NCBI GenBank assembly: GCA_013002285.1
Contig: JABDKJ010000018.1
Location: 7,155-71,154, forward strand
Source: Flavobacteriales bacterium
Lineage (GTDB): Bacteria > Bacteroidota > Bacteroidia > Flavobacteriales > JABDKJ01
Reading direction: 5' to 3'
Length of the DNA stretch: 64,000 bases
Both the position numbers and the translations under genes were made by a program. Shown here one piece after another: positions 1-64,000 of the stretch. The notes beneath the pieces were generated by a model. The model had not been told where the DNA came from, ran no database searches, and worked only from the letters and a program-made list of their open reading frames with translations. How positions within the stretch are numbered: position 1 is the stretch's first letter; every line of letters begins with the position of its first letter.

Positions 1-325
1 TGGAGAGCGGCCGATCATAGACCTGTTTGTTGCTGAAGAAAACAATACGATCATTGGTACAGCCATTTATTATTACAATTATTCCACATGGAAGGGCAAG
101 TGCATTTATTTGGAAGATATTGTTGTTTCACAAAAACACAGAAGGAGGGGAATTGGGACCCTACTCATGGATGCAATGGTAGATCTATTCAAAAAAGAAA
201 AAGCGAAAAGACTGATGTGGCAGGTGTTGGATTGGAATGAACCAGCAATAGAATTCTACAAAAAATACGATGCGATCATAGAGCCCGAATGGCTTAATTG
301 TAAGTTGGTTGATAGTCAGTTTTAA
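1..325 (+). CDS. GNAT-family N-acetyltransferase, 5' end missing
   Basis: The reading frame is open from base 2 to the stop at 323-325, so the start lies upstream of the window and 107 codons are visible. The segment VVSQKHRRRGIGTLLMDAMV is the acetyl-CoA pyrophosphate-binding motif A of GNAT enzymes (Q/R-x-x-G-x-G/A), and the following WNEPAIEFYKKYDA is the usual motif B region near the C-terminus. The family transfers acetyl from acetyl-CoA to an amine; the substrate cannot be told from this fragment, although diamine acetyltransferases have a similar C-terminus. The aspartate kinase gene follows after 24 bases on the same strand and may be co-transcribed. Confidence 0.85.
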   Translation, partial: GERPIIDLFVAEENNTIIGTAIYYYNYSTWKGKCIYLEDIVVSQKHRRRGIGTLLMDAMVDLFKKEKAKRLMWQVLDWNEPAIEFYKKYDAIIEPEWLNCKLVDSQF

Positions 326-349
326 TAAAATATTTCCTTCATTAGTGTC

Positions 350-1597
350 ATGAAAATTTTCAAGTTTGGAGGTGCATCTGTAAAGAGTGCTGAAGCCGTG
401 AAAAATATGTTGAAGATCCTAGGTTCTTTCAAAGGAGAGAGGCTTGTGTTGGTTATTTCAGCAATGGGAAAAACGACCAATGCTATTGAACAGCTGATTG
501 AGGCCAGGTGGGAAGGAAAAGAAGGATTCGCAGATCTACTCAACCCAATTTTTGAATATCATCAAGAGATCATTGATGGTCTGTTCAAAAAGGATGATGC
601 ATTTCATGAAGAATTTGATGCCATAAAGAACAGAATGATCAAGGCTATTCATTTACCTGTAACACAGAACTATGATTTCGAATACGACCGAATTGCCTAT
701 TTCGGTGAGATCATCTCCACAAAGATCGTTTCAGAATTCTTATTTCGGTCGGGAAAAAAGAACAAGTGGTTGGAAGCTCTTAAATTGATCAAAACAAATA
801 ACAACTACAGAGAGGCAAGTGTGCATTGGGAGGTTACAAAGGACCTTGTGTCTAATGCTATGAAGAATTGTGAATTAGCTGTAATTCAGGGGTTCATTGG
901 GCATACAGAAGACGGATACGTTACAACACTAGGACGTGAAGGTTCTGATTTTACCGCAGCAATAATGGCTTGGTGTCTAGACGCAGAAAACGTGATCATT
1001 TGGAAAGATGTACCGGGTATTTTGAATGCAGATCCAAAGTATTTTCCAGAGGCTCAAAAACTGGAGAAGATCTCTTATCGAGAAGCACTGGAGTTAAGCT
1101 ACTATGGAGCAAGTGTGATCCACCCAAAAACGATCAAACCTCTGCAGAATAAGGAGATACCCCTATATGTCAGATCTTTTTTAGATCTGAATGGATCAGG
1201 GACATTGGTGCAAAAGTCAGACGAGAATGACGCACATATTCCTTCATACATTTTTAAAAAGAACCAAGTGCTGATCTCTATATCCACTCGGGATTTCTCA
1301 TTCGTGATCGAAGAACATTTGGAAGACATTTTTGGCATCTATAATCGTCATAAAGTGCGCATTAATCTTATGCAAAATTCAGCTTTGAATTTCACCATAT
1401 GTTCAGATGCCGACCCACATAGAGTAGGTGGGCTCATTGAAGAATTAAAAAGAGATTATAGGGTCCTATTCAATGAGGGCCTCGAATTACTTACTATCAG
1501 GCATTACAATGACGAGGTATTGAATAAAATGACAAGAGGGAAAGACATCTTAGTGGATCAAAGAAGCAGGGTCACTGCTAGAATGGTTATTCAATAG
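350..1597 (+). CDS. lysC: Aspartate kinase, monofunctional
   Basis: The product (415 aa) phosphorylates L-aspartate, the first step toward lysine, threonine, methionine and diaminopimelate for peptidoglycan. The sequence shows the N-terminal KFGGAS motif (residues 5-10), the TTLGREGSD segment near residues 193-200, KDVPGILNADP (219-229) and YGASVIHPKT (252-261), all diagnostic of the aspartokinase fold. The region after about residue 300 fits a C-terminal ACT-type regulatory part, so feedback control by an amino acid is likely but the effector is not evident. No homoserine dehydrogenase domain follows, so it is not a ThrA-type fusion. The 3' end overlaps the convergent dehydrogenase gene by 7 bases. 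The symbol is by family; Bacteroidota often carry several aspartokinases. Confidence 0.9.
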   Translation: MKIFKFGGASVKSAEAVKNMLKILGSFKGERLVLVISAMGKTTNAIEQLIEARWEGKEGFADLLNPIFEYHQEIIDGLFKKDDAFHEEFDAIKNRMIKAIHLPVTQNYDFEYDRIAYFGEIISTKIVSEFLFRSGKKNKWLEALKLIKTNNNYREASVHWEVTKDLVSNAMKNCELAVIQGFIGHTEDGYVTTLGREGSDFTAAIMAWCLDAENVIIWKDVPGILNADPKYFPEAQKLEKISYREALELSYYGASVIHPKTIKPLQNKEIPLYVRSFLDLNGSGTLVQKSDENDAHIPSYIFKKNQVLISISTRDFSFVIEEHLEDIFGIYNRHKVRINLMQNSALNFTICSDADPHRVGGLIEELKRDYRVLFNEGLELLTIRHYNDEVLNKMTRGKDILVDQRSRVTARMVIQ

Positions 1598-2541
1598 TTT
1601 TGGCTCGGCAACCATTTCATGATCTTCCTGAGTAAAACTTCAGATAGCTTATAATAAGAGGCATGTGTCCAACCGGCAATATGCGGAGATAAGATGACTT
1701 TCTCTGAATTGACTAGGTATTTGAATTCTTCTGGAGGTGGAAGAGCCATGAAATCTTCAAAACTGAACTTTTCGTATTCAAGGACATCGAGGCAAGCTCC
1801 AAGTATTTTCCCTTTTTTTAATCCCTCTACGAGTACGCTAGTCTCAACTACTTGTCCTCTACAAGCATTCAACAGGTAGAATGGCTTAGACATCTTAGCC
1901 ATGAAATCGGAATTGAAATAGTAATGCGTTTCTTCCGTCAAAGGAACATGAAAACTAACGATGTCTGCACGTTCTTGAATGTATTTTAGTTTTGACTCGC
2001 GCACATAACTGTTGGTGAAGTCTTTTTTGTGTTTGTCATATGCAAGTATCCTGCATCCAAAACCTGACAGCTTCTTTGCAAAAGAACTTCCATTATTGCC
2101 ATAACCAATGATGCCGATAGTCTTACCCATCAATTCTACGCCTCTATTGGGCTCACGCAACCATTTGTTTTCTCTTATCTCATCTTGAATGATATTGAGT
2201 CTATTAAAAAGCATTAACATCATTCCGGTCAGATGCTCTCCAACAGCATCACGGTTTCCTTCAGGAGCGTTGAAAAGCGATATTCCCCTCGATCCACAAT
2301 AGGAAACATCTATATTCTCCATTCCTGCTCCAGAGCGCGCAATAAATTTCAGTGATGTGGCATTCGAAAGAAAGTCTTTGTCCATTTTTATCCTGGACCT
2401 GATCACAACTCCGTCTACATCACTAATTTCTTTTTTGAGTTCGTCCCTTTGCTTGGACGTTCCATCTATACATTGATGTCCACTTTTTTCCAGTTCTTCC
2501 TTTAGAACAGGATGGACAGTGTCGATGAACAAAACCTTCAT
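1591..2541 (-). CDS. D-isomer-specific 2-hydroxyacid dehydrogenase (phosphoglycerate dehydrogenase-like)
   Basis: This 316-aa protein has the two-domain NAD-dependent 2-hydroxyacid dehydrogenase architecture. The Rossmann motif GYGNNG is at residues 146-151, the catalytic Arg is R228 in NACRG, the Glu lies in DVLEYE (about 255-257) and the His is H287 in SPHIAGWTHAS. The closest family role is the oxidation of 3-phosphoglycerate for serine synthesis, but there is no C-terminal ACT domain and related enzymes act on glyoxylate, lactate or other acids, so the substrate is uncertain. The gene overlaps the stop of the mgtE gene by one base and is probably read from the same transcript. It converges on the aspartate kinase gene. 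Confidence 0.85.
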   Translation of the reverse strand: MKVLFIDTVHPVLKEELEKSGHQCIDGTSKQRDELKKEISDVDGVVIRSRIKMDKDFLSNATSLKFIARSGAGMENIDVSYCGSRGISLFNAPEGNRDAVGEHLTGMMLMLFNRLNIIQDEIRENKWLREPNRGVELMGKTIGIIGYGNNGSSFAKKLSGFGCRILAYDKHKKDFTNSYVRESKLKYIQERADIVSFHVPLTEETHYYFNSDFMAKMSKPFYLLNACRGQVVETSVLVEGLKKGKILGACLDVLEYEKFSFEDFMALPPPEEFKYLVNSEKVILSPHIAGWTHASYYKLSEVLLRKIMKWLPSQNY

Positions 2542-3911
2542 CAGTAAAGTAAGAATGAAATGTAGAAATAAATGATCAAGCCAAAAATGTCATTCATTGT
2601 AGTAATGAAAGGACCGGTCGCTAAAGCTGGATCTATTTTGACTTTGTCTAAAACTAGTGGCACAAAGGTTCCAAAGAGCCCAGCAAAAATGATCACTATG
2701 AATAAAGAAATACTAACGGTATATGAAAGCGCATAGCCGTTGCCATCTCTACTAATGAACATAGTGATCGCGAAAAGGATCAAAGAAAGAATGATCCCAT
2801 TGACGATGGCGACAAAAAATTCTTTTGTCAAACGTGAAAAGATCGTACCAGTGAAAATGCTTTGGTTTGCAAGTCCTTGAACCACTATAGCTGAAGATTG
2901 TACGCCAACATTTCCGGCCATTGCCGCGATCAATGGGATGAAGAGAGCAAGCTCTGTATATTTAGATAATTGTCCTTCAAATCTGCCTATTACCTGGGCC
3001 ACTAAAACTCCTCCAAGTAGACCTATCAAAAGCCAGGGAAATCGCGCCCGGGTCAATAACCAAACCGAATCATCAGACTCTACGCTTTCAGAAATTCCAC
3101 TTGCTAATTGATAGTCTTTTTCAGCTTCTTCCTGCAGTACATCTACTACATCATCTATGGTAATTCGCCCAAGTAATTCTCCTGTTGTAGAAACTACAGG
3201 AAGAACGACCAAGTCATATTTTTTCATGATCTGGGCTACTTCTTCATTGTCTACTTCAGGTGTTACAGAAATGAGTTCTTCCTTAATGTAAAGGTTCTCT
3301 ATGGTAGATTTCACAGATGTAGAAGAAAACAAGAGCCGTTTTAGTGAAAGCCTTCCGATAAGCTTGTTCTTGTCATCGACAACGTAGATCGTATAGATCT
3401 GGTCGATCTCTCCTGCTTGCTTTCGCATCTCTCGGATTCCTTTGGATACAGTCCAATTGGCATTGACCTTAACTAGCTCTTTTGCCATAAGTCCACCAGC
3501 CGAATCCTCATCATAAGTAAGCAATTGAACAATGTCACTCGCTTGTTCTTCATCTTCAAGTAACGAAATGATCTCTTCTTGTTTCTCCTCTGTCATTTCA
3601 CCAAGGACATCGGCTGCGTCATCTGACTCTATCTGGTCTATCAGTTGCTCTGCGATCTCTTTGCTTGACAGGTCTTCTAGGAATTTTTCGCGAGTGTCTT
3701 CATCGATCTCTAGAAGAACATCAGGAGCAATGTCTTTATCTACAAAACCATAGATATAGGCAGCCTGCTCCATATTGACTATGTCCAACACTTCTGCAAT
3801 ATCTGCAGGATGCAATAAGGCAAGCGTTTCATTGAGCCAAGATCCATTTTCACGTTCTACGGCATATTTGAAATTGTCTATGAGTTCTTTTCCTAGTTCT
3901 AGGCGCTGCAT
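2541..3911 (-). CDS. mgtE: Magnesium transporter MgtE
   Basis: The 456-aa product matches MgtE, a homodimeric inner-membrane Mg2+ channel gated by cytosolic Mg2+. The N-terminal helical MgtE_N domain covers about residues 20-130 with the repeated pattern of leucine-rich acidic helices, two CBS repeats follow at about 140-260, and roughly five transmembrane helices occupy 285-456. The last segments carry the conserved LATGPFITTMNDIFGLIIYF-type pore region, including the Asp of TMNDIFG that coordinates Mg2+ in characterised members. Upstream on the minus strand a TAAATTCG sequence at 3928-3935 resembles the -7 element TAnnTTTG with one mismatch, placing the transcript start close to the ATG. 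The dehydrogenase gene follows directly. Confidence 0.95.
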   Translation of the reverse strand: MQRLELGKELIDNFKYAVERENGSWLNETLALLHPADIAEVLDIVNMEQAAYIYGFVDKDIAPDVLLEIDEDTREKFLEDLSSKEIAEQLIDQIESDDAADVLGEMTEEKQEEIISLLEDEEQASDIVQLLTYDEDSAGGLMAKELVKVNANWTVSKGIREMRKQAGEIDQIYTIYVVDDKNKLIGRLSLKRLLFSSTSVKSTIENLYIKEELISVTPEVDNEEVAQIMKKYDLVVLPVVSTTGELLGRITIDDVVDVLQEEAEKDYQLASGISESVESDDSVWLLTRARFPWLLIGLLGGVLVAQVIGRFEGQLSKYTELALFIPLIAAMAGNVGVQSSAIVVQGLANQSIFTGTIFSRLTKEFFVAIVNGIILSLILFAITMFISRDGNGYALSYTVSISLFIVIIFAGLFGTFVPLVLDKVKIDPALATGPFITTMNDIFGLIIYFYISFLLY

Positions 3912-3976
3912 GTTAAAAAACTTGCAGCGAATTTAGGTTAAAATGTCTTAGGAAATGCTTTAGTGGAATTCTTGAC

Positions 3977-6613
3977 CTACAGTCTTATAAACGTCTTCAT
4001 TACGGAGGTTTTCTCTCCTATAAAAGAAAAGAAATAAGTTCCCTTTGAAAGATCGCCTATTTCCATAGTGTAATTTTCAGAATTTGGTTCTAATTGGATT
4101 GTCTTTACCAGGCGATCGTCTGAGCTGTAAACCCTAACCAGGGTAATATTCTTGTACGATAGTTCTAAACTATTTTCATTTGAAGGGTTTGGATATATAG
4201 AGATCCGATGAGCATTATCGACCTCATTCATTCCAATGGGTGAAGGGATAGTAAAATATTGAAACCCTGATAAAGGCGTTGCAACAATTGGGTCTGTGCT
4301 GCAACCACACCTCACTCTCCACCTATACTCTATGTCATACTCAAAGATGCCACCATTTTGTAAGGGCACGTTTATTGGGTAGTCATTTGTTTCAAAGGGT
4401 GGGGTGGCTGAAAGGATAGTGCCTTCGGGAATGAGATCCGCAAAATTATCGCCCATAGGAGCACTAGCTTCATTCCTTCTGATCTCACATTTATTTGATA
4501 AAGGCACAGGTTCCCAACCGAATTTCACTGAATTGATCATAATATCAGTCGTCAAATTTGTGACCACTTCTTCAAAATCATTTTGCTGGCAGGCGGATTG
4601 ATCCTCTAGCCTAAAGTCATCTAGTTCATAAACTCCTAAGTCTGGGAAAACAACTCTTAGAACACCTTTTCTTTTTGTGGTTTCAAGGTCATAAGTAAAT
4701 GTGTGTTGATACTCTTCCCAATTTGTGCTCAATTCAAAAGTTTCGTCTGAGAAAAAAGCAAGAGGAATGGTATCTTCCAGATATCCCATTCTAATGGATA
4801 AATTTGCGTTTCCTGAATCTATCTTGGCATTGAATTTCAGGTCATAAGTATGACCGTTCTTCAAATGAAGGCTGTGATCCTGTATGTAATCAAAATCTTG
4901 TTCAATTCGTTCGATGACGGCATGTTTATCGCTAATGTTACTGTCATCAATGTAAACAGAATTTGGTCCTGTAATAGATTGGATCGCCCACCCGCTAAAG
5001 TCATGTTCAAAACCACCATATATGAGGTCATTTGTTGGGTCCAGATATAATGCTGTAGTTTGAGTGAGATCTTCAAGAGCACTCCTCAATATCTGTTTTT
5101 CGGACTGGTATGTTGGTTGATAAGCTTGATTTACCCTTTCTTCAGGGTCCATTATTAGATCAAAGAATTCTTCTTCACCACTATTAAAAAGATTAAAACG
5201 AAATGTTCCATTATATATAGAATAGTGTTGATGGTCATTATTCGCAGGTGTTCCATAAGGTATCTCTTCTCTTGTAGTGATCTCTTGAATAACGAAATTG
5301 TTGCCATTCCATGTACCTGAGCCACTATCGACAAGTGGTAAGACAGAATTCCCGTCTAGACCATCAGAGACCTGGTCCAATGCAATATGCTCAATGGTAG
5401 GATATAGATCGATCAGGCTCACGGGTTCATTTACAACCTGGTTTTGGGGTATATCAGGTCCATATATCATCAGGGGTATTTTTGTTGAAGGGCTCCTCAG
5501 TCCATTTTTGTTAGTTATCCTGGCGTATTCTCCTAAGTTTATACCATGGTCACTTGTGAAGATCAAGACAGTATTATCGGCATAGTCACTTGAATCAAGA
5601 GCTGCCATGACCTCGCCTATTTGTTGATCTAGAAAGGATATTGATGCATAATATGCTAACACAAATTTCTTCAACCACAATTGACCCGTTGCTTGCCCTA
5701 CAGATGCTGCTTCGAGAACGGTATAAACAGGTTCGCCTGCCGACCCCCAACTATTGTGAAAAGAAGTTGTTGCAGAACCTAAGATCTCTTCTTCTATATG
5801 TTCCGGAATTTCAATATCATTGATATCATAGAGATCGAAATATTCCTGAGGTGCGTAAAAAGGCAAATGAGGTCTGTAGTACCCTAAAGCCATAAAGAAT
5901 GGATCACTTTGAACTTGACCTAATTCTTCAAGGGCAACTTGGGTTACCAACTCATCAGGCAATGGTTCGAGGATAGAATCACCTTCTATTTCAAATTCTC
6001 CAGTGTTATCAACTATCCAAAAAAGAGAGTCTTGTGCAGGAAACTCAACGATCGGTCCGGCAGATACATAAGGTGGGAATCCTCCATCCGGATTATCAGG
6101 GTGTATAACAGTTTGAGTTCCATTGGTAATGAATGGCCCGTGATTCCATTTAGTATAATTATCAATTGCAGAATTGTATATACTGTCAGGTCCTTCATGA
6201 AAGATCTTGCCAGCTGAGATCGTGCGATATCCGTTAGTTTTTAAATGGCCAAAAATGGAACTGTCTGGGACCAGTTCGGCAAAGTCATACCAAAGATTGA
6301 AATTTTGTTTAAATCCAAAATATCCAGAAGTATGCCCGTATTTGCCACTTAAGAAACTTGCTCTTGAAGGAGCGCATATTGGAAGGTTTGCATGCGCATC
6401 TGAGAACCATGAACTCTTTTCCTGCAAGGCCGCAATGTTAGGTGCTATAACTGGACAGTCAGGAGAATTAAAATCATAATATCTTAAGTCATCACTGACG
6501 ATCAAGATCACATTTTGGTCTTGGCTAAAAGAAGGTTTGGTAAGTAATAATGATGCACACAAAGGCAACAACAATATGATGCTTTTCAATGTTTTTGCGC
6601 TATTATTATTCAT
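3977..6613 (-). CDS. Secreted sulfatase with lectin-like module and T9SS type A sorting domain
   Basis: This 878-aa protein begins with a signal peptide ending near residue 30 (hydrophobic stretch then PSFSQ). The sulfatase domain shows the metal-binding Asp pair in VSDD (D41, D42) and the C80-A-P-S-R84 motif, in which Cys is converted to formylglycine; the DHG motif further on (TSDHGINLGEY) supplies metal ligands. The overall style resembles iduronate-2-sulfatase-like enzymes. A beta-rich segment after about residue 510 (GGFEHDFSGWAI onward) looks like a carbohydrate-binding module. The last 75 residues, starting at ISIYPNPS and ending KTFIRL, are a T9SS type A sorting domain, so the enzyme should be exported and anchored or released at the surface. 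The likely substrates are sulfated polysaccharides, but no other polysaccharide-utilisation gene is adjacent. Confidence 0.92.
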   Translation of the reverse strand: MNNNSAKTLKSIILLLPLCASLLLTKPSFSQDQNVILIVSDDLRYYDFNSPDCPVIAPNIAALQEKSSWFSDAHANLPICAPSRASFLSGKYGHTSGYFGFKQNFNLWYDFAELVPDSSIFGHLKTNGYRTISAGKIFHEGPDSIYNSAIDNYTKWNHGPFITNGTQTVIHPDNPDGGFPPYVSAGPIVEFPAQDSLFWIVDNTGEFEIEGDSILEPLPDELVTQVALEELGQVQSDPFFMALGYYRPHLPFYAPQEYFDLYDINDIEIPEHIEEEILGSATTSFHNSWGSAGEPVYTVLEAASVGQATGQLWLKKFVLAYYASISFLDQQIGEVMAALDSSDYADNTVLIFTSDHGINLGEYARITNKNGLRSPSTKIPLMIYGPDIPQNQVVNEPVSLIDLYPTIEHIALDQVSDGLDGNSVLPLVDSGSGTWNGNNFVIQEITTREEIPYGTPANNDHQHYSIYNGTFRFNLFNSGEEEFFDLIMDPEERVNQAYQPTYQSEKQILRSALEDLTQTTALYLDPTNDLIYGGFEHDFSGWAIQSITGPNSVYIDDSNISDKHAVIERIEQDFDYIQDHSLHLKNGHTYDLKFNAKIDSGNANLSIRMGYLEDTIPLAFFSDETFELSTNWEEYQHTFTYDLETTKRKGVLRVVFPDLGVYELDDFRLEDQSACQQNDFEEVVTNLTTDIMINSVKFGWEPVPLSNKCEIRRNEASAPMGDNFADLIPEGTILSATPPFETNDYPINVPLQNGGIFEYDIEYRWRVRCGCSTDPIVATPLSGFQYFTIPSPIGMNEVDNAHRISIYPNPSNENSLELSYKNITLVRVYSSDDRLVKTIQLEPNSENYTMEIGDLSKGTYFFSFIGEKTSVMKTFIRL

Positions 6614-6714
6614 GCCCGGTTTTTATAAAGCTTAAATTACTGCTTTCTTAGCACATTGTCCAGTGAAAATAGATTGTCACTAACGATATTCTAGAATTAT
6701 ATAAATGCAGTGAT

Positions 6715-8133
6715 CTAGTCTTGATCATCCCCTATCATCTTCTTAGGATCTACCCACTCGTCATATTCAGCTTCGGTCAGGTATCCTAAAGAAAGAGCCG
6801 CAGCTTTCAAGGTAGTTCCTTCCAGGTGCGCTTTCCCAGCGATCTCTGCTGCTTTGTAGTATCCTATCTTTGTATTCAGTGCCGTTACCAACATCAGTGA
6901 ATTGTTTAGTAACTCCGTTATCTTCTCTTGGTTTGGTTCAATACCTTGAGCACAATGTTTGTCGAAACTCACAGATGCATCTGCGATCAAATTGGCAGAA
7001 GAAAGTAGATTGGCGATCATTACAGGTTTAAAAACATTCAATTCGTAATGTCCTTGGGCGCCCGCCACGGAAACAGCAGTGTCGTTCCCTATCACTTGAG
7101 CACAAACCATGGTAAGTGCTTCGCATTGTGTTGGGTTTACTTTCCCTGGCATTATAGAAGAACCAGGCTCATTAGCAGGAATAATGATCTCTCCGATCCC
7201 AGAACGTGGTCCACTCGCCATCATTCGAATGTCATTTGCTATCTTATTTAAAGAAACTGCAACCTGCTTTAGTGCTCCATGACTTTCTACGATCGCATCA
7301 TGAGCGGCCAGTGCTTCAAATTTGTTTTCAGCTGTTACAAACGGGTGACCTGTGAATTCAGCGATATACTTGGCAACCAATTTAGAATACCCTTTAGGTG
7401 TATTTATTCCCGTGCCTACTGCTGTTCCTCCGAGTGCGACCTCAGAAAGGTGAGAAAGAGTATTTTTCAAAGCTTTTATGCCATGATCCAACTGAGAAAC
7501 ATAACCCGAAAACTCTTGTCCTAGGGTTAAAGGCGTTGCATCCATTAGATGGGTTCTACCGATCTTCACTACATCTTTGAATTCTCCTACCTTTTTTTCA
7601 AAGGTTGCTTTAAGTGCTTCTAGCGCAGGAATAGTTTTTTCAACGATCACTTTATATGCAGAGATATGCATGGCAGTAGGAAATGTGTCATTTGACGATT
7701 GAGACTTGTTTGCGTCATCATTTGGATGGACCGGACGCTCGCCTTCACCAAGTTTCCCCCCAGCAATTACATGTGCTCTGTTGGCGATCACCTCGTTTAC
7801 ATTCATATTGCTCTGAGTGCCAGATCCAGTTTGCCAGATGACTAAAGGAAATTGATCATCTAGTTTTCCCTCTAAGATCTCTTCACATACAGAAGCTATA
7901 AGGTCTCGTTTCGCACTGTCCAAAACACCCAATTCACAATTGGTGTAAGCTGCTGACTTTTTTAAGTATGCAAAACCATGTATCACTTCCAAAGGCATAG
8001 AAGCAGCTGGCCCTATCTTGAAATTATTCCGTGATCTTTCAGTTTGGGCACCCCAATATTTATCTGCTGGTACCTTTACTTTCCCTATAGTATCTTTTTC
8101 AATTCTGTGATCCATTTCTTTTTCTAATTCCAT
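6715..8133 (-). CDS. fumC: Fumarate hydratase, class II
   Basis: The enzyme interconverts fumarate and L-malate in the TCA cycle as a soluble tetramer. At 472 aa it has normal length. The class signature [11 protein letters not shown] is at residues 324-334, including the catalytic Ser of the mobile loop, and [10 protein letters not shown] holds the catalytic His at about residue 195. [19 protein letters not shown] (near 136-154) is the other conserved block. The first six residues (MELEKE) look extra: homologues usually begin at the internal Met 7 (MDHRIEKDT), so the true start may be at 8115. It follows the ArsC-like gene after 14 bases, both reading on the minus strand. Confidence 0.95.
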
Positions 8134-8147
8134 TCGTCAGAAATATT

Positions 8148-8486
8148 TTATATCAATTCCAAGACATTTTCTGGAGGCCTTCCGATGACTGCTTTGTTTC
8201 CTCTCACTACTATAGGCCTTTCGATCAATTTTGGGTTTTCAGTTAGTATGATGATCCATTCATCATCAGTAAATTCTTTATTTTTGAATTTCTCTTTGTA
8301 AAGGACTTCATTCTTTCTAATGATGTCCTTTACATTTACGTTCAATTTATGAAGTAAATTCTCGATCTCTTCTTTAGTAGGAGGTGTTTTTAGGTACTCC
8401 ACTATTTCTACCTTTTTTCCATTTACTTCAATTATGCCGAGTGTTTCGCGGCTTTTTCTGCACCTTGGATTGTGATATATTTTCAT
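8148..8486 (-). CDS. ArsC/Spx-family thioredoxin-fold protein (arsenate reductase-like)
   Basis: The 112-aa protein has the ArsC family layout: MKIYHNPRCRKSRETL at the N-terminus puts Cys9 in the position of the catalytic cysteine of glutaredoxin-coupled arsenate reductases, and LIERPIVVRGNKAVIGRPPE carries the conserved Arg/Pro segment that binds the oxyanion. Many bacteria have such a gene (YfgD type) without an ars operon, and none is present here, so arsenate reduction is possible but not shown. It sits between prfB and fumC with 2 and 14 base gaps, suggesting a shared transcript. Confidence 0.85.
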   Translation of the reverse strand: MKIYHNPRCRKSRETLGIIEVNGKKVEIVEYLKTPPTKEEIENLLHKLNVNVKDIIRKNEVLYKEKFKNKEFTDDEWIIILTENPKLIERPIVVRGNKAVIGRPPENVLELI

Positions 8487-8488
8487 TT

Positions 8489-9590
8489 TTATGTTGTAGT
8501 TATCGACCTACCATGTTTCATTAAATAAGACCTCAAGAAACCATCTATATCACCATTCATGACGGCATCCACATTTGAAGTTTCGTGCTGTGTTCTGTTG
8601 TCTTTTACCATTTTATAAGGTTGCATTACATACGAACGTATCTGCGATCCCCACTCGATCTTTTTCTTGCCCGCTTCGATCTCAGCTCTCGCTTCGTTCT
8701 TCTTCGCTATTTCAAATTCATAGAGCTGCGATTTTAACAATTGCATTGCCCTGGCCTTATTGTCCAATTGACTTCTTGATTCTGAGTTTTCAATAATAAT
8801 TCCGCTTGGTTTATGCTTCAGCCTTACAGCAGATTCTATTTTGTTCACACTTTGTCCTCCTGCTCCAGAAGCTCTGAACGTATCCCACTCAATGTCTGAA
8901 GGGTCTACTTTAATTTCGATGCTGTCATCCACTAAAGGATAGACATAGACCGAAACAAAAGAAGTATGCCTTTTGGCATTGCTGTCAAAAGGAGATATCC
9001 TTACTAATCTGTGTACTCCATTTTCTCCTTTTAAATAACCAAAGGCAAATTCTCCACTTATCTCTATTGTAACAGTTTTGACACCAGCAACATCACCGTC
9101 AAGATATTCAATGGTTTTTACTTTGAAACCATTTTTCTCTGCCCACATCTGGTACATTCTCAAGAGCATGCTCGCCCAATCGCAGCTCTCTGTTCCTCCT
9201 GCTCCGGCTGTGATCTGCAATACTGCATCAAGACTGTCTTCTTCAGAAGACATCATATTCTTGAATTCCAGATCTTCTATGCTCGCATTCAATTTATTGT
9301 AAAGGGAATCTATCTCTTCTTCGCTAGCCTCTCCTTCCTTATGGAATTCCATAAGAACTGTGAGATCGTCCAATAGTGTGCTGGCATCATTGAATGAATT
9401 AGTCCAAAATTTTAGATTTCTGATCCTTTTTAAGATGACCTCAGCTTTTTTGGGTTCATTCCAAAAATCTGGGTCCGTAGTATGTTTTTCTTCCTCGTTT
9501 ATACGTTCTATCTTGGCATCTATGTCAAAGATACCCCCTCAACGCATCCAGGCGATCCTTAGTTTTTCCTAAAGTTTCAGTTTTGATCAT
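8489..9590 (-). CDS. prfB: Peptide chain release factor 2, with programmed +1 frameshift
   Basis: RF2 ends translation at UGA and UAA. The gene is read in two frames. The zero frame starts at ATG 9590 and runs 21 codons, ending LRGYL, to an in-frame TGA at 9527-9525. The slippery site reads AGG GGG TAT CTT TGA C, the same as the classical RF2 frameshift signal; skipping the T at 9527 continues with GAC and gives 366 aa in all. The +1 frame carries the RF2 stop-recognition tripeptide SPF (in RISPFDSN) and the GGQ hydrolysis motif ([12 protein letters not shown]). Low RF2 favours frameshifting, so the protein controls its own synthesis. A TAATTTCG element at 9595-9602 lies immediately before the ATG. 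A simple ORF call would start too late, at 9373. Confidence 0.95.
9524..9539 (-). promoter_or_regulatory. RF2 recoding site (+1 programmed frameshift)
   Basis: On the minus strand the bases AGGGGGTATCTTTGAC contain a Shine-Dalgarno-like AGGGGG, three bases of spacing, the slippery CTT codon, the TGA stop (9527-9525) and the following C. This arrangement is the textbook recoding signal. The frame before it opens at ATG 9590 and the frame after it runs to the prfB stop at 8489, which is direct evidence that the two frames belong together. Confidence 0.95.
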
Positions 9591-9655
9591 TGCGCGAAAT
9601 TAAGGCTTCTGAAATTAAAAAGTGTAGTATTTTGAACTCTTCTTTTCGAGTGTGT

Positions 9656-10141
9656 TCAAGACCGAACAGATCTCGGTTCGGCTTCCTGTTGTAGTGAGTA
9701 TAAAATGTCTAATACTAAAGTTGAGGAATACCCTTTTTGGAACATTGAACGTAATACTTTTTGCCTTAGCAAATGATCTATCTTCTTGGAGGATACTTTT
9801 CTTTCTATGAGTTGCCTGGCCTTGTCTAGGTATTCTTCTTCATCTATCGAGGAGATCGCTTCTTCTATGAGATATTCTGGCAATTTTTTTGAGTGTAATG
9901 CTGACTTTATCTTTATCTTTCCCCATCCTTTTATTCGAAATTTCCCGCTTGCAAAAGATCTGGCGAAGATCTTGTCATTAAAATATTCACCTTCCATTAA
10001 CCATTGAATGACAATGCTTCGATGAGGTTCCTCAGCATCTAGCTCATTAAGTTTTTGCTCTATCTCAGATGAGCACCTGTCTCTGTAATTGCAGAAACGA
10101 GCCAATTTATCAAAGAGTATTTGCTCTGGTTTTTGGGTCAT
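9656..10141 (-). CDS. recX: Regulatory protein RecX
   Basis: The 161-aa product matches RecX, a small helical protein that binds RecA filaments and limits their activity. The family pattern is visible in three helical repeats: RFCNYRDRCSSEIEQKL near the N-terminus, WLMEGEYFNDKIFARSFASGKFRIKGWGKIKIKSAL in the middle (the D-x-x-[FY]-A-x-x-[FW] and G-x-x-[RK]-[IL] blocks), and MFQKGYSSTLVLDIL at the end. The gene overlaps the upstream RDD gene by 4 bases (ATGA), suggesting coupled translation. recA itself is not in the window. Confidence 0.9.
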   Translation of the reverse strand: MTQKPEQILFDKLARFCNYRDRCSSEIEQKLNELDAEEPHRSIVIQWLMEGEYFNDKIFARSFASGKFRIKGWGKIKIKSALHSKKLPEYLIEEAISSIDEEEYLDKARQLIERKVSSKKIDHLLRQKVLRSMFQKGYSSTLVLDILYSLQQEAEPRSVRS

Positions 10142-10863
10142 CTGGTAAGGACAATGTAGTCTTTCAAAAGTGTTTTCAGAAAGTCGAATTTGTTTGCAGT
10201 GTCACATTTAATGCCCGTTTTTTCTTCTATGGTCAAGAGCGTTTTTTTCAAAACTTCAAAGTGCGCTTTATTGGAGTACTTCACGCACCTTTCCAACACG
10301 TTTTTAACGATGAGCATGTCTTTGTCGTTCAATAAAGTGATACGAAGATGTTTAGGCTTGTATTTATCAATGGTGTCAATGCTGAGTAATTGATTCAATG
10401 ATAAATGCATCTTCGGGTCTAATCGCACAACTGCTGTATTGGAGACCATGCCCCCAATGCGCTGCGCTTTATCCGTTGTAGTTACCAATACACCGGCTAT
10501 AGCTCCGGCAGACCCGTATATATCGACACATCTAAATGCCCATCTTGTAATGAAATCGATCGCTTTTGGTTTTTTACCTGTGATCTTTACGGTCTTAGTA
10601 TTCAAAGCGATCTTTCCAAGGGTTTGCCCTCCAGATAGAATTTCGAAAACCGGTGTGTAAAAGAGGATGATAATAGTAGAAACGAATTGAGGAAGAAATC
10701 CACCCAGAGTAACTCCGGAAAATGATAGTATCAAAGTGATCACAACTATTCCTACAACCATTGTCAAAACATCTAGAAGATAAGCCAACACTCTGTCTTT
10801 TAAAGCAGCAAGCTCATACTCTATCTTAACATTTTGAGTTGTATCTATAGATATTTTCTTCAT
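10138..10863 (-). CDS. RDD-family membrane protein
   Basis: This 241-aa protein has the RDD domain in its first 150 residues: an Arg-Asp pattern in LAALKDRVLAYLLD at the first membrane helix, a second helix around VSTIIILFYTPVFEILSGGQTLGK, and a third with conserved FITRWAFRCVD. The family sits in the inner membrane and its members are usually of unknown function; some are ion antiporters. The C-terminal 90 residues are soluble. Divergent from it lies a SpoIIM-family gene, and RDD, SpoIIM, DUF4129 and DUF4350 genes are commonly grouped with moxR and DUF58 genes in Bacteroidota. Here moxR and DUF58 are missing. Confidence 0.85.
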   Translation of the reverse strand: MKKISIDTTQNVKIEYELAALKDRVLAYLLDVLTMVVGIVVITLILSFSGVTLGGFLPQFVSTIIILFYTPVFEILSGGQTLGKIALNTKTVKITGKKPKAIDFITRWAFRCVDIYGSAGAIAGVLVTTTDKAQRIGGMVSNTAVVRLDPKMHLSLNQLLSIDTIDKYKPKHLRITLLNDKDMLIVKNVLERCVKYSNKAHFEVLKKTLLTIEEKTGIKCDTANKFDFLKTLLKDYIVLTR

Positions 10864-10876
10864 TTAATAATATAGA

Positions 10877-10899
10877 GGATGCACTTTGTGCCTGCATCC
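10877..10899. promoter_or_regulatory. Inverted repeat between divergent RDD and SpoIIM genes
   Basis: GGATGCA at 10877-10883 and TGCATCC at 10893-10899 are exact inverted copies separated by nine bases, in the 88-base divergent intergenic region. There is no T-tract on either side, so an operator or mRNA structure is more likely than a terminator. No regulator can be named. Confidence 0.35.
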
Positions 10900-10951
10900 C
10901 AATAATACGACAAATTCGTATATATTTAGGAACTCTCAAAAAACTGAATAA

Positions 10952-12940
10952 CTGAAGGAAACAGACTTTATAGGGCAGAACAAGGATAAGTGGGTAGAGT
11001 TTGAAGATCTTACTAAACAAAAAGAAAAAGATCCTGAGAAACTGAGCGATCTTTTCATTGAGATCACAAATGATCTTTCCTATTCCAAAACTTATTTTCC
11101 AAACAGGTCTGTTAAAGTTTATTTGAATAATCTGGCTCAAAGGGTTTATACTTCAATTTATAAAACCCGTAAAAAGGGGATCCTTAAATTCTCTAGATTT
11201 TGGAAGCATGAATTGCCTTTGATCATGTGGGAGTCGAGAAAAGAACTGCTGGTCTCTTTCATGATCGTTTTGGTTTGTTCTTTAATAGGAGCTTTTTCAA
11301 GTTACCACGATAGCAGTTTTGCTCAATATATTCTCGGTGAAGATTACATCACAATAACAGAGAGTAATATTGCTGACGAAGACCCTATGGGCATTTATAA
11401 ATACGACTATGTGCCTAACGGAGTAGATGCAAATGGTGAAGTTACATACGAGAAAGTGGTTTCCAATCCATTTTCAATGGCTTACAGAATTGGTTTGAAC
11501 AATTTACGTGTGGCTTTCATAACATTTGCACTAGGTATATTATGGGGCATAGGAACAGGGTTCATACTCATTTCAAATGGAGTGATGCTAGGCGTTTTTC
11601 AATTCTTTTTCATTGCAAGGGGCTTAACGAAAGCCAGTGTTCTTACAATATGGATGCATGGAACTCCTGAGATCGCTGCAATAATATTAGCAGGTGCAGC
11701 GGGATTTACGATGGGTAGAGGATTATTGTTTCCTAAAACTTATAGTCGACAAGAGGCTTTTGTGGTTTCGGCCAAGAAAGGGATAACTATAATGCTGGGA
11801 ATAACTCCCGTGATCATTTTTGCCGCTTTGGTCGAAGGTTTTATTACGCGATATACCGAAATTCCTGATATACTCCGCTTCGCCATTATTGCTATGATGT
11901 TAGGTTGTATTATATATTATTTTGTGATCTATCCCCGAAGACAATTCCGGGATGTTGATACTCGCAAATTCATGGAAGACCATGTTCCTGAAAGCGCTTA
12001 TTACAAAACTGACATCACCAAAATAAAGAATAATGGACAAGTATATGGAGATGTAGTGAAGCTGCTGGGAAAAGGATTTGGAAAAATTTTGGGCTTGGCC
12101 CTTTTCGCTGGCCTGGTCTATTTCGGTGCTCTGATCCTTTATTATGGGAGGGATATTCAAGATGTAGTTCATCTCACTTATGGCGACCGTATTTTCAATG
12201 CTATGGTCGGTCAGAATTTTTTCACCGTGTTCTTTGGAATTATCGCGGCTATTTTATTTAGGCATTTTGAGTACATAGATCTGTTGTTCAGCATACAGGA
12301 ATTTCCCTTTCTCTATTTTATTAACTCCATTGTTTTTGGTTTGGTAAGTACTTATGGAATTTGTCTTGCGCTAACAGAGGTGAACAAAGAAAAGTACAAG
12401 AAATTATGGCCCCTATTTATAAGGAATATTTACAAAGGCCTTATTGTTTCTTTCATTATCAATCTCTTGTTTTGGCTTTGGACTCCTATTCCTTTCTTTA
12501 TTTTGATATTGGTGTTCCCATTATTCATCGCTCCGCTTGTTGTTACAGTAATTGAAAGTGTCGACCCATTTAAGGGCTGGTCCCGAACATTTGCATTTTG
12601 GACAATTCATTATGGAAAGATGATCGGATTATACTTGATCATGTTGTTGTCTTCGTTTGTCTTTTTCATGATATTGAATTCAACTGTTCAGTTTTTATTG
12701 TTTGATATGGTTGGCTGGTTTGTTGTTGTCGATGATGAAATGTATTCCGTGGTCATTAGCTCTTTTTTGGCCATTATAACAGTCATGGGAATGGTATTCA
12801 CTGGAGCTTTGATGTTTTACGGTTATGTAGTTCAATATTATTCTCAAAAAGAGATCTATGATGCTGAGAATTTAAAGGAGCAAATAGAGAATTTAGGCAA
12901 TAGAGATAAAAAATATGACATTATTTCAAAGGTCGGTTAA
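10952..12940 (+). CDS. Stage II sporulation protein M (SpoIIM) family membrane protein, probable CTG start
   Basis: The frame is open from just after a TAA at 10949-10951. Its first codon is CTG (10952), giving KETDFIGQNKDKWVEFEDL after the initiator; this matches the usual N-terminus of the Bacteroidota family (MKE/MRE-x-x-FI-x-x-N-K-x-K-W). No ATG, GTG or TTG occurs before TTG 11123, and starting there would remove 57 family-like residues, including LSDLFIEITNDLSYSKTYFP. From CTG the product is 662 aa with a soluble N-terminal part and about ten membrane helices, with SpoIIM similarity in the segment around MLGVFQFFFIARGL and WMHGTPEI. The function is unknown in non-sporulating bacteria. 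The 3' end overlaps the next gene by 26 bases. Confidence 0.85.
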   Translation: MKETDFIGQNKDKWVEFEDLTKQKEKDPEKLSDLFIEITNDLSYSKTYFPNRSVKVYLNNLAQRVYTSIYKTRKKGILKFSRFWKHELPLIMWESRKELLVSFMIVLVCSLIGAFSSYHDSSFAQYILGEDYITITESNIADEDPMGIYKYDYVPNGVDANGEVTYEKVVSNPFSMAYRIGLNNLRVAFITFALGILWGIGTGFILISNGVMLGVFQFFFIARGLTKASVLTIWMHGTPEIAAIILAGAAGFTMGRGLLFPKTYSRQEAFVVSAKKGITIMLGITPVIIFAALVEGFITRYTEIPDILRFAIIAMMLGCIIYYFVIYPRRQFRDVDTRKFMEDHVPESAYYKTDITKIKNNGQVYGDVVKLLGKGFGKILGLALFAGLVYFGALILYYGRDIQDVVHLTYGDRIFNAMVGQNFFTVFFGIIAAILFRHFEYIDLLFSIQEFPFLYFINSIVFGLVSTYGICLALTEVNKEKYKKLWPLFIRNIYKGLIVSFIINLLFWLWTPIPFFILILVFPLFIAPLVVTVIESVDPFKGWSRTFAFWTIHYGKMIGLYLIMLLSSFVFFMILNSTVQFLLFDMVGWFVVVDDEMYSVVISSFLAIITVMGMVFTGALMFYGYVVQYYSQKEIYDAENLKEQIENLGNRDKKYDIISKVG

Positions 12941-13631
12941 GGTCATATTAATTCTTCTTTTATCTATCCAGTTTTCAGCACAGGATGATGCGAGCCAATA
13001 TGATTCTCAAGACTTGAATCCAGGTAAGACCATTGAAGAAATAGAATGGGAGAGGGTCATGGAAGAAGTTGATTATTCAGAAACCCAAAAACGGAAAAAG
13101 AAGAAAAAGGAAGAAGAGAAAGATGAACCTGAAGAAGTGGAAAACAGGTCCTTTGATTGGGGTTGGTGGAATGGGCTTTCCACCTTTGTCAAAGCCATTT
13201 GCATTATTCTGCTGATAGGTATTGTAGGCTTCATTATCTATAAATTGACACTCCTTGAACCAAACAAGTCATTTAAAACCGATAGATCCCTTGAAACAAG
13301 ACTGGAAGAAGCAGAACAGAATTTGGAAGAGAGTGAATTGGAGATCCTACTGAGGGAGGCCATTTCTAAAAAGGAGTATAAAATGGCCGTGAGGATATAT
13401 TTCTTGTTAATGCTCCAGAAGCTGTCTGAGAAAGATTGGATCACCTACAAGAAAGAGAAAACAAATTTCCTTTATCTTCTGGAAATGAAGACCAGAATTG
13501 AATATTCTGATTTCAGAAAACTTACATATGTATTTGAATATTCCTGGTATGGGGATGTTGATCTTAATGAAAGCATCTTCGAAAAACTTCAATATAATTA
13601 TCGGCACTTCATTAACAATTTAGAGAAATGA
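12915..13631 (+). CDS. DUF4129-like membrane protein
   Basis: The 238-aa protein has a signal-peptide-like N-terminus ending SIQFSAQ (about residue 23), then a very charged stretch (KRKKKKKEEEKDEPEEVE), a single membrane helix at about residues 92-112, and a C-terminal cytoplasmic helical region (MAVRIYFLLMLQKLSEKDWI ... YSWYG) that fits the DUF4129 domain. The family commonly neighbours moxR, DUF58 and transglutaminase genes, and its function is unknown. It overlaps the SpoIIM gene by 26 bases and the next gene by 4 (ATGA), so the three are almost certainly one operon. Confidence 0.75.
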   Translation: MTLFQRSVKVILILLLSIQFSAQDDASQYDSQDLNPGKTIEEIEWERVMEEVDYSETQKRKKKKKEEEKDEPEEVENRSFDWGWWNGLSTFVKAICIILLIGIVGFIIYKLTLLEPNKSFKTDRSLETRLEEAEQNLEESELEILLREAISKKEYKMAVRIYFLLMLQKLSEKDWITYKKEKTNFLYLLEMKTRIEYSDFRKLTYVFEYSWYGDVDLNESIFEKLQYNYRHFINNLEK

Positions 13632-14896
13632 ATAGTGCCACTAAAATAGTACTGCTTGTAGCAGTGGCAATAGGACTGGTCTTATTGATCAACTATTTTA
13701 GTGGGCCAAAACACAGTTGGGGTGAGAATTACCGAACGAATAATACGGAACCATTTGGATTGGAATTCACATTGAAATATGTGAAGGGTCTATATCCAGA
13801 AAAAGAATTCATAATACCAGATACAAGTATCTCAGCTACACTTGAACAATGGACAGACACCGTCACGTCCAACTATTTGCACATTGGCGGGTACTTGCAT
13901 TTGGATACACTCGAACGTTCTAACTTGTTTGATTATGTTGCCAGTGGCAACAATGCCATTTTCATTCTGGAAAGACCCAACCACGCATTAATGGAATCGC
14001 TGAATGATGGTTCTTGCAATTATTATTGGGATGGAATGGGTTCCAAGTTCGATACTATATGGAAAGCTAATTTCGTCCACCCTGAACTAAATAATACTGA
14101 AGGGGTTTCTTTTATGGCTGTAAACAGCAATGGACCGATCAAGAGATACTGGAATTATTTTCCCGAGCAATACTTTTGCCTGGACAATACATCTTACACC
14201 AAATTGGGAACAGCCAATGACACCCTCGTGAATTTTATAAGAAAACCACATGGAAATGGATTTTTCTATATTCATTCCAATCCCATACTTTTTACGAATT
14301 ATTTTGTTACTCAAAAAGAAGGTGCAGATTACGTCAGGGACGTGTTTTCTCATATGAATGATGGCGCTATAATTTATGAGGACTTGGTCTACCAAGAGGA
14401 ATTCGACCTTTTGGGTGACGATAACCGATCTAGAGATACTTTGGATCGAAATGAAGGGCCTTTTCGATACATTATGTCACAGGAAAGCTTGCGATGGGCT
14501 ATGTACACCTTATTGGGATTATTGGCGATTTATGTATTTTTTGGAGTACGTAGAAAACAGAAGATGATCCCTGTAGCGCTGATACCTGAGAATTCTTCCA
14601 TAGAATATGTAGAAACCATAAGTGAATTGTACTATCAATTAAAGGGAAGGAATAAGATCGCTCAGTATCTCTTTGACCAATACTATGCCTTTATTAGAGA
14701 GCACTACCAATTAAGTCCTGGCGAGGATCGAAAGAAATTTTTGGAAAAATTGTCTTTAAAGTCTGATGTGTTAGAAGGGCATCTGAAAGCACTTGAAGAG
14801 CTGAACGAGCAGCAAATCCATAGAACGGATGTGACCCAAGATGACTTGATCCAGTACTATAAAAAGTTAGAGCAGTTTTACGAAAGTTGCACTTAG
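13628..14896 (+). CDS. DUF4350 domain-containing membrane protein
   Basis: This 422-aa protein has an N-terminal membrane helix (IVLLVAVAIGLVLLINYFS), a periplasmic or extracytoplasmic domain beginning with the pattern YRTNNTEPFGLEFTLKYVK, which is characteristic of DUF4350, and a second helix around residues 293-310 (WAMYTLLGLLAIYVFFGVRR). The remaining 110 residues are cytoplasmic and helical. Related proteins resemble a degenerate glutamine-amidotransferase-like fold and have no established role. The gene begins inside the stop of the DUF4129-like gene (ATGA) and ends one base from the convergent recQ gene. Confidence 0.8.
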   Translation: MNSATKIVLLVAVAIGLVLLINYFSGPKHSWGENYRTNNTEPFGLEFTLKYVKGLYPEKEFIIPDTSISATLEQWTDTVTSNYLHIGGYLHLDTLERSNLFDYVASGNNAIFILERPNHALMESLNDGSCNYYWDGMGSKFDTIWKANFVHPELNNTEGVSFMAVNSNGPIKRYWNYFPEQYFCLDNTSYTKLGTANDTLVNFIRKPHGNGFFYIHSNPILFTNYFVTQKEGADYVRDVFSHMNDGAIIYEDLVYQEEFDLLGDDNRSRDTLDRNEGPFRYIMSQESLRWAMYTLLGLLAIYVFFGVRRKQKMIPVALIPENSSIEYVETISELYYQLKGRNKIAQYLFDQYYAFIREHYQLSPGEDRKKFLEKLSLKSDVLEGHLKALEELNEQQIHRTDVTQDDLIQYYKKLEQFYESCT

Positions 14897-14897
14897 A

Positions 14898-17084
14898 TCA
14901 ATTGGCCATTTCGCTCATGAATCGAATACGAACTAACCTGATCTCGTCTTCAGTAAAGTCTCCATCAAATTCGTCTATGGCATCATTCAGATCATCGCTC
15001 TCTGCTTCTTTGAAATATTCGAAAATATCCTCCTGGGAGTCTTGGTCCAAAATATCATCCAGATAATATCCAATATTCACTCTAGTTCCACTTGCAACGA
15101 TCACCTCGATCTCTTCTATGATCCCTTCAAGGTCAAGCCCCTTGCTAGAGGCGATATCTTCTAATGGAAGCTTTCTATCAATGTTCGTAATAATGTGGAC
15201 TTTATTCGCAGATTTGTTAGCCACGGTTTTTACAACGAGATCCATGGGGCGCTCAATGTCGTTTTCCTTGACATATTTATTGATCAGGTCAATAAAAGGT
15301 TTACCATACTTTTCTGCTTTTCCTTTGCCAACTCCACTTATTTTGGTCAGGTCATCTAATGAGGTAGGATAATTCAAAGACATTTCATCTAAAGATGGGT
15401 CTTGGAATATCACATAAGGTGGAAGCCCAACCTTCTTAGAGGTGTCTTTTCGAAGCTCTTTCAACATAGATAGTAGCACATCGTCTCCACCACCTGCGCC
15501 TCTGGAATTCACAACTATAGATGCATCTTCTTCACCCTGATAGTCTCTTTCTTTTGTCAACATGAAGCTCTCAGGTTTGGCCATAAAGGCTTCGCCTTCC
15601 TTACTGATCTTTAGCTGACCATAAGTCTCTATTTCTTTGTTCAACAAGCCACGCACTATACATTGTCTTATAACGGCATTCCAGAATTTGTCTTCGTGCT
15701 CTTCTCCCTCGCCAAATTGATCTATTTCATGATGATTGTATGTCTTTACTTCAGCGGTTTCATTGCCTACCAAGATGTTTGAGACATGCTTCATTCCATG
15801 CTTTTGTTTCACGGCTTTCACCGTTTTCAATAAGAGCTCAACATATTCTTGGCCTTCATATTTTTCTTTAGGGTCTTTGCAATTATCACACAGGTCATTA
15901 CAGTTTTCTTCATTGAAATGTTCCCCAAAATAATGCAAGAGGAATTTCCTTCTGCAAATGGATGTTTCAGAATAGGATACGATGTCCTGAAGTAACTGAT
16001 TGCCGATCTCTTGTTCTGAAACAGGCTTGCCCTGCAAGAATTTTTCAAGTTTTTCGATGTCTTTGTAACTATAGAAAGCAACACAATTACCTTCACCGCC
16101 ATCTCTTCCAGCCCTTCCGGTTTCCTGATAGTAGCTTTCAATACTTTTTGGGATGTCATGATGTACAACATATCTAACATCAGGCTTGTCTATTCCCATT
16201 CCAAAAGCGATCGTAGCAACAATGACATCACATTCTTCCATTAAGAATTTGTCTTGTGTGGATGCTCTCATCTTACCATCCATTCCCGCATGATAAGGAA
16301 GAGCCTTTATTCCGTTCACTTGCAATGCTTCGGCCACTTCTTCCACTTTCTTCCTGCTCAAGCAATATACTATGCCTGATTTTCCTTCATGTTGTTTTGC
16401 ATATTTGATGATCTCTTTTGTCACATCCCTTTTGGGCCTTACTTCATAAAAAAGGTTATCCCTATTAAATGAGGCTTTAAAAACTTTTGCAGAATCGATA
16501 CCAAGGTTTTTCATGATATCGGTTTGTACCTTCTCAGTAGCAGTAGCCGTAAGTGCGATCACTGGTGTGTCCGCGATATCTTTCATAATGGATTTCAGTT
16601 TTCTGTACTCAGGTCTGAAATCGTGTCCCCATTCTGAGATGCAATGCGCTTCATCTATCGCAAAAAATGATATTCCGATCGAAGCCAAGAACTCTATGTT
16701 GTCTTCCTTCTTAAGGGATTCTGGCGCTACATATAGGAGTTTAGTTATTCCAGAACTCACATCTTCTTTTACTTTTTGGAGTTGGCCCTTATTAAGGGAT
16801 GAATTGAGAAAATGTGCTATACCATCATTCTTTGAGAAGCCTCTAATGGCATCTACCTGGTTCTTCATTAGAGCTATGAGCGGAGAAACCACAATTGCAG
16901 TTCCATCCATCATCAATGCGGGTAATTGATAACAAAGAGATTTTCCGCCTCCCGTAGGCATTATTACAAAACAGCTGTTCCCTGAAAGTAAATGATCAAT
17001 TATCTCCTCTTGCTCTCCTTTGAATTTGTCGAAGCCAAAAAATTTCTTCAACGAATCCTTAGGATTAATTTCCGTTGCGATCAT
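14898..17084 (-). CDS. recQ: ATP-dependent DNA helicase RecQ
   Basis: RecQ is a 3'-5' DNA helicase in recombination and replication-fork repair. The 728-aa protein shows helicase motif I TGGGKS (residues 44-49), DEAH (144-147) followed by the aromatic-rich loop CISEWGHDFRPEY, and motif VI in YYQETGRAGRDG. A zinc-binding cysteine group (CRRKFLLHYFGE ... CNDLCDNC) follows at about 378-407, then the winged-helix RQC domain, an HRDC domain at about 530-605, and a C-terminal extension of about 120 residues fitting a helix-turn-helix tail seen in many Bacteroidota RecQ proteins. It converges on the DUF4350 gene and diverges from kdsD. Confidence 0.95.
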   Translation of the reverse strand: MIATEINPKDSLKKFFGFDKFKGEQEEIIDHLLSGNSCFVIMPTGGGKSLCYQLPALMMDGTAIVVSPLIALMKNQVDAIRGFSKNDGIAHFLNSSLNKGQLQKVKEDVSSGITKLLYVAPESLKKEDNIEFLASIGISFFAIDEAHCISEWGHDFRPEYRKLKSIMKDIADTPVIALTATATEKVQTDIMKNLGIDSAKVFKASFNRDNLFYEVRPKRDVTKEIIKYAKQHEGKSGIVYCLSRKKVEEVAEALQVNGIKALPYHAGMDGKMRASTQDKFLMEECDVIVATIAFGMGIDKPDVRYVVHHDIPKSIESYYQETGRAGRDGGEGNCVAFYSYKDIEKLEKFLQGKPVSEQEIGNQLLQDIVSYSETSICRRKFLLHYFGEHFNEENCNDLCDNCKDPKEKYEGQEYVELLLKTVKAVKQKHGMKHVSNILVGNETAEVKTYNHHEIDQFGEGEEHEDKFWNAVIRQCIVRGLLNKEIETYGQLKISKEGEAFMAKPESFMLTKERDYQGEEDASIVVNSRGAGGGDDVLLSMLKELRKDTSKKVGLPPYVIFQDPSLDEMSLNYPTSLDDLTKISGVGKGKAEKYGKPFIDLINKYVKENDIERPMDLVVKTVANKSANKVHIITNIDRKLPLEDIASSKGLDLEGIIEEIEVIVASGTRVNIGYYLDDILDQDSQEDIFEYFKEAESDDLNDAIDEFDGDFTEDEIRLVRIRFMSEMAN

Positions 17085-17091
17085 CGGTTGA

Positions 17092-17123
17092 TTGTTCTAA
17101 ACTTAAATGTAATTGTACTTTTG
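17092..17123 (+). promoter_or_regulatory. Promoter of the kdsD-tatC group
   Basis: TTG at 17092-17094 and TACTTTTG at 17116-17123 are separated by 21 bases, matching the Bacteroidota -33/-7 pattern TTG-N17-23-TAnnTTTG exactly. The transcript would begin near 17130 and have a leader of about 60 bases before kdsD. Confidence 0.6.
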
Positions 17124-17144
17124 TCACTATTGATATTGTAAGTT

Positions 17145-17192
17145 ATGAATAAAATAACTTGCTTAAAAGTTTTGAACGAAGAATTTCTTTAA
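17145..17192 (+). CDS. Possible 15-codon leader ORF ahead of kdsD
   Basis: An ATG at 17145 opens a 15-codon frame (MNKITCLKVLNEEFL) whose TAA at 17190-17192 directly abuts the kdsD ATG at 17193. It lies wholly inside the predicted leader. Short chance ORFs are common, so translation is uncertain; the abutting stop/start is what makes it worth recording, since termination there could pass ribosomes on to kdsD. Confidence 0.25.
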   Translation: MNKITCLKVLNEEFL

Positions 17193-18158
17193 ATGGGAAT
17201 TAAGGGGAAAAAGATAATTGACAGGGCTTTGGAGGTGATCAAACTTGAGGCAAACTCCATTCGAGGTCTATTGAAATATGCAGATAAGGATCTACAAAAG
17301 TCCATTGAGAGTATTGCCGATTCTTCTGGAAGGGTTGTGGTTACTGGGATAGGTAAAAGTGCGAACATTGCAAAAAAGATAGTATCTACTTTCAATTCCA
17401 CAGGTACACCAGCCCTTTTTATGCATGCGGCTGATGCCATTCACGGTGATCTTGGCATGATCCAGAAGTCGGATGTGGTAATGTGTATATCCCGTTCTGG
17501 GAATTCTCCAGAGATCAAAGTGCTAATTCCACTCGTTAGGAACATGGGAAATACGATTATCGGGATGACAGCAGATAAGAAGTCCTTTTTGGGAAAGAAC
17601 ACCGATCATCAGATCATTACGCATGTAAAGAAGGAAGCATGTCCTAATAATTTGGCCCCTACTACGAGTACAACGGCCCAACTAGTGATGGGGGACGTTC
17701 TGGCTGTATGCCTCATGGAAATGAAGGGCTTTACGACAAAGGATTTTGCAAAGAACCATCCTGGGGGAGCATTGGGCAAGAAGATCTATACCAAAATGGG
17801 AGACATCATAGCTGAGAATGCTCCGAAAGTTTTGGAAACAGACCCAATTTCAAAAGTCATATTAACGATCTCAAAGGGTCGTTGTGGAGCAACGGCTGTG
17901 GTAAAAGCAGGCAAAGTAATGGGGATAATTACGGATGGAGACCTCAGGAGAATGATGGAGTCCAAACAAAAAATGGAAGAGGTTAAAGCGAAGGATATAA
18001 TGTCTGCTAGACCAAAGACTATGGAAGCAAATGAACTTGCCGTGAACGGATTTCAATTGATGGAGATGAACAAGATCAATCAATTGATCGTGCTTGAGGA
18101 AAAAAAGTACAAAGGTATGGTTCACATTCATGATCTATTGAAAGAAGGAATTTATTGA
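17193..18158 (+). CDS. kdsD: Arabinose-5-phosphate isomerase (KpsF/GutQ family)
   Basis: The enzyme converts ribulose-5-phosphate to arabinose-5-phosphate, the precursor of Kdo in the LPS core. The 321-aa protein has an N-terminal SIS sugar-isomerase domain (VVVTGIGKSANIAKKIVSTF near residues 48-67, then ISRSGNSPEI), the family-specific KNHPGGALGK near residue 190, and two CBS repeats in the last 120 residues, as usual for this family. tatC begins two bases after the stop. lptB, which acts in LPS export, lies further down the same strand, giving the stretch an envelope theme. Confidence 0.92.
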   Translation: MGIKGKKIIDRALEVIKLEANSIRGLLKYADKDLQKSIESIADSSGRVVVTGIGKSANIAKKIVSTFNSTGTPALFMHAADAIHGDLGMIQKSDVVMCISRSGNSPEIKVLIPLVRNMGNTIIGMTADKKSFLGKNTDHQIITHVKKEACPNNLAPTTSTTAQLVMGDVLAVCLMEMKGFTTKDFAKNHPGGALGKKIYTKMGDIIAENAPKVLETDPISKVILTISKGRCGATAVVKAGKVMGIITDGDLRRMMESKQKMEEVKAKDIMSARPKTMEANELAVNGFQLMEMNKINQLIVLEEKKYKGMVHIHDLLKEGIY

Positions 18159-18159
18159 G

Positions 18160-18975
18160 ATGACGGAAAAGATAGGTACAGAAGGAGAAATGCCTTTTCT
18201 GGATCATTTAGAGGAACTGAGATGGAAATTGGTCAAATCGGGGATCGCTATTTTTGTTTTTGCGATCATCGCATTCCTTGGGAAAAAGATCCTTTTTGAC
18301 GTCATTATTTTTGGCCCTACCAAACCAGATTTCCTTACCTATGATCTCTTTTGCTGGATGTCTGAAAGCCTTGGACTAGGTGATAATTTGTGTTTCAGGT
18401 TAGACCTCAGCTCTTTTCAAAATATTGAAATGGCAGGACAGATATCCTATCATATATGGAGCAGTCTCATATTCGGTTTCATCTTAGCATTCCCTTATGT
18501 GTTTTATCAAATTTGGTCTTTCATTAGGCCGGGATTGAAGGACAAAGAGAAAAAAAGTGCTTCGGGTATTGTCTTTTGGGTTTCACTTTTGTTCGCAATG
18601 GGCGTGCTATTTGCATACTATCTCATATGTCCGCTCACTGTAAAATTTCTTTCTGAATACACAGTTTCAGAAAAAGTGAGCAACGACTTCAAATTCGATG
18701 ATTACATAAGTACGATCAATAAGCTAACCTTGATCACAGGCATTTTTTTTCAAATGCCCATTCTCATTTATTTTTTCACCAAAATTGGTTTGGTGACACC
18801 AGAATTCCTAAAGAAATATCGAAAGCACGCGCTGGTGGTTGTGTTGGCTATCTCAGCCGTGATCACACCACCGGATGTTGCTAGCCAGATATTGGTCTCC
18901 TTGCCCATATTGTTGCTTTATGAGGTCGGCATACTTATATCCAAAAGAGTCACGAAAAGAGCAGCCAGATCGTGA
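18160..18975 (+). CDS. tatC: Sec-independent protein translocase subunit TatC
   Basis: TatC is the six-helix inner-membrane receptor for folded proteins with twin-arginine signals. The 271-aa protein begins with MPFLDHLEELRWKL, the conserved TatC N-terminal signature, and shows FILAFPYVFYQIWSFIRPGLKDKEKK, the strongly conserved first periplasmic/second-third helix block, and later ALVVVLAISAVITPPD. An insertion of about 25 residues with two cysteines (SLGLGDNLCFRLDLS) lies in the first periplasmic loop, as is common in Bacteroidota. It follows kdsD by one base gap. tatA is not in the window. Confidence 0.95.
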   Translation: MTEKIGTEGEMPFLDHLEELRWKLVKSGIAIFVFAIIAFLGKKILFDVIIFGPTKPDFLTYDLFCWMSESLGLGDNLCFRLDLSSFQNIEMAGQISYHIWSSLIFGFILAFPYVFYQIWSFIRPGLKDKEKKSASGIVFWVSLLFAMGVLFAYYLICPLTVKFLSEYTVSEKVSNDFKFDDYISTINKLTLITGIFFQMPILIYFFTKIGLVTPEFLKKYRKHALVVVLAISAVITPPDVASQILVSLPILLLYEVGILISKRVTKRAARS

Positions 18976-19017
18976 GCATTTTATTTTTTTCCTGAAATGA
19001 TCAGTTCACTTTATCGT

Positions 19018-19025
19018 TATTTTTG
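19018..19025 (+). promoter_or_regulatory. Candidate -7 element before the DUF5686 gene
   Basis: TATTTTTG matches TAnnTTTG. A good -33 TTG is not seen at the expected distance. If real, transcription starts near 19031, which would rule out the TTG codon at 19023 as the translation start of the following gene. Confidence 0.4.
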
Positions 19026-19040
19026 ACCACGTTAGAGGTC

Positions 19041-21515
19041 TTGAATACCAAATTACATAGCACCATACTTATTGGGATGGCTTTATGCTTTTCAATTGGA
19101 TCGAATGCTCAAAAAACTGTCATCTCAGGAACAGTGGTCGATGCGCAAACTAATGAGCCAATTCCGTTTGCCAATATTGCATTTCTTGGGGCAAAAGTTG
19201 GCACAACTTCTAATATAGAAGGTTATTATCGCATAGAGACCTATTATGCATCTGATAGTATGGGCGTTTCAGTGGTCGGCTATAAGCCAGAATTCAGAAA
19301 AGTCAAAATAGACCGAGAACAAACTTTTCACTTTTTAATGGAGCCGATCTCCGTTGGATTGGAGGAAGTAGTGATCAGTGCAAAGGAGAAAGTCTATGAA
19401 AATCCAGCGCACCCCATCTTGAGGAACATTCTCAAGAATAAGAAGATCAATGATCGTGAAAAATTGGAGGCTTATCAATATGAAACTTACAATAAGGTCC
19501 AATTCGACCTGAACAATATAACGGAGGAATTTACGAATAGAAAGATCTTCAAGTCCTTTGATTTCATTTTCGACCATATTGATAGTACTGATCAAAAGAC
19601 GGCTCTTCCAATTTTCATGACAGAGTCATTAAGTGATTTTTATTACCGACAAAAGCCCAAGGCCGAAAAGGAAGTGATCAAGGCCACAAAAGTAAGTGGA
19701 TTTGAGAATGAAAGCGTTTCGCAATTTCTGGGGGACATGTATCAAAATGTGAATGTATATGATAACAACATTCAAGTATTTGGGAAAAGTTTTGTAAGCC
19801 CTATCTCAGATGCTGGAATGTTCTTTTACAGGTATTATTTAATGGATAGTGCATATGTTGGAAACAAATGGTGCTACAACATCATGTTCAAGCCTAAACG
19901 AAAACAAGAACTCACTTTTGATGGAGAGTTTTGGGTGAACGATACCACTTATGCCATTAAAAGCATTGAAGCAGAGATAGCTAAAGACGCCAATATTAAT
20001 TTCATTTCTCAATTAAGAGTAAAGCAGCAATACGATGAGGTAGAAACAGAGGTATGGATGCTTTCCAAGGATGAATTGATCATTGATTTCAACGTTGTCA
20101 AATCGCAAATGGGGATCTATGGTCGAAAATTTACCAGCTACAAAAACTTCGTGATCAATAACGCCAAAGACGACAAATTTTATTCTGGAGTTGAAAATGT
20201 TGTGCTCAACAAAGACATCTATGGCAAAGATGAGGCATTTTGGGTGAAAGCCCGTCATGACAGCTTGAGCACTGATCAAAAGGAGATCTATTCAATGATC
20301 ACTAAATTGAAGAAGGTGCCTCAATTCAGGACATATGTGGATATTATTACTCTGCTCGTTTCTGGTTATTATGTAAAAGGAAATTTCGAGTACGGTCCCT
20401 ATTCGTCAATTATTAGTTCTAATCCCGTTGAAGGGTTTCGCCTGCGATTGGGAGGCAGAACAAGCAACGATTTTTCCAAGCGCCTTATGCTGGAAGCTTA
20501 TGGTGCATATGGCTTTAAGGATAAGGAGTTCAAATATCGCGGGGGATTTCAGTATTTCCTGACCAAACAGCCGCGACAACTCCTCACTGTCCATTACAGT
20601 AAAGATGTAGAACAATTAGGACAAAGTATCAATGCTTTTGACCAGGACAATCTATTCTCTTCTTTTCTTAGAACAAACCCCAACAATAAGCTCACCATGA
20701 ACCAACAACTCAAGGCATCATTGGAAAGAGAATGGTTCTATGGTTTTAGTAATCGTATTCAATTCACAAACAAAAGACTTTCTCCACTTGGTGCACTTAA
20801 GTATGAAAAGTTCTCGGAAGACAATGGAGGCCTGGTTGAAGTCAAAGAGATCAATAGTTCAGAAGTATCTTTCAAAACGCGCTTTGCCTATAAAGAGAAG
20901 TATGTGTCAGGCGAGTTTGAGCGCGTTTCTCTAGGAACGAAATACCCGATCTTGACTGTAGACTTTTCACTAGGAATTAAAGGAGCCCTTAAGAGCAATT
21001 TTGAATATCAGAGGCTGATCTTGGGCTATCAGCATTGGCTGAGTTTTGGTCCTCTTGGATATGTAGAGTACAGATTTGAAGGAGGGAAAACATGGGGAGA
21101 CCTCCCTTATCCGCTCTTGTTCATACATCAGGGAAATGAGACTTATTTTTATGATGACATGGCTTTCAATACTATGAGCTTTTTCGAATTTATAAGCGAT
21201 GAATACGTTTCTGGTGCTGCTAGTTGGCATTTAGAAGGCTTATTCTTTAATCGTGTCCCTTTATTAAGAAAATTGAAATGGAGAGAGGTTGCTGGGGTCA
21301 AGGGAGTGATCGGAGATCTGGGAGATGGAAATCGTGATGAGCTTTTGATACCACTGAATTCTAATGCATTGAAAAAACCATTTGCTGAAACCTCTGTTGG
21401 AATTGAAAACATCCTTAAATTCCTGAGGGTAGATGCTATATGGAGGCTCACTTATTTAGAGAATCCTAGCATTACAAAATTTGGAGCAAGAGTTTCTATG
21501 GAACTCAATTTCTGA
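19041..21515 (+). CDS. DUF5686 outer-membrane protein with carboxypeptidase-like regulatory domain
   Basis: The frame can start at TTG 19023, TTG 19041 or ATG 19077. I prefer TTG 19041 because it gives a clean signal peptide ([20 protein letters not shown], cleavage after NAQ) and lies downstream of a candidate -7 element. After the signal comes a CarboxypepD_reg-like beta-sandwich (about 90 residues: [19 protein letters not shown] ... [12 protein letters not shown]), then a long beta-strand-rich region typical of DUF5686, expected to form an outer-membrane barrel ending in the aromatic MELNF. The family is widespread in Bacteroidota and uncharacterised. Position between tatC and lptB agrees with an envelope role. 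Confidence 0.85.
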
Positions 21516-21538
21516 TCTTAAAAAGTATCTTTAGCCCA

Positions 21539-22279
21539 TTGAAATTAAGAGCTGAAAATATTGTCAAAAAATATGGCAAAAGAGTTGTCGTAAAAGGAGT
21601 CTCAGTTGAGGTGAACCAAGGTGAGATAGTTGGATTGCTTGGCCCAAACGGTGCGGGGAAAACGACATCCTTTTATATGATCGTTGGTTTGGTCAAGCCA
21701 AATGATGGCGAAATTTATTTGGACGAGAAACCGATAACTGGATTACCAATGTACAAAAGGGCACAAATGGGTGTAGGTTACCTTCCTCAAGAAGCATCAG
21801 TATTTAGAAAACTTAGCGTAGAGGACAACATAAGAGCTGTTTTGGAATTGACCAAAATGAGCAAGAAAGACCAAAGGGATCGGGTAGAAGAACTGATCGA
21901 AGAATTTGGCTTGGGACATGTACGTAAGAGCAGAGGTGATCTTTTATCTGGAGGTGAAAGACGAAGAACAGAGATAGCCAGAGCATTGGCAACAAGTCCA
22001 AAATTTATTTTGCTTGACGAACCATTTGCAGGTGTAGATCCGATCGCTGTAGAAGACATACAGTCTATCGTTGCTACTCTTAAGACCAAGAATATTGGGA
22101 TCTTGATCACCGATCATAACGTGCAGGAAACACTTTCCATTACTGATCGTGCGTACCTCTTGTTCGAAGGGAATATCCTAAAGGCTGGAACAGCAGAAGA
22201 ATTGGCTGAAGATGAGCAGGTGAGAAAAGTTTACCTCGGCCAGAATTTCGAATTGCGAAAAATAAAAAATTTGGAATGA
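21539..22279 (+). CDS. lptB: LPS export ABC transporter ATP-binding protein LptB
   Basis: LptB powers extraction of LPS from the inner membrane with LptFG and LptC. The 246-aa protein begins [15 protein letters not shown] and carries Walker A GPNGAGKT (near residues 34-41), the Q-loop in [20 protein letters not shown], the signature [16 protein letters not shown], Walker [14 protein letters not shown] and the switch His in [23 protein letters not shown] and [11 protein letters not shown] are specific to LptB. It starts at TTG (21539); a TATCTTTA sequence at 21526-21533 could be a -7 element with one mismatch, which would make the message nearly leaderless. Its stop overlaps the next gene by ATGA. 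Confidence 0.95.
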
Positions 22280-23574
22280 TCTGGGATCTCATTTTTCCTC
22301 TGATCATTTACATGTTATGTCTGTGGTTTATCTCCAGGACTTATTTTTTTAGGAGATGCGGTCTTAGCAAATACGAACTCTTGTTTTTCTTTTCATTGAA
22401 GGTCCTCTCAGGGATCGCTTTATTTACCATTTATACATATTACTATACGGATAGGGGGTCCGCAGATATTTACAAATATTTTGATGATGCCAGTGTGCTT
22501 TTTCAGTTAGCTAAAGATGACTTCAGTTCCTTCTTGATGCTGTTTTTAGATATGTCAGATCCAAACGAAATTGTCGCTCAAGCCAAAGAGAATATGTTGT
22601 ATTGGGATAAGACATACAATTATGGCTCTTTGAATGATAATCGGACCATAATAAGGGTCAATACGTTATTTCATTTTGTTTCATTTGGCAATTTTCAAGT
22701 GCATAATATTCTCTTCAATGTGCTTAGTTTTACTGGTTGCATAGGGCTTTATCATTTCTTTAGAGCAAAATTTAAATTACCTAAATGGATCTTGTTGTTA
22801 AGCTTGTTCCTGGTTCCATCATTTCTCTTCTGGAGTTCTGGAGTTTTAAAAGAATCGATACTGATCTTTGCATTGGGGCTTACGCTCTTTCATTTTTTTG
22901 TCAATACAAAAAGTATGAAATGGCTTTGGCTTGTGCTTACATTCACGTTACTCCTTTGGATAAAGACTTATGTATTACTTACACTTTTGCCAGGTCTCCT
23001 ATTTATAGGGCTAAATAAGGTGTCTCCCTTAGATCCATTATGGAATTGGATCGCATGTGCAAGTATTTTGATCATTTCAGTTTATCTTTCTCCTTTAATA
23101 GGTGGGCCAGATCCAGTTGCTCATCTCATTCAAAAACAGAAGGACTTTTTTGACTTGGTAGCTTCATTACAACCGAATTCAACGTATTATTTACCTGAGA
23201 TCAATAGTTTTAGCGATGTGTTCTGGAATTTGCCGAGAGCAGTTTTTTCAGTCTTGTTCAGACCTTTTGCCTGGGAATTCAATGGAGCTTTAGATGCTTT
23301 GGCGGCTATGGAGAACTTAGCATTGTTGGTGTTGGTCATCTTGGCCGTAGTCTATAGAAAAAAGGACCTTTCAATAAAGAAATGGAATACTTTTCATTGG
23401 TCTTTTATTCTATGCTTAGCTGGAGTAATAGGACTGGTGACGCCCGTTTTTGGAGCCTTGGTCAGATACAAGGTACCCCTTCTTCCATTCTTGATCATCG
23501 CCATGTTTGCGGTGATGGATCTTGATAAACTCTATCGCACTTTCCCATTCATCAATAAACTTAAGAACCTATGA
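22276..23574 (+). CDS. Polytopic membrane protein of unknown function
   Basis: The 432-aa protein has about ten hydrophobic helices with short loops and one longer extracytoplasmic segment near residues 65-130 ([16 protein letters not shown] ... [16 protein letters not shown]). I do not recognise a named family, though the layout (an acidic pair in the first large loop, helices spaced along the chain, [20 protein letters not shown] at the end) is like membrane glycosyltransferases or O-antigen/EPS polymerases. Translation is tightly coupled to lptB upstream and to the amidohydrolase downstream (4-base ATGA overlaps at both ends). An envelope polysaccharide role is inference from that placement. 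Confidence 0.8.
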
Positions 23575-25211
23575 GATCGAGATATATAATGGCCGTTGGA
23601 TTGCTCTTTTTATCTGCTTGCAATTTCAAAAGCAAGCAAGCAGACCTGATCATACACAATGCAAATATCTATACAGCGGATGTTGGATTCACCACAGCTT
23701 CTGCAGTGGCGATCGTAGATGGGAAGATCGTTGCTGTAGGTGCCGAGAGAGCCATTATGAATTTCTATCGGGCAGATGAGTATATCGACTGCCAAAAACA
23801 ATATGTATACCCGGGGTTCAATGATGCGCATTGCCATTTCGTGCGCTATGGCACCGGACTATTGGATGTAGATCTGGTCGGCACAAAGTCATGGGATGAG
23901 TGTATAGAGAGAGTGAAAACACATAGAGAAAAATATCCTGATCAAGAATGGATCAAGGGATGGGGATGGGATCAAAATGACTGGGAAGTAAAGGAGTGGC
24001 CCAATCGAGAATTGCTGGACGAATTATTTCCTAACGTTCCCATGAGTCTGGAACGCATAGACGGTCACGCTACTGTGATAAATGAAAAAGCGATGGAAAT
24101 TGCAGGGGTAGATCGATCTTCTCATTATGATGGTGGCGAGATCCTGAAAGACGAAAAAGGAGAGGTTACAGGTTTGCTCATTGACAACGCAATGGAATAC
24201 ATACGTTCGGTTATCCCAGAAGCAAGAGGAGAGGAATTGGATAAAGGGATCCTTGCTGCACAGAAAAATTGTTTGGCTGTTGGTCTCACATCGATCACAG
24301 AAGCTGGTTTGCCGCCATACAAGATCAATGCGATCAAAGAGCTTCAGGGATCGGGAGAATTGAAAATGCGCGTTAACGCCATGCTCGATCCCATTGAAGA
24401 AAGCATGGAATGGATAAGAAAGGGACCTTATCAAGATGCCAGACTTTCGGTTAGAAGTATTAAATTATACGGAGATGGTGCACTAGGCTCTAGAGGGGCA
24501 CTACTTAAAAGACCGTATTCAGATGATCATGGCAATCATGGTCTAATGAGGGAAGATCCAACATTTTATAGGAAGTGGGCTGAAATTGCGATCAAACATG
24601 AGTTCCAATTGAACACGCATTGTATCGGAGATCGGGGAAATGAATTCATTTTGGACCTATATAAGGATCTATTAAAAGGGACGAACGATAGGCGTTGGAG
24701 AATTGAGCATGCACAAGTTGTAGACCTTAAAGACATGCATCTATTCAAGGATCATTCAATTATCCCTTCAGTTCAGCCTACTCATGCCACTTCAGATATG
24801 TATTGGGCTGAAACAAGACTAGGAAAAGAGAGAATGGAAGGTGCATATTCCTACAATTCACTAATGGGTCAAAACGGGTTTATTCCCCTCGGAACAGATT
24901 TCCCGATAGAAGGGATAGATCCCTTGAACACCTTTTATTCTGCTGTTTTCAGACAGGACAAGGAAGGCTTTCCCGAAGGCGGATTTAGAATAGAAGAAGC
25001 TTTAAGTAGACAAGATGCACTGAAGGGAATGACTATTTGGCCTGCATTGGCTTGCTTTGAGGATACGTTAAAAGGAAGTATAGAACTTGGTAAATTTGCA
25101 GACTTCACTGTATTGGATGTTGATCTGATGGAGGCTTCACCCGAATTGATAAAAAAGGCAAAAGTGGTACGAACGATCATAGGGGGAGAAACGGTTTACA
25201 GAAGAAACTAG
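23571..25211 (+). CDS. Amidohydrolase family lipoprotein (YtcJ-like)
   Basis: This 546-aa metal-dependent hydrolase has a lipoprotein signal (LLFLSAC, Cys17), so it is probably anchored in the periplasm. The amidohydrolase signs are the early strand ADLIIHNANIYTADVG, the metal-binding HCH of NDAHCHFVRYG, GWGWDQNDW, LNTHCIGDRGNEFILD, IEHAQVV and the late FPLGTDFPIEG-type Asp segment (IPLGTDFPIEGIDPL). YtcJ-type enzymes hydrolyse varied C-N bonds and the substrate is not predictable. It begins inside the stop of the membrane-protein gene (ATGA), so it belongs to the lptB operon. Confidence 0.88.
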   Translation: MRSRYIMAVGLLFLSACNFKSKQADLIIHNANIYTADVGFTTASAVAIVDGKIVAVGAERAIMNFYRADEYIDCQKQYVYPGFNDAHCHFVRYGTGLLDVDLVGTKSWDECIERVKTHREKYPDQEWIKGWGWDQNDWEVKEWPNRELLDELFPNVPMSLERIDGHATVINEKAMEIAGVDRSSHYDGGEILKDEKGEVTGLLIDNAMEYIRSVIPEARGEELDKGILAAQKNCLAVGLTSITEAGLPPYKINAIKELQGSGELKMRVNAMLDPIEESMEWIRKGPYQDARLSVRSIKLYGDGALGSRGALLKRPYSDDHGNHGLMREDPTFYRKWAEIAIKHEFQLNTHCIGDRGNEFILDLYKDLLKGTNDRRWRIEHAQVVDLKDMHLFKDHSIIPSVQPTHATSDMYWAETRLGKERMEGAYSYNSLMGQNGFIPLGTDFPIEGIDPLNTFYSAVFRQDKEGFPEGGFRIEEALSRQDALKGMTIWPALACFEDTLKGSIELGKFADFTVLDVDLMEASPELIKKAKVVRTIIGGETVYRRN

Positions 25212-25246
25212 GAAAGCAATTAAAAAATAATGATCTTGCTAATAGT

Positions 25247-27013
25247 ATGGAAATAAAGAGACTATTCGAATTCTTAGACTACCAATTGGCTGAGCACCCG
25301 CAAGAAGTTTGCTTGGCGACAAAAAAGGCTAGCGGTTGGGAAAAATACTCGACTAAAGAAGTAAAGGAAATCGTTGATGAAATGAGCCTTGGATTAATAG
25401 AGTTGGGTGTGAAGCCTGGCGATAAGGTTGCGATCGCAACCACAACGAACCGGGCAGAATGGAATTTCATTGACCTTGCCTGTCTTCAAATAGGTGCAAT
25501 AGATGTTCCTGTTTATCCAACGATCTCAGAAAAAGACTACATCTACATTTTTGATCAGGCGGAGGTGAAGTTTTGCTTTGTTTCGGATAAGCCATTGTAT
25601 AATAAAATGCAAAAGGTGAAAGACCAAGTCTCATACCTACAAGATGTTTTTATTTTCAATGATGTCGCTGGTTGCAAGAATTGGAAGGAAGTAAAGGACT
25701 TAGGCAAGGGAAAGGACAAGACCAAGGTCGAAGAAAGAAAAGCCAATGTGAAGTATGAAGATCTGGCTACGATCATTTATACTTCTGGAACAACTGGAGA
25801 TCCCAAAGGTGTCATGCTTTCCCATAGCAATTTAATAAGCAATGCACTCGCCTCAAGCTTAAGATTACCTGTGGATCCAGGAGCAAGATCTGTTAGCTTT
25901 TTACCCTTATGCCACAGTTTTGAACGGATGCTCATTTACCTGTATATGTACAAAGGTGTTCAAGTGCATTATGCAGAATCAATGGAAACCATTGGGGACA
26001 ATTTGAAAGAGGTTAGCCCGATGATCTTCACTGCTGTTCCAAGGCTATATGAAAAGGTTTTTGATAAGATCATAGCAAAAGGAAATGAGCTTACAGGGAT
26101 CAAGAAGAAACTGTTTTTCTGGGCAGTTTCATTAGGAGAGAAATTTGAGTATTACAATAAGAATGGCGCTTGGTACAATTTCAAATTGAGCATTGCTAGA
26201 AAGGTAATATTCAGTAAATGGCAAGAAGCATTGGGAGGTCAAGTGAAATTGGCTGCAAGTGGAAGTGCAGCACTTTCAGAAAGATTATGCAGAATATTCA
26301 ACGCTGCGGGAATTCCGATCATGGAAGGATATGGTCTTACAGAAACATCTCCTGTAATAAGCGTAAATGAAATAGAGAATGATGGATTTCGATTTGGTAC
26401 AACTGGAAGACCGATAAAAGACGTTGAAGTAAAGATCGCTGAGGATGGTGAGATCCTTTGCAAAGGGCCGAATATCATGATGGGATACTACAAGGATCCT
26501 GAAAAGACTGCTGAAGCGATTGACAAAGATGGTTGGTTCCATACAGGAGACATTGGGGTCTTACAAGAAGGCCAATTTGTGAAGATCACGGACAGAAAGA
26601 AGGAGATATTCAAGACTTCAGGAGGAAAATATATTGCTCCACAGCCTATGGAGAACATCTACAAACAATCGCCATTTATTGAACAAATAATGGTAGTAGG
26701 TGAAAATGAAAAACACTCTTCTGCTATAGTGGTGCCTAGTTTTGAGTATTTAAAGGGCTACTGCAAAAAGAATGGGATAGAATATGCATCAAATGAGGAG
26801 GTGATCAAGGATCCAAAGATCAATTCTTTGATTCAGTCAGAGATCGAAAAGTACAACACCCAATTCGGTAAATGGGAACAAGTAAAGAAACCTAAACTTA
26901 TCCCTCAAGAGTTTACAATAGATGGAGGAGAACTCACTCCTACTCTTAAGTTGAAGCGAAAAGTGATAATGGCGAAATACGCTGATGCCATAGCGGATAT
27001 CTATAAGGCATGA
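25247..27013 (+). CDS. Long-chain fatty acid--CoA ligase (AMP-forming)
   Basis: The 588-aa enzyme activates fatty acids to acyl-CoA through an acyl-adenylate. The phosphate-binding motif YTSGTTGDPKGVMLSH is near residues 178-193; MEGYGLTETSPVISVN is the A5 motif; HTGDIGVLQEGQFVKITDRKKEIFKTSGGKYIAP combines the A7, A8 and fatty-acyl signature parts. It resembles the FadD15/long-chain subgroup of the family. The gene could feed the beta-oxidation operon at the other end of the window or membrane lipid synthesis. Its stop overlaps a SCO gene by 4 bases. Confidence 0.93.
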   Translation: MEIKRLFEFLDYQLAEHPQEVCLATKKASGWEKYSTKEVKEIVDEMSLGLIELGVKPGDKVAIATTTNRAEWNFIDLACLQIGAIDVPVYPTISEKDYIYIFDQAEVKFCFVSDKPLYNKMQKVKDQVSYLQDVFIFNDVAGCKNWKEVKDLGKGKDKTKVEERKANVKYEDLATIIYTSGTTGDPKGVMLSHSNLISNALASSLRLPVDPGARSVSFLPLCHSFERMLIYLYMYKGVQVHYAESMETIGDNLKEVSPMIFTAVPRLYEKVFDKIIAKGNELTGIKKKLFFWAVSLGEKFEYYNKNGAWYNFKLSIARKVIFSKWQEALGGQVKLAASGSAALSERLCRIFNAAGIPIMEGYGLTETSPVISVNEIENDGFRFGTTGRPIKDVEVKIAEDGEILCKGPNIMMGYYKDPEKTAEAIDKDGWFHTGDIGVLQEGQFVKITDRKKEIFKTSGGKYIAPQPMENIYKQSPFIEQIMVVGENEKHSSAIVVPSFEYLKGYCKKNGIEYASNEEVIKDPKINSLIQSEIEKYNTQFGKWEQVKKPKLIPQEFTIDGGELTPTLKLKRKVIMAKYADAIADIYKA

Positions 27014-27672
27014 AAAAGTACCTAGGCCTTATAATTGTGGGGCTCATCTTTATCATAGGTTCCATTATCGCAGGTATTCTGTTAACACCGGATAATTCGC
27101 TTAGAGTATTCGATCCTGCAGATGTCAATCCAATTTTAGTAGATGATTCATTAAAAGACTTAGCTGAAGGGCATAGGGTAAAACCGTTTAAATTGCTAGA
27201 TCAGCATGGAAACGAAACAAGCGATCAATGGCTCGATGACAAGGTTTATGTTATCGATTTCTTCTTTACTACGTGTCAAAGCATTTGCCCAATTATGACA
27301 AGTCAAATGGATCGTGCAGCAAATTCACTTAGCGATGAAGATGAGGTGCGTTTCCTTTCGGTAAGTGTTATTCCACAACAAGATTCTGTTCCTGTTCTCA
27401 AAGCCTATGCCGACCGAATAGAAATTGACTATGATCAATGGAGATTGCTAACTGGCGACAAGCAGCAGATCTATGAAATGGCGAGGAAGTCTTATTTTGT
27501 TTTAAAACCAGCTGAAACAGGCGAGGGCGATGGTGGGGTAAGTGATTTCATACATACCAATAATTTCGTGTTGGTGGATAAACAGAAAAGGATCAGGGGC
27601 TACTATGATGGCACCAATACCAAAGATGTAGACAGACTTATAAAAGAAGTAAAGATCTTACTTACTGAATAA
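27010..27672 (+). CDS. SCO1/SenC family copper chaperone or thiol protein
   Basis: The 220-aa protein has one N-terminal membrane anchor (residues 4-25) and an extracytoplasmic thioredoxin-like SCO domain. The copper-binding CxxxC is C89-QSI-C93 in FFFTTCQSICPIM, and the partner His is H182 in IHTNNFVLVD. SCO proteins help insert copper into the CuA centre of cytochrome oxidase or act as thiol reductases. It lies outside the oxidase operon (where a second SCO occurs at 44011) and is coupled to the acyl-CoA ligase by ATGA. Its 3' end overlaps the convergent T9SS gene by 11 bases. Confidence 0.9.
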   Translation: MKKYLGLIIVGLIFIIGSIIAGILLTPDNSLRVFDPADVNPILVDDSLKDLAEGHRVKPFKLLDQHGNETSDQWLDDKVYVIDFFFTTCQSICPIMTSQMDRAANSLSDEDEVRFLSVSVIPQQDSVPVLKAYADRIEIDYDQWRLLTGDKQQIYEMARKSYFVLKPAETGEGDGGVSDFIHTNNFVLVDKQKRIRGYYDGTNTKDVDRLIKEVKILLTE

Positions 27673-28726
27673 AAGTAATAGGCATGGCTTCACTCTTATC
27701 TTTCGAGGAGACGTGCAAGAAGTAAAGACCATTTGAAAGACCACCTTTCTCTAATAAGAATTGATTTTCTCCGGGCTCAGATGAGTTTTGACGAACTGTT
27801 CTGACCAATTGCCCCTTGCAATTGAAGAGTTGTATCATCACTTCTCCTGCATGATCCAAATGATAAGTGATAAGTGAATTGTAAGCCACTGGATTAGGAA
27901 ATGCATTCATCTCAGGACTCGTTTTATTCACCTTTTTTTCCTCCATTTTCGGATTGTGAAATCTATTTAGACCAATATCCGTCATCATCAATTGCGATGT
28001 ATGTTCATTGAAGAACAGACCTCCAGGGTACAGCACTTGCGGGTCTGAGATCAGCTCGGGATCATCATTAAGGTCTAGGTTGTATTTTAAGATGTCGTTG
28101 TTTTTCCAGCTACTGGCATAAATGCTATTGTCATTACCTATAGCCAAGCTCAGAAGATTGCTGTAATTAGTCACCAATACGGTCTCAACTTCTTTTGTGT
28201 TCACATTCACTTGGAAGATGCCTGCTTCTTGTCCCCATTGGGCAAAATAAAGTTGCCCATCTTTGTAACAGAGCCCTGTTGGTATTACGCCTGTATCCAA
28301 CCAATCGATCAATTCATAATTGTTCAAACCGGTCATCTTAAGCTTGAAAATGCTGCGGTCCGAAAAGTCTGAAATGAAGAAACAATCGTCTTCAGCAGCG
28401 GTAATATCTTTCAGGAACTTAGCGTCTTCTATTGTAATAGTCTTTAAAAGAGTTCCACTTTTGAGGTTGAGGATGTTGACCTTATTCTTGTAAAGGGCAA
28501 GCAAATGTCCATTCCAGATCTCAAGGCCATGTGACCCCATCATTTTTGTCCCGAAATTCTGCAGATCTCCTTTGGAATTACTTGTAACTATTTGTCCATC
28601 AACAGTATTAGATATAAAATAGCGATCACTCTCTTGGTTATAAATAAGGTCTTCCGGATTGTTGAATTTCTGGCCATTCAGAAAATAAGCAAGGCAAAGA
28701 AATATGATAGTGAAAGCTTTGTTCAT
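27662..28726 (-). CDS. Secreted beta-propeller-like protein with T9SS type A sorting domain
   Basis: The 354-aa protein has a short signal peptide (MNKAFTIIFLCLAYFLNG, then Q). Residues 20-270 show repeated short beta-strand units with the pattern of NHL/SMP-30-type propellers (for example GLCYKDGQLYFAQWG, SLAIGNDNSIYASSW, GGLFFNEHTSQLMMTD). The last 75-80 residues, from MNAFPNPV to MPITFIQ, are a T9SS type A sorting domain, so the protein should be surface-delivered. No catalytic motif is evident. The divergent uup-like gene begins 145 bases from its start. Confidence 0.8.
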   Translation of the reverse strand: MNKAFTIIFLCLAYFLNGQKFNNPEDLIYNQESDRYFISNTVDGQIVTSNSKGDLQNFGTKMMGSHGLEIWNGHLLALYKNKVNILNLKSGTLLKTITIEDAKFLKDITAAEDDCFFISDFSDRSIFKLKMTGLNNYELIDWLDTGVIPTGLCYKDGQLYFAQWGQEAGIFQVNVNTKEVETVLVTNYSNLLSLAIGNDNSIYASSWKNNDILKYNLDLNDDPELISDPQVLYPGGLFFNEHTSQLMMTDIGLNRFHNPKMEEKKVNKTSPEMNAFPNPVAYNSLITYHLDHAGEVMIQLFNCKGQLVRTVRQNSSEPGENQFLLEKGGLSNGLYFLHVSSKDKSEAMPITFIQ

Positions 28727-28870
28727 CCGCTAAATTGGGTCAAACCAGGAGGTCGAGCCCCTCGTTATGCATCAAATTTAAAATTATTGTGGAATATAGC
28801 TCCAATTGTGCGTATTTCCTTCAGAGGCCATAAAATAAAGCGTCAAAGGTTATACTTTCACAGATCAGAG

Positions 28871-30727
28871 ATGAATATACTTTCAGTAGAGAATATTAGT
28901 AAGCGTTTTGGGGAGCGTGAGATCTTCCGAGATCTTAGTTTTGGTCTGAGTGAAGGGCAAAAGGTGGCACTTATTGCAAAGAATGGTGCGGGAAAGTCAA
29001 CCTTGCTTAAGGCCTTGGCAGATGTGGAACCGCCAGATGAAGGCAAGATCGTATATCGAAATAATGTTGTTTTGGGCTATGTTCGACAGGAGAGTGATTT
29101 CAATCCGCATAGCACCATTTTAGAGGCCATTTTTGAAAGCGAAGATGAGAGTGTTAAGGCGATCAAGAATTATGAGATGGCACTAACGCTGGGTTGGGAA
29201 GGAGAAAAACTGCAAAAAGCAATAGATCGTATGGACGAGCTTGATGCTTGGGACAGTGAGGTTAAAGCGCGACAAATTTTGACAAAGCTGAAGTTAGACC
29301 CGCTGGACAGAGAGATTAGAGTGCTTTCAGGTGGAGAGGTAAAACGTTTGAGTCTAGCACAGCAATTGATCAAAAAGCCTGATGTTCTCCTTTTGGACGA
29401 GCCTACAAACCATTTGGATCTAGACATGATCGAATGGTTGGAGGATCATTTGATAAACACCGACCTGACACTTTTAATGATCACTCACGATCGTTATTTT
29501 CTAGAACGTGTGTGTGATGTTATTCTTGAGCTAGACAATTTTGAATTGTATAAATACAAAGGGAATTACAGCTATTTCCTTGAGAAGAAAGAACTTCGAG
29601 AAGAGATGCTTATAGCGTCTACAGCCAGAGCAAAAAGCCTGATGAAAACAGAGTTAGATTGGATAAGGAGACAACCTAAGGCAAGAGGGACCAAGGCGAA
29701 ATATAGAGTAGACCAATTTGATGAGATCAAGAAAAAGGCTTCGGTAAGACTTGATAAGGAGGAGGCCAAACTAGAAATAAACATTTCGCGTATCGGGTCC
29801 AAGATCGTTGAGTTACACAACATTACCAAGGGCCTGGGCGATAAGGAATTGTTCAAGAAATTCTCTTATGTTTTTAAAAGGAATGACAGAGTTGGTATAA
29901 TAGGTAGGAACGGTTCGGGAAAGTCTACTTTTTTGAATATGATAACTGGCACCGAATCTGTTGATACAGGGAAGATCGTGATCGGAGATACGGTTAAGTT
30001 TGGCTACTACACTCAAAGTGGATTGAAATTCAAAGATGGCCAGAAAGTGATCGAAGCGGTAAGAGAAATTGCTGAGGTGATCCCCTTGACAAGAGGACAG
30101 AAGATCACTGCTGCTCAATTGCTAGAGCGTTTCCTTTTCCCTCGGAATATGCATCACAACCACATTTCTAAATTAAGTGGGGGAGAGAAACGGAGGCTCT
30201 ATTTATTAACTGTTCTGATGCAGAATCCGAACTTCCTGATCTTGGATGAGCCCACAAACGACTTGGACATTTTCACCCTTCAAATACTCGAAAACTATCT
30301 GGCTCAGTTTCCGGGAGTGCTCTTGATCGTTAGTCATGATCGTTATTTCATGGACCGCATCGTGGAACATACATTTGTGTTCAATGAAGACAAGACCATT
30401 TCAGATTTCCCGGGAAATTACACACTTTATCGTATTAAGAATGCTGGAAAAAAGAAGGCCGAACAAAAAGAAAAGAAGGCAAAGCCAAAAAAGGTAAATG
30501 ATGAAGTAGAGAAGGTAAAACTCACTTATGCTGAGCGCTTGGAGTTGGAAAAATTGGACAAAGAAATAGAGCAATTGGAAAAAGACAAATTCGAAAAAGC
30601 CAATTTGTTGCAGGGCACTACAGACTATCAAAAGATCGCTGAGATCTCAACAGAACTGGAAAGCATTCAAAGAGAGTTGGAAGAAAAAACCGAACGTTGG
30701 ATGTTCCTCGCAGATTTTGAACAATAG
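28871..30727 (+). CDS. ABC-F family ATPase (Uup-like)
   Basis: ABC-F proteins are soluble twin-ATPase proteins that act on ribosomes or, for Uup, on DNA/ribosome-linked processes; they have no membrane domain. From ATG 28871 the product is 618 aa. The first ABC domain has Walker A AKNGAGKST and signature LSGGEVKRLSLAQ, Walker B LLLDEPTNHLDLD; the linker is helical and charged; the second domain has GRNGSGKST, LSGGEKRRLYLL and FLILDEPTNDLD. A Lys/Glu-rich coiled-coil tail of about 90 residues closes the protein, as in Uup. The frame is open upstream to 28592, but that part runs through the opposite-strand T9SS gene and has no ABC-F similarity. Confidence 0.92.
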   Translation: MNILSVENISKRFGEREIFRDLSFGLSEGQKVALIAKNGAGKSTLLKALADVEPPDEGKIVYRNNVVLGYVRQESDFNPHSTILEAIFESEDESVKAIKNYEMALTLGWEGEKLQKAIDRMDELDAWDSEVKARQILTKLKLDPLDREIRVLSGGEVKRLSLAQQLIKKPDVLLLDEPTNHLDLDMIEWLEDHLINTDLTLLMITHDRYFLERVCDVILELDNFELYKYKGNYSYFLEKKELREEMLIASTARAKSLMKTELDWIRRQPKARGTKAKYRVDQFDEIKKKASVRLDKEEAKLEINISRIGSKIVELHNITKGLGDKELFKKFSYVFKRNDRVGIIGRNGSGKSTFLNMITGTESVDTGKIVIGDTVKFGYYTQSGLKFKDGQKVIEAVREIAEVIPLTRGQKITAAQLLERFLFPRNMHHNHISKLSGGEKRRLYLLTVLMQNPNFLILDEPTNDLDIFTLQILENYLAQFPGVLLIVSHDRYFMDRIVEHTFVFNEDKTISDFPGNYTLYRIKNAGKKKAEQKEKKAKPKKVNDEVEKVKLTYAERLELEKLDKEIEQLEKDKFEKANLLQGTTDYQKIAEISTELESIQRELEEKTERWMFLADFEQ

Positions 30728-30761
30728 AATTCCGTATTTTGAGGATTCAAATCCTAAGAAC

Positions 30762-31478
30762 ATGAAAAAAGCACTATTATTCCTATTCACATTATTGATC
30801 CTATCCGGTATTGGCTATTCTTTCAGCTTTAGCAGTAAATGCATAAAGGGCGAAGGCAAGACCGTTGAAAAAGAGATCTCTTTAGACGATCTTTCCTACT
30901 TAAGCGTTACATCTGCTGTAGATGTGGAGTTAAGCCAAGGGCCGCAAAAAGTAGTGGCTGTAGGACAGGCGAATATTATTGAACTCTTGAACAGGAATGT
31001 GAAAGGAGGCCATTGGACCATAGACTTTACAGATAAGATCTGCTGGTCTACGAATTTCTCTGTAAAAGTTACTTTACCGTCTTTAGAGGGAGTTAATATC
31101 AATGGCTCTGGTGATGTAAGAGGAAATTCTGTTTTCTCTGGAGAGAGTTTGGATGTATTCATTAATGGATCTGGCGATGTTGATCTGCAAGTTGATATGC
31201 TTCAGGTGGTCACCAAGATAAATGGATCTGGCGATGTAAAATTGGTTGGTGAAGCTGAAAAACACAGCGTGAGCATTAATGGCTCTGGAGATGTGAGTTC
31301 ATTGGACATGCATACCATGAACAGTTCGGTAAGTATCCATGGATCTGGTGATGTAAGAGTACATGCAGAAAAATCCTTGAAAGTGCAGGTAGAAGGAAGT
31401 GGAGATGTACATTACAAAGGCAACCCAGAAGTGTCTTCGAAGATCCAAGGATCTGGAGAAATTCATTCGATAAAATAA
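30762..31478 (+). CDS. Head-GIN domain (DUF2807) protein with GSGD repeats
   Basis: The 238-aa protein has a signal peptide (ALLFLFTLLILSGIGYSFS) and then a DUF2807 head-GIN domain, common in Bacteroidota and sometimes labelled a putative autotransporter adhesin. The middle and end contain seven GSG-D/E units at roughly 20-residue spacing (NGSGDV four times, HGSGDV, EGSGDV, QGSGEI), expected to stack as a right-handed beta-helix with each GSG turn in register. Its biological role is not known. It starts 34 bases after the ABC-F gene, and its last base is the first base of the next start (TAATG). Confidence 0.85.
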   Translation: MKKALLFLFTLLILSGIGYSFSFSSKCIKGEGKTVEKEISLDDLSYLSVTSAVDVELSQGPQKVVAVGQANIIELLNRNVKGGHWTIDFTDKICWSTNFSVKVTLPSLEGVNINGSGDVRGNSVFSGESLDVFINGSGDVDLQVDMLQVVTKINGSGDVKLVGEAEKHSVSINGSGDVSSLDMHTMNSSVSIHGSGDVRVHAEKSLKVQVEGSGDVHYKGNPEVSSKIQGSGEIHSIK

Positions 31479-32155
31479 TGGAGAGATATCTTTCGATCAT
31501 ATTTTTCACACTTCTATTCTCTTGTTCCACAGAAGAGGATGGCCAAAAAATTGTGTTGGACAAAGAAGTAATAAACGATATTGGCAATTCCATTGAGATC
31601 CCAAGTCTCGATATCGTTTCGAAGGTAGATTCCATATTTTATCAAAACGTTTTTCAGATGGAAAACGGACAATACATTGCCATTGCAGAACCGGTGAATG
31701 ATAGATTCGAAGGACTTTGCCTTCAGCTTTTGGAAATGGCATACGATTCTTCTATGAATGTCATAGCAAGTTCGTCCTATGGTTATGACAGTAGAACCTA
31801 TTTTCCTACATTCTTCAAGCAAGGAAAACGCACCTTCTTATTGGTGAATACGGGCGAACGAGATTCCTGGGGAAATAAAGTCATGGAATTGACCAATAAG
31901 GAATTCAAGGAATTCGGCTTTATTGATGTGGCTAAAGCTACCCGAAACAGACCTGGAGAAGACCATGAATTCAGGCATGAGAATATTGCCAGATTTTCGA
32001 TCCTTTCTGATAATGAACCACTTACATTGACCTTTACATGCGATTCCATAATCCTATTTGATGATCAAAAGAGCGCATTGGATACCTTGCTAAGTTCTGA
32101 TCAGGTGAAATATGTATTGAAAGAAGGTCAGTTAGCCTTAGAAACTAAATACTGA
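31478..32155 (+). CDS. Hypothetical lipoprotein
   Basis: The 225-aa product begins with a lipoprotein signal (IIFFTLLFSC, Cys16). I do not recognise the mature domain; it contains mixed beta-strands and acidic loops and no obvious catalytic motif. The start overlaps the stop of the head-GIN gene (TAATG), so the two are translated together and may act at the same envelope site. It ends 70 bases before the Cys-rich protein gene. Confidence 0.75.
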   Translation: MERYLSIIFFTLLFSCSTEEDGQKIVLDKEVINDIGNSIEIPSLDIVSKVDSIFYQNVFQMENGQYIAIAEPVNDRFEGLCLQLLEMAYDSSMNVIASSSYGYDSRTYFPTFFKQGKRTFLLVNTGERDSWGNKVMELTNKEFKEFGFIDVAKATRNRPGEDHEFRHENIARFSILSDNEPLTLTFTCDSIILFDDQKSALDTLLSSDQVKYVLKEGQLALETKY

Positions 32156-32193
32156 AAAACACGTAAATACTATAAATGGCAAGATTTTTGCCT

Positions 32194-32201
32194 TATCTTT
32201 A
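32194..32201 (+). promoter_or_regulatory. Candidate -7 element of the Cys-rich protein gene
   Basis: TATCTTTA differs from TAnnTTTG at the last base. It would start transcription near 32208, with an A/T-rich leader of about 18 bases before the ATG at 32226. No convincing -33 TTG is present. Confidence 0.35.
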
Positions 32202-32225
32202 ACTACGAAAATTAAAATTAATAAG

Positions 32226-32615
32226 ATGAAAAAATTATTTATAGCCTTTGCTCTATGCGCCTTTGTAGGTGGGACTTCTTTTGCTCAGACTGATGCGGAT
32301 GTAGAAAGAGCTAAAACTGAAATGACCGATAAGGTTGATGAAAAGAAAGCATGTTCTAAAGATTGCACAAAAGCATGTTGTTCTAAGGATGCAAAGAAAG
32401 CATGTTGTTCTAAAGCTGATAAAGCAAAATGCTCTAAGGCAGAAAAGGCAAGTTGTTCTAAGGACAAAGCATCAGCGAAAGCTTGTTGCTCTAAATCTAA
32501 AGCTTCTTCATGTTCTAAAGGTAAAGCTTCAGACGCCAAAGCGAAAGTTGATGGCGTAAAAGCAAAAGCTACTGAAACTAAAGTTCAGGCAGTTAAGGCT
32601 ATAGAGAAGAAGTAA
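32226..32615 (+). CDS. Small exported Cys/Lys/Ala-rich protein
   Basis: The 129-aa protein has a clear signal peptide (MKKLFIAFALCAFVGGTSFA, cleaved before Q). The mature part is low-complexity: Lys, Ala, Ser and eleven Cys arranged as repeats of CSK-x2-4 and ACCSK (three CC pairs), followed by a Cys-free Ala/Lys tail. This is the composition expected of a thiolate metal-binding or redox-buffer protein in the periplasm, but no named family is recognised and metal binding is inference. The gene stands alone: a promoter-like element precedes it and a strong terminator follows 22 bases after the stop, suggesting a short, possibly abundant message. Confidence 0.85.
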   Translation: MKKLFIAFALCAFVGGTSFAQTDADVERAKTEMTDKVDEKKACSKDCTKACCSKDAKKACCSKADKAKCSKAEKASCSKDKASAKACCSKSKASSCSKGKASDAKAKVDGVKAKATETKVQAVKAIEKK

Positions 32616-32636
32616 TTCTTTTAAGATATATAAATG

Positions 32637-32668
32637 AAAGCGAAGTTTGAAAGGGCTTCGCTTTTTTT
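32637..32668 (+). terminator. Rho-independent terminator after the Cys-rich gene
   Basis: AAAGCGAAG (32637-32645) and CTTCGCTTT (32656-32664) form a perfect 9-bp stem with a 10-base loop, and the T-run extends to 32668. It lies 22 bases after the stop codon. Confidence 0.85.
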
Positions 32669-32714
32669 ATGCTTTATATTTTGTTCAAGCCCTTTGAAAT
32701 AATTTCCTTCATTG

Positions 32715-33359
32715 CTATTCAAATCCTGTTGGAAATAGCTGCTCTATTCTTTTTTCCATTTCCAACGCTATTTGCTTGCTGCTCCCACCTTGTTGGTTTA
32801 GTTCGGAAATTATATTCAAGTAACTCTCCATATCCCTGTTCTGACTTAACTTGAACACATTCTCCATTTCATCTACCTTGATCTCAAATCCCGCGATGGC
32901 AGGCATCATTCTGTTTATGAATTCATCTGGGAGGTTGTCATAATAGGTGGGCGAATTGGTATCTCCGTTCTCAAAATGCAAAGTGAATTTTTTCATAAAA
33001 GCCACAAGCTCATCATCTGACATGAATTGCACCTCACCTTTAATGTGGACACTCATGTAATTCCATGTCGAACCTAGACTAGTGTTTGTATACCATGTAG
33101 CACTGATATAACTATGAGGCCCTGTGAAAACAACAAGTACTTGTGGGTTCTGAACAAAGGTCTTGTAATGATCCGTATTTCGCATGATGTGTCCTTGCAG
33201 ATACCACTCACCATTTCGTTCTTCAACAAGAATTGGGATCTGGCTGGCCACTGATTTACCCTGGTTATCACTACCGGTTAAGAATGCAAAGGGATGTTTG
33301 TTCAGGAATTGAAGGAGAACACCTTTATCTTTTTCTTTGAAATAAGAGAAATTGTACAT
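32715..33359 (-). CDS. PaiB-like FMN-binding protein
   Basis: The 214-aa protein resembles the PaiB/FMN-binding negative regulator family, which has a split-barrel flavin-binding fold. Visible family features are the N-terminal NKHPFAFLTGSDNQGKSVASQIPILVEE strand pair, GHIMRNTDHYK, VFTGPHSYISATWY and the later IAGFEIKVDEMENVFKLSQN. In Bacillus PaiB affects sporulation and protease genes; in other bacteria these are more likely flavin- or heme-handling proteins, and regulation is not implied here. It reads alone on the minus strand, converging on the Cys-rich gene. Confidence 0.85.
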   Translation of the reverse strand: MYNFSYFKEKDKGVLLQFLNKHPFAFLTGSDNQGKSVASQIPILVEERNGEWYLQGHIMRNTDHYKTFVQNPQVLVVFTGPHSYISATWYTNTSLGSTWNYMSVHIKGEVQFMSDDELVAFMKKFTLHFENGDTNSPTYYDNLPDEFINRMMPAIAGFEIKVDEMENVFKLSQNRDMESYLNIISELNQQGGSSKQIALEMEKRIEQLFPTGFE

Positions 33360-33479
33360 TTTGGATTGAATTTCCCGTGTAATATCTAAATAATGAAGGG
33401 AAGATCAAATGAACTTTTCTATTTATTTTAAGGTCATTGAAAATAGATCGAACTTGTTTAGGTCCTGAATATGACCTTA

Positions 33480-33710
33480 TTACTCTTTTACCTCTTCATA
33501 ATCCACAAAGTCGCCTTTGTCTGCTGTTTTCTCTTTGCCTTTTTTTGGAGCTGTGCGCTCTATGACCACATCGCCTTCCTGACGCGGATCTTCATTTGTA
33601 AAATCATAGTCTCTACGTTGCCTTGAAGAAAAACCAAGCAATCGTTTGCCGATGCGAATGATCAAATAGGCAATAAGAAAAAGCCAGAGAAATCTTAATA
33701 GTCCACCCAT
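33480..33710 (-). CDS. DUF4834 family small membrane protein
   Basis: This 76-aa protein has one N-terminal membrane helix (GGLLRFLWLFLIAYLIIRIG), a basic stretch (KRLLGFSSRQRR) and an acidic C-terminus ending DFVDYEEVKE. That arrangement, and the VDYEEV ending, fit DUF4834, a short family found in Bacteroidota with no known function. It lies about 85 bases upstream of nothing on its own strand except the MFS gene (ending 33795), so it may be carried on the MFS transcript. Confidence 0.75.
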   Translation of the reverse strand: MGGLLRFLWLFLIAYLIIRIGKRLLGFSSRQRRDYDFTNEDPRQEGDVVIERTAPKKGKEKTADKGDFVDYEEVKE

Positions 33711-33794
33711 ATTGTAAATATAATGAACAATGCATAAACTTCAGGGCCTTTTGGATGAACGGTTTTTTCTTGAAATAAGCGTGAACATGGCTTT

Positions 33795-35021
33795 TTATTC
33801 ACTGGATGTTGCCTTTTCATTCGAGATCTTACGAGCAAAGAATATCACACTTATCATGATAAAGAACATTACGATCCACAATTTCTGAAAGCCAAAATAG
33901 TCTGCAAAAGCTGCTCCTAAGAATGGCGTGATCACGTGAACGAATGAAAAGACCAACGAATATTGTCCCATGAATTTTGCGGCCTTTTCCTTTGGAGCCA
34001 TGTTCATTGCCATTGCCCCAGCAAAGGGTAAATAGAAGATCTCTCCAATGGTAATGAAAAGCATATACAAAAGAGGAACTCCGATCACCCATGGGTTTGC
34101 AAAGCCATAAGGAATAGAAATGGCAAGAAAAACAAAGGAGATAGCACAAAGCACTGAGCCAATATAAAGTATCCTTCGCTTATTATATTTCTCATACATT
34201 TTTACTATGGGCATCTCTAATAGAAAGATCATTAACCCATTCAGTGTGAACGTAAAACCGATGAGGTCTTCTGCGAAATTCAGCTCACCTTTCATAAATA
34301 GGGGGTAGGTATAAATGATCTGAAAAAAAGCAAAAGTCCATAGGAAATTTGAAGCCATCAGCCATTTGAATGACTTCGGGAATTTTACTTTTTGTTTTTT
34401 CACTGCCTTCTGCTCTCTTGTTTCTTCGACAGTTTTATCTTTTAAGCCAAGCAACGACATAAGTACAATTCCAGCAGCGATGCAGGTAAGTCCGTCAACA
34501 AAAAATAAGATCTCATAACCTACTTGAATGATCAGAAAACCACCAATAGCTGGTCCTATAGCTATACCTAAATTAATAGCTAAGCGAACGAGAGCCAAAG
34601 ACCTTGTTCTATTCTCGAATTTCGAGAATTGGGTTATGCTGGCAAGGTTTGCAGGTCTATACATGTCACCACAAAAAACGGCAAGGAACAAAAGGGCTGC
34701 AAAGTCCCAATAGCTGTCTGCAAATTGCATTAGAAGTATGAAGACCCCACTCCCCACCAATGCGAAAAATTGGATCTTCAAATAACCCACTTTATCGGCT
34801 ATTCGACCACTGGTCCATACTCCCGCCAAACTCCCCAAGCCATAAAATGTCATGATGGAACCAGACTCTGCGATGCTATATCCAAATTCTGTATGTAGAT
34901 ATACGGCTAAAAAAGTAGTAACCATGAGTCCACTTCGGTTGATCAATATCACCAAAGCGAAGATCCAGATCTCCCTAGCTAGACCCTTAAAAGAGTTAAA
35001 GTATGATCTAATGAAATTCAT
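33795..35021 (-). CDS. MFS transporter
   Basis: The 408-aa protein has twelve predicted membrane helices in two six-helix halves with a charged central loop (LKDKTVEETREQKAVKKQK), and the MFS loop-2/3 motif is seen in GVWTSGRIADKVGYLKIQ. It resembles multidrug-type drug:H+ antiporters, but substrate cannot be predicted. The start codon at 35021 directly abuts the T-tract of the carB terminator, so any read-through message from carB would present the start beside a hairpin. Confidence 0.88.
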   Translation of the reverse strand: MNFIRSYFNSFKGLAREIWIFALVILINRSGLMVTTFLAVYLHTEFGYSIAESGSIMTFYGLGSLAGVWTSGRIADKVGYLKIQFFALVGSGVFILLMQFADSYWDFAALLFLAVFCGDMYRPANLASITQFSKFENRTRSLALVRLAINLGIAIGPAIGGFLIIQVGYEILFFVDGLTCIAAGIVLMSLLGLKDKTVEETREQKAVKKQKVKFPKSFKWLMASNFLWTFAFFQIIYTYPLFMKGELNFAEDLIGFTFTLNGLMIFLLEMPIVKMYEKYNKRRILYIGSVLCAISFVFLAISIPYGFANPWVIGVPLLYMLFITIGEIFYLPFAGAMAMNMAPKEKAAKFMGQYSLVFSFVHVITPFLGAAFADYFGFQKLWIVMFFIMISVIFFARKISNEKATSSE

Positions 35022-35047
35022 AAAAAAAGGCCTCTCTTGAGGCCTTT
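35022..35047 (-). terminator. Terminator of carB, abutting the MFS start codon
   Basis: On the minus strand AAAGGCCTC (35047-35039) and GAGGCCTTT (35034-35026) form a perfect 9-bp stem with a 4-base loop, followed by a T-tract to 35022. The hairpin begins three bases after the carB stop codon, and the T-tract ends exactly at the ATG (35021) of the MFS gene. Confidence 0.85.
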
Positions 35048-35050
35048 GCT

Positions 35051-37870
35051 TTATCTACTTAAATATAAATTTCGTTCGCTGTATACCTTCAGGAAAAATG
35101 GGTCTTTCAGATCTTCAATGAACTGAATGGCCTCACCAGTGGATTTCATTTCTGGCCCCAATTCCTTGTTCACATTCGGGAACTTGTCGAAAGAGAAAAC
35201 AGGGATCTTTATCGCATAGCCATCTTTCTGTGGTTTGAAATTAAAGTCCTTCACTTTCTTTTCACCAAGCATCACCTTGGTTGCATAGTTCACATATGGC
35301 TCCTTGTATGATTTCGCGATGAATGGAACGGTTCTAGAAGCTCTTGGATTTGCCTCTATGATATATACAACATCATCCTTAATGGCGAATTGAATGTTGA
35401 TCAAGCCCACAGTATCCAATGCCAAAGCGATCTTCTTCGTATGCTCTTCTATCTGTGTAAGTACAAGGTCCCCTAAATTGTAAGGAGGAAGAACCGCATA
35501 AGAATCACCAGAGTGGATGCCAGCTGGTTCTATGTGCTGCATGATCCCAATGATGTACACATCTTCTCCATCACAAATGGCATCTGCTTCTGCCTCAATA
35601 GCTCCTTCCAAAAAGTGGTCTAGCAAGATCTGATTGTCAGGCATGCTCTGCAAAATGTTCACTACGTGCGTTTCCAGTTCGTCCTCGTTGATCACGATCT
35701 TCATCTTTTGCCCACCAAGAACATAAGAAGGTCTAACCAGAAGAGGGAAGCCCAATTCACGAGAAAGTTCCAGGGCCTGCTCTGCATTTTCCACTACTCC
35801 GAATTTAGGATATGGAATGCCATTCTCCTTTAGAAGTCTAGAGAACGTTCCTCTGTCCTCTGCTTTGTCCAAGGCCTCATAACTTGTTCCCATGATCGGG
35901 ATGTTATAACGTTCAAGTTTTTCTGCCAATTTCAAAGCGGTCTGTCCACCTAATTGAACAATGACCCCGTCAGGATTTTCATGTAATATGATGTCGTAAA
36001 TGTGCTCCCAGAATACAGGCTCGAAATAGAGTTTGTCTGCTGTGTCAAAATCTGTCGAAACCGTTTCAGGGTTGCAATTGATCATGATCGTTTCATAACC
36101 ACATTCTTTTGCCGCGAGCACACCGTGCACACAGCAATAATCAAATTCACTTCCTTGTCCGATGCGGTTAGGACCTGAACCTAAAACAATGATCTTCTTT
36201 TTGTCAGACCTAATGCTTTCATTTTCTTCTTCGAAAGTAGAGTAGTAGTATGGTGTTTGGGCCTCGAACTCAGCTGCGCAGGTATCTACCAATTTGTATA
36301 CGCGCTTGATGCCAAGTTCATGTCTTTTATGGAATACTTCACTTTCCAAACATTGTAAAAGATGAGCGATCTGTCTATCGGCATAGCCTTTTTGCTTCGC
36401 TTCAAAGAGCAATTCCTTTGGAATGCTTTCAAGGTTGTAATTCTCAATTCGTTTTTCAACGTTTATCAGATCTTCTATCTGTCTCAAGAACCAAGGGTCG
36501 ATCTTGGTCTTTTCAAATATGGTCTTGAATGGAATGCCCAATTTGATCGCATCATAAATATGGAATAATCTATTCCAGCTAGGGAACTCCAAACTATGAA
36601 GGATCTCTTCTTGATTGGTAAGCTCTCTTCCATCAGCACCCAATCCATTTCGTTTTATCTCAAGAGATTGACAGGCTTTCTGAAGGGCTTCCTGGAAAGA
36701 CCGTCCTATACCCATCACTTCTCCTACAGATTTCATTTGAAGACCAAGGGACCTGTCAGAATCTTGGAATTTATCGAAGTTCCATCTAGGGATCTTTACG
36801 ATCACATAATCCAAGGTAGGTTCAAAATAAGCTGAGGTGGTCTTGGTGATCTGGTTGTCCAATTCATCAAGGTTATAACCAATGGCCAGCTTCGATGCGA
36901 TCTTCGCAATAGGGTATCCTGTTGCTTTTGAAGCAAGTGCCGAAGAGCGAGAAACCCGCGGGTTGATCTCAATTGCAATAATGTCCTCTTTCTCATCTGG
37001 ACTCACAGCGAATTGAACATTACACCCACCGGCAAAGTCACCGATCGCTCGCATCATCTTTATTGCCATCGTTCGCATTTTCTGATACGTAGCATCGGAA
37101 AGTGTCATGGCTGGGGCAACTGTGATCGAGTCTCCGGTATGGATCCCCATGGGGTCCATATTCTCAATAGAACAAATGATCACAACATTGTCATTCTGGT
37201 CTCGAAGCAATTCCAATTCATACTCTTTCCAACCCAGAACAGCTTTGTCTATCATAACCTCATGAATGGGAGAAGCATGAAGACCTCTGTTCAAAAGCTT
37301 GTCAAATTCGTCTTGCGTATATACAAATGACGCCCCAGAACCTCCCAAGGTAAAAGAAGGTCTGATCACCAGAGGGAAGCCAAGTTCTTGTGCGATCTCT
37401 TTTCCTTCTAAAAAAGAACGAGCGATGCTAGATGGCGCAGAACCGATCCCGATCTCCGTCATTAGATTTCGGAACTTCTCTCGGTCTTCTGTGATCTCAA
37501 TGGCGTCTATATCTACACCGATCAATTTTACGTTATGGTTTTCCCATATCCCTCTTTTATCACATTCAATACAAAGGTTCAATCCCGTTTGTCCTCCCAT
37601 AGTGGGAAGTACTGCATCTATGTCTGGGTGTTTCTGTAAAATGAAATCGATGGACTCTGGCTTAAGTGGCTTTAGATATATGTTATCTGCAACTACTTCA
37701 TCTGTCATGATCGTGGCAGGGTTGCTGTTGATCAATGTGACAGTGATCCCTTCCTCTCTTAATGATCGAGATGCTTGAGATCCAGAATAATCAAATTCGC
37801 AAGCTTGACCGATCACTATAGGGCCGCTTCCGATGATAAGAATGTGTTTAATGCTATTGTCTTTAGGCAT
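35051..37870 (-). CDS. carB: Carbamoyl-phosphate synthase large subunit, without MGS-like domain
   Basis: CarB makes carbamoyl phosphate from bicarbonate, ammonia (from CarA) and two ATP, for pyrimidines and arginine. The 939-aa protein has two homologous ATP-grasp halves: the first opens with IGSGPIVIGQACEFDYSG and the second with LGSGPNRIGQGSEFDYCC; each has its conserved ATP-binding loop (LGGSGASF; LGGQKMKI) and NPR motif (EINPRVSRSSALASKATG; EANPRASRTVPFIAKSY). The E. coli protein is about 1073 aa; here the C-terminal allosteric MGS-like domain is absent and the chain ends just after the second synthase half. Such short CarB proteins are familiar in this phylum. carA is not in the window. 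Confidence 0.95.
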   Translation of the reverse strand: MPKDNSIKHILIIGSGPIVIGQACEFDYSGSQASRSLREEGITVTLINSNPATIMTDEVVADNIYLKPLKPESIDFILQKHPDIDAVLPTMGGQTGLNLCIECDKRGIWENHNVKLIGVDIDAIEITEDREKFRNLMTEIGIGSAPSSIARSFLEGKEIAQELGFPLVIRPSFTLGGSGASFVYTQDEFDKLLNRGLHASPIHEVMIDKAVLGWKEYELELLRDQNDNVVIICSIENMDPMGIHTGDSITVAPAMTLSDATYQKMRTMAIKMMRAIGDFAGGCNVQFAVSPDEKEDIIAIEINPRVSRSSALASKATGYPIAKIASKLAIGYNLDELDNQITKTTSAYFEPTLDYVIVKIPRWNFDKFQDSDRSLGLQMKSVGEVMGIGRSFQEALQKACQSLEIKRNGLGADGRELTNQEEILHSLEFPSWNRLFHIYDAIKLGIPFKTIFEKTKIDPWFLRQIEDLINVEKRIENYNLESIPKELLFEAKQKGYADRQIAHLLQCLESEVFHKRHELGIKRVYKLVDTCAAEFEAQTPYYYSTFEEENESIRSDKKKIIVLGSGPNRIGQGSEFDYCCVHGVLAAKECGYETIMINCNPETVSTDFDTADKLYFEPVFWEHIYDIILHENPDGVIVQLGGQTALKLAEKLERYNIPIMGTSYEALDKAEDRGTFSRLLKENGIPYPKFGVVENAEQALELSRELGFPLLVRPSYVLGGQKMKIVINEDELETHVVNILQSMPDNQILLDHFLEGAIEAEADAICDGEDVYIIGIMQHIEPAGIHSGDSYAVLPPYNLGDLVLTQIEEHTKKIALALDTVGLINIQFAIKDDVVYIIEANPRASRTVPFIAKSYKEPYVNYATKVMLGEKKVKDFNFKPQKDGYAIKIPVFSFDKFPNVNKELGPEMKSTGEAIQFIEDLKDPFFLKVYSERNLYLSR

Positions 37871-37888
37871 AATTCAAAATTATAGGTC

Positions 37889-37919
37889 AAAAAAAAACCA
37901 CCTGCACTTTAACGCGGTG
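37889..37919 (-). terminator. Terminator-like hairpin in the carB leader (possible attenuator)
   Basis: Read on the minus strand, CACC-GC and GC-A-GGTG pair around an 8-base loop (37919-37899), followed by one G and nine T residues (37897-37889). It lies 19 bases before the carB ATG. No minus-strand gene ends here, since the upstream neighbour reads the other way, so the position suits leader attenuation of carB, or the end of antisense transcription coming from rpmH. Confidence 0.5.
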
Positions 37920-37935
37920 ATCTTTAATTTATTCA

Positions 37936-38811
37936 ATGATCTTGTTTGTCATCGGCTGCGAAATTAGTGTTTTCTTTGCCTTTATCAGCTATAAATTATT
38001 AACATATCGAGATTTTTCATTAGCCTATAGAACCTACGGAACTGGTGAAGAGAAGTTTTTAGCCTTTCATGGTTATGGACGGAGCGGAGAAGATTTCAAC
38101 ATTTTCGAAATACATAAGAATAAGGATTGGACGATATTTGCCATCGATTGGTTTTTCCATCATCCAGCGTCATTCTATCCCGAAGGCAGAATAGCCAAGA
38201 ATAGTATCACAAAAAAGGAGGTCGCTGAAATGGTATCTCATTTTCTGGATGAACAAGGAATAGAAAAAGTCGGCTTGATGTCGCATAGTATGGGTGGAAA
38301 GGTAGCCATGACCTTGGTAGAGGAGATCCCTGAAAGGATATCTAAGGTGCTTTTCTTTGCGGCCGATGGGATAAAAAAGAATTTTTGGAATGGCTTTGCC
38401 GTCAACAATAAAATGGGTCGTTTTATTTTTAAGAGTGTTGTCCATTATCCTGGTTGGGTTCTGGGTTTGACAAAAGCCCTAAAGAATATGCAATTAATGA
38501 ATGAAAAATTCTATGCGATCATCACGGATCCATTGCAAAGCAAGGAGCAAAGACAACAGTTATATAAGACGTGGACCTCATCAAAGAACCTCGTTCCGGA
38601 TCTGCGAAAATTTGAAAACGAATTGATCCATAATAGGATAGAACTGTTTGGTTTTTATGGAGTAAAGGACAAGATCATTCGATTGAAAGATGCAGAAGAG
38701 TGGGCAAAAGTATTCTTACCCCAAAAGGTGATCTATCCCTTGAATACGGGACATATTATTTTAAAAGAAAATTTAGTGGAAGATATCGTATCGATCCTGG
38801 AGCAGGATTAA
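37936..38811 (+). CDS. Alpha/beta hydrolase
   Basis: The 291-aa protein has the alpha/beta hydrolase fold: the oxyanion segment [11 protein letters not shown], the nucleophile elbow [10 protein letters not shown] (G/S-x-S-x-G with Ser as nucleophile), a late acidic segment [12 protein letters not shown] and the catalytic His of NTGHIIL. The substrate is unknown. The first twenty residues look hydrophobic and unlike usual homologues, so the true start may be internal, but no better start codon is clear. Its stop overlaps the stop of rpmH on the opposite strand. Confidence 0.85.
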
Positions 38812-38966
38812 CGCTTGTGCATTCTTTCTGAAGACACGCTCAATTTCTTACGACCTTTGGCTCTTCTTCTAGCCAATACTTTCCTACCATCAGCAGAGGC
38901 CATGCGCTCTCTGAAGCCGTGCTTATTTCTTCTTTTTCTGTTTGAAGGTTGAAAAGTCCTTTTCAT
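38808..38966 (-). CDS. rpmH: 50S ribosomal protein L34
   Basis: This 52-aa basic protein translates as [18 protein letters not shown] followed by [20 protein letters not shown] and a short basic tail ending MHKR; the N-terminus is the L34 signature. It binds 23S rRNA. The gene is too short for a usual ORF length cut-off but is unambiguous. In many bacteria rpmH lies beside rnpA and dnaA; here it is alone with its own promoter. Its last four bases overlap the stop region of the convergent alpha/beta hydrolase gene. Confidence 0.97.
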
Positions 38967-38987
38967 CTCTTGTCAAAAATTGGACGA

Positions 38988-39018
38988 CAAAAATAGCCTT
39001 TTTTTAATAATAGTACAA
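38988..39018 (-). promoter_or_regulatory. Promoter of rpmH
   Basis: On the minus strand TTG (39018-39016) and TATTTTTG (38995-38988) are separated by 20 bases, an exact match to the Bacteroidota consensus. The TTG sits at the centre of the inverted repeat ATAGTA-CAA-TACTAT (39010-39024), which may be chance or a protein site. Confidence 0.65.
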
Positions 39019-39200
39019 TACTATACGAAGAAATCTATTTTCTGTAATGGCTTGAAATACAGAGCTCTAAATTTGGACTCCACAGAATTTGTGTCATAGG
39101 TACAGTGCTTAAGGATCTGGATATAGCTACATATTGTCAATTCTTATTCCTTACAAATAGGATTTGATATGATCAAGCTTACATTTGCATTCGCAATTCA

Positions 39201-41033
39201 ATGGCACGAAAACAACACAACGAATACCAGCCTCCAAAGAAGAAGGTTGACCGGTCTTCTCTAAAGCAAGCCAAGCAGATCTTCAAGTACTTAAGACCGT
39301 ATAAATGGCAATACGCGTTTGGAATGATATTGCTGGCGCTTACTGGTTTCATAGCCTTGGTTGTTCCCAGATTAATGGGACAGATGGCCGGTGTGCTCAT
39401 AGATCAGGAAATAGAGAGTGACCCGATGACTTTTGGCGGAGTCAATTTCGATTTCAGTGATTCCTCAGACCTACTTAAGATCTTGATCCTTGTTCTGGTT
39501 GTTCAATCTCTGATCTCTTTCTTTAGGGTTTATGTGTTTGCTTGGGTTTCGGAGAATATGATGATCAACTTAAGGGCTGATACCTTTAAAAAGATCATTG
39601 CTATGCCTATGAATTGGTTCAATTCTCAACGAGTAGGAGATCTGAATAGTAGGATCTCTGCCGATATTTCGGCCATTCAGGAAACCTTTACTACGACAAC
39701 AGCTGAACTTTTGAGGCAGACGATCATCATAGTTTTCGGAATAGCCATGCTCTTTTATTTTTCTTCTGAGTTGGCGATCTTCATGCTATCTATAATCCCA
39801 ATTGTGATCATTGTAGCGGCCTTTTTTGGAAGGTTCATTAGAAAGCTCTCAAAAGCCACGCAGAGTGCTGTTTCCAATTCCAATGTCGTGGTTGAGGAGA
39901 CGTTTACAAGCATTATTAACGTTAAAGCATTCACGAATGAAGGCTTTGAATTTTTGCGATACCTAAAAGATATTCGGGAGATCAAGTCCATTGGACTAAA
40001 GGCCGCGACATGGAGAGGGGCATTTGCAGCTTTCATCATCTTATTCATTTTCGGGTCCATCACATTTATCGTTTGGAAGGCAGCTTCCATGGTACAAGCT
40101 GGAGATATCGATGCATCCATATTCTTATCATTTGTGATCCTCACTATGTTTATAGGAGGTTCAATAGGAGGAATTCCTATTCAATATGCGGCATTCCAAA
40201 GAGGACTTGGAGCGATAGAAAATGTGCTGGATATTTTGGATTTAGAAGAAGAGCCGGTCTATACAGATAAACGAGACACAGAAGAACTCAAGCTAAAAGG
40301 CAATGTTCGATTCGAGAATGTGCAATTTTCTTATGCTTCAAGGGCTGATGTCGAGGTGCTAAAAGGACTTAGTTTTTCAGTTGAAGCTGGGAAAACTATT
40401 GCTTTGGTGGGATCTTCAGGTTCGGGTAAATCCACAATAGCCGCACTCATATTACAATTGTATAAACCAAATTCCGGGAAGATCTTATTTGATGAACAAG
40501 ATGCATCCAGTTTCGAATTGCAAGCCTTGCGGAATGAAATGGCTTTCGTGCCTCAAGAAGTCCTTCTTTTTGGAGGAACTATTCGAGAGAACATTGTCTA
40601 TGGAGACATCGATGCAAGTGAACAAGAGATAATGGCGGCTGCCAAAAAAGCCAATGCGAGTGAATTCATCAATTCATTTCCTGATGGTTTGGATACCATT
40701 GTAGGTGAACGTGGTATCCAGCTTTCAGGGGGCCAAAGGCAAAGGATCGCAATAGCGAGAGCCGTTCTTAAGAACCCTCGTATTTTGGTTTTGGATGAAG
40801 CGACCTCAGCCTTGGATTCAGAGTCTGAAAGCCAAGTGCAACAGGCATTGGACCTTCTTATGGAAGGAAGGACATCTATAGTGATAGCTCATAGATTGTC
40901 GACCATAAGACGAGCAGATCAGATCTTGGTTTTAGAAGAAGGGAAGATCATTGAAAGAGGCAAGCACGAAGAACTGATCCAGAACGATAATGGGGTATAC
41001 AAGCATCTGAGTTCATTGCAGTTCGATAAGTGA
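39201..41033 (+). CDS. MsbA-like ABC exporter (fused permease and ATPase)
   Basis: The 610-aa half-transporter has six membrane helices in the first 330 residues and an ATPase domain after: Walker A GSSGSGKST (404-412), Q-loop FVPQEVLLFGGTIRENI, signature LSGGQRQRIAIARAVL, Walker B ILVLDEATSALD and switch His IVIAHRLSTI. It would act as a homodimer moving lipids or drugs outward; MsbA-type lipid A flipping is possible, but a second such exporter is present at 57422 and the two cannot be told apart by role. A TACATTTG -7 element at 39180-39187 lies 13 bases ahead of the start. Confidence 0.9.
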   Translation: MARKQHNEYQPPKKKVDRSSLKQAKQIFKYLRPYKWQYAFGMILLALTGFIALVVPRLMGQMAGVLIDQEIESDPMTFGGVNFDFSDSSDLLKILILVLVVQSLISFFRVYVFAWVSENMMINLRADTFKKIIAMPMNWFNSQRVGDLNSRISADISAIQETFTTTTAELLRQTIIIVFGIAMLFYFSSELAIFMLSIIPIVIIVAAFFGRFIRKLSKATQSAVSNSNVVVEETFTSIINVKAFTNEGFEFLRYLKDIREIKSIGLKAATWRGAFAAFIILFIFGSITFIVWKAASMVQAGDIDASIFLSFVILTMFIGGSIGGIPIQYAAFQRGLGAIENVLDILDLEEEPVYTDKRDTEELKLKGNVRFENVQFSYASRADVEVLKGLSFSVEAGKTIALVGSSGSGKSTIAALILQLYKPNSGKILFDEQDASSFELQALRNEMAFVPQEVLLFGGTIRENIVYGDIDASEQEIMAAAKKANASEFINSFPDGLDTIVGERGIQLSGGQRQRIAIARAVLKNPRILVLDEATSALDSESESQVQQALDLLMEGRTSIVIAHRLSTIRRADQILVLEEGKIIERGKHEELIQNDNGVYKHLSSLQFDK

Positions 41034-41051
41034 TAATGGCCATATCTTTTT

Positions 41052-41081
41052 TTGGCAAAAAACAATTTCAAATTACCTTTG
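41052..41081 (+). promoter_or_regulatory. Promoter of the cytochrome oxidase assembly operon
   Basis: TTG at 41052-41054 and TACCTTTG at 41074-41081 are 19 bases apart, an exact fit to the phylum consensus. Transcription would start near 41088, twelve bases before the TTG start codon of ctaB. Confidence 0.7.
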
Positions 41082-41099
41082 TTCCACTTTTAAAGATAC

Positions 41100-41996
41100 T
41101 TGGAAAGCTCTTCATATACATCACATAGAACAACAGGTTTGGCTAAGCTAAAAGAGGTAGCTCAGCTCATGAAATTAAGGCTTTCCAGTTTGGTGGTTCT
41201 CTCAGCCGGTCTCAGTTATCTACTCGCAGTAAATTCTACAACATTCTCATTTTTTGCTTTTACAATACTCATCATTGGCGGTGTTTTGGTCACAGGAGCT
41301 TCAAATGGCTTCAATCAGATAATTGAACGAGATACGGATGCTCTGATGCCCAGAACAAAAGACCGTCCCATGCCGAATGATCGTCTTTCCGTGATCGAAG
41401 CATTGGTTTGGTGCACCATACTTGGCTTAGGGGGGATATTCCTTTTGTGGTATTTCTTAAATCCTTTAAGTGGAGTACTGGCAACTCTAGCTCTTCTATT
41501 ATATGTGATCGTATATACCCCTCTCAAAAAGATATCTCCTTGGGCAGTTTTTGTAGGGGCATTTCCAGGGGCCATTCCTCCGATGTTAGGCTGGGTAGCT
41601 GCAACAGGAGAGTTTGGGTTGGTCCCGGGGGTCTTGTTCTTCGTGCAGTTCGTTTGGCAATTCCCACATTTTTGGTCGATCGGTTGGTTGTCGCATGATG
41701 CGTATAAGAATGCTGGTTTTTACCTTCTGCCATTTAAAGGCGGTAAGGTGAAAAACAATGCTTTGGCAACATTAATTCTATCGGCACTAATGATCCCAAC
41801 GGGTGCATTGCCTGCCATTATTGGTGTGACAGGAAATATTTCCATGATCGCAGCTTTCATATTGGGAATATGGTTCACTTTCAAGGCGTTGAAATTCTAT
41901 GCCTCTTGCGAAGACAAAGATGCGCGCAAACTCATGTTCGCTACTTTCCTTTATTTGCCTTTGATCCAGATCATTTACGTTTTAGATAAAATTTAA
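41100..41996 (+). CDS. ctaB: Protoheme IX farnesyltransferase
   Basis: The enzyme makes heme O from heme B and farnesyl diphosphate, needed for heme-copper oxidases. The 298-aa protein starts at TTG (41100), soon after an exact promoter match, and has the UbiA-type active-site motif NGFNQIIERDTDALMPRTKDRP near residues 72-93 and the second Asp-rich loop region near GWLSHDAYKNAGFYLLP. Seven to nine membrane helices are visible. It leads an operon of oxidase genes in the usual flavobacterial order; the next start follows by one base. Confidence 0.93.
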   Translation: MESSSYTSHRTTGLAKLKEVAQLMKLRLSSLVVLSAGLSYLLAVNSTTFSFFAFTILIIGGVLVTGASNGFNQIIERDTDALMPRTKDRPMPNDRLSVIEALVWCTILGLGGIFLLWYFLNPLSGVLATLALLLYVIVYTPLKKISPWAVFVGAFPGAIPPMLGWVAATGEFGLVPGVLFFVQFVWQFPHFWSIGWLSHDAYKNAGFYLLPFKGGKVKNNALATLILSALMIPTGALPAIIGVTGNISMIAAFILGIWFTFKALKFYASCEDKDARKLMFATFLYLPLIQIIYVLDKI

Positions 41997-41997
41997 T

Positions 41998-42723
41998 ATG
42001 ACGCAAACACAAGCTATAGAAGGACCAACATCAGAACAGCAGATAAGAGCTAAAAAGATGTTGCTTACAGTAGGGCTATTCTCAATAGTAATGATGTTCG
42101 CAGCTTTTTCGAGTGCATACATCGTGATCCGCAACAGTACGAGTTATTGGGTGAATATATCCATGCCTCAGGAATTTTTCACTTCTACGATACTTATTTT
42201 GTTGAGTAGTGTTACTATTTTCTTTGCAAACAGGTTTTTGAAGAAAGGAAATAATTCATTGGCAATAGGACTTACGGCTTTGACACTGGTGTTAGGCTCT
42301 ATGTTCTGTTTTCAGCAATATCAGGGCTTTCAGAAATTGGCGGACCTGAATATGACCCTTACCGGAAATAGCCTCATGAACATCAAAGGTGTCTATGGTC
42401 AGGATTATGTTATAACTACATCGGAAGGTGAGACCTTGAGCATGATCAATGGCGACTATTTCAAACCGGGTGAGTCTGACCCGGTGACCAACGATGTACA
42501 TGGAATGCACAATGGCGCTGCATCATACTTTAATGGCCTTGTCATACTCCACGTTTTACACGTTGCGGTAGGTATCTTATTTCTGCTTTTACTCGTAATA
42601 TGGTTACTGATTAAGACCGTGAATAAAGATCGTCCTTTATGGATGCAACAGGTAGCAAGATATTGGCATTTTGTGGATGGTTTGTGGCTGTATTTGTTCC
42701 TATTTTTATATTTAATTCATTAA
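41998..42723 (+). CDS. Cytochrome c oxidase subunit III (first copy)
   Basis: The 241-aa membrane protein belongs to the heme-copper oxidase subunit III family. It has five to six helices; the last two show FNGLVILHVLHVAVGI and ARYWHFVDGLWLYLFLFLYLI, the characteristic C-terminal signature with the YWHFVD block. An insertion of about 60 residues between helices (FQKLADLNMTLTGNSLMN ... HNGAAS) is typical of the Bacteroidota form. Subunit III binds lipids and supports proton uptake by subunit I. A second subunit III follows 22 bases downstream; paired copies in this order are usual for the phylum. Confidence 0.92.
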   Translation: MTQTQAIEGPTSEQQIRAKKMLLTVGLFSIVMMFAAFSSAYIVIRNSTSYWVNISMPQEFFTSTILILLSSVTIFFANRFLKKGNNSLAIGLTALTLVLGSMFCFQQYQGFQKLADLNMTLTGNSLMNIKGVYGQDYVITTSEGETLSMINGDYFKPGESDPVTNDVHGMHNGAASYFNGLVILHVLHVAVGILFLLLLVIWLLIKTVNKDRPLWMQQVARYWHFVDGLWLYLFLFLYLIH

Positions 42724-42745
42724 ACTTGCAAGCAAAATTTTAAGC

Positions 42746-43639
42746 ATGGGTGGACATTCATCAGAGGCATTAGATAAAGGAACTTCATGGGGAGGAGGTG
42801 TTTCTCCTTTCAGAGTGAGTTATGGTAAAATGATGATGTGGTTCTTTCTGGTATCCGATGCATTGACCTTTTCTGGACTTCTCATCGCCTATGGATTCGA
42901 AAGACATAAAATGGGTGACTGGCCTGTGGGAGAAAAGGTTTTCAATGCCTTCCCAGGGACGGATGCTTATCTACCACTTCTCTATGTTGCCTTAATGACA
43001 TTTATACTTATCGTTTCTTCTGTAACAATGGTACTGGCAGTTGAAGCTGGTCACAGATTGGATAAAAAAGGAGTCATCAAATGGTTGGCCTTGACCGTAG
43101 TAGGTGGGCTTTTCTTCTTACTTTCTCAGGTTTGGGAATGGAGCCACTTTATTCATGGTGACGGTGGATATGTTGTGATGGAAGATGGATCAAAATATCA
43201 ATTAGAAAATGATCCTTTTGCACATGGCCATGACTTTGATGCCAGCTTATTGGCTCTTATCCCGTGCGATCTGAGTGAAAATCGAAAATATGGCCAGGAT
43301 TTCTGGGACGAGAATGGTGAGATAATACCAACTGAGGTAATAACGGGTGGCGAAGCCTTAAGGATATGGGAGAACAAAATTGACTATTACCATGGAGCTA
43401 ATATGACCCGGAACGAATATGGCCCAAAACAATATGCCAACTTCTTTTTCTTCGTTACAGGCTTCCATGGATTTCACGTATTCAGTGGGGTGGTCATAAA
43501 TTTCATTGTGTTGATAATGGTAATGAGAGGGGTCTTTGATAAAAGAGGGCACTATGAAATGGTTGAAAAGACCGGGCTCTATTGGCACTTCGTAGATCTG
43601 GTCTGGGTATTCGTATTTACATTTTATTATCTGGTTTAA
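42746..43639 (+). CDS. Cytochrome c oxidase subunit III (second copy)
   Basis: The 297-aa protein is the second subunit III homologue of the operon. It has helices at about residues 25-45, 70-95 and 105-125, a long loop of about 100 residues (GDGGYVVMEDGSKYQ ... NMTRNEYG) and two final helices with FFFVTGFHGFHVFSGVVIN and TGLYWHFVDLVWVFVFTFYYL, the subunit III signature. The long loop is a Bacteroidota trait. It is followed after 9 bases by the subunit IV gene. Confidence 0.92.
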   Translation: MGGHSSEALDKGTSWGGGVSPFRVSYGKMMMWFFLVSDALTFSGLLIAYGFERHKMGDWPVGEKVFNAFPGTDAYLPLLYVALMTFILIVSSVTMVLAVEAGHRLDKKGVIKWLALTVVGGLFFLLSQVWEWSHFIHGDGGYVVMEDGSKYQLENDPFAHGHDFDASLLALIPCDLSENRKYGQDFWDENGEIIPTEVITGGEALRIWENKIDYYHGANMTRNEYGPKQYANFFFFVTGFHGFHVFSGVVINFIVLIMVMRGVFDKRGHYEMVEKTGLYWHFVDLVWVFVFTFYYLV

Positions 43640-43648
43640 AAGAGGAAC

Positions 43649-44014
43649 ATGGAAAGAGACGATCTTATAGTTAACGATTCATATTCTGTTGCGGCTAACC
43701 ATGACGAAGAACATGGAAAAGCAATTAGAAAAAAGATCTGGTTCGTAACCGCGCTATTGACTGCCATTACAGTGGTTGAGGTTTTCATGGGTATACTCTT
43801 TAAAAGAGGCGATGGAATGTTATGGGAGAGCGTGAAGCTTGCTTTTATCATTATGACCCTCGTCAAGGCAGCGTACATTGTATTGGTGTTCATGCACCTT
43901 GGCGATGAAAAAAGAAATTTGAAGTGGGTAATTCTTGCCCCTTACATACTCTTTATCATATACCTGATATTCATTTGCATCACCGAATCCAATTACATTA
44001 ATCTATTCGGATGA
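43649..44014 (+). CDS. Cytochrome c oxidase subunit IV family protein
   Basis: The 121-aa protein has three membrane helices (about residues 29-50, 60-82, 90-115) separated by short loops, and the pattern AAYIVLVFMHLGDEKRNLKWVIL is typical of prokaryotic subunit IV proteins of caa3-type oxidases. Its role is structural within the oxidase. The stop overlaps the next start by 4 bases (ATGA). Confidence 0.88.
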   Translation: MERDDLIVNDSYSVAANHDEEHGKAIRKKIWFVTALLTAITVVEVFMGILFKRGDGMLWESVKLAFIIMTLVKAAYIVLVFMHLGDEKRNLKWVILAPYILFIIYLIFICITESNYINLFG

Positions 44015-44715
44015 AGCCAGTAAGCCCCAAGAGAAAATTCTTTGTGTTGGGGGCTATTTTTACAGTTTTTCCTTTATTCATTTACTTCCTAAGTACTTGG
44101 GAACATAGGCATACAGAAGTACCTTACTTTCATCCAAGGGAAGTAGTGACAGAGGTAAATGGTGAGCCTAAAGTGGATACGGTATATCATACAATTCCTG
44201 AATTCTCCTTTATCGATCAAGATAGTTTGCCTTATTCATCCGATTCCTTGAAGGGAAAGATCTATGTAGCGGATTTCTTCTTCACCACGTGCCCTTCCAT
44301 TTGTCCAGTGATGACCGCACAGATGAACCAGTTATATTGGAAATTGGACAAGTCTGCTTATAAGGATGTTCATTACATATCATATACCGTCAATCCGGAA
44401 TATGATACTCCCGTTATCCTCAAAGAGTACGCCAAGAAGAACGAGGTGAACACGAAGAGATGGCGTTTTGTAACAGGTGAAAAACAAGAGATCTATGAAT
44501 TGGGTGTGAATGGATATTATCTGAATGCCCAAGAAGACGCCTTGGCGCCAGGTGGATTCCTTCATTCTGATCTGTTTGTCCTGGTAGATAAGGAAGGACA
44601 TATCAGAGGTTACTATGATGGCACGAGTTCAGAAGATATTCGAACACTGGCTGGAGACATAGCCATGCTCATCGCTTCCTATAAACGAAAAGCCAAAGAG
44701 AATGAACGAAGCTAA
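44011..44715 (+). CDS. SCO family protein (cytochrome oxidase copper-centre assembly)
   Basis: The 234-aa protein has an N-terminal membrane anchor and an extracytoplasmic SCO domain with copper-ligand motif C94-PSI-C98 (FFFTTCPSICPVM) and the later His in HSDLFVLVDKEG. SCO proteins deliver copper to the CuA site of subunit II, and placement inside the oxidase operon makes this the likely oxidase-specific copy. It overlaps both neighbours (ATGA at the start, 14 bases with the next gene at the end). Compare the paralogue at 27010. Confidence 0.92.
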   Translation: MKPVSPKRKFFVLGAIFTVFPLFIYFLSTWEHRHTEVPYFHPREVVTEVNGEPKVDTVYHTIPEFSFIDQDSLPYSSDSLKGKIYVADFFFTTCPSICPVMTAQMNQLYWKLDKSAYKDVHYISYTVNPEYDTPVILKEYAKKNEVNTKRWRFVTGEKQEIYELGVNGYYLNAQEDALAPGGFLHSDLFVLVDKEGHIRGYYDGTSSEDIRTLAGDIAMLIASYKRKAKENERS

Positions 44716-45229
44716 AGAAAGGAATTATTCCCCGTGGATCATTTTGGCATCAATTGCCATCCCAGTTCTGATCTCCTTGCTTTTTTATACGGACAAGATC
44801 GAGGGGTACGACTTTTCATTTTTACCAGCGACCTATGCTATAACCAATGGAATTACCGCTTTACTTTTAGTATCTGCTGTCGTTGCGATAAAGAATAAGA
44901 ATATGCTCTTGCATAAGCGTCTGATGACAGCTTGTATTGCATTATCGATCTATTTTCTGGCAGCTTATGTGCTTTACCACTCCACTTCTGAACAAGTGAA
45001 ATTTGGTGGAGATGGAGCGGTAAAGATCGTTTACCTGATCATTCTTGCATCACATATCCTTCTTTCGGTAGCGATAGTACCACTGGTCTTGATCACCTAT
45101 ACCCGAGCTTTGCACCAGAAATTTGACAAGCACAAAAAGATCGCAAGGATCACTTTTCCGATCTGGCTTTATGTAGCAATTACAGGGGTTGTTATCTATT
45201 TGATGATCAGTCCTTACTATCCTCAATAG
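44702..45229 (+). CDS. DUF420 domain membrane protein
   Basis: The 175-aa protein has four to five membrane helices and conserved histidines in the family positions (NKNMLLHKRLMTACIAL; ILASHILLSVAIVPL; RALHQKFDKHKKIARITFPIWLYVA), which identify DUF420, an oxidase-linked family perhaps helping assembly. It ends the oxidase operon. Its last 23 bases overlap the 3' end of the convergent NUDIX gene. Confidence 0.88.
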   Translation: MNEAKERNYSPWIILASIAIPVLISLLFYTDKIEGYDFSFLPATYAITNGITALLLVSAVVAIKNKNMLLHKRLMTACIALSIYFLAAYVLYHSTSEQVKFGGDGAVKIVYLIILASHILLSVAIVPLVLITYTRALHQKFDKHKKIARITFPIWLYVAITGVVIYLMISPYYPQ

Positions 45230-45830
45230 GTTCCAATAGACCCATTTGTCTTATCACTTCAGTAACGGCTCCATAGGTATTGGACAAAGGCTTGCTTAGT
45301 TTAAAAGGATCGAACCAACGTACATCTGTGATGTTCTCCTTTGTTTGCGGGATCAATTCTTGGTCTCCTTCTACCGTCATTCCGTACCAATAAGAGATCT
45401 TCATCATATAGTTCTTGCTCGTGGTATACGTGTGGTATGTTTTGCAGATGAGATGGTTGAGTTCAATGTTCTTTAGATTACACTCCTCCTCCACTTCTCG
45501 AAGAGCGCACTGCGCGATCGTTTCTCCTGGATCTAATTTTCCTTTTGGAAGGTCCCATTTTTTCAAACGGAAAATGAACAAGATCTTACCCTCTTCATTT
45601 TCAACAACACCTCCTCCAGCTTTGATCACTTTAAAATGAGACTTGAATATCTTCCAACTTCTCTTCACTTTATCACAAATTATTTCCAAGCCATTGGGGT
45701 ACAGATCAGACATGTTCTGGTGCAGATCGATGAAATCTATATCATCGCTGAACTCAATGATATCTGGGCATTCACCCGTTGGTGAATTGGTAAATATTAC
45801 CGGTATGTTCTGAATAAAAACTTTATACAT
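45207..45830 (-). CDS. NUDIX hydrolase
   Basis: NUDIX enzymes cleave nucleoside diphosphates linked to another moiety. The NUDIX box is seen in GKLDPGETIAQCALREVEEE and the next residues CNL: the G-x5-E-x7-REUxEE core is intact, but the usual Gly near the end of the box is replaced by Asn. I chose ATG 45830 (MYKVFIQNIP, 207 aa) over the GTG at 45848, which would overlap pyrE. An extra N-terminal region of about 70 residues precedes the box, and its substrate is unknown. The gene diverges from pyrE with only 8 bases between start codons. Confidence 0.88.
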   Translation of the reverse strand: MYKVFIQNIPVIFTNSPTGECPDIIEFSDDIDFIDLHQNMSDLYPNGLEIICDKVKRSWKIFKSHFKVIKAGGGVVENEEGKILFIFRLKKWDLPKGKLDPGETIAQCALREVEEECNLKNIELNHLICKTYHTYTTSKNYMMKISYWYGMTVEGDQELIPQTKENITDVRWFDPFKLSKPLSNTYGAVTEVIRQMGLLEPIEDSKD

Positions 45831-45833
45831 TTG
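45826..45833 (+). promoter_or_regulatory. -7 element of pyrE
   Basis: TACATTTG matches TAnnTTTG and ends five bases before the pyrE ATG (45839), so the message should be leaderless or nearly so. No exact TTG is found at the -33 distance. The element lies across the NUDIX start codon region. Confidence 0.45.
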
Positions 45834-45838
45834 CAGCC

Positions 45839-46486
45839 ATGGATTCACAAAAAGATGCCGCGCTAAAAGTAGCGGAATTTTTGCTTCAAATAAAAGCTAT
45901 AAAGTTACAACCTAAGGATCCTTTCAGCTGGGCTTCTGGATGGAAGTCACCCATCTATTGCGACAATAGAAAAACACTTTCTTATCCTGATGTAAGAACT
46001 TATATCAGACAAAGCCTTTCAGAATTGATCGAAGAAGAGTTTGGAAAACCTGATGCAATTGCCGGTGTAGCGACAGGAGCCATCGCTATTGGAGCTTTGG
46101 TTGCGGAGCAATTGGGTCTTCCATTCTGCTACGTAAGGTCAAAAGCAAAGGGTCATGGAATGGAAAATCTGATCGAAGGTGATGTGAACCCCGGATCTTC
46201 TTTGGTGGTTATTGAAGACCTGATCTCAACGGGCAAGAGCAGTATTATGGCAGCGAATGCACTGAAAGCTGCAGGGTATGATGTAAAAGGTATGGCAGGC
46301 ATCTTTACCTATGGATTTCCGGCTGCGAGAAAGAGTTTCGAGGATGAGGGAATAGAATTGCGAACGCTGACGAATTATCAAATACTTATAGAACAAGCAC
46401 TAAAACAGGAATACGTTACTGAGAGCGATCTTGAAGCTTTGGACCAGTGGCGCGAAGACCCAGCACGGTGGTTGCAACCCGCGTAG
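45839..46486 (+). CDS. pyrE: Orotate phosphoribosyltransferase
   Basis: PyrE joins orotate and PRPP to give OMP in pyrimidine synthesis, the pathway that also uses CarB. The 215-aa protein has the PRPP-binding motif SSLVVIEDLISTGKSS (about residues 119-134) and the substrate loop FCYVRSKAKGHG. The start ATG sits within GCAGCCATG just after the -7 element. The SRPBCC gene follows with a start two bases after the stop. Confidence 0.95.
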   Translation: MDSQKDAALKVAEFLLQIKAIKLQPKDPFSWASGWKSPIYCDNRKTLSYPDVRTYIRQSLSELIEEEFGKPDAIAGVATGAIAIGALVAEQLGLPFCYVRSKAKGHGMENLIEGDVNPGSSLVVIEDLISTGKSSIMAANALKAAGYDVKGMAGIFTYGFPAARKSFEDEGIELRTLTNYQILIEQALKQEYVTESDLEALDQWREDPARWLQPA

Positions 46487-46488
46487 TT

Positions 46489-46899
46489 ATGACAGAATTT
46501 ACGAGTGACAATGTTATCATAAACTCGAATAGAGAAAAAGTGTACGATCATTTGATGGATATGGCCAATTTCGAAGCCTTGTTCCCAGAAGACAAGATCT
46601 CTGATTTTACAGCAACAGACACTGGCTTTTCTGTAAAGATCGTTGGACAAGGCAAGATCAAATTGGAAAGAACTTCAGTTGTTCCAAATGAAAAGATCAC
46701 ACTTTCTGCTTTGGATGACAAGCCATTCAAAATGGACTTGAACATTATGTTGAAGGATACAGACGAGGGTAAAACAGATGGTCATATTTATGCAGAAGCC
46801 GACCTTAACCCTTTTATAAAAATGGTGGCTAAAAAACCTTTGGCGCATCTGTTCAATAGCATGACTGCGAAGCTCGCAACCATCATAGCTGCAGTTTAA
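46489..46899 (+). CDS. SRPBCC (START-like) family protein
   Basis: The 136-aa protein opens with FTSDNVIINSNREKVYDHLMDMANFEALFPE, the usual first strand and helix of START/Bet v 1-like folds, and ends in the long C-terminal helix FIKMVAKKPLAHLFNSMTAKLATII. These proteins bind hydrophobic ligands; no specific one can be named. I chose ATG 46489, two bases after the pyrE stop; a GTG at 46447 inside pyrE would add 14 residues with no family likeness. The 3' end overlaps birA by 17 bases. Confidence 0.82.
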   Translation: MTEFTSDNVIINSNREKVYDHLMDMANFEALFPEDKISDFTATDTGFSVKIVGQGKIKLERTSVVPNEKITLSALDDKPFKMDLNIMLKDTDEGKTDGHIYAEADLNPFIKMVAKKPLAHLFNSMTAKLATIIAAV

Positions 46900-47629
46900 G
46901 ATCGTCTAGCGCACAACTTTTGATTTCTTCTATTTCATTTTGATACGTAACCACACCCTCGTTTTGCACGGATAGGATATTTATCTTTTCTCTCTCATCT
47001 CCAGTTAGGCGATAACAAGACCTCCCTAAAAATTTAAGAAATGTGAACTCAGTGAATTCCAGATCACTTAAAGAGCGAGAAAAACAATAGCTCAGATAGG
47101 ATAAAAGCAAATTCAATTCCTGATCGATATCCCTTTTCGATCCATCTTCTTTGAAGAGTGAAGTTGCCTCATGCTGGAAATCGCTGTCAAAAACGACCTG
47201 GTTCAAATTCAAGCCAACACCAACGATGCTGCGTGTGATCAGGTCGTTCTGTAATTTGTTCTCTATGAGGATGCCGCACACTTTCTTGCCATTGAGAAAA
47301 ATGTCATTAGGTAATTTGATCACTGGTTTAAAACCGGTATTCTCGAGATATAGGCAAATGGCCGAACACACCCACTTTGTCAGGATCAAGGGTGTGCTGG
47401 CCTTTAGGTTCTTTGGCCTTAATAGAAAGCTGAACGTTAGGTTCTGCCCGGTATCGCTGTGCCATTTCTTGAAAAAACGACCTTTCCCTTCTGTCTGCTC
47501 TAATGCCAAAATGACGGTACCTTCGGCCATCTTTTCACTTTCACAATACTTGGCAATATAATTGTTCGTTGAATCAAGAGTATCAAATTTTTGTATGTGG
47601 TTTCCGATAAGGGAACTCATCTCTTGCAT
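46883..47629 (-). CDS. birA: Biotin--[acetyl-CoA-carboxylase] ligase
   Basis: BirA attaches biotin to the carboxyl carrier protein of acetyl-CoA carboxylase. The catalytic domain motif is present as TEGKGRFFKKWHSDTGQNLTFS (the G-R-G-R-x-x-W loop in the form GKGRFFKKW), the biotin-binding KLPNDIFLNGKKVCGILIE and the later VGLNLNQ. There is no N-terminal DNA-binding domain, so it is a catalytic-only type. The best start is ATG 47629 (MQEMSSL) or 47620; a longer frame to 47698 lacks family similarity. Confidence 0.9.
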   Translation of the reverse strand: MQEMSSLIGNHIQKFDTLDSTNNYIAKYCESEKMAEGTVILALEQTEGKGRFFKKWHSDTGQNLTFSFLLRPKNLKASTPLILTKWVCSAICLYLENTGFKPVIKLPNDIFLNGKKVCGILIENKLQNDLITRSIVGVGLNLNQVVFDSDFQHEATSLFKEDGSKRDIDQELNLLLSYLSYCFSRSLSDLEFTEFTFLKFLGRSCYRLTGDEREKINILSVQNEGVVTYQNEIEEIKSCALDDLKLQL

Positions 47630-47679
47630 AAATGGCTTATTCTTAGGATGGTTGGTACACTTAGCTGTCCAAATTTGAT

Positions 47680-47687
47680 TAATTTTG
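47680..47687 (+). promoter_or_regulatory. -7 element before rsfS
   Basis: TAATTTTG matches TAnnTTTG, 20 bases before the rsfS ATG. A TTG at 47652-47654 is 25 bases upstream, slightly outside the usual spacing, so the promoter is plausible but not firm. Confidence 0.4.
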
Positions 47688-47707
47688 TATGAATGCAAAA
47701 ATACTGA

Positions 47708-48082
47708 ATGACGAAAAAGAAGGGGGAAGAAAAAGAAATACTTTTAGAAACGATCATACAAGGCATACAAGAAGTAAAAGGAAATAACATTGTCTGTCTT
47801 GATCTTTCAGAGATACCAGCCTCCGTTACCGATAAGTTTGTAATATGCGATGGTAGTTCATCTACTCAAGTAGACGCAATAGCAAACAAGGTAGAGGAGT
47901 TTACATATAAGAAATTAGACCAGAAGCCATGGAAGAAAGAGGGCTATACAAATTCAAATTGGATCATACTTGATTACTTTGATATTGTAGTGCATGTTTT
48001 TTCAAAAGAAGCACGTGCACTCTATGACCTTGAAGGGCTTTGGGCTGATGCAAAAATTAAAGAAATAGCAATGGACCTGTGA
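47708..48082 (+). CDS. rsfS: Ribosome silencing factor RsfS
   Basis: RsfS binds L14 on the large subunit and prevents subunit joining when nutrients are scarce. The 124-aa protein carries the Iojap/RsfS pattern VCLDLSEIPASVTDKFVICDGSSSTQVDAIANKVEE and the C-terminal WIILDYFDIVVHVFSKEARALYDLEGLWADA, both strongly conserved. The N-terminal 20 residues are extra and charged. It heads the rsfS-ftsH-DUF2007-cdsA-psd run. Confidence 0.93.
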   Translation: MTKKKGEEKEILLETIIQGIQEVKGNNIVCLDLSEIPASVTDKFVICDGSSSTQVDAIANKVEEFTYKKLDQKPWKKEGYTNSNWIILDYFDIVVHVFSKEARALYDLEGLWADAKIKEIAMDL

Positions 48083-48124
48083 ACAGATCCACAAACATTT
48101 ACGTTATCATAGATATAGAACAGA

Positions 48125-50236
48125 ATGTCAGAAAAAAAGGAAGATAAAAGTCCATATGACAACTTAAGAGAGCGTTTCCAGGGTAACAAGACTCCGGGAA
48201 AGAACAATGGTTCAGGAAATTTTTACTGGATCTTTGCCTTCATGGGCATATTCTTTCTCGTGATGCTTTTGATGAACGGGAATGAGCCTACGAAGATCAG
48301 CGAATACGAACTCACTGAATACATCGAAAAAGGAGATGTAGAGAAGGTCATCATCATAAGGAATTTGGAATTTGCCGAGGTCGTCTTAAAGAGGGAAGCC
48401 GTAAAAAGCGAACCACACAGTGGTAAAATAAAACAGAACATGCTGGGCTCTACAAGCAGTGGGCCTCACTACATGCATGAATTTGGGGATGTCGGTAACT
48501 TCGAATTAATGGTAAAAGAGCTCAAAGGAGAGCACGATTTCTCGTATACATTCGAACGAAGAGAGAACTGGGGAATGGAGATCTTCCAGTGGATATTGTT
48601 CTTGGGGATCATGATCGCCATTTGGATGTTCGTTATGCGAAAGATCTCAGGAACGGGTGGCCCTGGTGGGCAGATATTCAATATCGGAAAATCCAAGGCA
48701 CAACTTTTTGACAAAGGAAAAAGCACGAATACCACATTCGATGATGTTGCTGGATTGGAAGGAGCAAAGGAAGAGGTTATGGAGATCGTAGATTTCCTTA
48801 AGAACCCTCAAAAGTATACAGAGCTCGGAGCAAAAATACCTAAAGGTGCTTTGCTTGTAGGACCTCCAGGTACAGGTAAGACATTGCTCGCCAAAGCCGT
48901 AGCAGGTGAGGCTCAAGTACCTTTCTTTTCTCTATCGGGGTCAGACTTTGTAGAGATGTTCGTTGGGGTAGGAGCTTCCAGGGTAAGAGACCTATTCAAG
49001 CAAGCCAAAGAAAAAGCACCGGCAATTATTTTCATTGATGAGATAGATGCTATTGGTAGAGCAAGAGGAAGAAATGCAAGCATGGGATCGAACGATGAAA
49101 GAGAGAACACACTGAACCAGCTGCTTACAGAGATGGATGGCTTCGGGACCAATTCAGGTGTTATCATATTGGCAGCAACGAACAGAGCAGATGTTCTTGA
49201 TAGAGCATTGATGAGAGCAGGTCGTTTCGACCGCCAGATCTATGTAGATATGCCAGATCTTAACGAGCGTTTGGAGATCTTCAAAGTTCACATCAAGCCA
49301 TTGAAACTGGACGAATCGGTAGACATAGAATTCATGTCTAAACAAACTCCTGGCTTCTCAGGGGCGGACATAGCCAACGTGTGCAACGAGGCTGCATTGA
49401 TCGCAGCACGTAAGAAAAAGAAAAGTGTGGGTAAGCAAGATTTCCTGGATGCCGTAGATAGGATCATCGGAGGACTGGAGAAGAAGAATAAGATCATTAC
49501 TCCTAAAGAGAAAGAGACCATCGCTTTTCATGAAGCAGGTCATGCAACAGTTAGTTGGCTATTGGAACACGCTTCACCACTTGTGAAGGTGACCATAGTG
49601 CCAAGGGGACAGTCTTTAGGGGCGGCTTGGTATTTGCCGGAAGAAAGACAGATCACTACAACAGAACAAATGCTGGACGAGATGTGTGCTGCCCTCGGAG
49701 GAAGAGCTGCAGAAGAGATCATTTTCAATAAAATATCTACAGGTGCATTGAGCGATCTTGAAAAAGTAACCAAACAAGCACATGCCATGGTAACGATCTA
49801 TGGGCTCAATGATAAAATTGGGAACGTGAGTTATTACGACTCCTCTGGTCAAAGAGACTATACATTCCAAAAACCATACAGTGATGAAACGGCTCAATTG
49901 ATCGATCAGGAGATCAAAGACATGATCGAAGTGCAGTACGAGCGAGCGAAGGATATCCTTTCAAAGAATAAGGATAAGCTGCAGGAATTGGCCCATCAGC
50001 TAGTGGAAAAAGAGGTGATCTTTAAAGAAGATCTTCAGAGGATCTTTGGAGAAAGAAAAGAAAATGACTCTACTGCAAAAGTGCTCACGATTGCGAATGT
50101 GAAAAAAGCAAAGGTTGAAGTCAATGGTTCGCCAAAGGAAGAAGCGAAAAGTGAAGCGGTAGAACCCGAGAGTACAGATAGTCCGGAAGGATCAACTGAA
50201 GGAGAGAATAGAGAAAGCGAAAATCTAGCTTCTTAA
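48125..50236 (+). CDS. ftsH: ATP-dependent zinc metalloprotease FtsH
   Basis: FtsH is a membrane-anchored hexameric AAA+ protease that degrades membrane and short-lived soluble proteins. The 703-aa protein has an N-terminal membrane helix (about residues 33-50), an extracytoplasmic domain, a second helix (153-171), Walker A GPPGTGKT (246-253), Walker B IIFIDEIDAIG, the second region of homology NRADVLDRALMRAGRFDRQI, and the zinc site HEAGH (469-473). The C-terminal 60 residues are a charged, poorly conserved tail rich in Glu/Ser, usual for FtsH. The next gene starts directly after its stop. Confidence 0.97.
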   Translation: MSEKKEDKSPYDNLRERFQGNKTPGKNNGSGNFYWIFAFMGIFFLVMLLMNGNEPTKISEYELTEYIEKGDVEKVIIIRNLEFAEVVLKREAVKSEPHSGKIKQNMLGSTSSGPHYMHEFGDVGNFELMVKELKGEHDFSYTFERRENWGMEIFQWILFLGIMIAIWMFVMRKISGTGGPGGQIFNIGKSKAQLFDKGKSTNTTFDDVAGLEGAKEEVMEIVDFLKNPQKYTELGAKIPKGALLVGPPGTGKTLLAKAVAGEAQVPFFSLSGSDFVEMFVGVGASRVRDLFKQAKEKAPAIIFIDEIDAIGRARGRNASMGSNDERENTLNQLLTEMDGFGTNSGVIILAATNRADVLDRALMRAGRFDRQIYVDMPDLNERLEIFKVHIKPLKLDESVDIEFMSKQTPGFSGADIANVCNEAALIAARKKKKSVGKQDFLDAVDRIIGGLEKKNKIITPKEKETIAFHEAGHATVSWLLEHASPLVKVTIVPRGQSLGAAWYLPEERQITTTEQMLDEMCAALGGRAAEEIIFNKISTGALSDLEKVTKQAHAMVTIYGLNDKIGNVSYYDSSGQRDYTFQKPYSDETAQLIDQEIKDMIEVQYERAKDILSKNKDKLQELAHQLVEKEVIFKEDLQRIFGERKENDSTAKVLTIANVKKAKVEVNGSPKEEAKSEAVEPESTDSPEGSTEGENRESENLAS

Positions 50237-50446
50237 ATGAACGAACAGTGGGTAATGGTTCATTCCTCCACAAATTTTTATGAGATCACATTTATGCGAG
50301 GCTTGTTAGAGGCCAATCGCATTCCATCTATTGTGCTCAACAAACAAGACTCTGCCTATTTAGCATTTGGATTAGTAGAATTGCATGTGCGAAATGAAGA
50401 CTTCATGCGGGCAAAATATCTCATAGACAACAAAGAAGGTGAGTAA
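50237..50446 (+). CDS. DUF2007 domain protein
   Basis: The 69-aa protein has the DUF2007 (putative signal-transducing) pattern: WVMVHSSTNFYEITFMRGLLEANRIPSIVLN, then ELHVRNEDFMRAKYLID. The fold resembles the ferredoxin-like GlnB/ACT type and the function is unknown. It begins at the base after the ftsH stop, and ends five bases before the cdsA ATG. Confidence 0.85.
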   Translation: MNEQWVMVHSSTNFYEITFMRGLLEANRIPSIVLNKQDSAYLAFGLVELHVRNEDFMRAKYLIDNKEGE

Positions 50447-50450
50447 TTTA

Positions 50451-51251
50451 ATGACCCGCATATTAACAGGTATTACCTTTGGCCTTGTAATGATCTCGGG
50501 CATTCTCTATTCATACCAGTCTTTGGTCATCCTCTTTGCTCTCATTGTTTTTTTGATGACGATGGAATACCTCGGGCTTTTTAAAATGTCACTGGCAGTT
50601 AGAATAGGATATGCCGTATTTGCAGCGGCCGCTTTACTGGTCATAGCATTTAAGAACTTCTTTCCACAGAGCCCGATCATATTGACAGTTGTCGTTCTGA
50701 CGATGGTCAGCTTAAGTGTCAGGGAATTATATGTGCTCAAAGAAAAGAGCCTCTTATTTAAACTGCCTGGTACATTTGGCGTACTCTACATATTCCTACC
50801 TTTCTTCTTGCTTGCGATGATCGCAGAACACCCATATTTAGGGGCGCAATATGTCATGCTCCTTTTTGTAATTGTGTGGTCCTCTGATAGCTTGGCTTAT
50901 TTCACCGGAAAGTACTTAGGGAAGAATAAAATGTGGCCTTCTATATCGCCTAAGAAAACCATCGAAGGATTGGTGGGCGGTATTGTAGGAGCCGTGCTCA
51001 TTGCATTGCTTTTTAGTCATTTTACGATGGATGCCGGAGCTAGCTGGCAGGTCGCTGTGCTTGCAGCCATAACGGCCCTCTTTACGACAACAGGCGATCT
51101 TGTAGAATCTAAACTCAAGAGAAACTTGCAGATCAAGGATTCAGGAAATATGCTTCCGGGTCACGGAGGAATACTCGACCGTTTTGACGGAGTTTTATTA
51201 GCAGCACCAATTTATTTTCTATCGATCCTTTTCTTAGTATATATCTCTTAG
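50451..51251 (+). CDS. cdsA: Phosphatidate cytidylyltransferase
   Basis: CdsA makes CDP-diacylglycerol from phosphatidic acid and CTP, the branch point of phospholipid synthesis. From ATG 50451 (MTRILTGITFGLVM) the product is 266 aa with about eight membrane helices and the C-terminal family signature SKLKRNLQIKDSGNMLPGHG followed by GILDRFDG. A GTG at 50439 would add four residues and overlap the previous stop; ATG is preferred. psd follows, supplying a downstream enzyme of the same pathway. Confidence 0.94.
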   Translation: MTRILTGITFGLVMISGILYSYQSLVILFALIVFLMTMEYLGLFKMSLAVRIGYAVFAAAALLVIAFKNFFPQSPIILTVVVLTMVSLSVRELYVLKEKSLLFKLPGTFGVLYIFLPFFLLAMIAEHPYLGAQYVMLLFVIVWSSDSLAYFTGKYLGKNKMWPSISPKKTIEGLVGGIVGAVLIALLFSHFTMDAGASWQVAVLAAITALFTTTGDLVESKLKRNLQIKDSGNMLPGHGGILDRFDGVLLAAPIYFLSILFLVYIS

Positions 51252-51261
51252 ATTTGGCCCT

Positions 51262-51924
51262 ATGATCATCGGTTTGCATAGAGAAGGAAAAAAGATCTTG
51301 ATCGGCCTTTTGCTCATTTTAGGGGCCATCAATTTTTGCGTCATTTACTTCCTTCAACTCAACAATATTGTTCTTTACATCATACTAGGTTTGTCCCTGG
51401 CATTGTTCATACTCTTTGCCCAATTCTTTAGAGTACCCAGAAGGAATACGGTAGCAGAAGGTCATCAGGTGATCTGTCCTGCAGATGGCAAGGTCGTGAC
51501 CATAGAGACGGTAAAGGATCCCGAATATTTCACGGACGAGCGCATACAGGTTTCCATATTCATGTCACCTTTGAACGTGCATATTCAATGGTACCCTATA
51601 GACGGAGATGTCACCTATACAAAGTATCATGAGGGAAAATATCTTGTAGCTTGGCACCCGAAATCCTCTACAGAAAATGAACGCAGCACTACAGTCGTGA
51701 AACACTCCTCTGGAAAAGAGATCCTCTTCCGCCAGATCGCAGGAGCTGTTGCAAGGCGTATCATCCAATACGCCAAGACCGGTGACAAAGCAGAAAAAGG
51801 AAGTGAGTTCGGCTTCATTAAATTCGGTTCGCGTGTAGACCTGCTATTTCCAATCGGCACCAAGATCTTGGTAGACATAGACCAAAAAGTTACAGGGGCA
51901 GAGACGGTTATTGCGGAGCTGTAA
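51262..51924 (+). CDS. psd: Phosphatidylserine decarboxylase family protein
   Basis: The enzyme removes CO2 from phosphatidylserine to give phosphatidylethanolamine. The 220-aa protein has two N-terminal membrane helices, the VICPADGKVV segment, MSPLNVHIQWYPIDG with the conserved catalytic His (the NVH motif), and FGSRVDLLFP, in which Gly-Ser is self-cleaved to form the pyruvoyl group. The short length and GSRVD site are typical of the smaller bacterial/archaeal type. Together with cdsA it makes the lipid pair; pssA is not in the window. Confidence 0.93.
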   Translation: MIIGLHREGKKILIGLLLILGAINFCVIYFLQLNNIVLYIILGLSLALFILFAQFFRVPRRNTVAEGHQVICPADGKVVTIETVKDPEYFTDERIQVSIFMSPLNVHIQWYPIDGDVTYTKYHEGKYLVAWHPKSSTENERSTTVVKHSSGKEILFRQIAGAVARRIIQYAKTGDKAEKGSEFGFIKFGSRVDLLFPIGTKILVDIDQKVTGAETVIAEL

Positions 51925-51926
51925 CC

Positions 51927-53186
51927 TCAATTCCCGAATCTGGGGTTCACGATGTTATTGTAAATGGAACCAAAGGTGTAAGAGAACCCAACAGAACCCC
52001 AATAGGCATAATTGGTTGCCAGTTGCCTTTGCTGCGTAAGTATATCTATATCTGACGCCCCTCCTTTGGGAAGAGCGATCTGGTCTTGAATGAATTCAAT
52101 GTTCCCCCGAACATTCACAGATAATCCTTTGACGACCCTCCAGTTGATGCTGCCCCAAATGTCCAAACGTTTTAATGAAGTGTCATGAAAATATTGAGAA
52201 GCGGTCGCTGCAAAATCTATGGTTCCCCATTTCTGAACGAACTCAGCGCCCACACGTAAACTGTGGTTATAGAGGTGTTCATTTATTTGATTGTAAATGG
52301 TGGTATCGATATATTGGAAATTGTCGTAGGAAACCCTGTACTGGATCCTGATCTGTTTTTCATTGAAGTGTTTGTAATCAAAGATGTTGTATTCTATAGC
52401 CGGACTTATACGATGGTTGTAGTCGATATTCCGGAAAGTGCTTGACCGCACTGAGCCCACCAGACCCGCAGACCAATGGTTGTTGATCGACCTCACAGCT
52501 GAGCTCTCTACAAAGTAATTCTTATTGCTGTTGAATACAGTTGTAGCACTATCCAATTCATAGGTGTTTTCATCATAATTGTAACTGGCCCAATTCTCGA
52601 ATTTCCATTTCTCCGTGATCTTGTTGATGGAAAGGGAGGAATTCAAACTCAAAGACTGATAGGCTGATTGTCCATTGAACCAGGTATTGCCGCGGATCTT
52701 AAAGACCCAGTTGTTCCATTTGTCAACTACCTCTTCCGTTTCGGTGCTGTCCCCATTATTTAGGAATTCTATGTCTATGTGATCGACCATTGGAGTTTGC
52801 GCAACATATTGCATCAGGCCGATCTTCAAGTATTTGATACGCAATTCTCTGCGTTCATCAGAGGTGGCATCTACTCTTGCAATGGCCGATATCTCACTGT
52901 CTTGCCCTTCAAAGTCTAACTGACCTACGAAATTGAAGGTGTATTGTGAAGCTCCGCTTCCAGTTCTCTGAAGTGTTGGTACGATCTGTACCTGGGCCAA
53001 TTTCCTATCTCGAACATAGTTGATGTAAGGAATGTTCTTTCGAACAAAGTCCATGTCACAGAAGTTGCATTCAATATAGACATTTAGTGCTTCTTCTTTC
53101 AAATTGTCACTTTGCTCTTCTTGAGATTGGGCTAAAAAAGAGAATAGAAAAAGAACCAAAAAGAGAGGGATAACCTTCAAATTCAT
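51927..53186 (-). CDS. Outer-membrane beta-barrel-like protein of unknown function
   Basis: I do not recognise a named family. From the internal ATG 53186 the product (419 aa) has a clean signal peptide (MNLKVIPLFLVLFLFSFLA, then QSQ); the frame is open 12 codons further, to 53222, and the extra residues spoil the signal, so 53186 is preferred. The N-terminal domain carries VYIECNFCDMDFVRKNIPYI, with a CxxC, and is followed by regularly spaced aromatic, amphipathic strands ending NNIVNPRFGN, as in outer-membrane barrels. A plausible reading is a small periplasmic domain joined to a barrel. It converges on psd (2 bases apart). Confidence 0.72.
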   Translation of the reverse strand: MNLKVIPLFLVLFLFSFLAQSQEEQSDNLKEEALNVYIECNFCDMDFVRKNIPYINYVRDRKLAQVQIVPTLQRTGSGASQYTFNFVGQLDFEGQDSEISAIARVDATSDERRELRIKYLKIGLMQYVAQTPMVDHIDIEFLNNGDSTETEEVVDKWNNWVFKIRGNTWFNGQSAYQSLSLNSSLSINKITEKWKFENWASYNYDENTYELDSATTVFNSNKNYFVESSAVRSINNHWSAGLVGSVRSSTFRNIDYNHRISPAIEYNIFDYKHFNEKQIRIQYRVSYDNFQYIDTTIYNQINEHLYNHSLRVGAEFVQKWGTIDFAATASQYFHDTSLKRLDIWGSINWRVVKGLSVNVRGNIEFIQDQIALPKGGASDIDILTQQRQLATNYAYWGSVGFSYTFGSIYNNIVNPRFGN

Positions 53187-53324
53187 GGAAATAAGGCGTG
53201 TACACACGAATATTCTTTTCATTCCAAAGACGTTTCCCCTAAATTAGGCTTAATAGGAACGCTCCGCTATTGTGAATTGTAAATTTATGTAAAGAGGGGT
53301 GTAAAGAATTGAAAAGTCCTTTGT

Positions 53325-54413
53325 TCAATTGCCGAACGGATCAAACCTCTCATATTCCCCCTCATTGAATGTATACACTCCAGCATTGCTCGTGCCCAGC
53401 CAAAGCTGACCAGAGTTGTCTTCGTAGATGGAGATGATCAAGGCATCTTCTTCTCCGTATTTTACTGGGTAAAGAGTAAGCTCGTTCTCGGAATATTTCC
53501 AAACCCTTCCACCGTATGAGGTCATCCAGAGAACGCCATTACGGTCTCGGAGGCCTGCGTTGAAATAGGGGAGGTCATCATCTGGAGATGCCAGGCCTTC
53601 CAGTTTTTCATAGCTCAATACTCCATCATTTTCGATGATCTTATATTTACTTTTCCAGTTGCTCAGCCACATGTAGCCCTCTTTATCTTCAAGCATAGAA
53701 CGCACTCCTGGAACTCTTCCGTCTGGTAGTGTGCTCAGCTCTTTTTCAGGGAACCATAAAAAGGATTTTCCATCATAGCGATATGCACCTGCGGTAATGG
53801 TCCCGATCCACAAGTTGCCATCGCTGTCCTTGTCTATTCCAAAAACAGAATATTGACTGGGATTCATTCCAGGGAAAGACAGACCATAGACTTTTTGGCC
53901 GAATGCTCTGGTCAGATCCTTATTCGGTAATTTAAGTTCGTAAAGCTTCTCTCCATCATATCTATAGAGGTCATTGGGCATTCCATTGCAGTTGAACCAA
54001 AGGTCAGTGGATTCAAGCTTCCATTCGTTCTTTGGAGATCTCACAACCTCTAAAGAGGTGAAGCTATTCTCGGTATACTTGCTTACGCCTAGAGGTGTTT
54101 CTATGAACACATTTCCTAAATGATCTGCTTGGAAGCCCCGAATGCTATTGTCTGCCAAACCATCATCTGTGCTGAATCTTCGAAGCTCTTTTCCATTATA
54201 AAAGAACAGACCATTGCCATTGCTGCCAAACCAATAGTTGTCATTCTGATCTTGGAATACTTGCCAGATGTAGCTGTCAAATTCTGTAACGACCTTTCCT
54301 AGTTCCTTAGGTTCACTTTCTATTGGTGGTGTTTCTTGCACTTGACCTTGGCAAGAATACAAAGCGATCAGGATGCACGTGAAGAGAATGGAATGGAATG
54401 TTTTTGTTCTCAT
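53325..54413 (-). CDS. Lipoprotein with two-component-regulator-type propeller repeats
   Basis: The 362-aa protein has a lipoprotein signal (ILIALYSC, Cys near residue 21) and at least five propeller blade units of the Reg_prop type with the G-x-[LF]-W-x-[GS]-T pattern: YWFGSNGNGLFFYNG, GNLWIGTITAGAYRYDG, GYMWLSNW, GVLWMTSYGG and GQLWLGTSNAGVYTF. Such repeats usually sense ligands in hybrid two-component systems, but no membrane helix, kinase or HTH domain follows, so this is a stand-alone surface or periplasmic sensor-like protein. The ligand is unknown. Confidence 0.85.
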   Translation of the reverse strand: MRTKTFHSILFTCILIALYSCQGQVQETPPIESEPKELGKVVTEFDSYIWQVFQDQNDNYWFGSNGNGLFFYNGKELRRFSTDDGLADNSIRGFQADHLGNVFIETPLGVSKYTENSFTSLEVVRSPKNEWKLESTDLWFNCNGMPNDLYRYDGEKLYELKLPNKDLTRAFGQKVYGLSFPGMNPSQYSVFGIDKDSDGNLWIGTITAGAYRYDGKSFLWFPEKELSTLPDGRVPGVRSMLEDKEGYMWLSNWKSKYKIIENDGVLSYEKLEGLASPDDDLPYFNAGLRDRNGVLWMTSYGGRVWKYSENELTLYPVKYGEEDALIISIYEDNSGQLWLGTSNAGVYTFNEGEYERFDPFGN

Positions 54414-54557
54414 ACTTATTTGGTCGACCTAAGCATTGAATTTAATGACCCTTGCCTTTCGAAAAGCGTTCAAGTCCAGTTATATATTTTCTATTACAAC
54501 ATATATTCAAATATATTCTATTGATCCAGAGAAAATGATCTTTAACAAAAGGAGACC

Positions 54558-55694
54558 TTAATTCAATCTCCCAAAACCCATTTGATCGATCTTATAGGAC
54601 GACTCTTTGAAGTATATATCGAGTATATACTCTTCTTGTCCCTTGATCATTAGATGGGAGATCTTGTTTGAAGATGTGGATAAGACTTGTTTGAGTTTTG
54701 AATTTTGAAGCTTCTCAATTAAAACAGGCATATTATGATAGATCTCTTCAGCATTTCTCCTTTTCAAAATTTCTGTGTCATAAGATCTTGAGATCGCATC
54801 TATCATTTTCTCTTTTGAAAAACTACTTAATGCATCAATAATGATCTGAGCATTTTTTGCTTGGTCTGAGCCTGACAAATCAATGTTTGATGAAAGGTTA
54901 GTTGTAGTCGTTTCAGTCAGTGAAAATGCTTTTTTGGTATCGGGCAAATTTATGGTTTCAAGGATCCAATCTTTGAATTTTAATACCCTGACAAAATGTT
55001 CGATAGCACCAAAGGATGCAGGTCCGTCCATTCCTGGTTCACCCATTGAACTCACTCCTGCAACGAAATATTTATCATTTACTTTTAAGAGTGCAGGGCC
55101 ACCGCTGTCTCCCGGACCACTGGTTCCTTCTCTTTCTGTTGCGCCATTCTCTGGAGAGTCGTAGTCAAAGATCAAGTGCGTTTCAGTTACTTGATCGATC
55201 ATGTTTGTGTATGCCCTCAATTTCCCGTCTTTTATCCAAGTGCCATCAGACCTTTTTTTGTCACCATGGCCAACAAGGAATATCATTTTGTTGACCTCAT
55301 TTGTGTCTTCATTTAATTCGATCGGAGCAATGTCTTTTACATTTCTCTCAAGTTCCAATAAGGCAATGTCATACAGCCCCATGGGTACGAACTTTGGATG
55401 CAGGAAAACGTTCTTGACCTTGTATTCAGTTCCATTTTCAAAATAGACTGAGAGATCCCCATTTGTTCTTTGATACATTCCTTCTGCTACATGTGCTGCA
55501 GTTAAGACCCAATTCTTTTCAATTAGGGTTCCATCACCTCCTTTTATTCCAACCTTGCAAATTGATGTAAAATTTTCTGCAAAAACTGCAGGGTCTGATA
55601 AGTCAGTGATCTGATCCTTTGATGGCTGTCCAATACAAGAGGTCAATATGAAACCGAATAGCCCTAGGAGGGCCAAGTACTTTCTTTTATTCAT
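54558..55694 (-). CDS. Lipoprotein trypsin-like serine protease (S1 family)
   Basis: The 378-aa protein has a lipobox (ILTSC, Cys20) and an S1-type protease domain with the full catalytic set: H68 in WVLTAAHVAEG, D109 in LYDIALLELE and S197 in GPGDSGGPALL. The final 130 residues form a helical region of unknown function after the protease domain (from about residue 250). It would be anchored in the envelope and cut extracytoplasmic proteins. The gene's start overlaps the end of the marR gene by 8 bases, so it is translated from the same message and likely controlled by that repressor. Confidence 0.9.
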   Translation of the reverse strand: MNKRKYLALLGLFGFILTSCIGQPSKDQITDLSDPAVFAENFTSICKVGIKGGDGTLIEKNWVLTAAHVAEGMYQRTNGDLSVYFENGTEYKVKNVFLHPKFVPMGLYDIALLELERNVKDIAPIELNEDTNEVNKMIFLVGHGDKKRSDGTWIKDGKLRAYTNMIDQVTETHLIFDYDSPENGATEREGTSGPGDSGGPALLKVNDKYFVAGVSSMGEPGMDGPASFGAIEHFVRVLKFKDWILETINLPDTKKAFSLTETTTTNLSSNIDLSGSDQAKNAQIIIDALSSFSKEKMIDAISRSYDTEILKRRNAEEIYHNMPVLIEKLQNSKLKQVLSTSSNKISHLMIKGQEEYILDIYFKESSYKIDQMGFGRLN

Positions 55695-56118
55695 GGCAAT
55701 TGGAAATTATTTTGTTTAACAACGTATTTAATTGGTCGATCTCGGTTTTTCGTATTCCTTTTAAAGCGTTTTTTCTGTTCTCCAAAACAATTGGTTTGAC
55801 AGCCTTAAGTGCTTTTTCCCCTTTTGGTGTTATGTTTATTTGAAAGCGTCTTCGGTCTTTTTCCAAGACACTTCTTTTTAGTAGGCGAGATCTGACCAAT
55901 AAGTCTATTATTCTCGAAACAGAAGCGGCATCCTTAAATACTTTTTCTGCTATTTCAATTATACTTTTTTCAGGATGTTTTTTAATGACGGATAGCACAA
56001 GCCACTGATCAATAGTGATCGAATGGCCCGCAGCGATGAGTCGTTTCTGTGCGTATTGTCTGTACTTTTTTATTGATCTCTCAAGCATATAGAACACTAT
56101 GTCATCTAGTTTTTCCAT
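55687..56118 (-). CDS. MarR family transcriptional regulator (protease operon)
   Basis: The 143-aa protein has a winged helix-turn-helix of the MarR type: the recognition region KSIIEIAEKVFKDAASVSRIIDLLVRSRLLKR with the wing VLEKDRRRFQINITPKGEKAL. It lies ahead of and overlaps the lipoprotein protease gene. A perfect inverted repeat (56131-56153) that overlaps its own -7 element suggests that it represses its own operon. The inducing ligand is unknown. Confidence 0.88.
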   Translation of the reverse strand: MEKLDDIVFYMLERSIKKYRQYAQKRLIAAGHSITIDQWLVLSVIKKHPEKSIIEIAEKVFKDAASVSRIIDLLVRSRLLKRSVLEKDRRRFQINITPKGEKALKAVKPIVLENRKNALKGIRKTEIDQLNTLLNKIISNCHE

Positions 56119-56126
56119 TGTTAGAA

Positions 56127-56134
56127 CAAAGATA
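56127..56134 (-). promoter_or_regulatory. -7 element of the marR-protease operon
   Basis: Read on the minus strand, bases 56134-56127 give TATCTTTG, an exact TAnnTTTG, ending nine bases before the start codon at 56118. The message would be leaderless or nearly so. The element lies inside the left half of the operator. Confidence 0.5.
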
Positions 56135-56153
56135 TATCATTATTTGATATATC
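56131..56153. promoter_or_regulatory. Probable MarR operator of the marR-protease operon
   Basis: GATATATCA (56131-56139) and TGATATATC (56145-56153) are perfect 9-base inverted copies with a 5-base spacer. The site covers part of the -7 element and lies 12 bases ahead of the marR start, a standard layout for an autorepressor. It is a separate sequence from the palindrome ahead of the fad operon. Confidence 0.6.
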
Positions 56154-56275
56154 ATGAAAATTAACAATATTTAGTATTCTCTGATCTGTCTTTTTTCTTG
56201 GTCAAATTTCTGGAATAAGTCTTTATAAGGTGTCCGAAGAAAGGATCACGTATCTGAACGAGTTGATCAACACCA

Positions 56276-56785
56276 CTATTTATTCTTCACATAAAGGTCC
56301 GTCCACATGGATCTCCATATCTTCCAAGACCCATCTATCTGTTTTCTATATATGGTTGTATTTAAGCCTTTCTGAAGCATTCCGAAGTTTGTAGAGTCTT
56401 TTTTATAATCCCAATCCAGGATCGAACTATGGGTAGTTATGGCTATTGTATCCAGGACCGATAGACTTATTATTTCCGTGGTGAATTCATTGATGATGGT
56501 TTCGGAACTATCATTAGGGAACCAAAAATCCCGGATGTTTTCTTTACCGATCACCGGATCGAATTTGTTGGGTTGGATCTGTGACTTTTCTTCTAAAAGG
56601 CCCATTACTTTATGTTCATCCATCGTTTTCCATCCTTCAATATAATCGGCATGGACCTGTCTGATCATGGACTCATCTTTGCTCATGACGGCATCTACTT
56701 TTCCTTCAAAGTTCTGGCTGCAACTCATTGTAATTAGAAGCAGAAAGATCCCAAGTGCCTGTTTGCCGAATTTGCGATATTGCAT
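56276..56785 (-). CDS. SnoaL/DUF4440-like lipoprotein
   Basis: From ATG 56785 the product is 169 aa and begins MQYRKFGKQALGIFLLLITM with a lipobox ending in SCSQ (Cys22). The mature part fits the SnoaL/DUF4440 fold: a long first helix (MSKDESMIRQVHADYIEGWKTMDEHKVMGLL), then four strands ending SWKIWRSMWTDLY. Members are scaffolds for varied small-molecule binding or reactions; none can be assigned here. The frame is open further upstream, but the extra residues lack signal features. A truncated near-copy of its 5' part lies at 60485-60732. Confidence 0.78.
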   Translation of the reverse strand: MQYRKFGKQALGIFLLLITMSCSQNFEGKVDAVMSKDESMIRQVHADYIEGWKTMDEHKVMGLLEEKSQIQPNKFDPVIGKENIRDFWFPNDSSETIINEFTTEIISLSVLDTIAITTHSSILDWDYKKDSTNFGMLQKGLNTTIYRKQIDGSWKIWRSMWTDLYVKNK

Positions 56786-56812
56786 TTTTTCTGGTCTCGT
56801 CATATATGAAAT
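56538..56812. repeat. Duplicated block, intact copy
   Basis: This 275-base block recurs at 60485-60759 with six mismatches and no gaps by direct comparison (offset 3947 bases), about 98% identical. It covers the first part of the SnoaL-like lipoprotein gene and 27 bases upstream of it. The near-identity implies a recent event. Confidence 0.93.
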
Positions 56813-56835
56813 TACAAAAAGAATGTTTGACACAA

Positions 56836-56863
56836 GGATCACAGATCCGCGAGAGCGGGATCT
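56836..56863 (+). repeat. Twin-hairpin repeat, copy 1 of 4
   Basis: The element reads GGATC-ACA-GATCC (5-bp perfect arms, 56836-56848), overlapping a second hairpin CCGC-GAGA-GCGG (56847-56858) closed by a GNRA-type tetraloop. It lies just after the stop of the leucine-rich-repeat gene (on the minus strand) and 24 bases upstream of the duplicated block. Confidence 0.7.
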
Positions 56864-56868
56864 ATTTT

Positions 56869-57387
56869 TTAGAACACAACTGTTCTGTCCGGAGCTTTCT
56901 TTTTGAAAAGTCCGTATTCCATTTTTAATTGATCTGAAAAATTGTTTTGTTCAATACAGATCATATTAAGGTTTGGTAGTGTTTTGATCCAATGCAGTAT
57001 TTCTCTTCCTCCTTCATCACCGATTCCACAGTCAACTAATCCGAGTTCACAAATTGATGAGGGTAGACTTCTCGCCAGAACGCTTGCTCCCTTATCTCCG
57101 ATCAGGTCATTGTAACTGAAACTTATTGACTGTATTAGATCGCTATTCTTTGCTTTTTCTTGTTTAAGAATGTCACAGATAGCAAGGACGTCATTGGGTT
57201 TCAAACCAAGCTTTCTTAGGTCCAGGGTCCTTGCACGATAACCTTCCTTTTCAAGGCTCTGCGCTTTTTCAATACATTCTGAGTTACCCGTATCTCTTAA
57301 GAGCCTTGCTATTTTTTGATGCACCACAATTTTTAGTTTTATGTCGTCTTGTTTTTGATTGGCTTTCAACATCTGCATAGAAAACAC
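56869..57387 (-). CDS. Leucine-rich repeat protein (RNase-inhibitor type)
   Basis: The 172-aa protein has at least two to three LRR units of the RNase-inhibitor type, with the helix-strand rhythm: TLDLRKLGLKPNDVLAICDIL, ISFSYNDLIGDKGASVLARSL and LGLVDCGIGDEGGREILHWIKTLP, then MICIEQNNF. This LRR class is a protein-binding scaffold more usual in eukaryotic and host-interacting bacterial proteins. No signal peptide is evident, so it should be cytoplasmic unless the start is mis-called. The flanking genes do not suggest a partner. Confidence 0.72.
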   Translation of the reverse strand: MFSMQMLKANQKQDDIKLKIVVHQKIARLLRDTGNSECIEKAQSLEKEGYRARTLDLRKLGLKPNDVLAICDILKQEKAKNSDLIQSISFSYNDLIGDKGASVLARSLPSSICELGLVDCGIGDEGGREILHWIKTLPNLNMICIEQNNFSDQLKMEYGLFKKKAPDRTVVF

Positions 57388-57421
57388 ACCCGAGCCAGCA
57401 AAACAGCATTATTTGAATTGA

Positions 57422-59164
57422 TCATATTCTGCTCTGATAGGTGTGCAGTTCATAATACCTTCCTTCAGATGCCAATAACTGATCATGCGTTCCGCGCTCA
57501 GATATCCTGCCGTCCTCAATAACCAAGATCTGATCTGCTTTGCGGATCGTACTCAATCTATGGGCAATAACGAATGTCGTTCTATTCTTCATTAGTTCGT
57601 TCAAGCTTTTCTGAATATAGGACTCGCTTTCATTATCTAAATTGGATGTTGCCTCATCAAGAATAATGATCTTTGGATCGGCCAGAATAGCTCTTGAGAT
57701 AGAAATTCTCTGGCGCTGTCCCCCAGACAATTTCACCCCTCTTTCACCAATAATAGTGTCCAGTCCATCCTCAAAGCGATCTGTGAATTCATTGACATAT
57801 GCTCCTTTCACTGCTTCTTGCAATTCCTCTTCCGTAGCATCTGGTCTCGGAAAAAGTATGTTCTCTCGAATACTTCCTTCAAAGAGAAAATCATCTTGAA
57901 GTACAACTGCGAGATGCTGTCTGTAACTACTCAAATTCACAGTAGAAAGATCAATTGAATCGATGGTCACTTTGCCCGATCCAGGTTCTAAGAAGGTCGC
58001 TACCAAACCAGCGATCGTAGATTTCCCGGAACCTGATGAACCGACCAAAGCTGTCACGCTGCCCGGTTCAGCTTCAAAAGAAATGTTATGCAATACACCT
58101 TTACTTTCCTCATAGCTAAATGAAACATCTCGAAATTCAATATGTCCTTTAATGTCTTTCAAGATTTCTGTACGGACCTCAGGATCATCTTCTTCTTTCA
58201 TGTTCATCAATTCCTGCGTACGATCCAAACCTGCCATTGCGTCTGTCAGTTGACTTCCAATATTTCCCATTTGAACAATTGGAGCGATCATGAAGCCAAG
58301 TAATAAAGTAAAGGAAAGGAATTCACCCATTGTCATGGTTCCTCCCATCATGAAGTAACCTCCAATACCCATAATTCCAGTAGAAGCAAGGCCGATCAAA
58401 AAGATGGATGAACTACTGATAACAGCGGTTGCCGTTAAACTCTTTTTCACATTCTGGAACAAGCGATCGACACCTTTCTCAAAGTTGGCGTTCTCTTGCT
58501 TTTCAGCATTGAATGCCTTTATTACCCGTACTCCCCCCAAAGTCTCTGTAAGGTTACCTTGAACCTCCGCACTGATCTTACCTCGCTCTCTGAATATAGG
58601 CCTTACATAGCCAAAGGCTTTCAGCATCACAAAAGCAAAGAACAGTATGGGGATCAATACAGAAACGGTCATTATCGGGCTAATTTGAACGAGCAGATAT
58701 ATTGAAGCAATTGAGGTTAGCGTACCTCCAATGAGTTGGACAAAGCCCGTCCCGACAAGATTTCGAACACCTTGAACATCTGTCATTACTCGGGAAACCA
58801 ATGCTCCGGACTTATGATCGTTGAAGAATGAAATGGGCAACTTCAATAGCTTGCTTTGGACCTGCGCTCTCATATGGGAGATCATGAGTTGCGCTTGAAC
58901 ACTGAGTAATCTGGCAAGGCTAAATGATGTTAGAGAACGTATTAAAATTGAAGAAACCACTACAGCTAAAAGAAGCCAAAGCCCATTCATATCTTTATTG
59001 GGGACGATATCGTCAAACAAGAAACGACTTGCATAGGGAGCCACCAAGCCAGCAGCACTTTGAATTAATATTAGAATTAAACCGATCCCAAGCATTCCTC
59101 TTCGGGGCCAAATATATTCTTTGAACGCCCATTTAAAGGATACCTTTTTTTTGTCTTTACGCAT
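57422..59164 (-). CDS. ABC exporter, fused permease and ATPase
   Basis: The 580-aa half-transporter has an N-terminal six-helix membrane domain and an ATPase domain with Walker A GSSGSGKST (375-383), Q-loop VVLQDDFLFEGSIRENI, signature LSGGQRQRISISRAIL, Walker B IIILDEATSNLD and FVIAHRLSTIRKADQIL. It would export a lipid, peptide or drug as a homodimer. The start codon lies inside a perfect 16-base palindrome (59156-59171). It is the second MsbA-type exporter of the window. Confidence 0.9.
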   Translation of the reverse strand: MRKDKKKVSFKWAFKEYIWPRRGMLGIGLILILIQSAAGLVAPYASRFLFDDIVPNKDMNGLWLLLAVVVSSILIRSLTSFSLARLLSVQAQLMISHMRAQVQSKLLKLPISFFNDHKSGALVSRVMTDVQGVRNLVGTGFVQLIGGTLTSIASIYLLVQISPIMTVSVLIPILFFAFVMLKAFGYVRPIFRERGKISAEVQGNLTETLGGVRVIKAFNAEKQENANFEKGVDRLFQNVKKSLTATAVISSSSIFLIGLASTGIMGIGGYFMMGGTMTMGEFLSFTLLLGFMIAPIVQMGNIGSQLTDAMAGLDRTQELMNMKEEDDPEVRTEILKDIKGHIEFRDVSFSYEESKGVLHNISFEAEPGSVTALVGSSGSGKSTIAGLVATFLEPGSGKVTIDSIDLSTVNLSSYRQHLAVVLQDDFLFEGSIRENILFPRPDATEEELQEAVKGAYVNEFTDRFEDGLDTIIGERGVKLSGGQRQRISISRAILADPKIIILDEATSNLDNESESYIQKSLNELMKNRTTFVIAHRLSTIRKADQILVIEDGRISERGTHDQLLASEGRYYELHTYQSRI

Positions 59165-59171
59165 GCGTAAA
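59156..59171. promoter_or_regulatory. 16-base palindrome across the ABC exporter start codon
   Basis: TTTACGCATGCGTAAA is a perfect palindrome whose central CAT/ATG is the exporter start codon (59162-59164). About one such 16-base palindrome is expected by chance in a window of this size, so only its position is suggestive. Confidence 0.3.
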
Positions 59172-59240
59172 TTTAGACGAATATCAAGCCAATATCATTT
59201 CTCTGCCATTTAGACAGAGGATCGGGAGCAGGCTTGGTGG

Positions 59241-59263
59241 AGTTGAAGATCTGCGAGAGTGGG
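59241..59263 (+). repeat. Twin-hairpin repeat, copy 2 of 4 (degenerate)
   Basis: CTGC-GAGA-GTGG (59251-59262) matches the second hairpin with G-U-compatible changes and the same GAGA loop. The first hairpin arms are not recoverable. The preceding AGTTGAAGAT aligns with AGTTGAATTT of copy 4. It lies in the intergenic region between the ABC exporter and the T9SS protein. Confidence 0.5.
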
Positions 59264-59312
59264 ACGCGACCTTACGATCAACAGTTTTAGAATGTGTACA
59301 CTTCTGTTGTAT

Positions 59313-59341
59313 TTGACTAGTTCAAATTACCTCTATTTTAG
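59313..59341 (+). promoter_or_regulatory. Candidate promoter of the T9SS protein gene
   Basis: TTG at 59313-59315 and TATTTTAG at 59334-59341 are 18 bases apart. The -7 differs from TAnnTTTG by one base. A leader of about 40 bases would precede the ATG at 59391. Confidence 0.4.
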
Positions 59342-59390
59342 AATTAGGGTCTTATATTAGTCTTAGATAAACCAATATAATCTGAAACAT

Positions 59391-60281
59391 ATGAAAACTT
59401 CTACCCGAATTTTAGTTACTAGTTTGCTGTGTTTATCTTTCACAATTCTACAAAACGAGAAGGCCAATGCTTGCGTTGACCATGCAACGACCGTTACTGT
59501 GACGTGTCATTACGATACCACGAATTTCACAGATATTGCTTTGACCGTCTCTAACTTGAGGTTGTTTGGAGGAAACCCAAATGAGTTTTGTTCTTGCGCA
59601 GTCACGAGCTGGACAGACATATTTACCGACATATCATACGTAGCATTCGTAGATTCAGGAACAACCATTCCCGTTCCAGGTTTTGATCCTTATGTTGCCG
59701 ATGCTAATGCAACCAGTGCCTGGGAATCAGTGCTAGCGACAGGTGGCTGGAGCGGTTTTGTTTCAGAGGTTAATGGAAATGGATTAACGGCAAATGCCCC
59801 AGTTGAACTCATTATCAGAGCATCCCTGCCCCCGGGTTATACTTATAGTATTTTATATTCTTCTTTCGAAGAAAATTATCTTGGAACTGATGAGTGGGAT
59901 AATACGAGTCAGGACCTAGCTAATTCTCATCAAAACCTTCTCTTTTTAGATATCCCAACATTCATTGTAGTAAACGATGGATCCACTTATTTCACAGATC
60001 TGGATAATGCGATCCTTACAAATGTAGAAATGCTTGGAGCGGAAAAGATCAAGATCTATCCGGTACCTGCTACTAATGAAATTCGTATTCAGTTAAACCA
60101 AGCTGAAATTGAAAACTTAAGTATTTATTCTATTTCCGGTCAGTTGATCAATTCGCATGATCTAACTGCATTTAGGGACGAAGAATACACATTGGATATT
60201 CGTGAGTATTCCTCCGGAATTTATCATGTATTACTTAGATCTTCATCAGGGATCGTAACAGAAAAATTTATGAAGGAGTGA
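59391..60281 (+). CDS. Secreted protein of unknown function with T9SS type A sorting domain
   Basis: The 296-aa protein has a signal peptide (about residues 7-26) and a mature N-terminal region with four cysteines spaced near the start (ACVDH, VTCHYD, EFCSCAV). I do not recognise the domain in residues 30-215; it is beta-rich and acidic. From KIKIYPVPATNEI to the end it is a T9SS type A sorting domain. The gene stands alone, with repeat copies on both sides (copy 2 upstream, copies 3 and 4 downstream). Confidence 0.78.
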   Translation: MKTSTRILVTSLLCLSFTILQNEKANACVDHATTVTVTCHYDTTNFTDIALTVSNLRLFGGNPNEFCSCAVTSWTDIFTDISYVAFVDSGTTIPVPGFDPYVADANATSAWESVLATGGWSGFVSEVNGNGLTANAPVELIIRASLPPGYTYSILYSSFEENYLGTDEWDNTSQDLANSHQNLLFLDIPTFIVVNDGSTYFTDLDNAILTNVEMLGAEKIKIYPVPATNEIRIQLNQAEIENLSIYSISGQLINSHDLTAFRDEEYTLDIREYSSGIYHVLLRSSSGIVTEKFMKE

Positions 60282-60411
60282 TCTCTATTTTCAGTAGACT
60301 ATAATTTACTTAGCTAAAAACTATAGCGAGCTGCTGGGCATGTTAAAAGTGGAATTGTTGGCTCCACAGTTGAGTGAGAATTGATAGAAGGTAAGCGGTA
60401 AGCGTTGACGC

Positions 60412-60439
60412 ACGGATTGCAAATCCGCGCGAGCGGGTT
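60412..60439 (+). repeat. Twin-hairpin repeat, copy 3 of 4
   Basis: GGATT-GCA-AATCC (60414-60426) has perfect arms and overlaps CCGC-GCGA-GCGG (60425-60436), closed by a GNRA loop and extended by AAT/GTT pairing. Relative to copy 1 the arm pair changes from GGATC/GATCC to GGATT/AATCC, which keeps the pairing. Confidence 0.7.
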
Positions 60440-60451
60440 AATTGACCGGGG

Positions 60452-60483
60452 CAACTGGAAGTTGAATTTCCGCGCGAGCGGGT
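60452..60483 (+). repeat. Twin-hairpin repeat, copy 4 of 4
   Basis: CAACT-GGA-AGTTG (60452-60464) has perfect 5-bp arms, followed by AATTT and CCGC-GCGA-GCGG (60470-60481). The end of this copy abuts the duplicated gene fragment (first base 60485). Confidence 0.65.
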
Positions 60484-60484
60484 A

Positions 60485-60732
60485 TTTTCTTTGCCGATCA
60501 CCGGATCGAATTTGTTGGGTTGGATCTGTGACTTTTCTTCTAAAAGGCCCAATACTTTATGTTCATCCATCGTTTTCCATCCTTCAACATAATCCGCATG
60601 GACCTGTCTGATCATGGACTCATCTTTGCTCATGACGGCATCTACTTTTCTTTCAAAGTTCTGGCTGCAACTCATTGTAATTAGAAGCAGAAAGATCCCA
60701 AGTGCCTGTTTGCCGAATTTGCGATATTGCAT
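60485..60732 (-). pseudogene. Truncated copy of the SnoaL-like lipoprotein gene
   Basis: From the ATG at 60732 the frame encodes about the first 80 residues of the 56276-56785 gene (MQYRKFGKQALGIFLLLITM through PNKFDPVIGKEN), with only a few substitutions (for example GKVD to RKVD, ADYI to ADYV, KVMG to KVLG). At 60485 the similarity stops and repeat copy 4 takes over, so the strands of the fold and the C-terminus are missing. The open frame continues to 60343 through unrelated sequence and should not be read as a real protein. Confidence 0.88.
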
Positions 60733-60759
60733 TTTTCCTGGTCTCGTCATATATGAAAT
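60485..60759. repeat. Duplicated block, truncated copy
   Basis: This is the partner of 56538-56812, with six mismatches in 275 bases. Beyond 60759 the two sequences diverge, apart from a shared GTTTGACAC/GTTGACAC further out. Confidence 0.93.
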
Positions 60760-60797
60760 GAAAAATAAAGTGTTGACACGTGGTTTGTATTTTGCTA

Positions 60798-60810
60798 TGT
60801 ACTGAGTACA
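60798..60810. promoter_or_regulatory. Inverted repeat upstream of the fad operon
   Basis: TGTACT-G-AGTACA is a perfect 6-base inverted repeat around a central G, 50 bases ahead of the 18-base palindrome. It may be a second regulator site; nothing in the sequence says whose. Confidence 0.3.
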
Positions 60811-60860
60811 GTTGTTCCTTTTATCTGACACATTCCCCCGTTCGTCTAAATCTTAAATAA

Positions 60861-60878
60861 TGTTATGCATGCATAACA
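60861..60878. promoter_or_regulatory. Perfect 18-base palindrome, probable operator of the fad operon
   Basis: TGTTATGCATGCATAACA is identical to its reverse complement. It lies 30 bases before the start of the MarR-family gene (60909) that leads the operon, and just upstream of a candidate -7 element TATATTCG (60888-60895), the standard place for an autorepressor site. Confidence 0.65.
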
Positions 60879-60908
60879 AAATTATATTATATTCGTAGAG
60901 TATAATAC

Positions 60909-61364
60909 ATGAGACCCGAACAGACCATAGATTTTCATATGCGCAGAGCATGGCAGCAAATGGCCAACCTTTATAACAAGGAAGCCAGCCAGTATGGGGG
61001 TACCATGTCCATAGGATATATTTTATTGAACATCGAAAAGGAGGGAACGCCTTCAACGAGTTTGGGGCCCAAAATGGGCATGAAAGCCACCAGTCTGGCG
61101 CGTTCGCTCAAGGTCCTAGAGGCGGAGAAACTGATCTTTCGCAGGACAGACAAGGAAGACAAACGAAAGGTCTTGGTCTTTCTAACACCGCAAGGAAAGA
61201 AATACAGGGACCGCTCCAAAGAGGCGGTGCTGAACATGAACAAGATGTTGATGGCAGACATCGACAAGAATAAATTGAAGACATTTTTTGAAGTACTTGA
61301 CCAATTCAATTGCACATTGGACAAGACAGACTGTTTAACAAACACAAATGAAAAGACACATTAA
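60909..61364 (+). CDS. MarR family transcriptional regulator of the fad operon
   Basis: The 151-aa protein is a MarR-type winged helix regulator: the helix-turn-helix is in TPSTSLGPKMGMKATSLARSLKVLEAEKLIFR and the wing in RTDKEDKRKVLVFLTPQGK. The C-terminus carries two cysteines (FNCTLDKTDC). It leads the beta-oxidation genes and its 3' end overlaps the FadN-like gene by 17 bases, so it probably controls that operon in response to an acyl-CoA. The 18-base palindrome just upstream is its likely target. Confidence 0.9.
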   Translation: MRPEQTIDFHMRRAWQQMANLYNKEASQYGGTMSIGYILLNIEKEGTPSTSLGPKMGMKATSLARSLKVLEAEKLIFRRTDKEDKRKVLVFLTPQGKKYRDRSKEAVLNMNKMLMADIDKNKLKTFFEVLDQFNCTLDKTDCLTNTNEKTH

Positions 61365-63753
61365 GAAAGTTGCCGTCCTGGGATCAGGAGTGATGGGAAG
61401 CCGAATCGCTTGCCACTTTGCCAATATAGGGCTGAACGTCCTTCTGCTGGACATTGTGCCCAGAGAACTGAACGACAAGGAAAAAGCCAAAGGACTTTCA
61501 CTGGAAGACAAAGCCGTAAGGAACAGGATCGTGAACGATTCCCTGACCGCTGCCATAAAGTCAAATCCTTCCCCGATCTACAGCAAGCGTTTTATCGATC
61601 GCATAGAAACCGGGAATTTTGATGATGACATGTCCGGCATTTCCGAATGCGATTGGATCATTGAAGTCGTGATCGAACGACTGGACATCAAGAAACAAGT
61701 CTTTGATAATGTAGAGAAACACCGCAAGCCGGGAACATTGATCACTACCAACACTTCGGGTATTCCCATCAATCATTTATTAGATGGACGTAGCGAGGAT
61801 TTTGCGAAGCATTTCTGTGGAACGCACTTCTTTAACCCACCACGATACTTGCGCTTGTTCGAAGTGATCCCAAGTAAGAAGACCGATCCTGAAGTGATCG
61901 ACTTCTTGATGGAGTACGGAGAAAAATATCTCGGAAAGAAGTCGGTCTTGTGTAAAGATACGCCTGCCTTTATCGCCAACAGAATTGGAGTGTATAGCAT
62001 TCAGGCGCTTCTGCATTTGGTAGAGGAAATGGACATGAAAGTAGAGGAAGTGGACAAGCTTACCGGTCCAGTGATGGGCCGTCCAAAGTCTGCAACTTTC
62101 AGAACAGCAGATGTCGTTGGTCTGGATACCATGGTGCACGTAGCGAATGGTGTGCGAGAGAATTGCCCTAACGATGAGGAGAATGCCACTTTCATTATCC
62201 CGGATTACCTCCAAAAAATGGTGGACAATAAATGGTTGGGTTCTAAGACCAAACAGGGCTTTTATAAAAAGGTAAAAGGTGAAGATGGCAAGAGCCAAAT
62301 ACTTGCACTTGATCTTGCGACCTTGGAATATCGAGAGCAGACCAAGCCCAGGTTCGACACGATCAAAACCGCCAGAGAAGAGGACGATCTACGTTCCAGA
62401 ACGAAGATCCTTTTCAAAGGAAAAGATAAAGCAGGCGAGTTTTACAGAAAGATATTTTCGGGGATGTTCAAATACGTGTCTCACAGAGTTCCTGAGATCA
62501 CGGACGACATCTACAAGGTGGATGATGCCTTGAAGGCAGGCTTTGGATATGAACTGGGACCATTCGAAACATGGGATGCCATAGGCGTGAAAAAGGCTTT
62601 GGAAGTGATGGAAGAGCTGGGCAAAAAACCAGCGGCTTGGGTCTATGAAATGTTGGAGGCGGGGAACGAGAGCTTCTTCAAATTGGACAATGGCATACGT
62701 TCTTATTACGATCAGGCCAGCAAGTCTTACAAAATAATACCGGGGCAGGAGAGCACGATAAATCTGGACTACATTCCGGAAGACAAAGTGGTTTGGAAGA
62801 ATAAGGGTACGACCATAAAAGACCTTGGAGATGGGATATTGAACCTGGAATTCCACACGAAAATGAACACCATTGGTGGGGAAGTGCTTCAGGGATTGAA
62901 CAAGGCCATGGACCTTGCGGAGTCTGAATATGAAGGATTGATCATCTCTAACCAGGGACAGAATTTCTCTGCAGGTGCCAATGTAGGAATGATCTTTATG
63001 CTGGCTGTAGAACAGGAGGCCGAAGAGATAGACATGGCCGTGCGCATGTTCCAGAACACGATGATGCGCTTGAGGTATTCTTCTTGTCCGGTGATCGTTG
63101 CGCCACACAACCTTTGCTTGGGTGGTGGTTGCGAAATGGCCATGCACTCAGACAAAGTGATCGCACATGCCGAGACCTATATGGGCTTGGTAGAATTCGG
63201 GGTCGGGGTGATCCCGGGTGGTGGCGGAACCAAGGAATTTGCATTGCGCCTGAGCGATGAATTGGACGAAGGGGACATCCGTACGAATTCTTTGAGGAAC
63301 AGATTTCTTACTGTAGGACAGGCCAAAGTAAGTACTTCTGGAGAAGAGGCTTTTGAGTTGGGTTATTTGAGAAAGGGAATAGATGAAGTGATCGTGAACA
63401 GAGAGCGTCAATTGGCTTATGCCAAGCAAAGCGCACTCACGATGCTTGCAAAAGGATATGTAGCGCCATCACCAAGAAAGGACATTACCGTGCTTGGTAA
63501 AGAGGGGCTGGGGATCGTTTATGTCGGTGCCAACTCCATGGAGAGCGGACACTACATCACGGAACATGAAAAACTGCTTTCAGAGAAATTGGGCTATGCA
63601 CTTTGTGGTGGAGCGCTCTCTGAACGCACCAAAGTATCGGAGCAATATCTTCTGGACCTTGAGCGAAAGACCTTCGTGGAATTGGCGATGACACGCAAGT
63701 CCATGGAAAGGATGCAGAGCATAATTACAACGGGTAAAGTTCTTAGGAACTAG
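61348..63753 (+). CDS. fadN: 3-hydroxyacyl-CoA dehydrogenase/enoyl-CoA hydratase fusion, FadN-like
   Basis: The 801-aa multifunctional enzyme hydrates enoyl-CoA and oxidises 3-hydroxyacyl-CoA in fatty-acid beta-oxidation. The dehydrogenase comes first: NAD-binding VAVLGSGVMGSRIACHFANIG (about residues 9-29), then the catalytic region GTHFFNPPRYLRLFEVIP. A hydratase/crotonase domain follows after about residue 480 (LIISNQGQNFSAGANVG; then CLGGGCEMAMHSD and EFGVGVIPGGGGT). This dehydrogenase-first order is that of Bacillus FadN and differs from E. coli FadB. It overlaps the MarR gene and is followed 21 bases later by the thiolase. Confidence 0.93.
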   Translation: MKRHIKKVAVLGSGVMGSRIACHFANIGLNVLLLDIVPRELNDKEKAKGLSLEDKAVRNRIVNDSLTAAIKSNPSPIYSKRFIDRIETGNFDDDMSGISECDWIIEVVIERLDIKKQVFDNVEKHRKPGTLITTNTSGIPINHLLDGRSEDFAKHFCGTHFFNPPRYLRLFEVIPSKKTDPEVIDFLMEYGEKYLGKKSVLCKDTPAFIANRIGVYSIQALLHLVEEMDMKVEEVDKLTGPVMGRPKSATFRTADVVGLDTMVHVANGVRENCPNDEENATFIIPDYLQKMVDNKWLGSKTKQGFYKKVKGEDGKSQILALDLATLEYREQTKPRFDTIKTAREEDDLRSRTKILFKGKDKAGEFYRKIFSGMFKYVSHRVPEITDDIYKVDDALKAGFGYELGPFETWDAIGVKKALEVMEELGKKPAAWVYEMLEAGNESFFKLDNGIRSYYDQASKSYKIIPGQESTINLDYIPEDKVVWKNKGTTIKDLGDGILNLEFHTKMNTIGGEVLQGLNKAMDLAESEYEGLIISNQGQNFSAGANVGMIFMLAVEQEAEEIDMAVRMFQNTMMRLRYSSCPVIVAPHNLCLGGGCEMAMHSDKVIAHAETYMGLVEFGVGVIPGGGGTKEFALRLSDELDEGDIRTNSLRNRFLTVGQAKVSTSGEEAFELGYLRKGIDEVIVNRERQLAYAKQSALTMLAKGYVAPSPRKDITVLGKEGLGIVYVGANSMESGHYITEHEKLLSEKLGYALCGGALSERTKVSEQYLLDLERKTFVELAMTRKSMERMQSIITTGKVLRN

Positions 63754-63774
63754 AATTTTTAAAAGGAAATTAAG

Positions 63775-64000
63775 ATGATGGACGCATATATAGTTGCCGC
63801 GAAAAGATCGGCAGTAGGTAAATCAAAAAAGGGTGGGTTCAGGTTCACAAGACCAGACGACCTTGCAGTAAGTGTGATCAAAGGCATGATGGCCGACCTT
63901 CCGAATTTGGATAAGGAACGCATTGACGATGTTATCGTTGGGAATGCTACACCAGAGGCAGAACAGGGATTGAACATCGGAAGGATGATCTCGCTTATGG
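63775..64000 (+). CDS. fadA: Acetyl-CoA C-acyltransferase (thiolase), 3' end missing
   Basis: The frame opens at ATG 63775 (a second ATG follows at once) and is cut by the window end after 75 codons. The N-terminus AYIVAAKRSAVGKSKKGGFRFTRPDDLA and DDVIVGNATPEAEQGLNIGRM are typical of thiolases; the active-site Cys is beyond the window. The enzyme splits 3-ketoacyl-CoA to acetyl-CoA and a shortened acyl-CoA, the last step after the FadN-like protein. It belongs to the same operon. Confidence 0.88.
   Translation, partial: MMDAYIVAAKRSAVGKSKKGGFRFTRPDDLAVSVIKGMMADLPNLDKERIDDVIVGNATPEAEQGLNIGRMISLM

Follow-up and report, generated by a model that had tools for sequence, protein, structure and literature searches.

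The window, a 64 kb stretch of a Flavobacteriales genome, carries two good and two partial copies of a short repeat, placed between likely genes according to our reading of the gene list. The motif RATCCGCGMGAGCGGG, allowing up to 3 mismatches and searching both strands, occurs in exactly four places, where 0.27 were expected and none of 100 shuffles reached four. Two places match perfectly and the other two (60452 and 59241) carry 2 mismatches each. A repeat search of the window gave the same picture, a family (D2) of 4 copies of 22 nt. All four lie on the plus strand, as the original prediction had it, and they occur singly or in direct tandem. The window also contains one recent duplication, 302 nt long and 95.4% identical. 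In the feature list below, R1 is a covariance model built from 31 elements that flank RAYT genes in other genomes, with no window sequence included.

56532-56833: copy A of the duplicated segment, comprising part of an intact lipoprotein-like gene and upstream DNA; it runs up to the foot of the 56831 element.
56831-56861, plus strand: second element, in the same register as the canonical one, CAC A AGGATC ACA GATCCG C GAG AGCGGGAT (R1 14.7 bits, E 0.037).
59241-59264, plus strand: degenerate 3' half GATCTGCGAGAGTGGG with no hairpin (2 mismatches); missed by R1 and the weakest of the four.
60409-60439, plus strand: canonical element, in which stem arms CGGATT and AATCCG enclose the loop GCA, an A.C mismatch separates the stem from the CGC/GCG foot, and the tail is AGCGGGTT; identified by R1 (38.3 bits, E 1.2e-9), by a 20-mer match beside RAYT genes and by a concordant predicted fold.
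60452-60483, plus strand: partial element that retains the 3' half TTTCCGCGCGAGCGGGT and differs in its 5' half (2 mismatches); missed by R1.
60479-60779: copy B of the duplicated segment, starting at the CGG in the tail of the 60452 element.

The original prediction drew the repeat as four copies of a twin hairpin with covarying arms. The shared motif at 56836, 59241, 60412 and 60452 is real, but the copies are not four equal twin hairpins: R1 finds only two of them, and a search for perfect hairpins (at least 4 bp, loop of 3-5) returns three that differ (56836 GGATC/ACA/GATCC, 60412 CGGATT/GCA/AATCCG and 60452 CAACT/GGA/AGTTG) and none at 59241, so no first hairpin is common to all. The CAACT/AGTTG arm stops 5 nt short of the CCGC block; in the other copies, arm and block overlap. 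Because CAACT/AGTTG is not the homologue of GGATT/AATCC, the covariation proposed for the window reduces to one compensated pair (T-A in 60412, C-G in 56836). Read in the family register, the letters of 60452 give arms TGGAAG/TTTCCG with a 5-nt loop and two G.T pairs. In the 56831 element, the mismatched pairs are the outer stem pair and the middle foot pair. An imperfect palindrome with a paired, variable stem is present in two of the four window copies.

The second hairpin, CCGC/GCGG, can form in three copies, but across the 31 related elements the pairing in its columns is no higher than in shuffled columns (63.7% paired versus a shuffled mean of 65.4%), and this hairpin lacks covariation support. 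The twin-hairpin structure is not supported. Predicted DNA folds vary among the copies. At 60405-60440 the fold is a single hairpin that contains an A.C mismatch, and the second one is absent; at 60442-60487 the two hairpins appear as first drawn; at 56827-56868 a different fold is preferred; and at 59232-59270 the fold is no better than shuffles. The suggestion that structure and not sequence is conserved could not be upheld because the foot, the mismatch and the tail are all kept in sequence. The repeat unit consists of a single imperfect hairpin, made up of a foot, an A.C mismatch and a stem that varies freely but stays paired, followed by an AGCGGG-like tail. The foot letters of the two good copies are CGCAC (60409) and CACAA (56831). 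GT[AG]G is absent directly at the foot, and we rejected a canonical GTAG REP. A REPIN, consisting of two inverted REPs, was also rejected, as R1 detected no minus-strand element, i.e., no inverted partner, beside the window copies.

Evidence for the identity of the repeat comes from other genomes. The 20-mer CACGGATTGCAAATCCGCGC of the canonical copy (60411-60430), whose chance expectation in the window is 3.6e-8, adjoins RAYT genes in G221, G306 and G370, three further genomes of Bacteroidota, at distances of 12-40 nt. In G221 the exact 20-mer flanks the RAYT on both sides; G306 and G370 each have it on one side and a diverged copy of the element on the other. The linked RAYT proteins score 104-112 bits with NF047646 (cut-off 80), fall below the IS200 cut-off, and have the motifs SH[LI]H, WQ and YIHNNP. 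By these sequence motifs they fit subclass 2.6 (group 5), except that the first HuH letter is S in all three and N in the subclass, as given in the portion of PMC6006769 drawn on here. It is in other genomes only that an element was found to flank a RAYT of this subclass, and by our reading of the ORF list the window ORFs of at least 120 aa include no RAYT.

The family extends well beyond these three loci. In the fetched loci, 48 of 72 RAYT hits are flanked by an inverted repeat that exceeds shuffles and 24 have no clear flanking repeat, including one where no test was possible; the 72 count a few places double (L118 and L310 are one gene, and one L142 gene is split into two hits). When elements are anchored on the 3' half alone, all six stem positions are paired in 33 of the 55 distinct RAYT-adjacent sites versus 2 of 147 background sites, the latter not having been made distinct. 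Pairing is kept despite sequence change, and the compensating change proposed for the window is genuine in the element family beside RAYTs of other genomes. Of 45 distinct element sequences, 31 entered the alignment (A2) behind R1; 6 were left out as chance-like and 8 for a 4-nt loop. On the window, R1 ranks 60409-60439 best and 56831-56861 second, with a third place at E 0.83. By sequence and structure these elements belong to the family, and the proposal of a REP-type element with a RAYT partner is supported via relatives. A loose grammar alone gives 1 match in the window versus about 0.8 expected from background, which is not significant.

Across 299 Flavobacteriales genomes, R1 matches occur in 31 of 50 with a RAYT versus 18 of 249 without, and in 16 of 35 versus 18 of 249 once the 15 training genomes are removed, counts that here and in all our tests are uncorrected for the kinship of the genomes. 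The exceptions are the 18 RAYT-negative genomes with matches and 19 RAYT-positive genomes that have none. At most 24 candidates were scored per genome, making copy numbers lower bounds. Many elements in G370, G386, G191 and G306 form outward-facing pairs with starts 46-98 nt apart, and in the genomes richest in exact copies the tail is TATCGGG, compared with AGCGGG in the window. Closer to the window, R1 run with default filters on the homologous loci of 26 relatives (480 kb) found no match with an E of 1 or less, and a pattern scan of these relatives gave 4 places in 3 genomes that are chance-like by context. In the relatives' loci around fadJ, only the MarR gene, among 10 window proteins, regularly adjoins fadJ, and therefore no empty site is available for comparison. 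The exact motif has no match in viral contigs, and the window has no Rfam match at the gathering score. The best match in plasmids and phages is to a Tenacibaculum plasmid (28 nt at 92.9%, E 0.01); among the matches listed, all others have E of at least 2.

Could the repeat be a true REP that is static, with hairpin template switching alone having made the copies and the 302-nt duplication, without an active RAYT? Template switching at hairpins requires no partner gene, the window lacks a RAYT, and both edges of the duplication coincide with hairpin ends and have CGG or foot letters in common. However, 33 self-repeats are listed in the loci of RAYT genomes, and 19 of them hold an element. In 13 of these 19 the repeat stops 4-14 nt beyond the 20-mer on its tail side, as would fit a fixed cutting site; the remaining six (5 in L227, 1 in L229) lack this end, and these numbers count overlapping tandem copies repeatedly. 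We consider a static origin quite improbable. In L228, tandem units of passenger plus element are joined at the tail. That elements of subclass 2.6 RAYTs also move or copy the host DNA between element ends, such as the 302-nt gene piece of the window, acting as one-ended single-strand transposon ends that shuffle gene pieces, seems to us unlikely.

A role as intrinsic transcription terminators, in which the CCGC/GCGG hairpin and T-rich DNA end transcription and the likeness to REPs is secondary, is highly improbable. Two plus-strand terminator hits (56846-56859 and 60469-60482) do coincide with copies, the latter downstream of a plus-strand T9SS gene ending at 60281, but they are among 6 hits in the window where 4.1 are expected. 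The canonical 60409 copy, which has no T run, is not among the hits, for more than 2 kb leftward of 56846 all genes are on the minus strand, the hairpin concerned is the one without covariation support, and the 20-mer beside RAYT genes would go unexplained. A tRNA-Cys fragment or relic, with GGATTGCAAATCC doubling as the anticodon arm, is barely conceivable: several phage matches to 60405-60442 are annotated as tRNA-Cys (E at least 2), but a tRNA search of the window and of the 41 loci that brought in the motif found no tRNA and no tRNA fold around that arm, and the family stems vary widely.

We conclude that the window repeat is very probably of REP type and belongs to the class associated with RAYT subclass 2.6; it is a new example of an already known kind of genomic repeat. 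Subclass 2.6, equivalent to RAYT group 5, comprises HUH single-strand endonucleases, mostly of Bacteroidota, whose REPs are described as atypical, and the portion of PMC6006769 drawn on here yielded no consensus element for the group. Like the REP-like structures reported there, the family sits beside RAYTs with WQ and YIH[QN]NP in Bacteroidetes, lacks GT[AG]G, is weakly structured, and has further genomic copies. The outward-facing pairs in other genomes resemble REPINs or BIMEs, which are inverted REP doublets, unlike the single or direct tandem window copies (PMC6006769, same portion). For the E. coli group 2 enzyme TnpA-REP, the consulted part of PMC8266576 reports that the hairpin mismatch must be unpaired for enzyme action. 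The E. coli REP is likewise an imperfect hairpin with a mismatch, cut beside the hairpin (as we propose here), but it needs a GTAG foot and has an AA/GC mismatch, whereas the window family has GCAC or similar and A.C (PMC8266576, same part). A subterminal hairpin and an HUH enzyme family are shared with IS200/IS605 ends, but no transposase lies between the window copies and the linked proteins fall below the IS200 cut-off.

A mechanism can be proposed on this basis. Single-stranded DNA would fold into a short foot, the conserved A.C mismatch, a stem of 5-6 bp, paired but unconstrained in sequence, a 3-5 nt loop and a conserved tail. The element adjoins RAYT genes in related bacteria, and a RAYT probably copies it. 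We infer that such a RAYT, coded elsewhere in this organism, would read the foot, mismatch and tail, cut the exposed strand near the tail end, and join it elsewhere. Repeated cutting and joining may have gathered copies between genes, with the two good window copies as insertions and the two partial ones as decayed or half copies.

The clear anatomy of foot, A.C mismatch, free stem and tail at many Flavobacteriales RAYT loci means that these repeats can be annotated, and it indicates the letters that the enzyme probably reads. It also makes tail cutting testable, along with the parallel to the mismatch needed by the E. coli enzyme. If duplicated gene pieces do begin and end at elements, these would act as a source of gene shuffling in Bacteroidota.

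A CCGCGNGAGCGGG-like block is common to the four window sites at 56836, 59241, 60412 and 60452, and at each it lies on the plus strand, as the original prediction of a shared block in one orientation had stated. That the four are like copies with the described hairpin held for two of them. By our reading of the ORF and domain calls, all four sites fall between likely genes:

56831-56861, plus strand: perfect hairpin of the kind described (56836), with an LRR-like ORF on one side and a lipoprotein-like gene (DUF4440 below cut-off) probably starting on the other
59241, plus strand: no hairpin; the neighbours are an ABC transporter and a protein carrying a T9SS sorting domain
60409-60483, plus strand: perfect hairpin of the kind described (60412) and a displaced one (60452), downstream of the protein with a T9SS sorting domain

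The ORF caller extends a predicted GTG-started frame (56276-56842) into the first element by ~12 nt, and a truncated minus-strand frame that it calls at 60343-60831 crosses both elements near 60.4 kb. The latter is a truncated lipoprotein-like gene copy whose in-frame continuation into the two elements yields a 162-aa chimeric open frame. TTGAC stands immediately 5' of three of the four sites (56827, 60405 and 60442) and occurs 66 times on the plus strand of the window; its placement may be chance or a kept 5' part of a local subfamily.

The pattern CACGGATTRCAAATCCGCGC, whose G form is identical in every letter to window 60411-60430 (the 20-mer), is present with two mismatches allowed in 19 of 296 Bacteroidota genomes, at 27 places in G370, 12 in G306 and 9 in G191, and its reversed control has zero places in the 296. 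A Y1 transposase of one kind or another is encoded in 209 of these genomes, and therefore mere presence proves little; position does. In G221 (locus L230), outward-facing exact copies flank a 184-codon ORF at distances of 63 nt (before it) and 12 nt (after it). Exact copies also lie 39 nt and 36 nt after similar RAYT-like ORFs in G306 (L223) and G370 (L227), each with a diverged copy at 85-90 nt on the opposite side. The three ORFs score 104-112 bits against NF047646 (cut-off 80) and 27-30 against the IS200 model (cut-off 55), and carry the motifs SH[LI]H, WQ and YIHNNP. According to PMC6006769, RAYT subclass 2.6 (group 5) is mostly from Bacteroidetes, has NH[LIV]H, WQ and YIH[QN]NP, and is “flanked by atypical secondary structures” that lack GT[AG]G. 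Our trio agrees with that description in WQ and YIHNNP but differs in the first HuH letter (S rather than N).

With a profile aligned from 18 such RAYTs, matches at E 1e-20 or better came from 50 of 299 Flavobacteriales genomes, and in the loci retrieved 48 of 72 RAYT hits had an inverted repeat alongside that exceeded those of shuffled flanks. The stems of these repeats differ; many share a plan of foot, A opposite C, 5-6 bp stem, loop of 3-6 and back, another subtype has A opposite A, and AGC or AGCGGG often follows the hairpin. Hits to a strict A.C grammar number 49 in the RAYT flanks, which total 68.8 kb and have hits in 26 of 71 loci, compared with 18 in loci L001-L080, which total 1.50 Mb. 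With sites anchored on the 3' half alone, so that pairing was not selected for, and G.T counted as a pair, all six stem positions paired in 33 of 55 distinct sites versus 2 of 147 in L001-L080. In A2, an alignment of 31 flanking elements partly chosen by pairing, both sides change in 8 of 9 pairs.

The covariance model R1, derived from A2 without any window sequence and run without filters, placed 60409-60439 first (38.3 bits, E 1.2e-9) and 56831-56861 second (14.7 bits, E 0.037), the third-best place reaching only E 0.83; these E-values are rough. Together with the exact copies adjoining RAYT ORFs in G221, G306 and G370, the two window copies support, through relatives, the proposed REP-type identity and RAYT partnership. 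The 59241 and 60452 copies are absent from R1's 10 window matches and resemble half elements in L120, L121, L294 and L299 (upstream flank), in which a 3' half is retained beside an unrelated 5' arm. Homologous loci of 26 relatives (480 kb), scanned with default filters, gave zero R1 matches at E up to 1; the fadJ-like window protein has its best relatives at 72% identity, mostly in Flavobacteriales and related MAGs.

For the 60409 copy, DNA fold prediction gives the family hairpin, including the A.C mismatch, and the columns of the supposed second hairpin pair no better in A2 than shuffled columns. The element is thus a single imperfect hairpin with a conserved tail. The E. coli enzyme, according to PMC8266576, requires GTAG and an unpaired stem site and cuts beside the hairpin; by analogy, the subclass 2.6 enzyme would recognise foot, A.C mismatch and tail, and would cleave at the tail end.

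Kinship ignored, R1 (E up to 0.01) matched 31 of 50 Flavobacteriales genomes with RAYT versus 18 of 249 without, and 16 of 35 versus 18 of 249 once the 15 training genomes were removed. R1 models the A.C form and not the A.A subtype, which is present in at least 5 of the 19 RAYT genomes lacking an R1 match (G057, G113, G581, G598 and G602).

Copies in G370 (22), G306 (10) and G191 with G386 (8) are conserved from ~10 nt before to ~7 nt after the 20-mer. These loci hold 33 self-repeats, 19 with the element; 13 of these 19 stop 4-14 nt beyond the 20-mer on the tail side and 6 do not. The sole recent repeat in the window measures 302 nt at 95.4% identity; its start falls on the CGG in the tail of 60452 and its end on the foot of the 56831 element. 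It is one event, and could also have arisen by template switching at hairpins. Two further weak self-matches link the two ABC transporter genes. In L228 (G221), ~165 nt of passenger DNA plus element form tandem units joined tail to start (3267-3447 and 5342-5710), and an insertion in the loop of the last unit interrupts its hairpin.

Related repeats lie between Rhs-like and adjoining small ORFs in L229 (G178), where several share an orientation 1-3 kb apart, and in L311 (Tenacibaculum finnmarkense plasmid CP116296.1). The Rhs-like label is the record annotation for L311 and is presumed for L229. These repeats may mark module borders of toxin-immunity arrays.

RAYTs, REPs and subclass 2.6 are already described in PMC6006769, PMC2817692 and PMC3733652, as are Flavobacterium genomes with REP candidates, by a general method, in PMC12306157. 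The element consensus was not found in the accessible RAYT/REP literature searched; Table S1 of PMC6006769 may list it, and the available portion of PMC8049555 held no matching passage. The window element is a further member of the already known RAYT-associated REP repeats.
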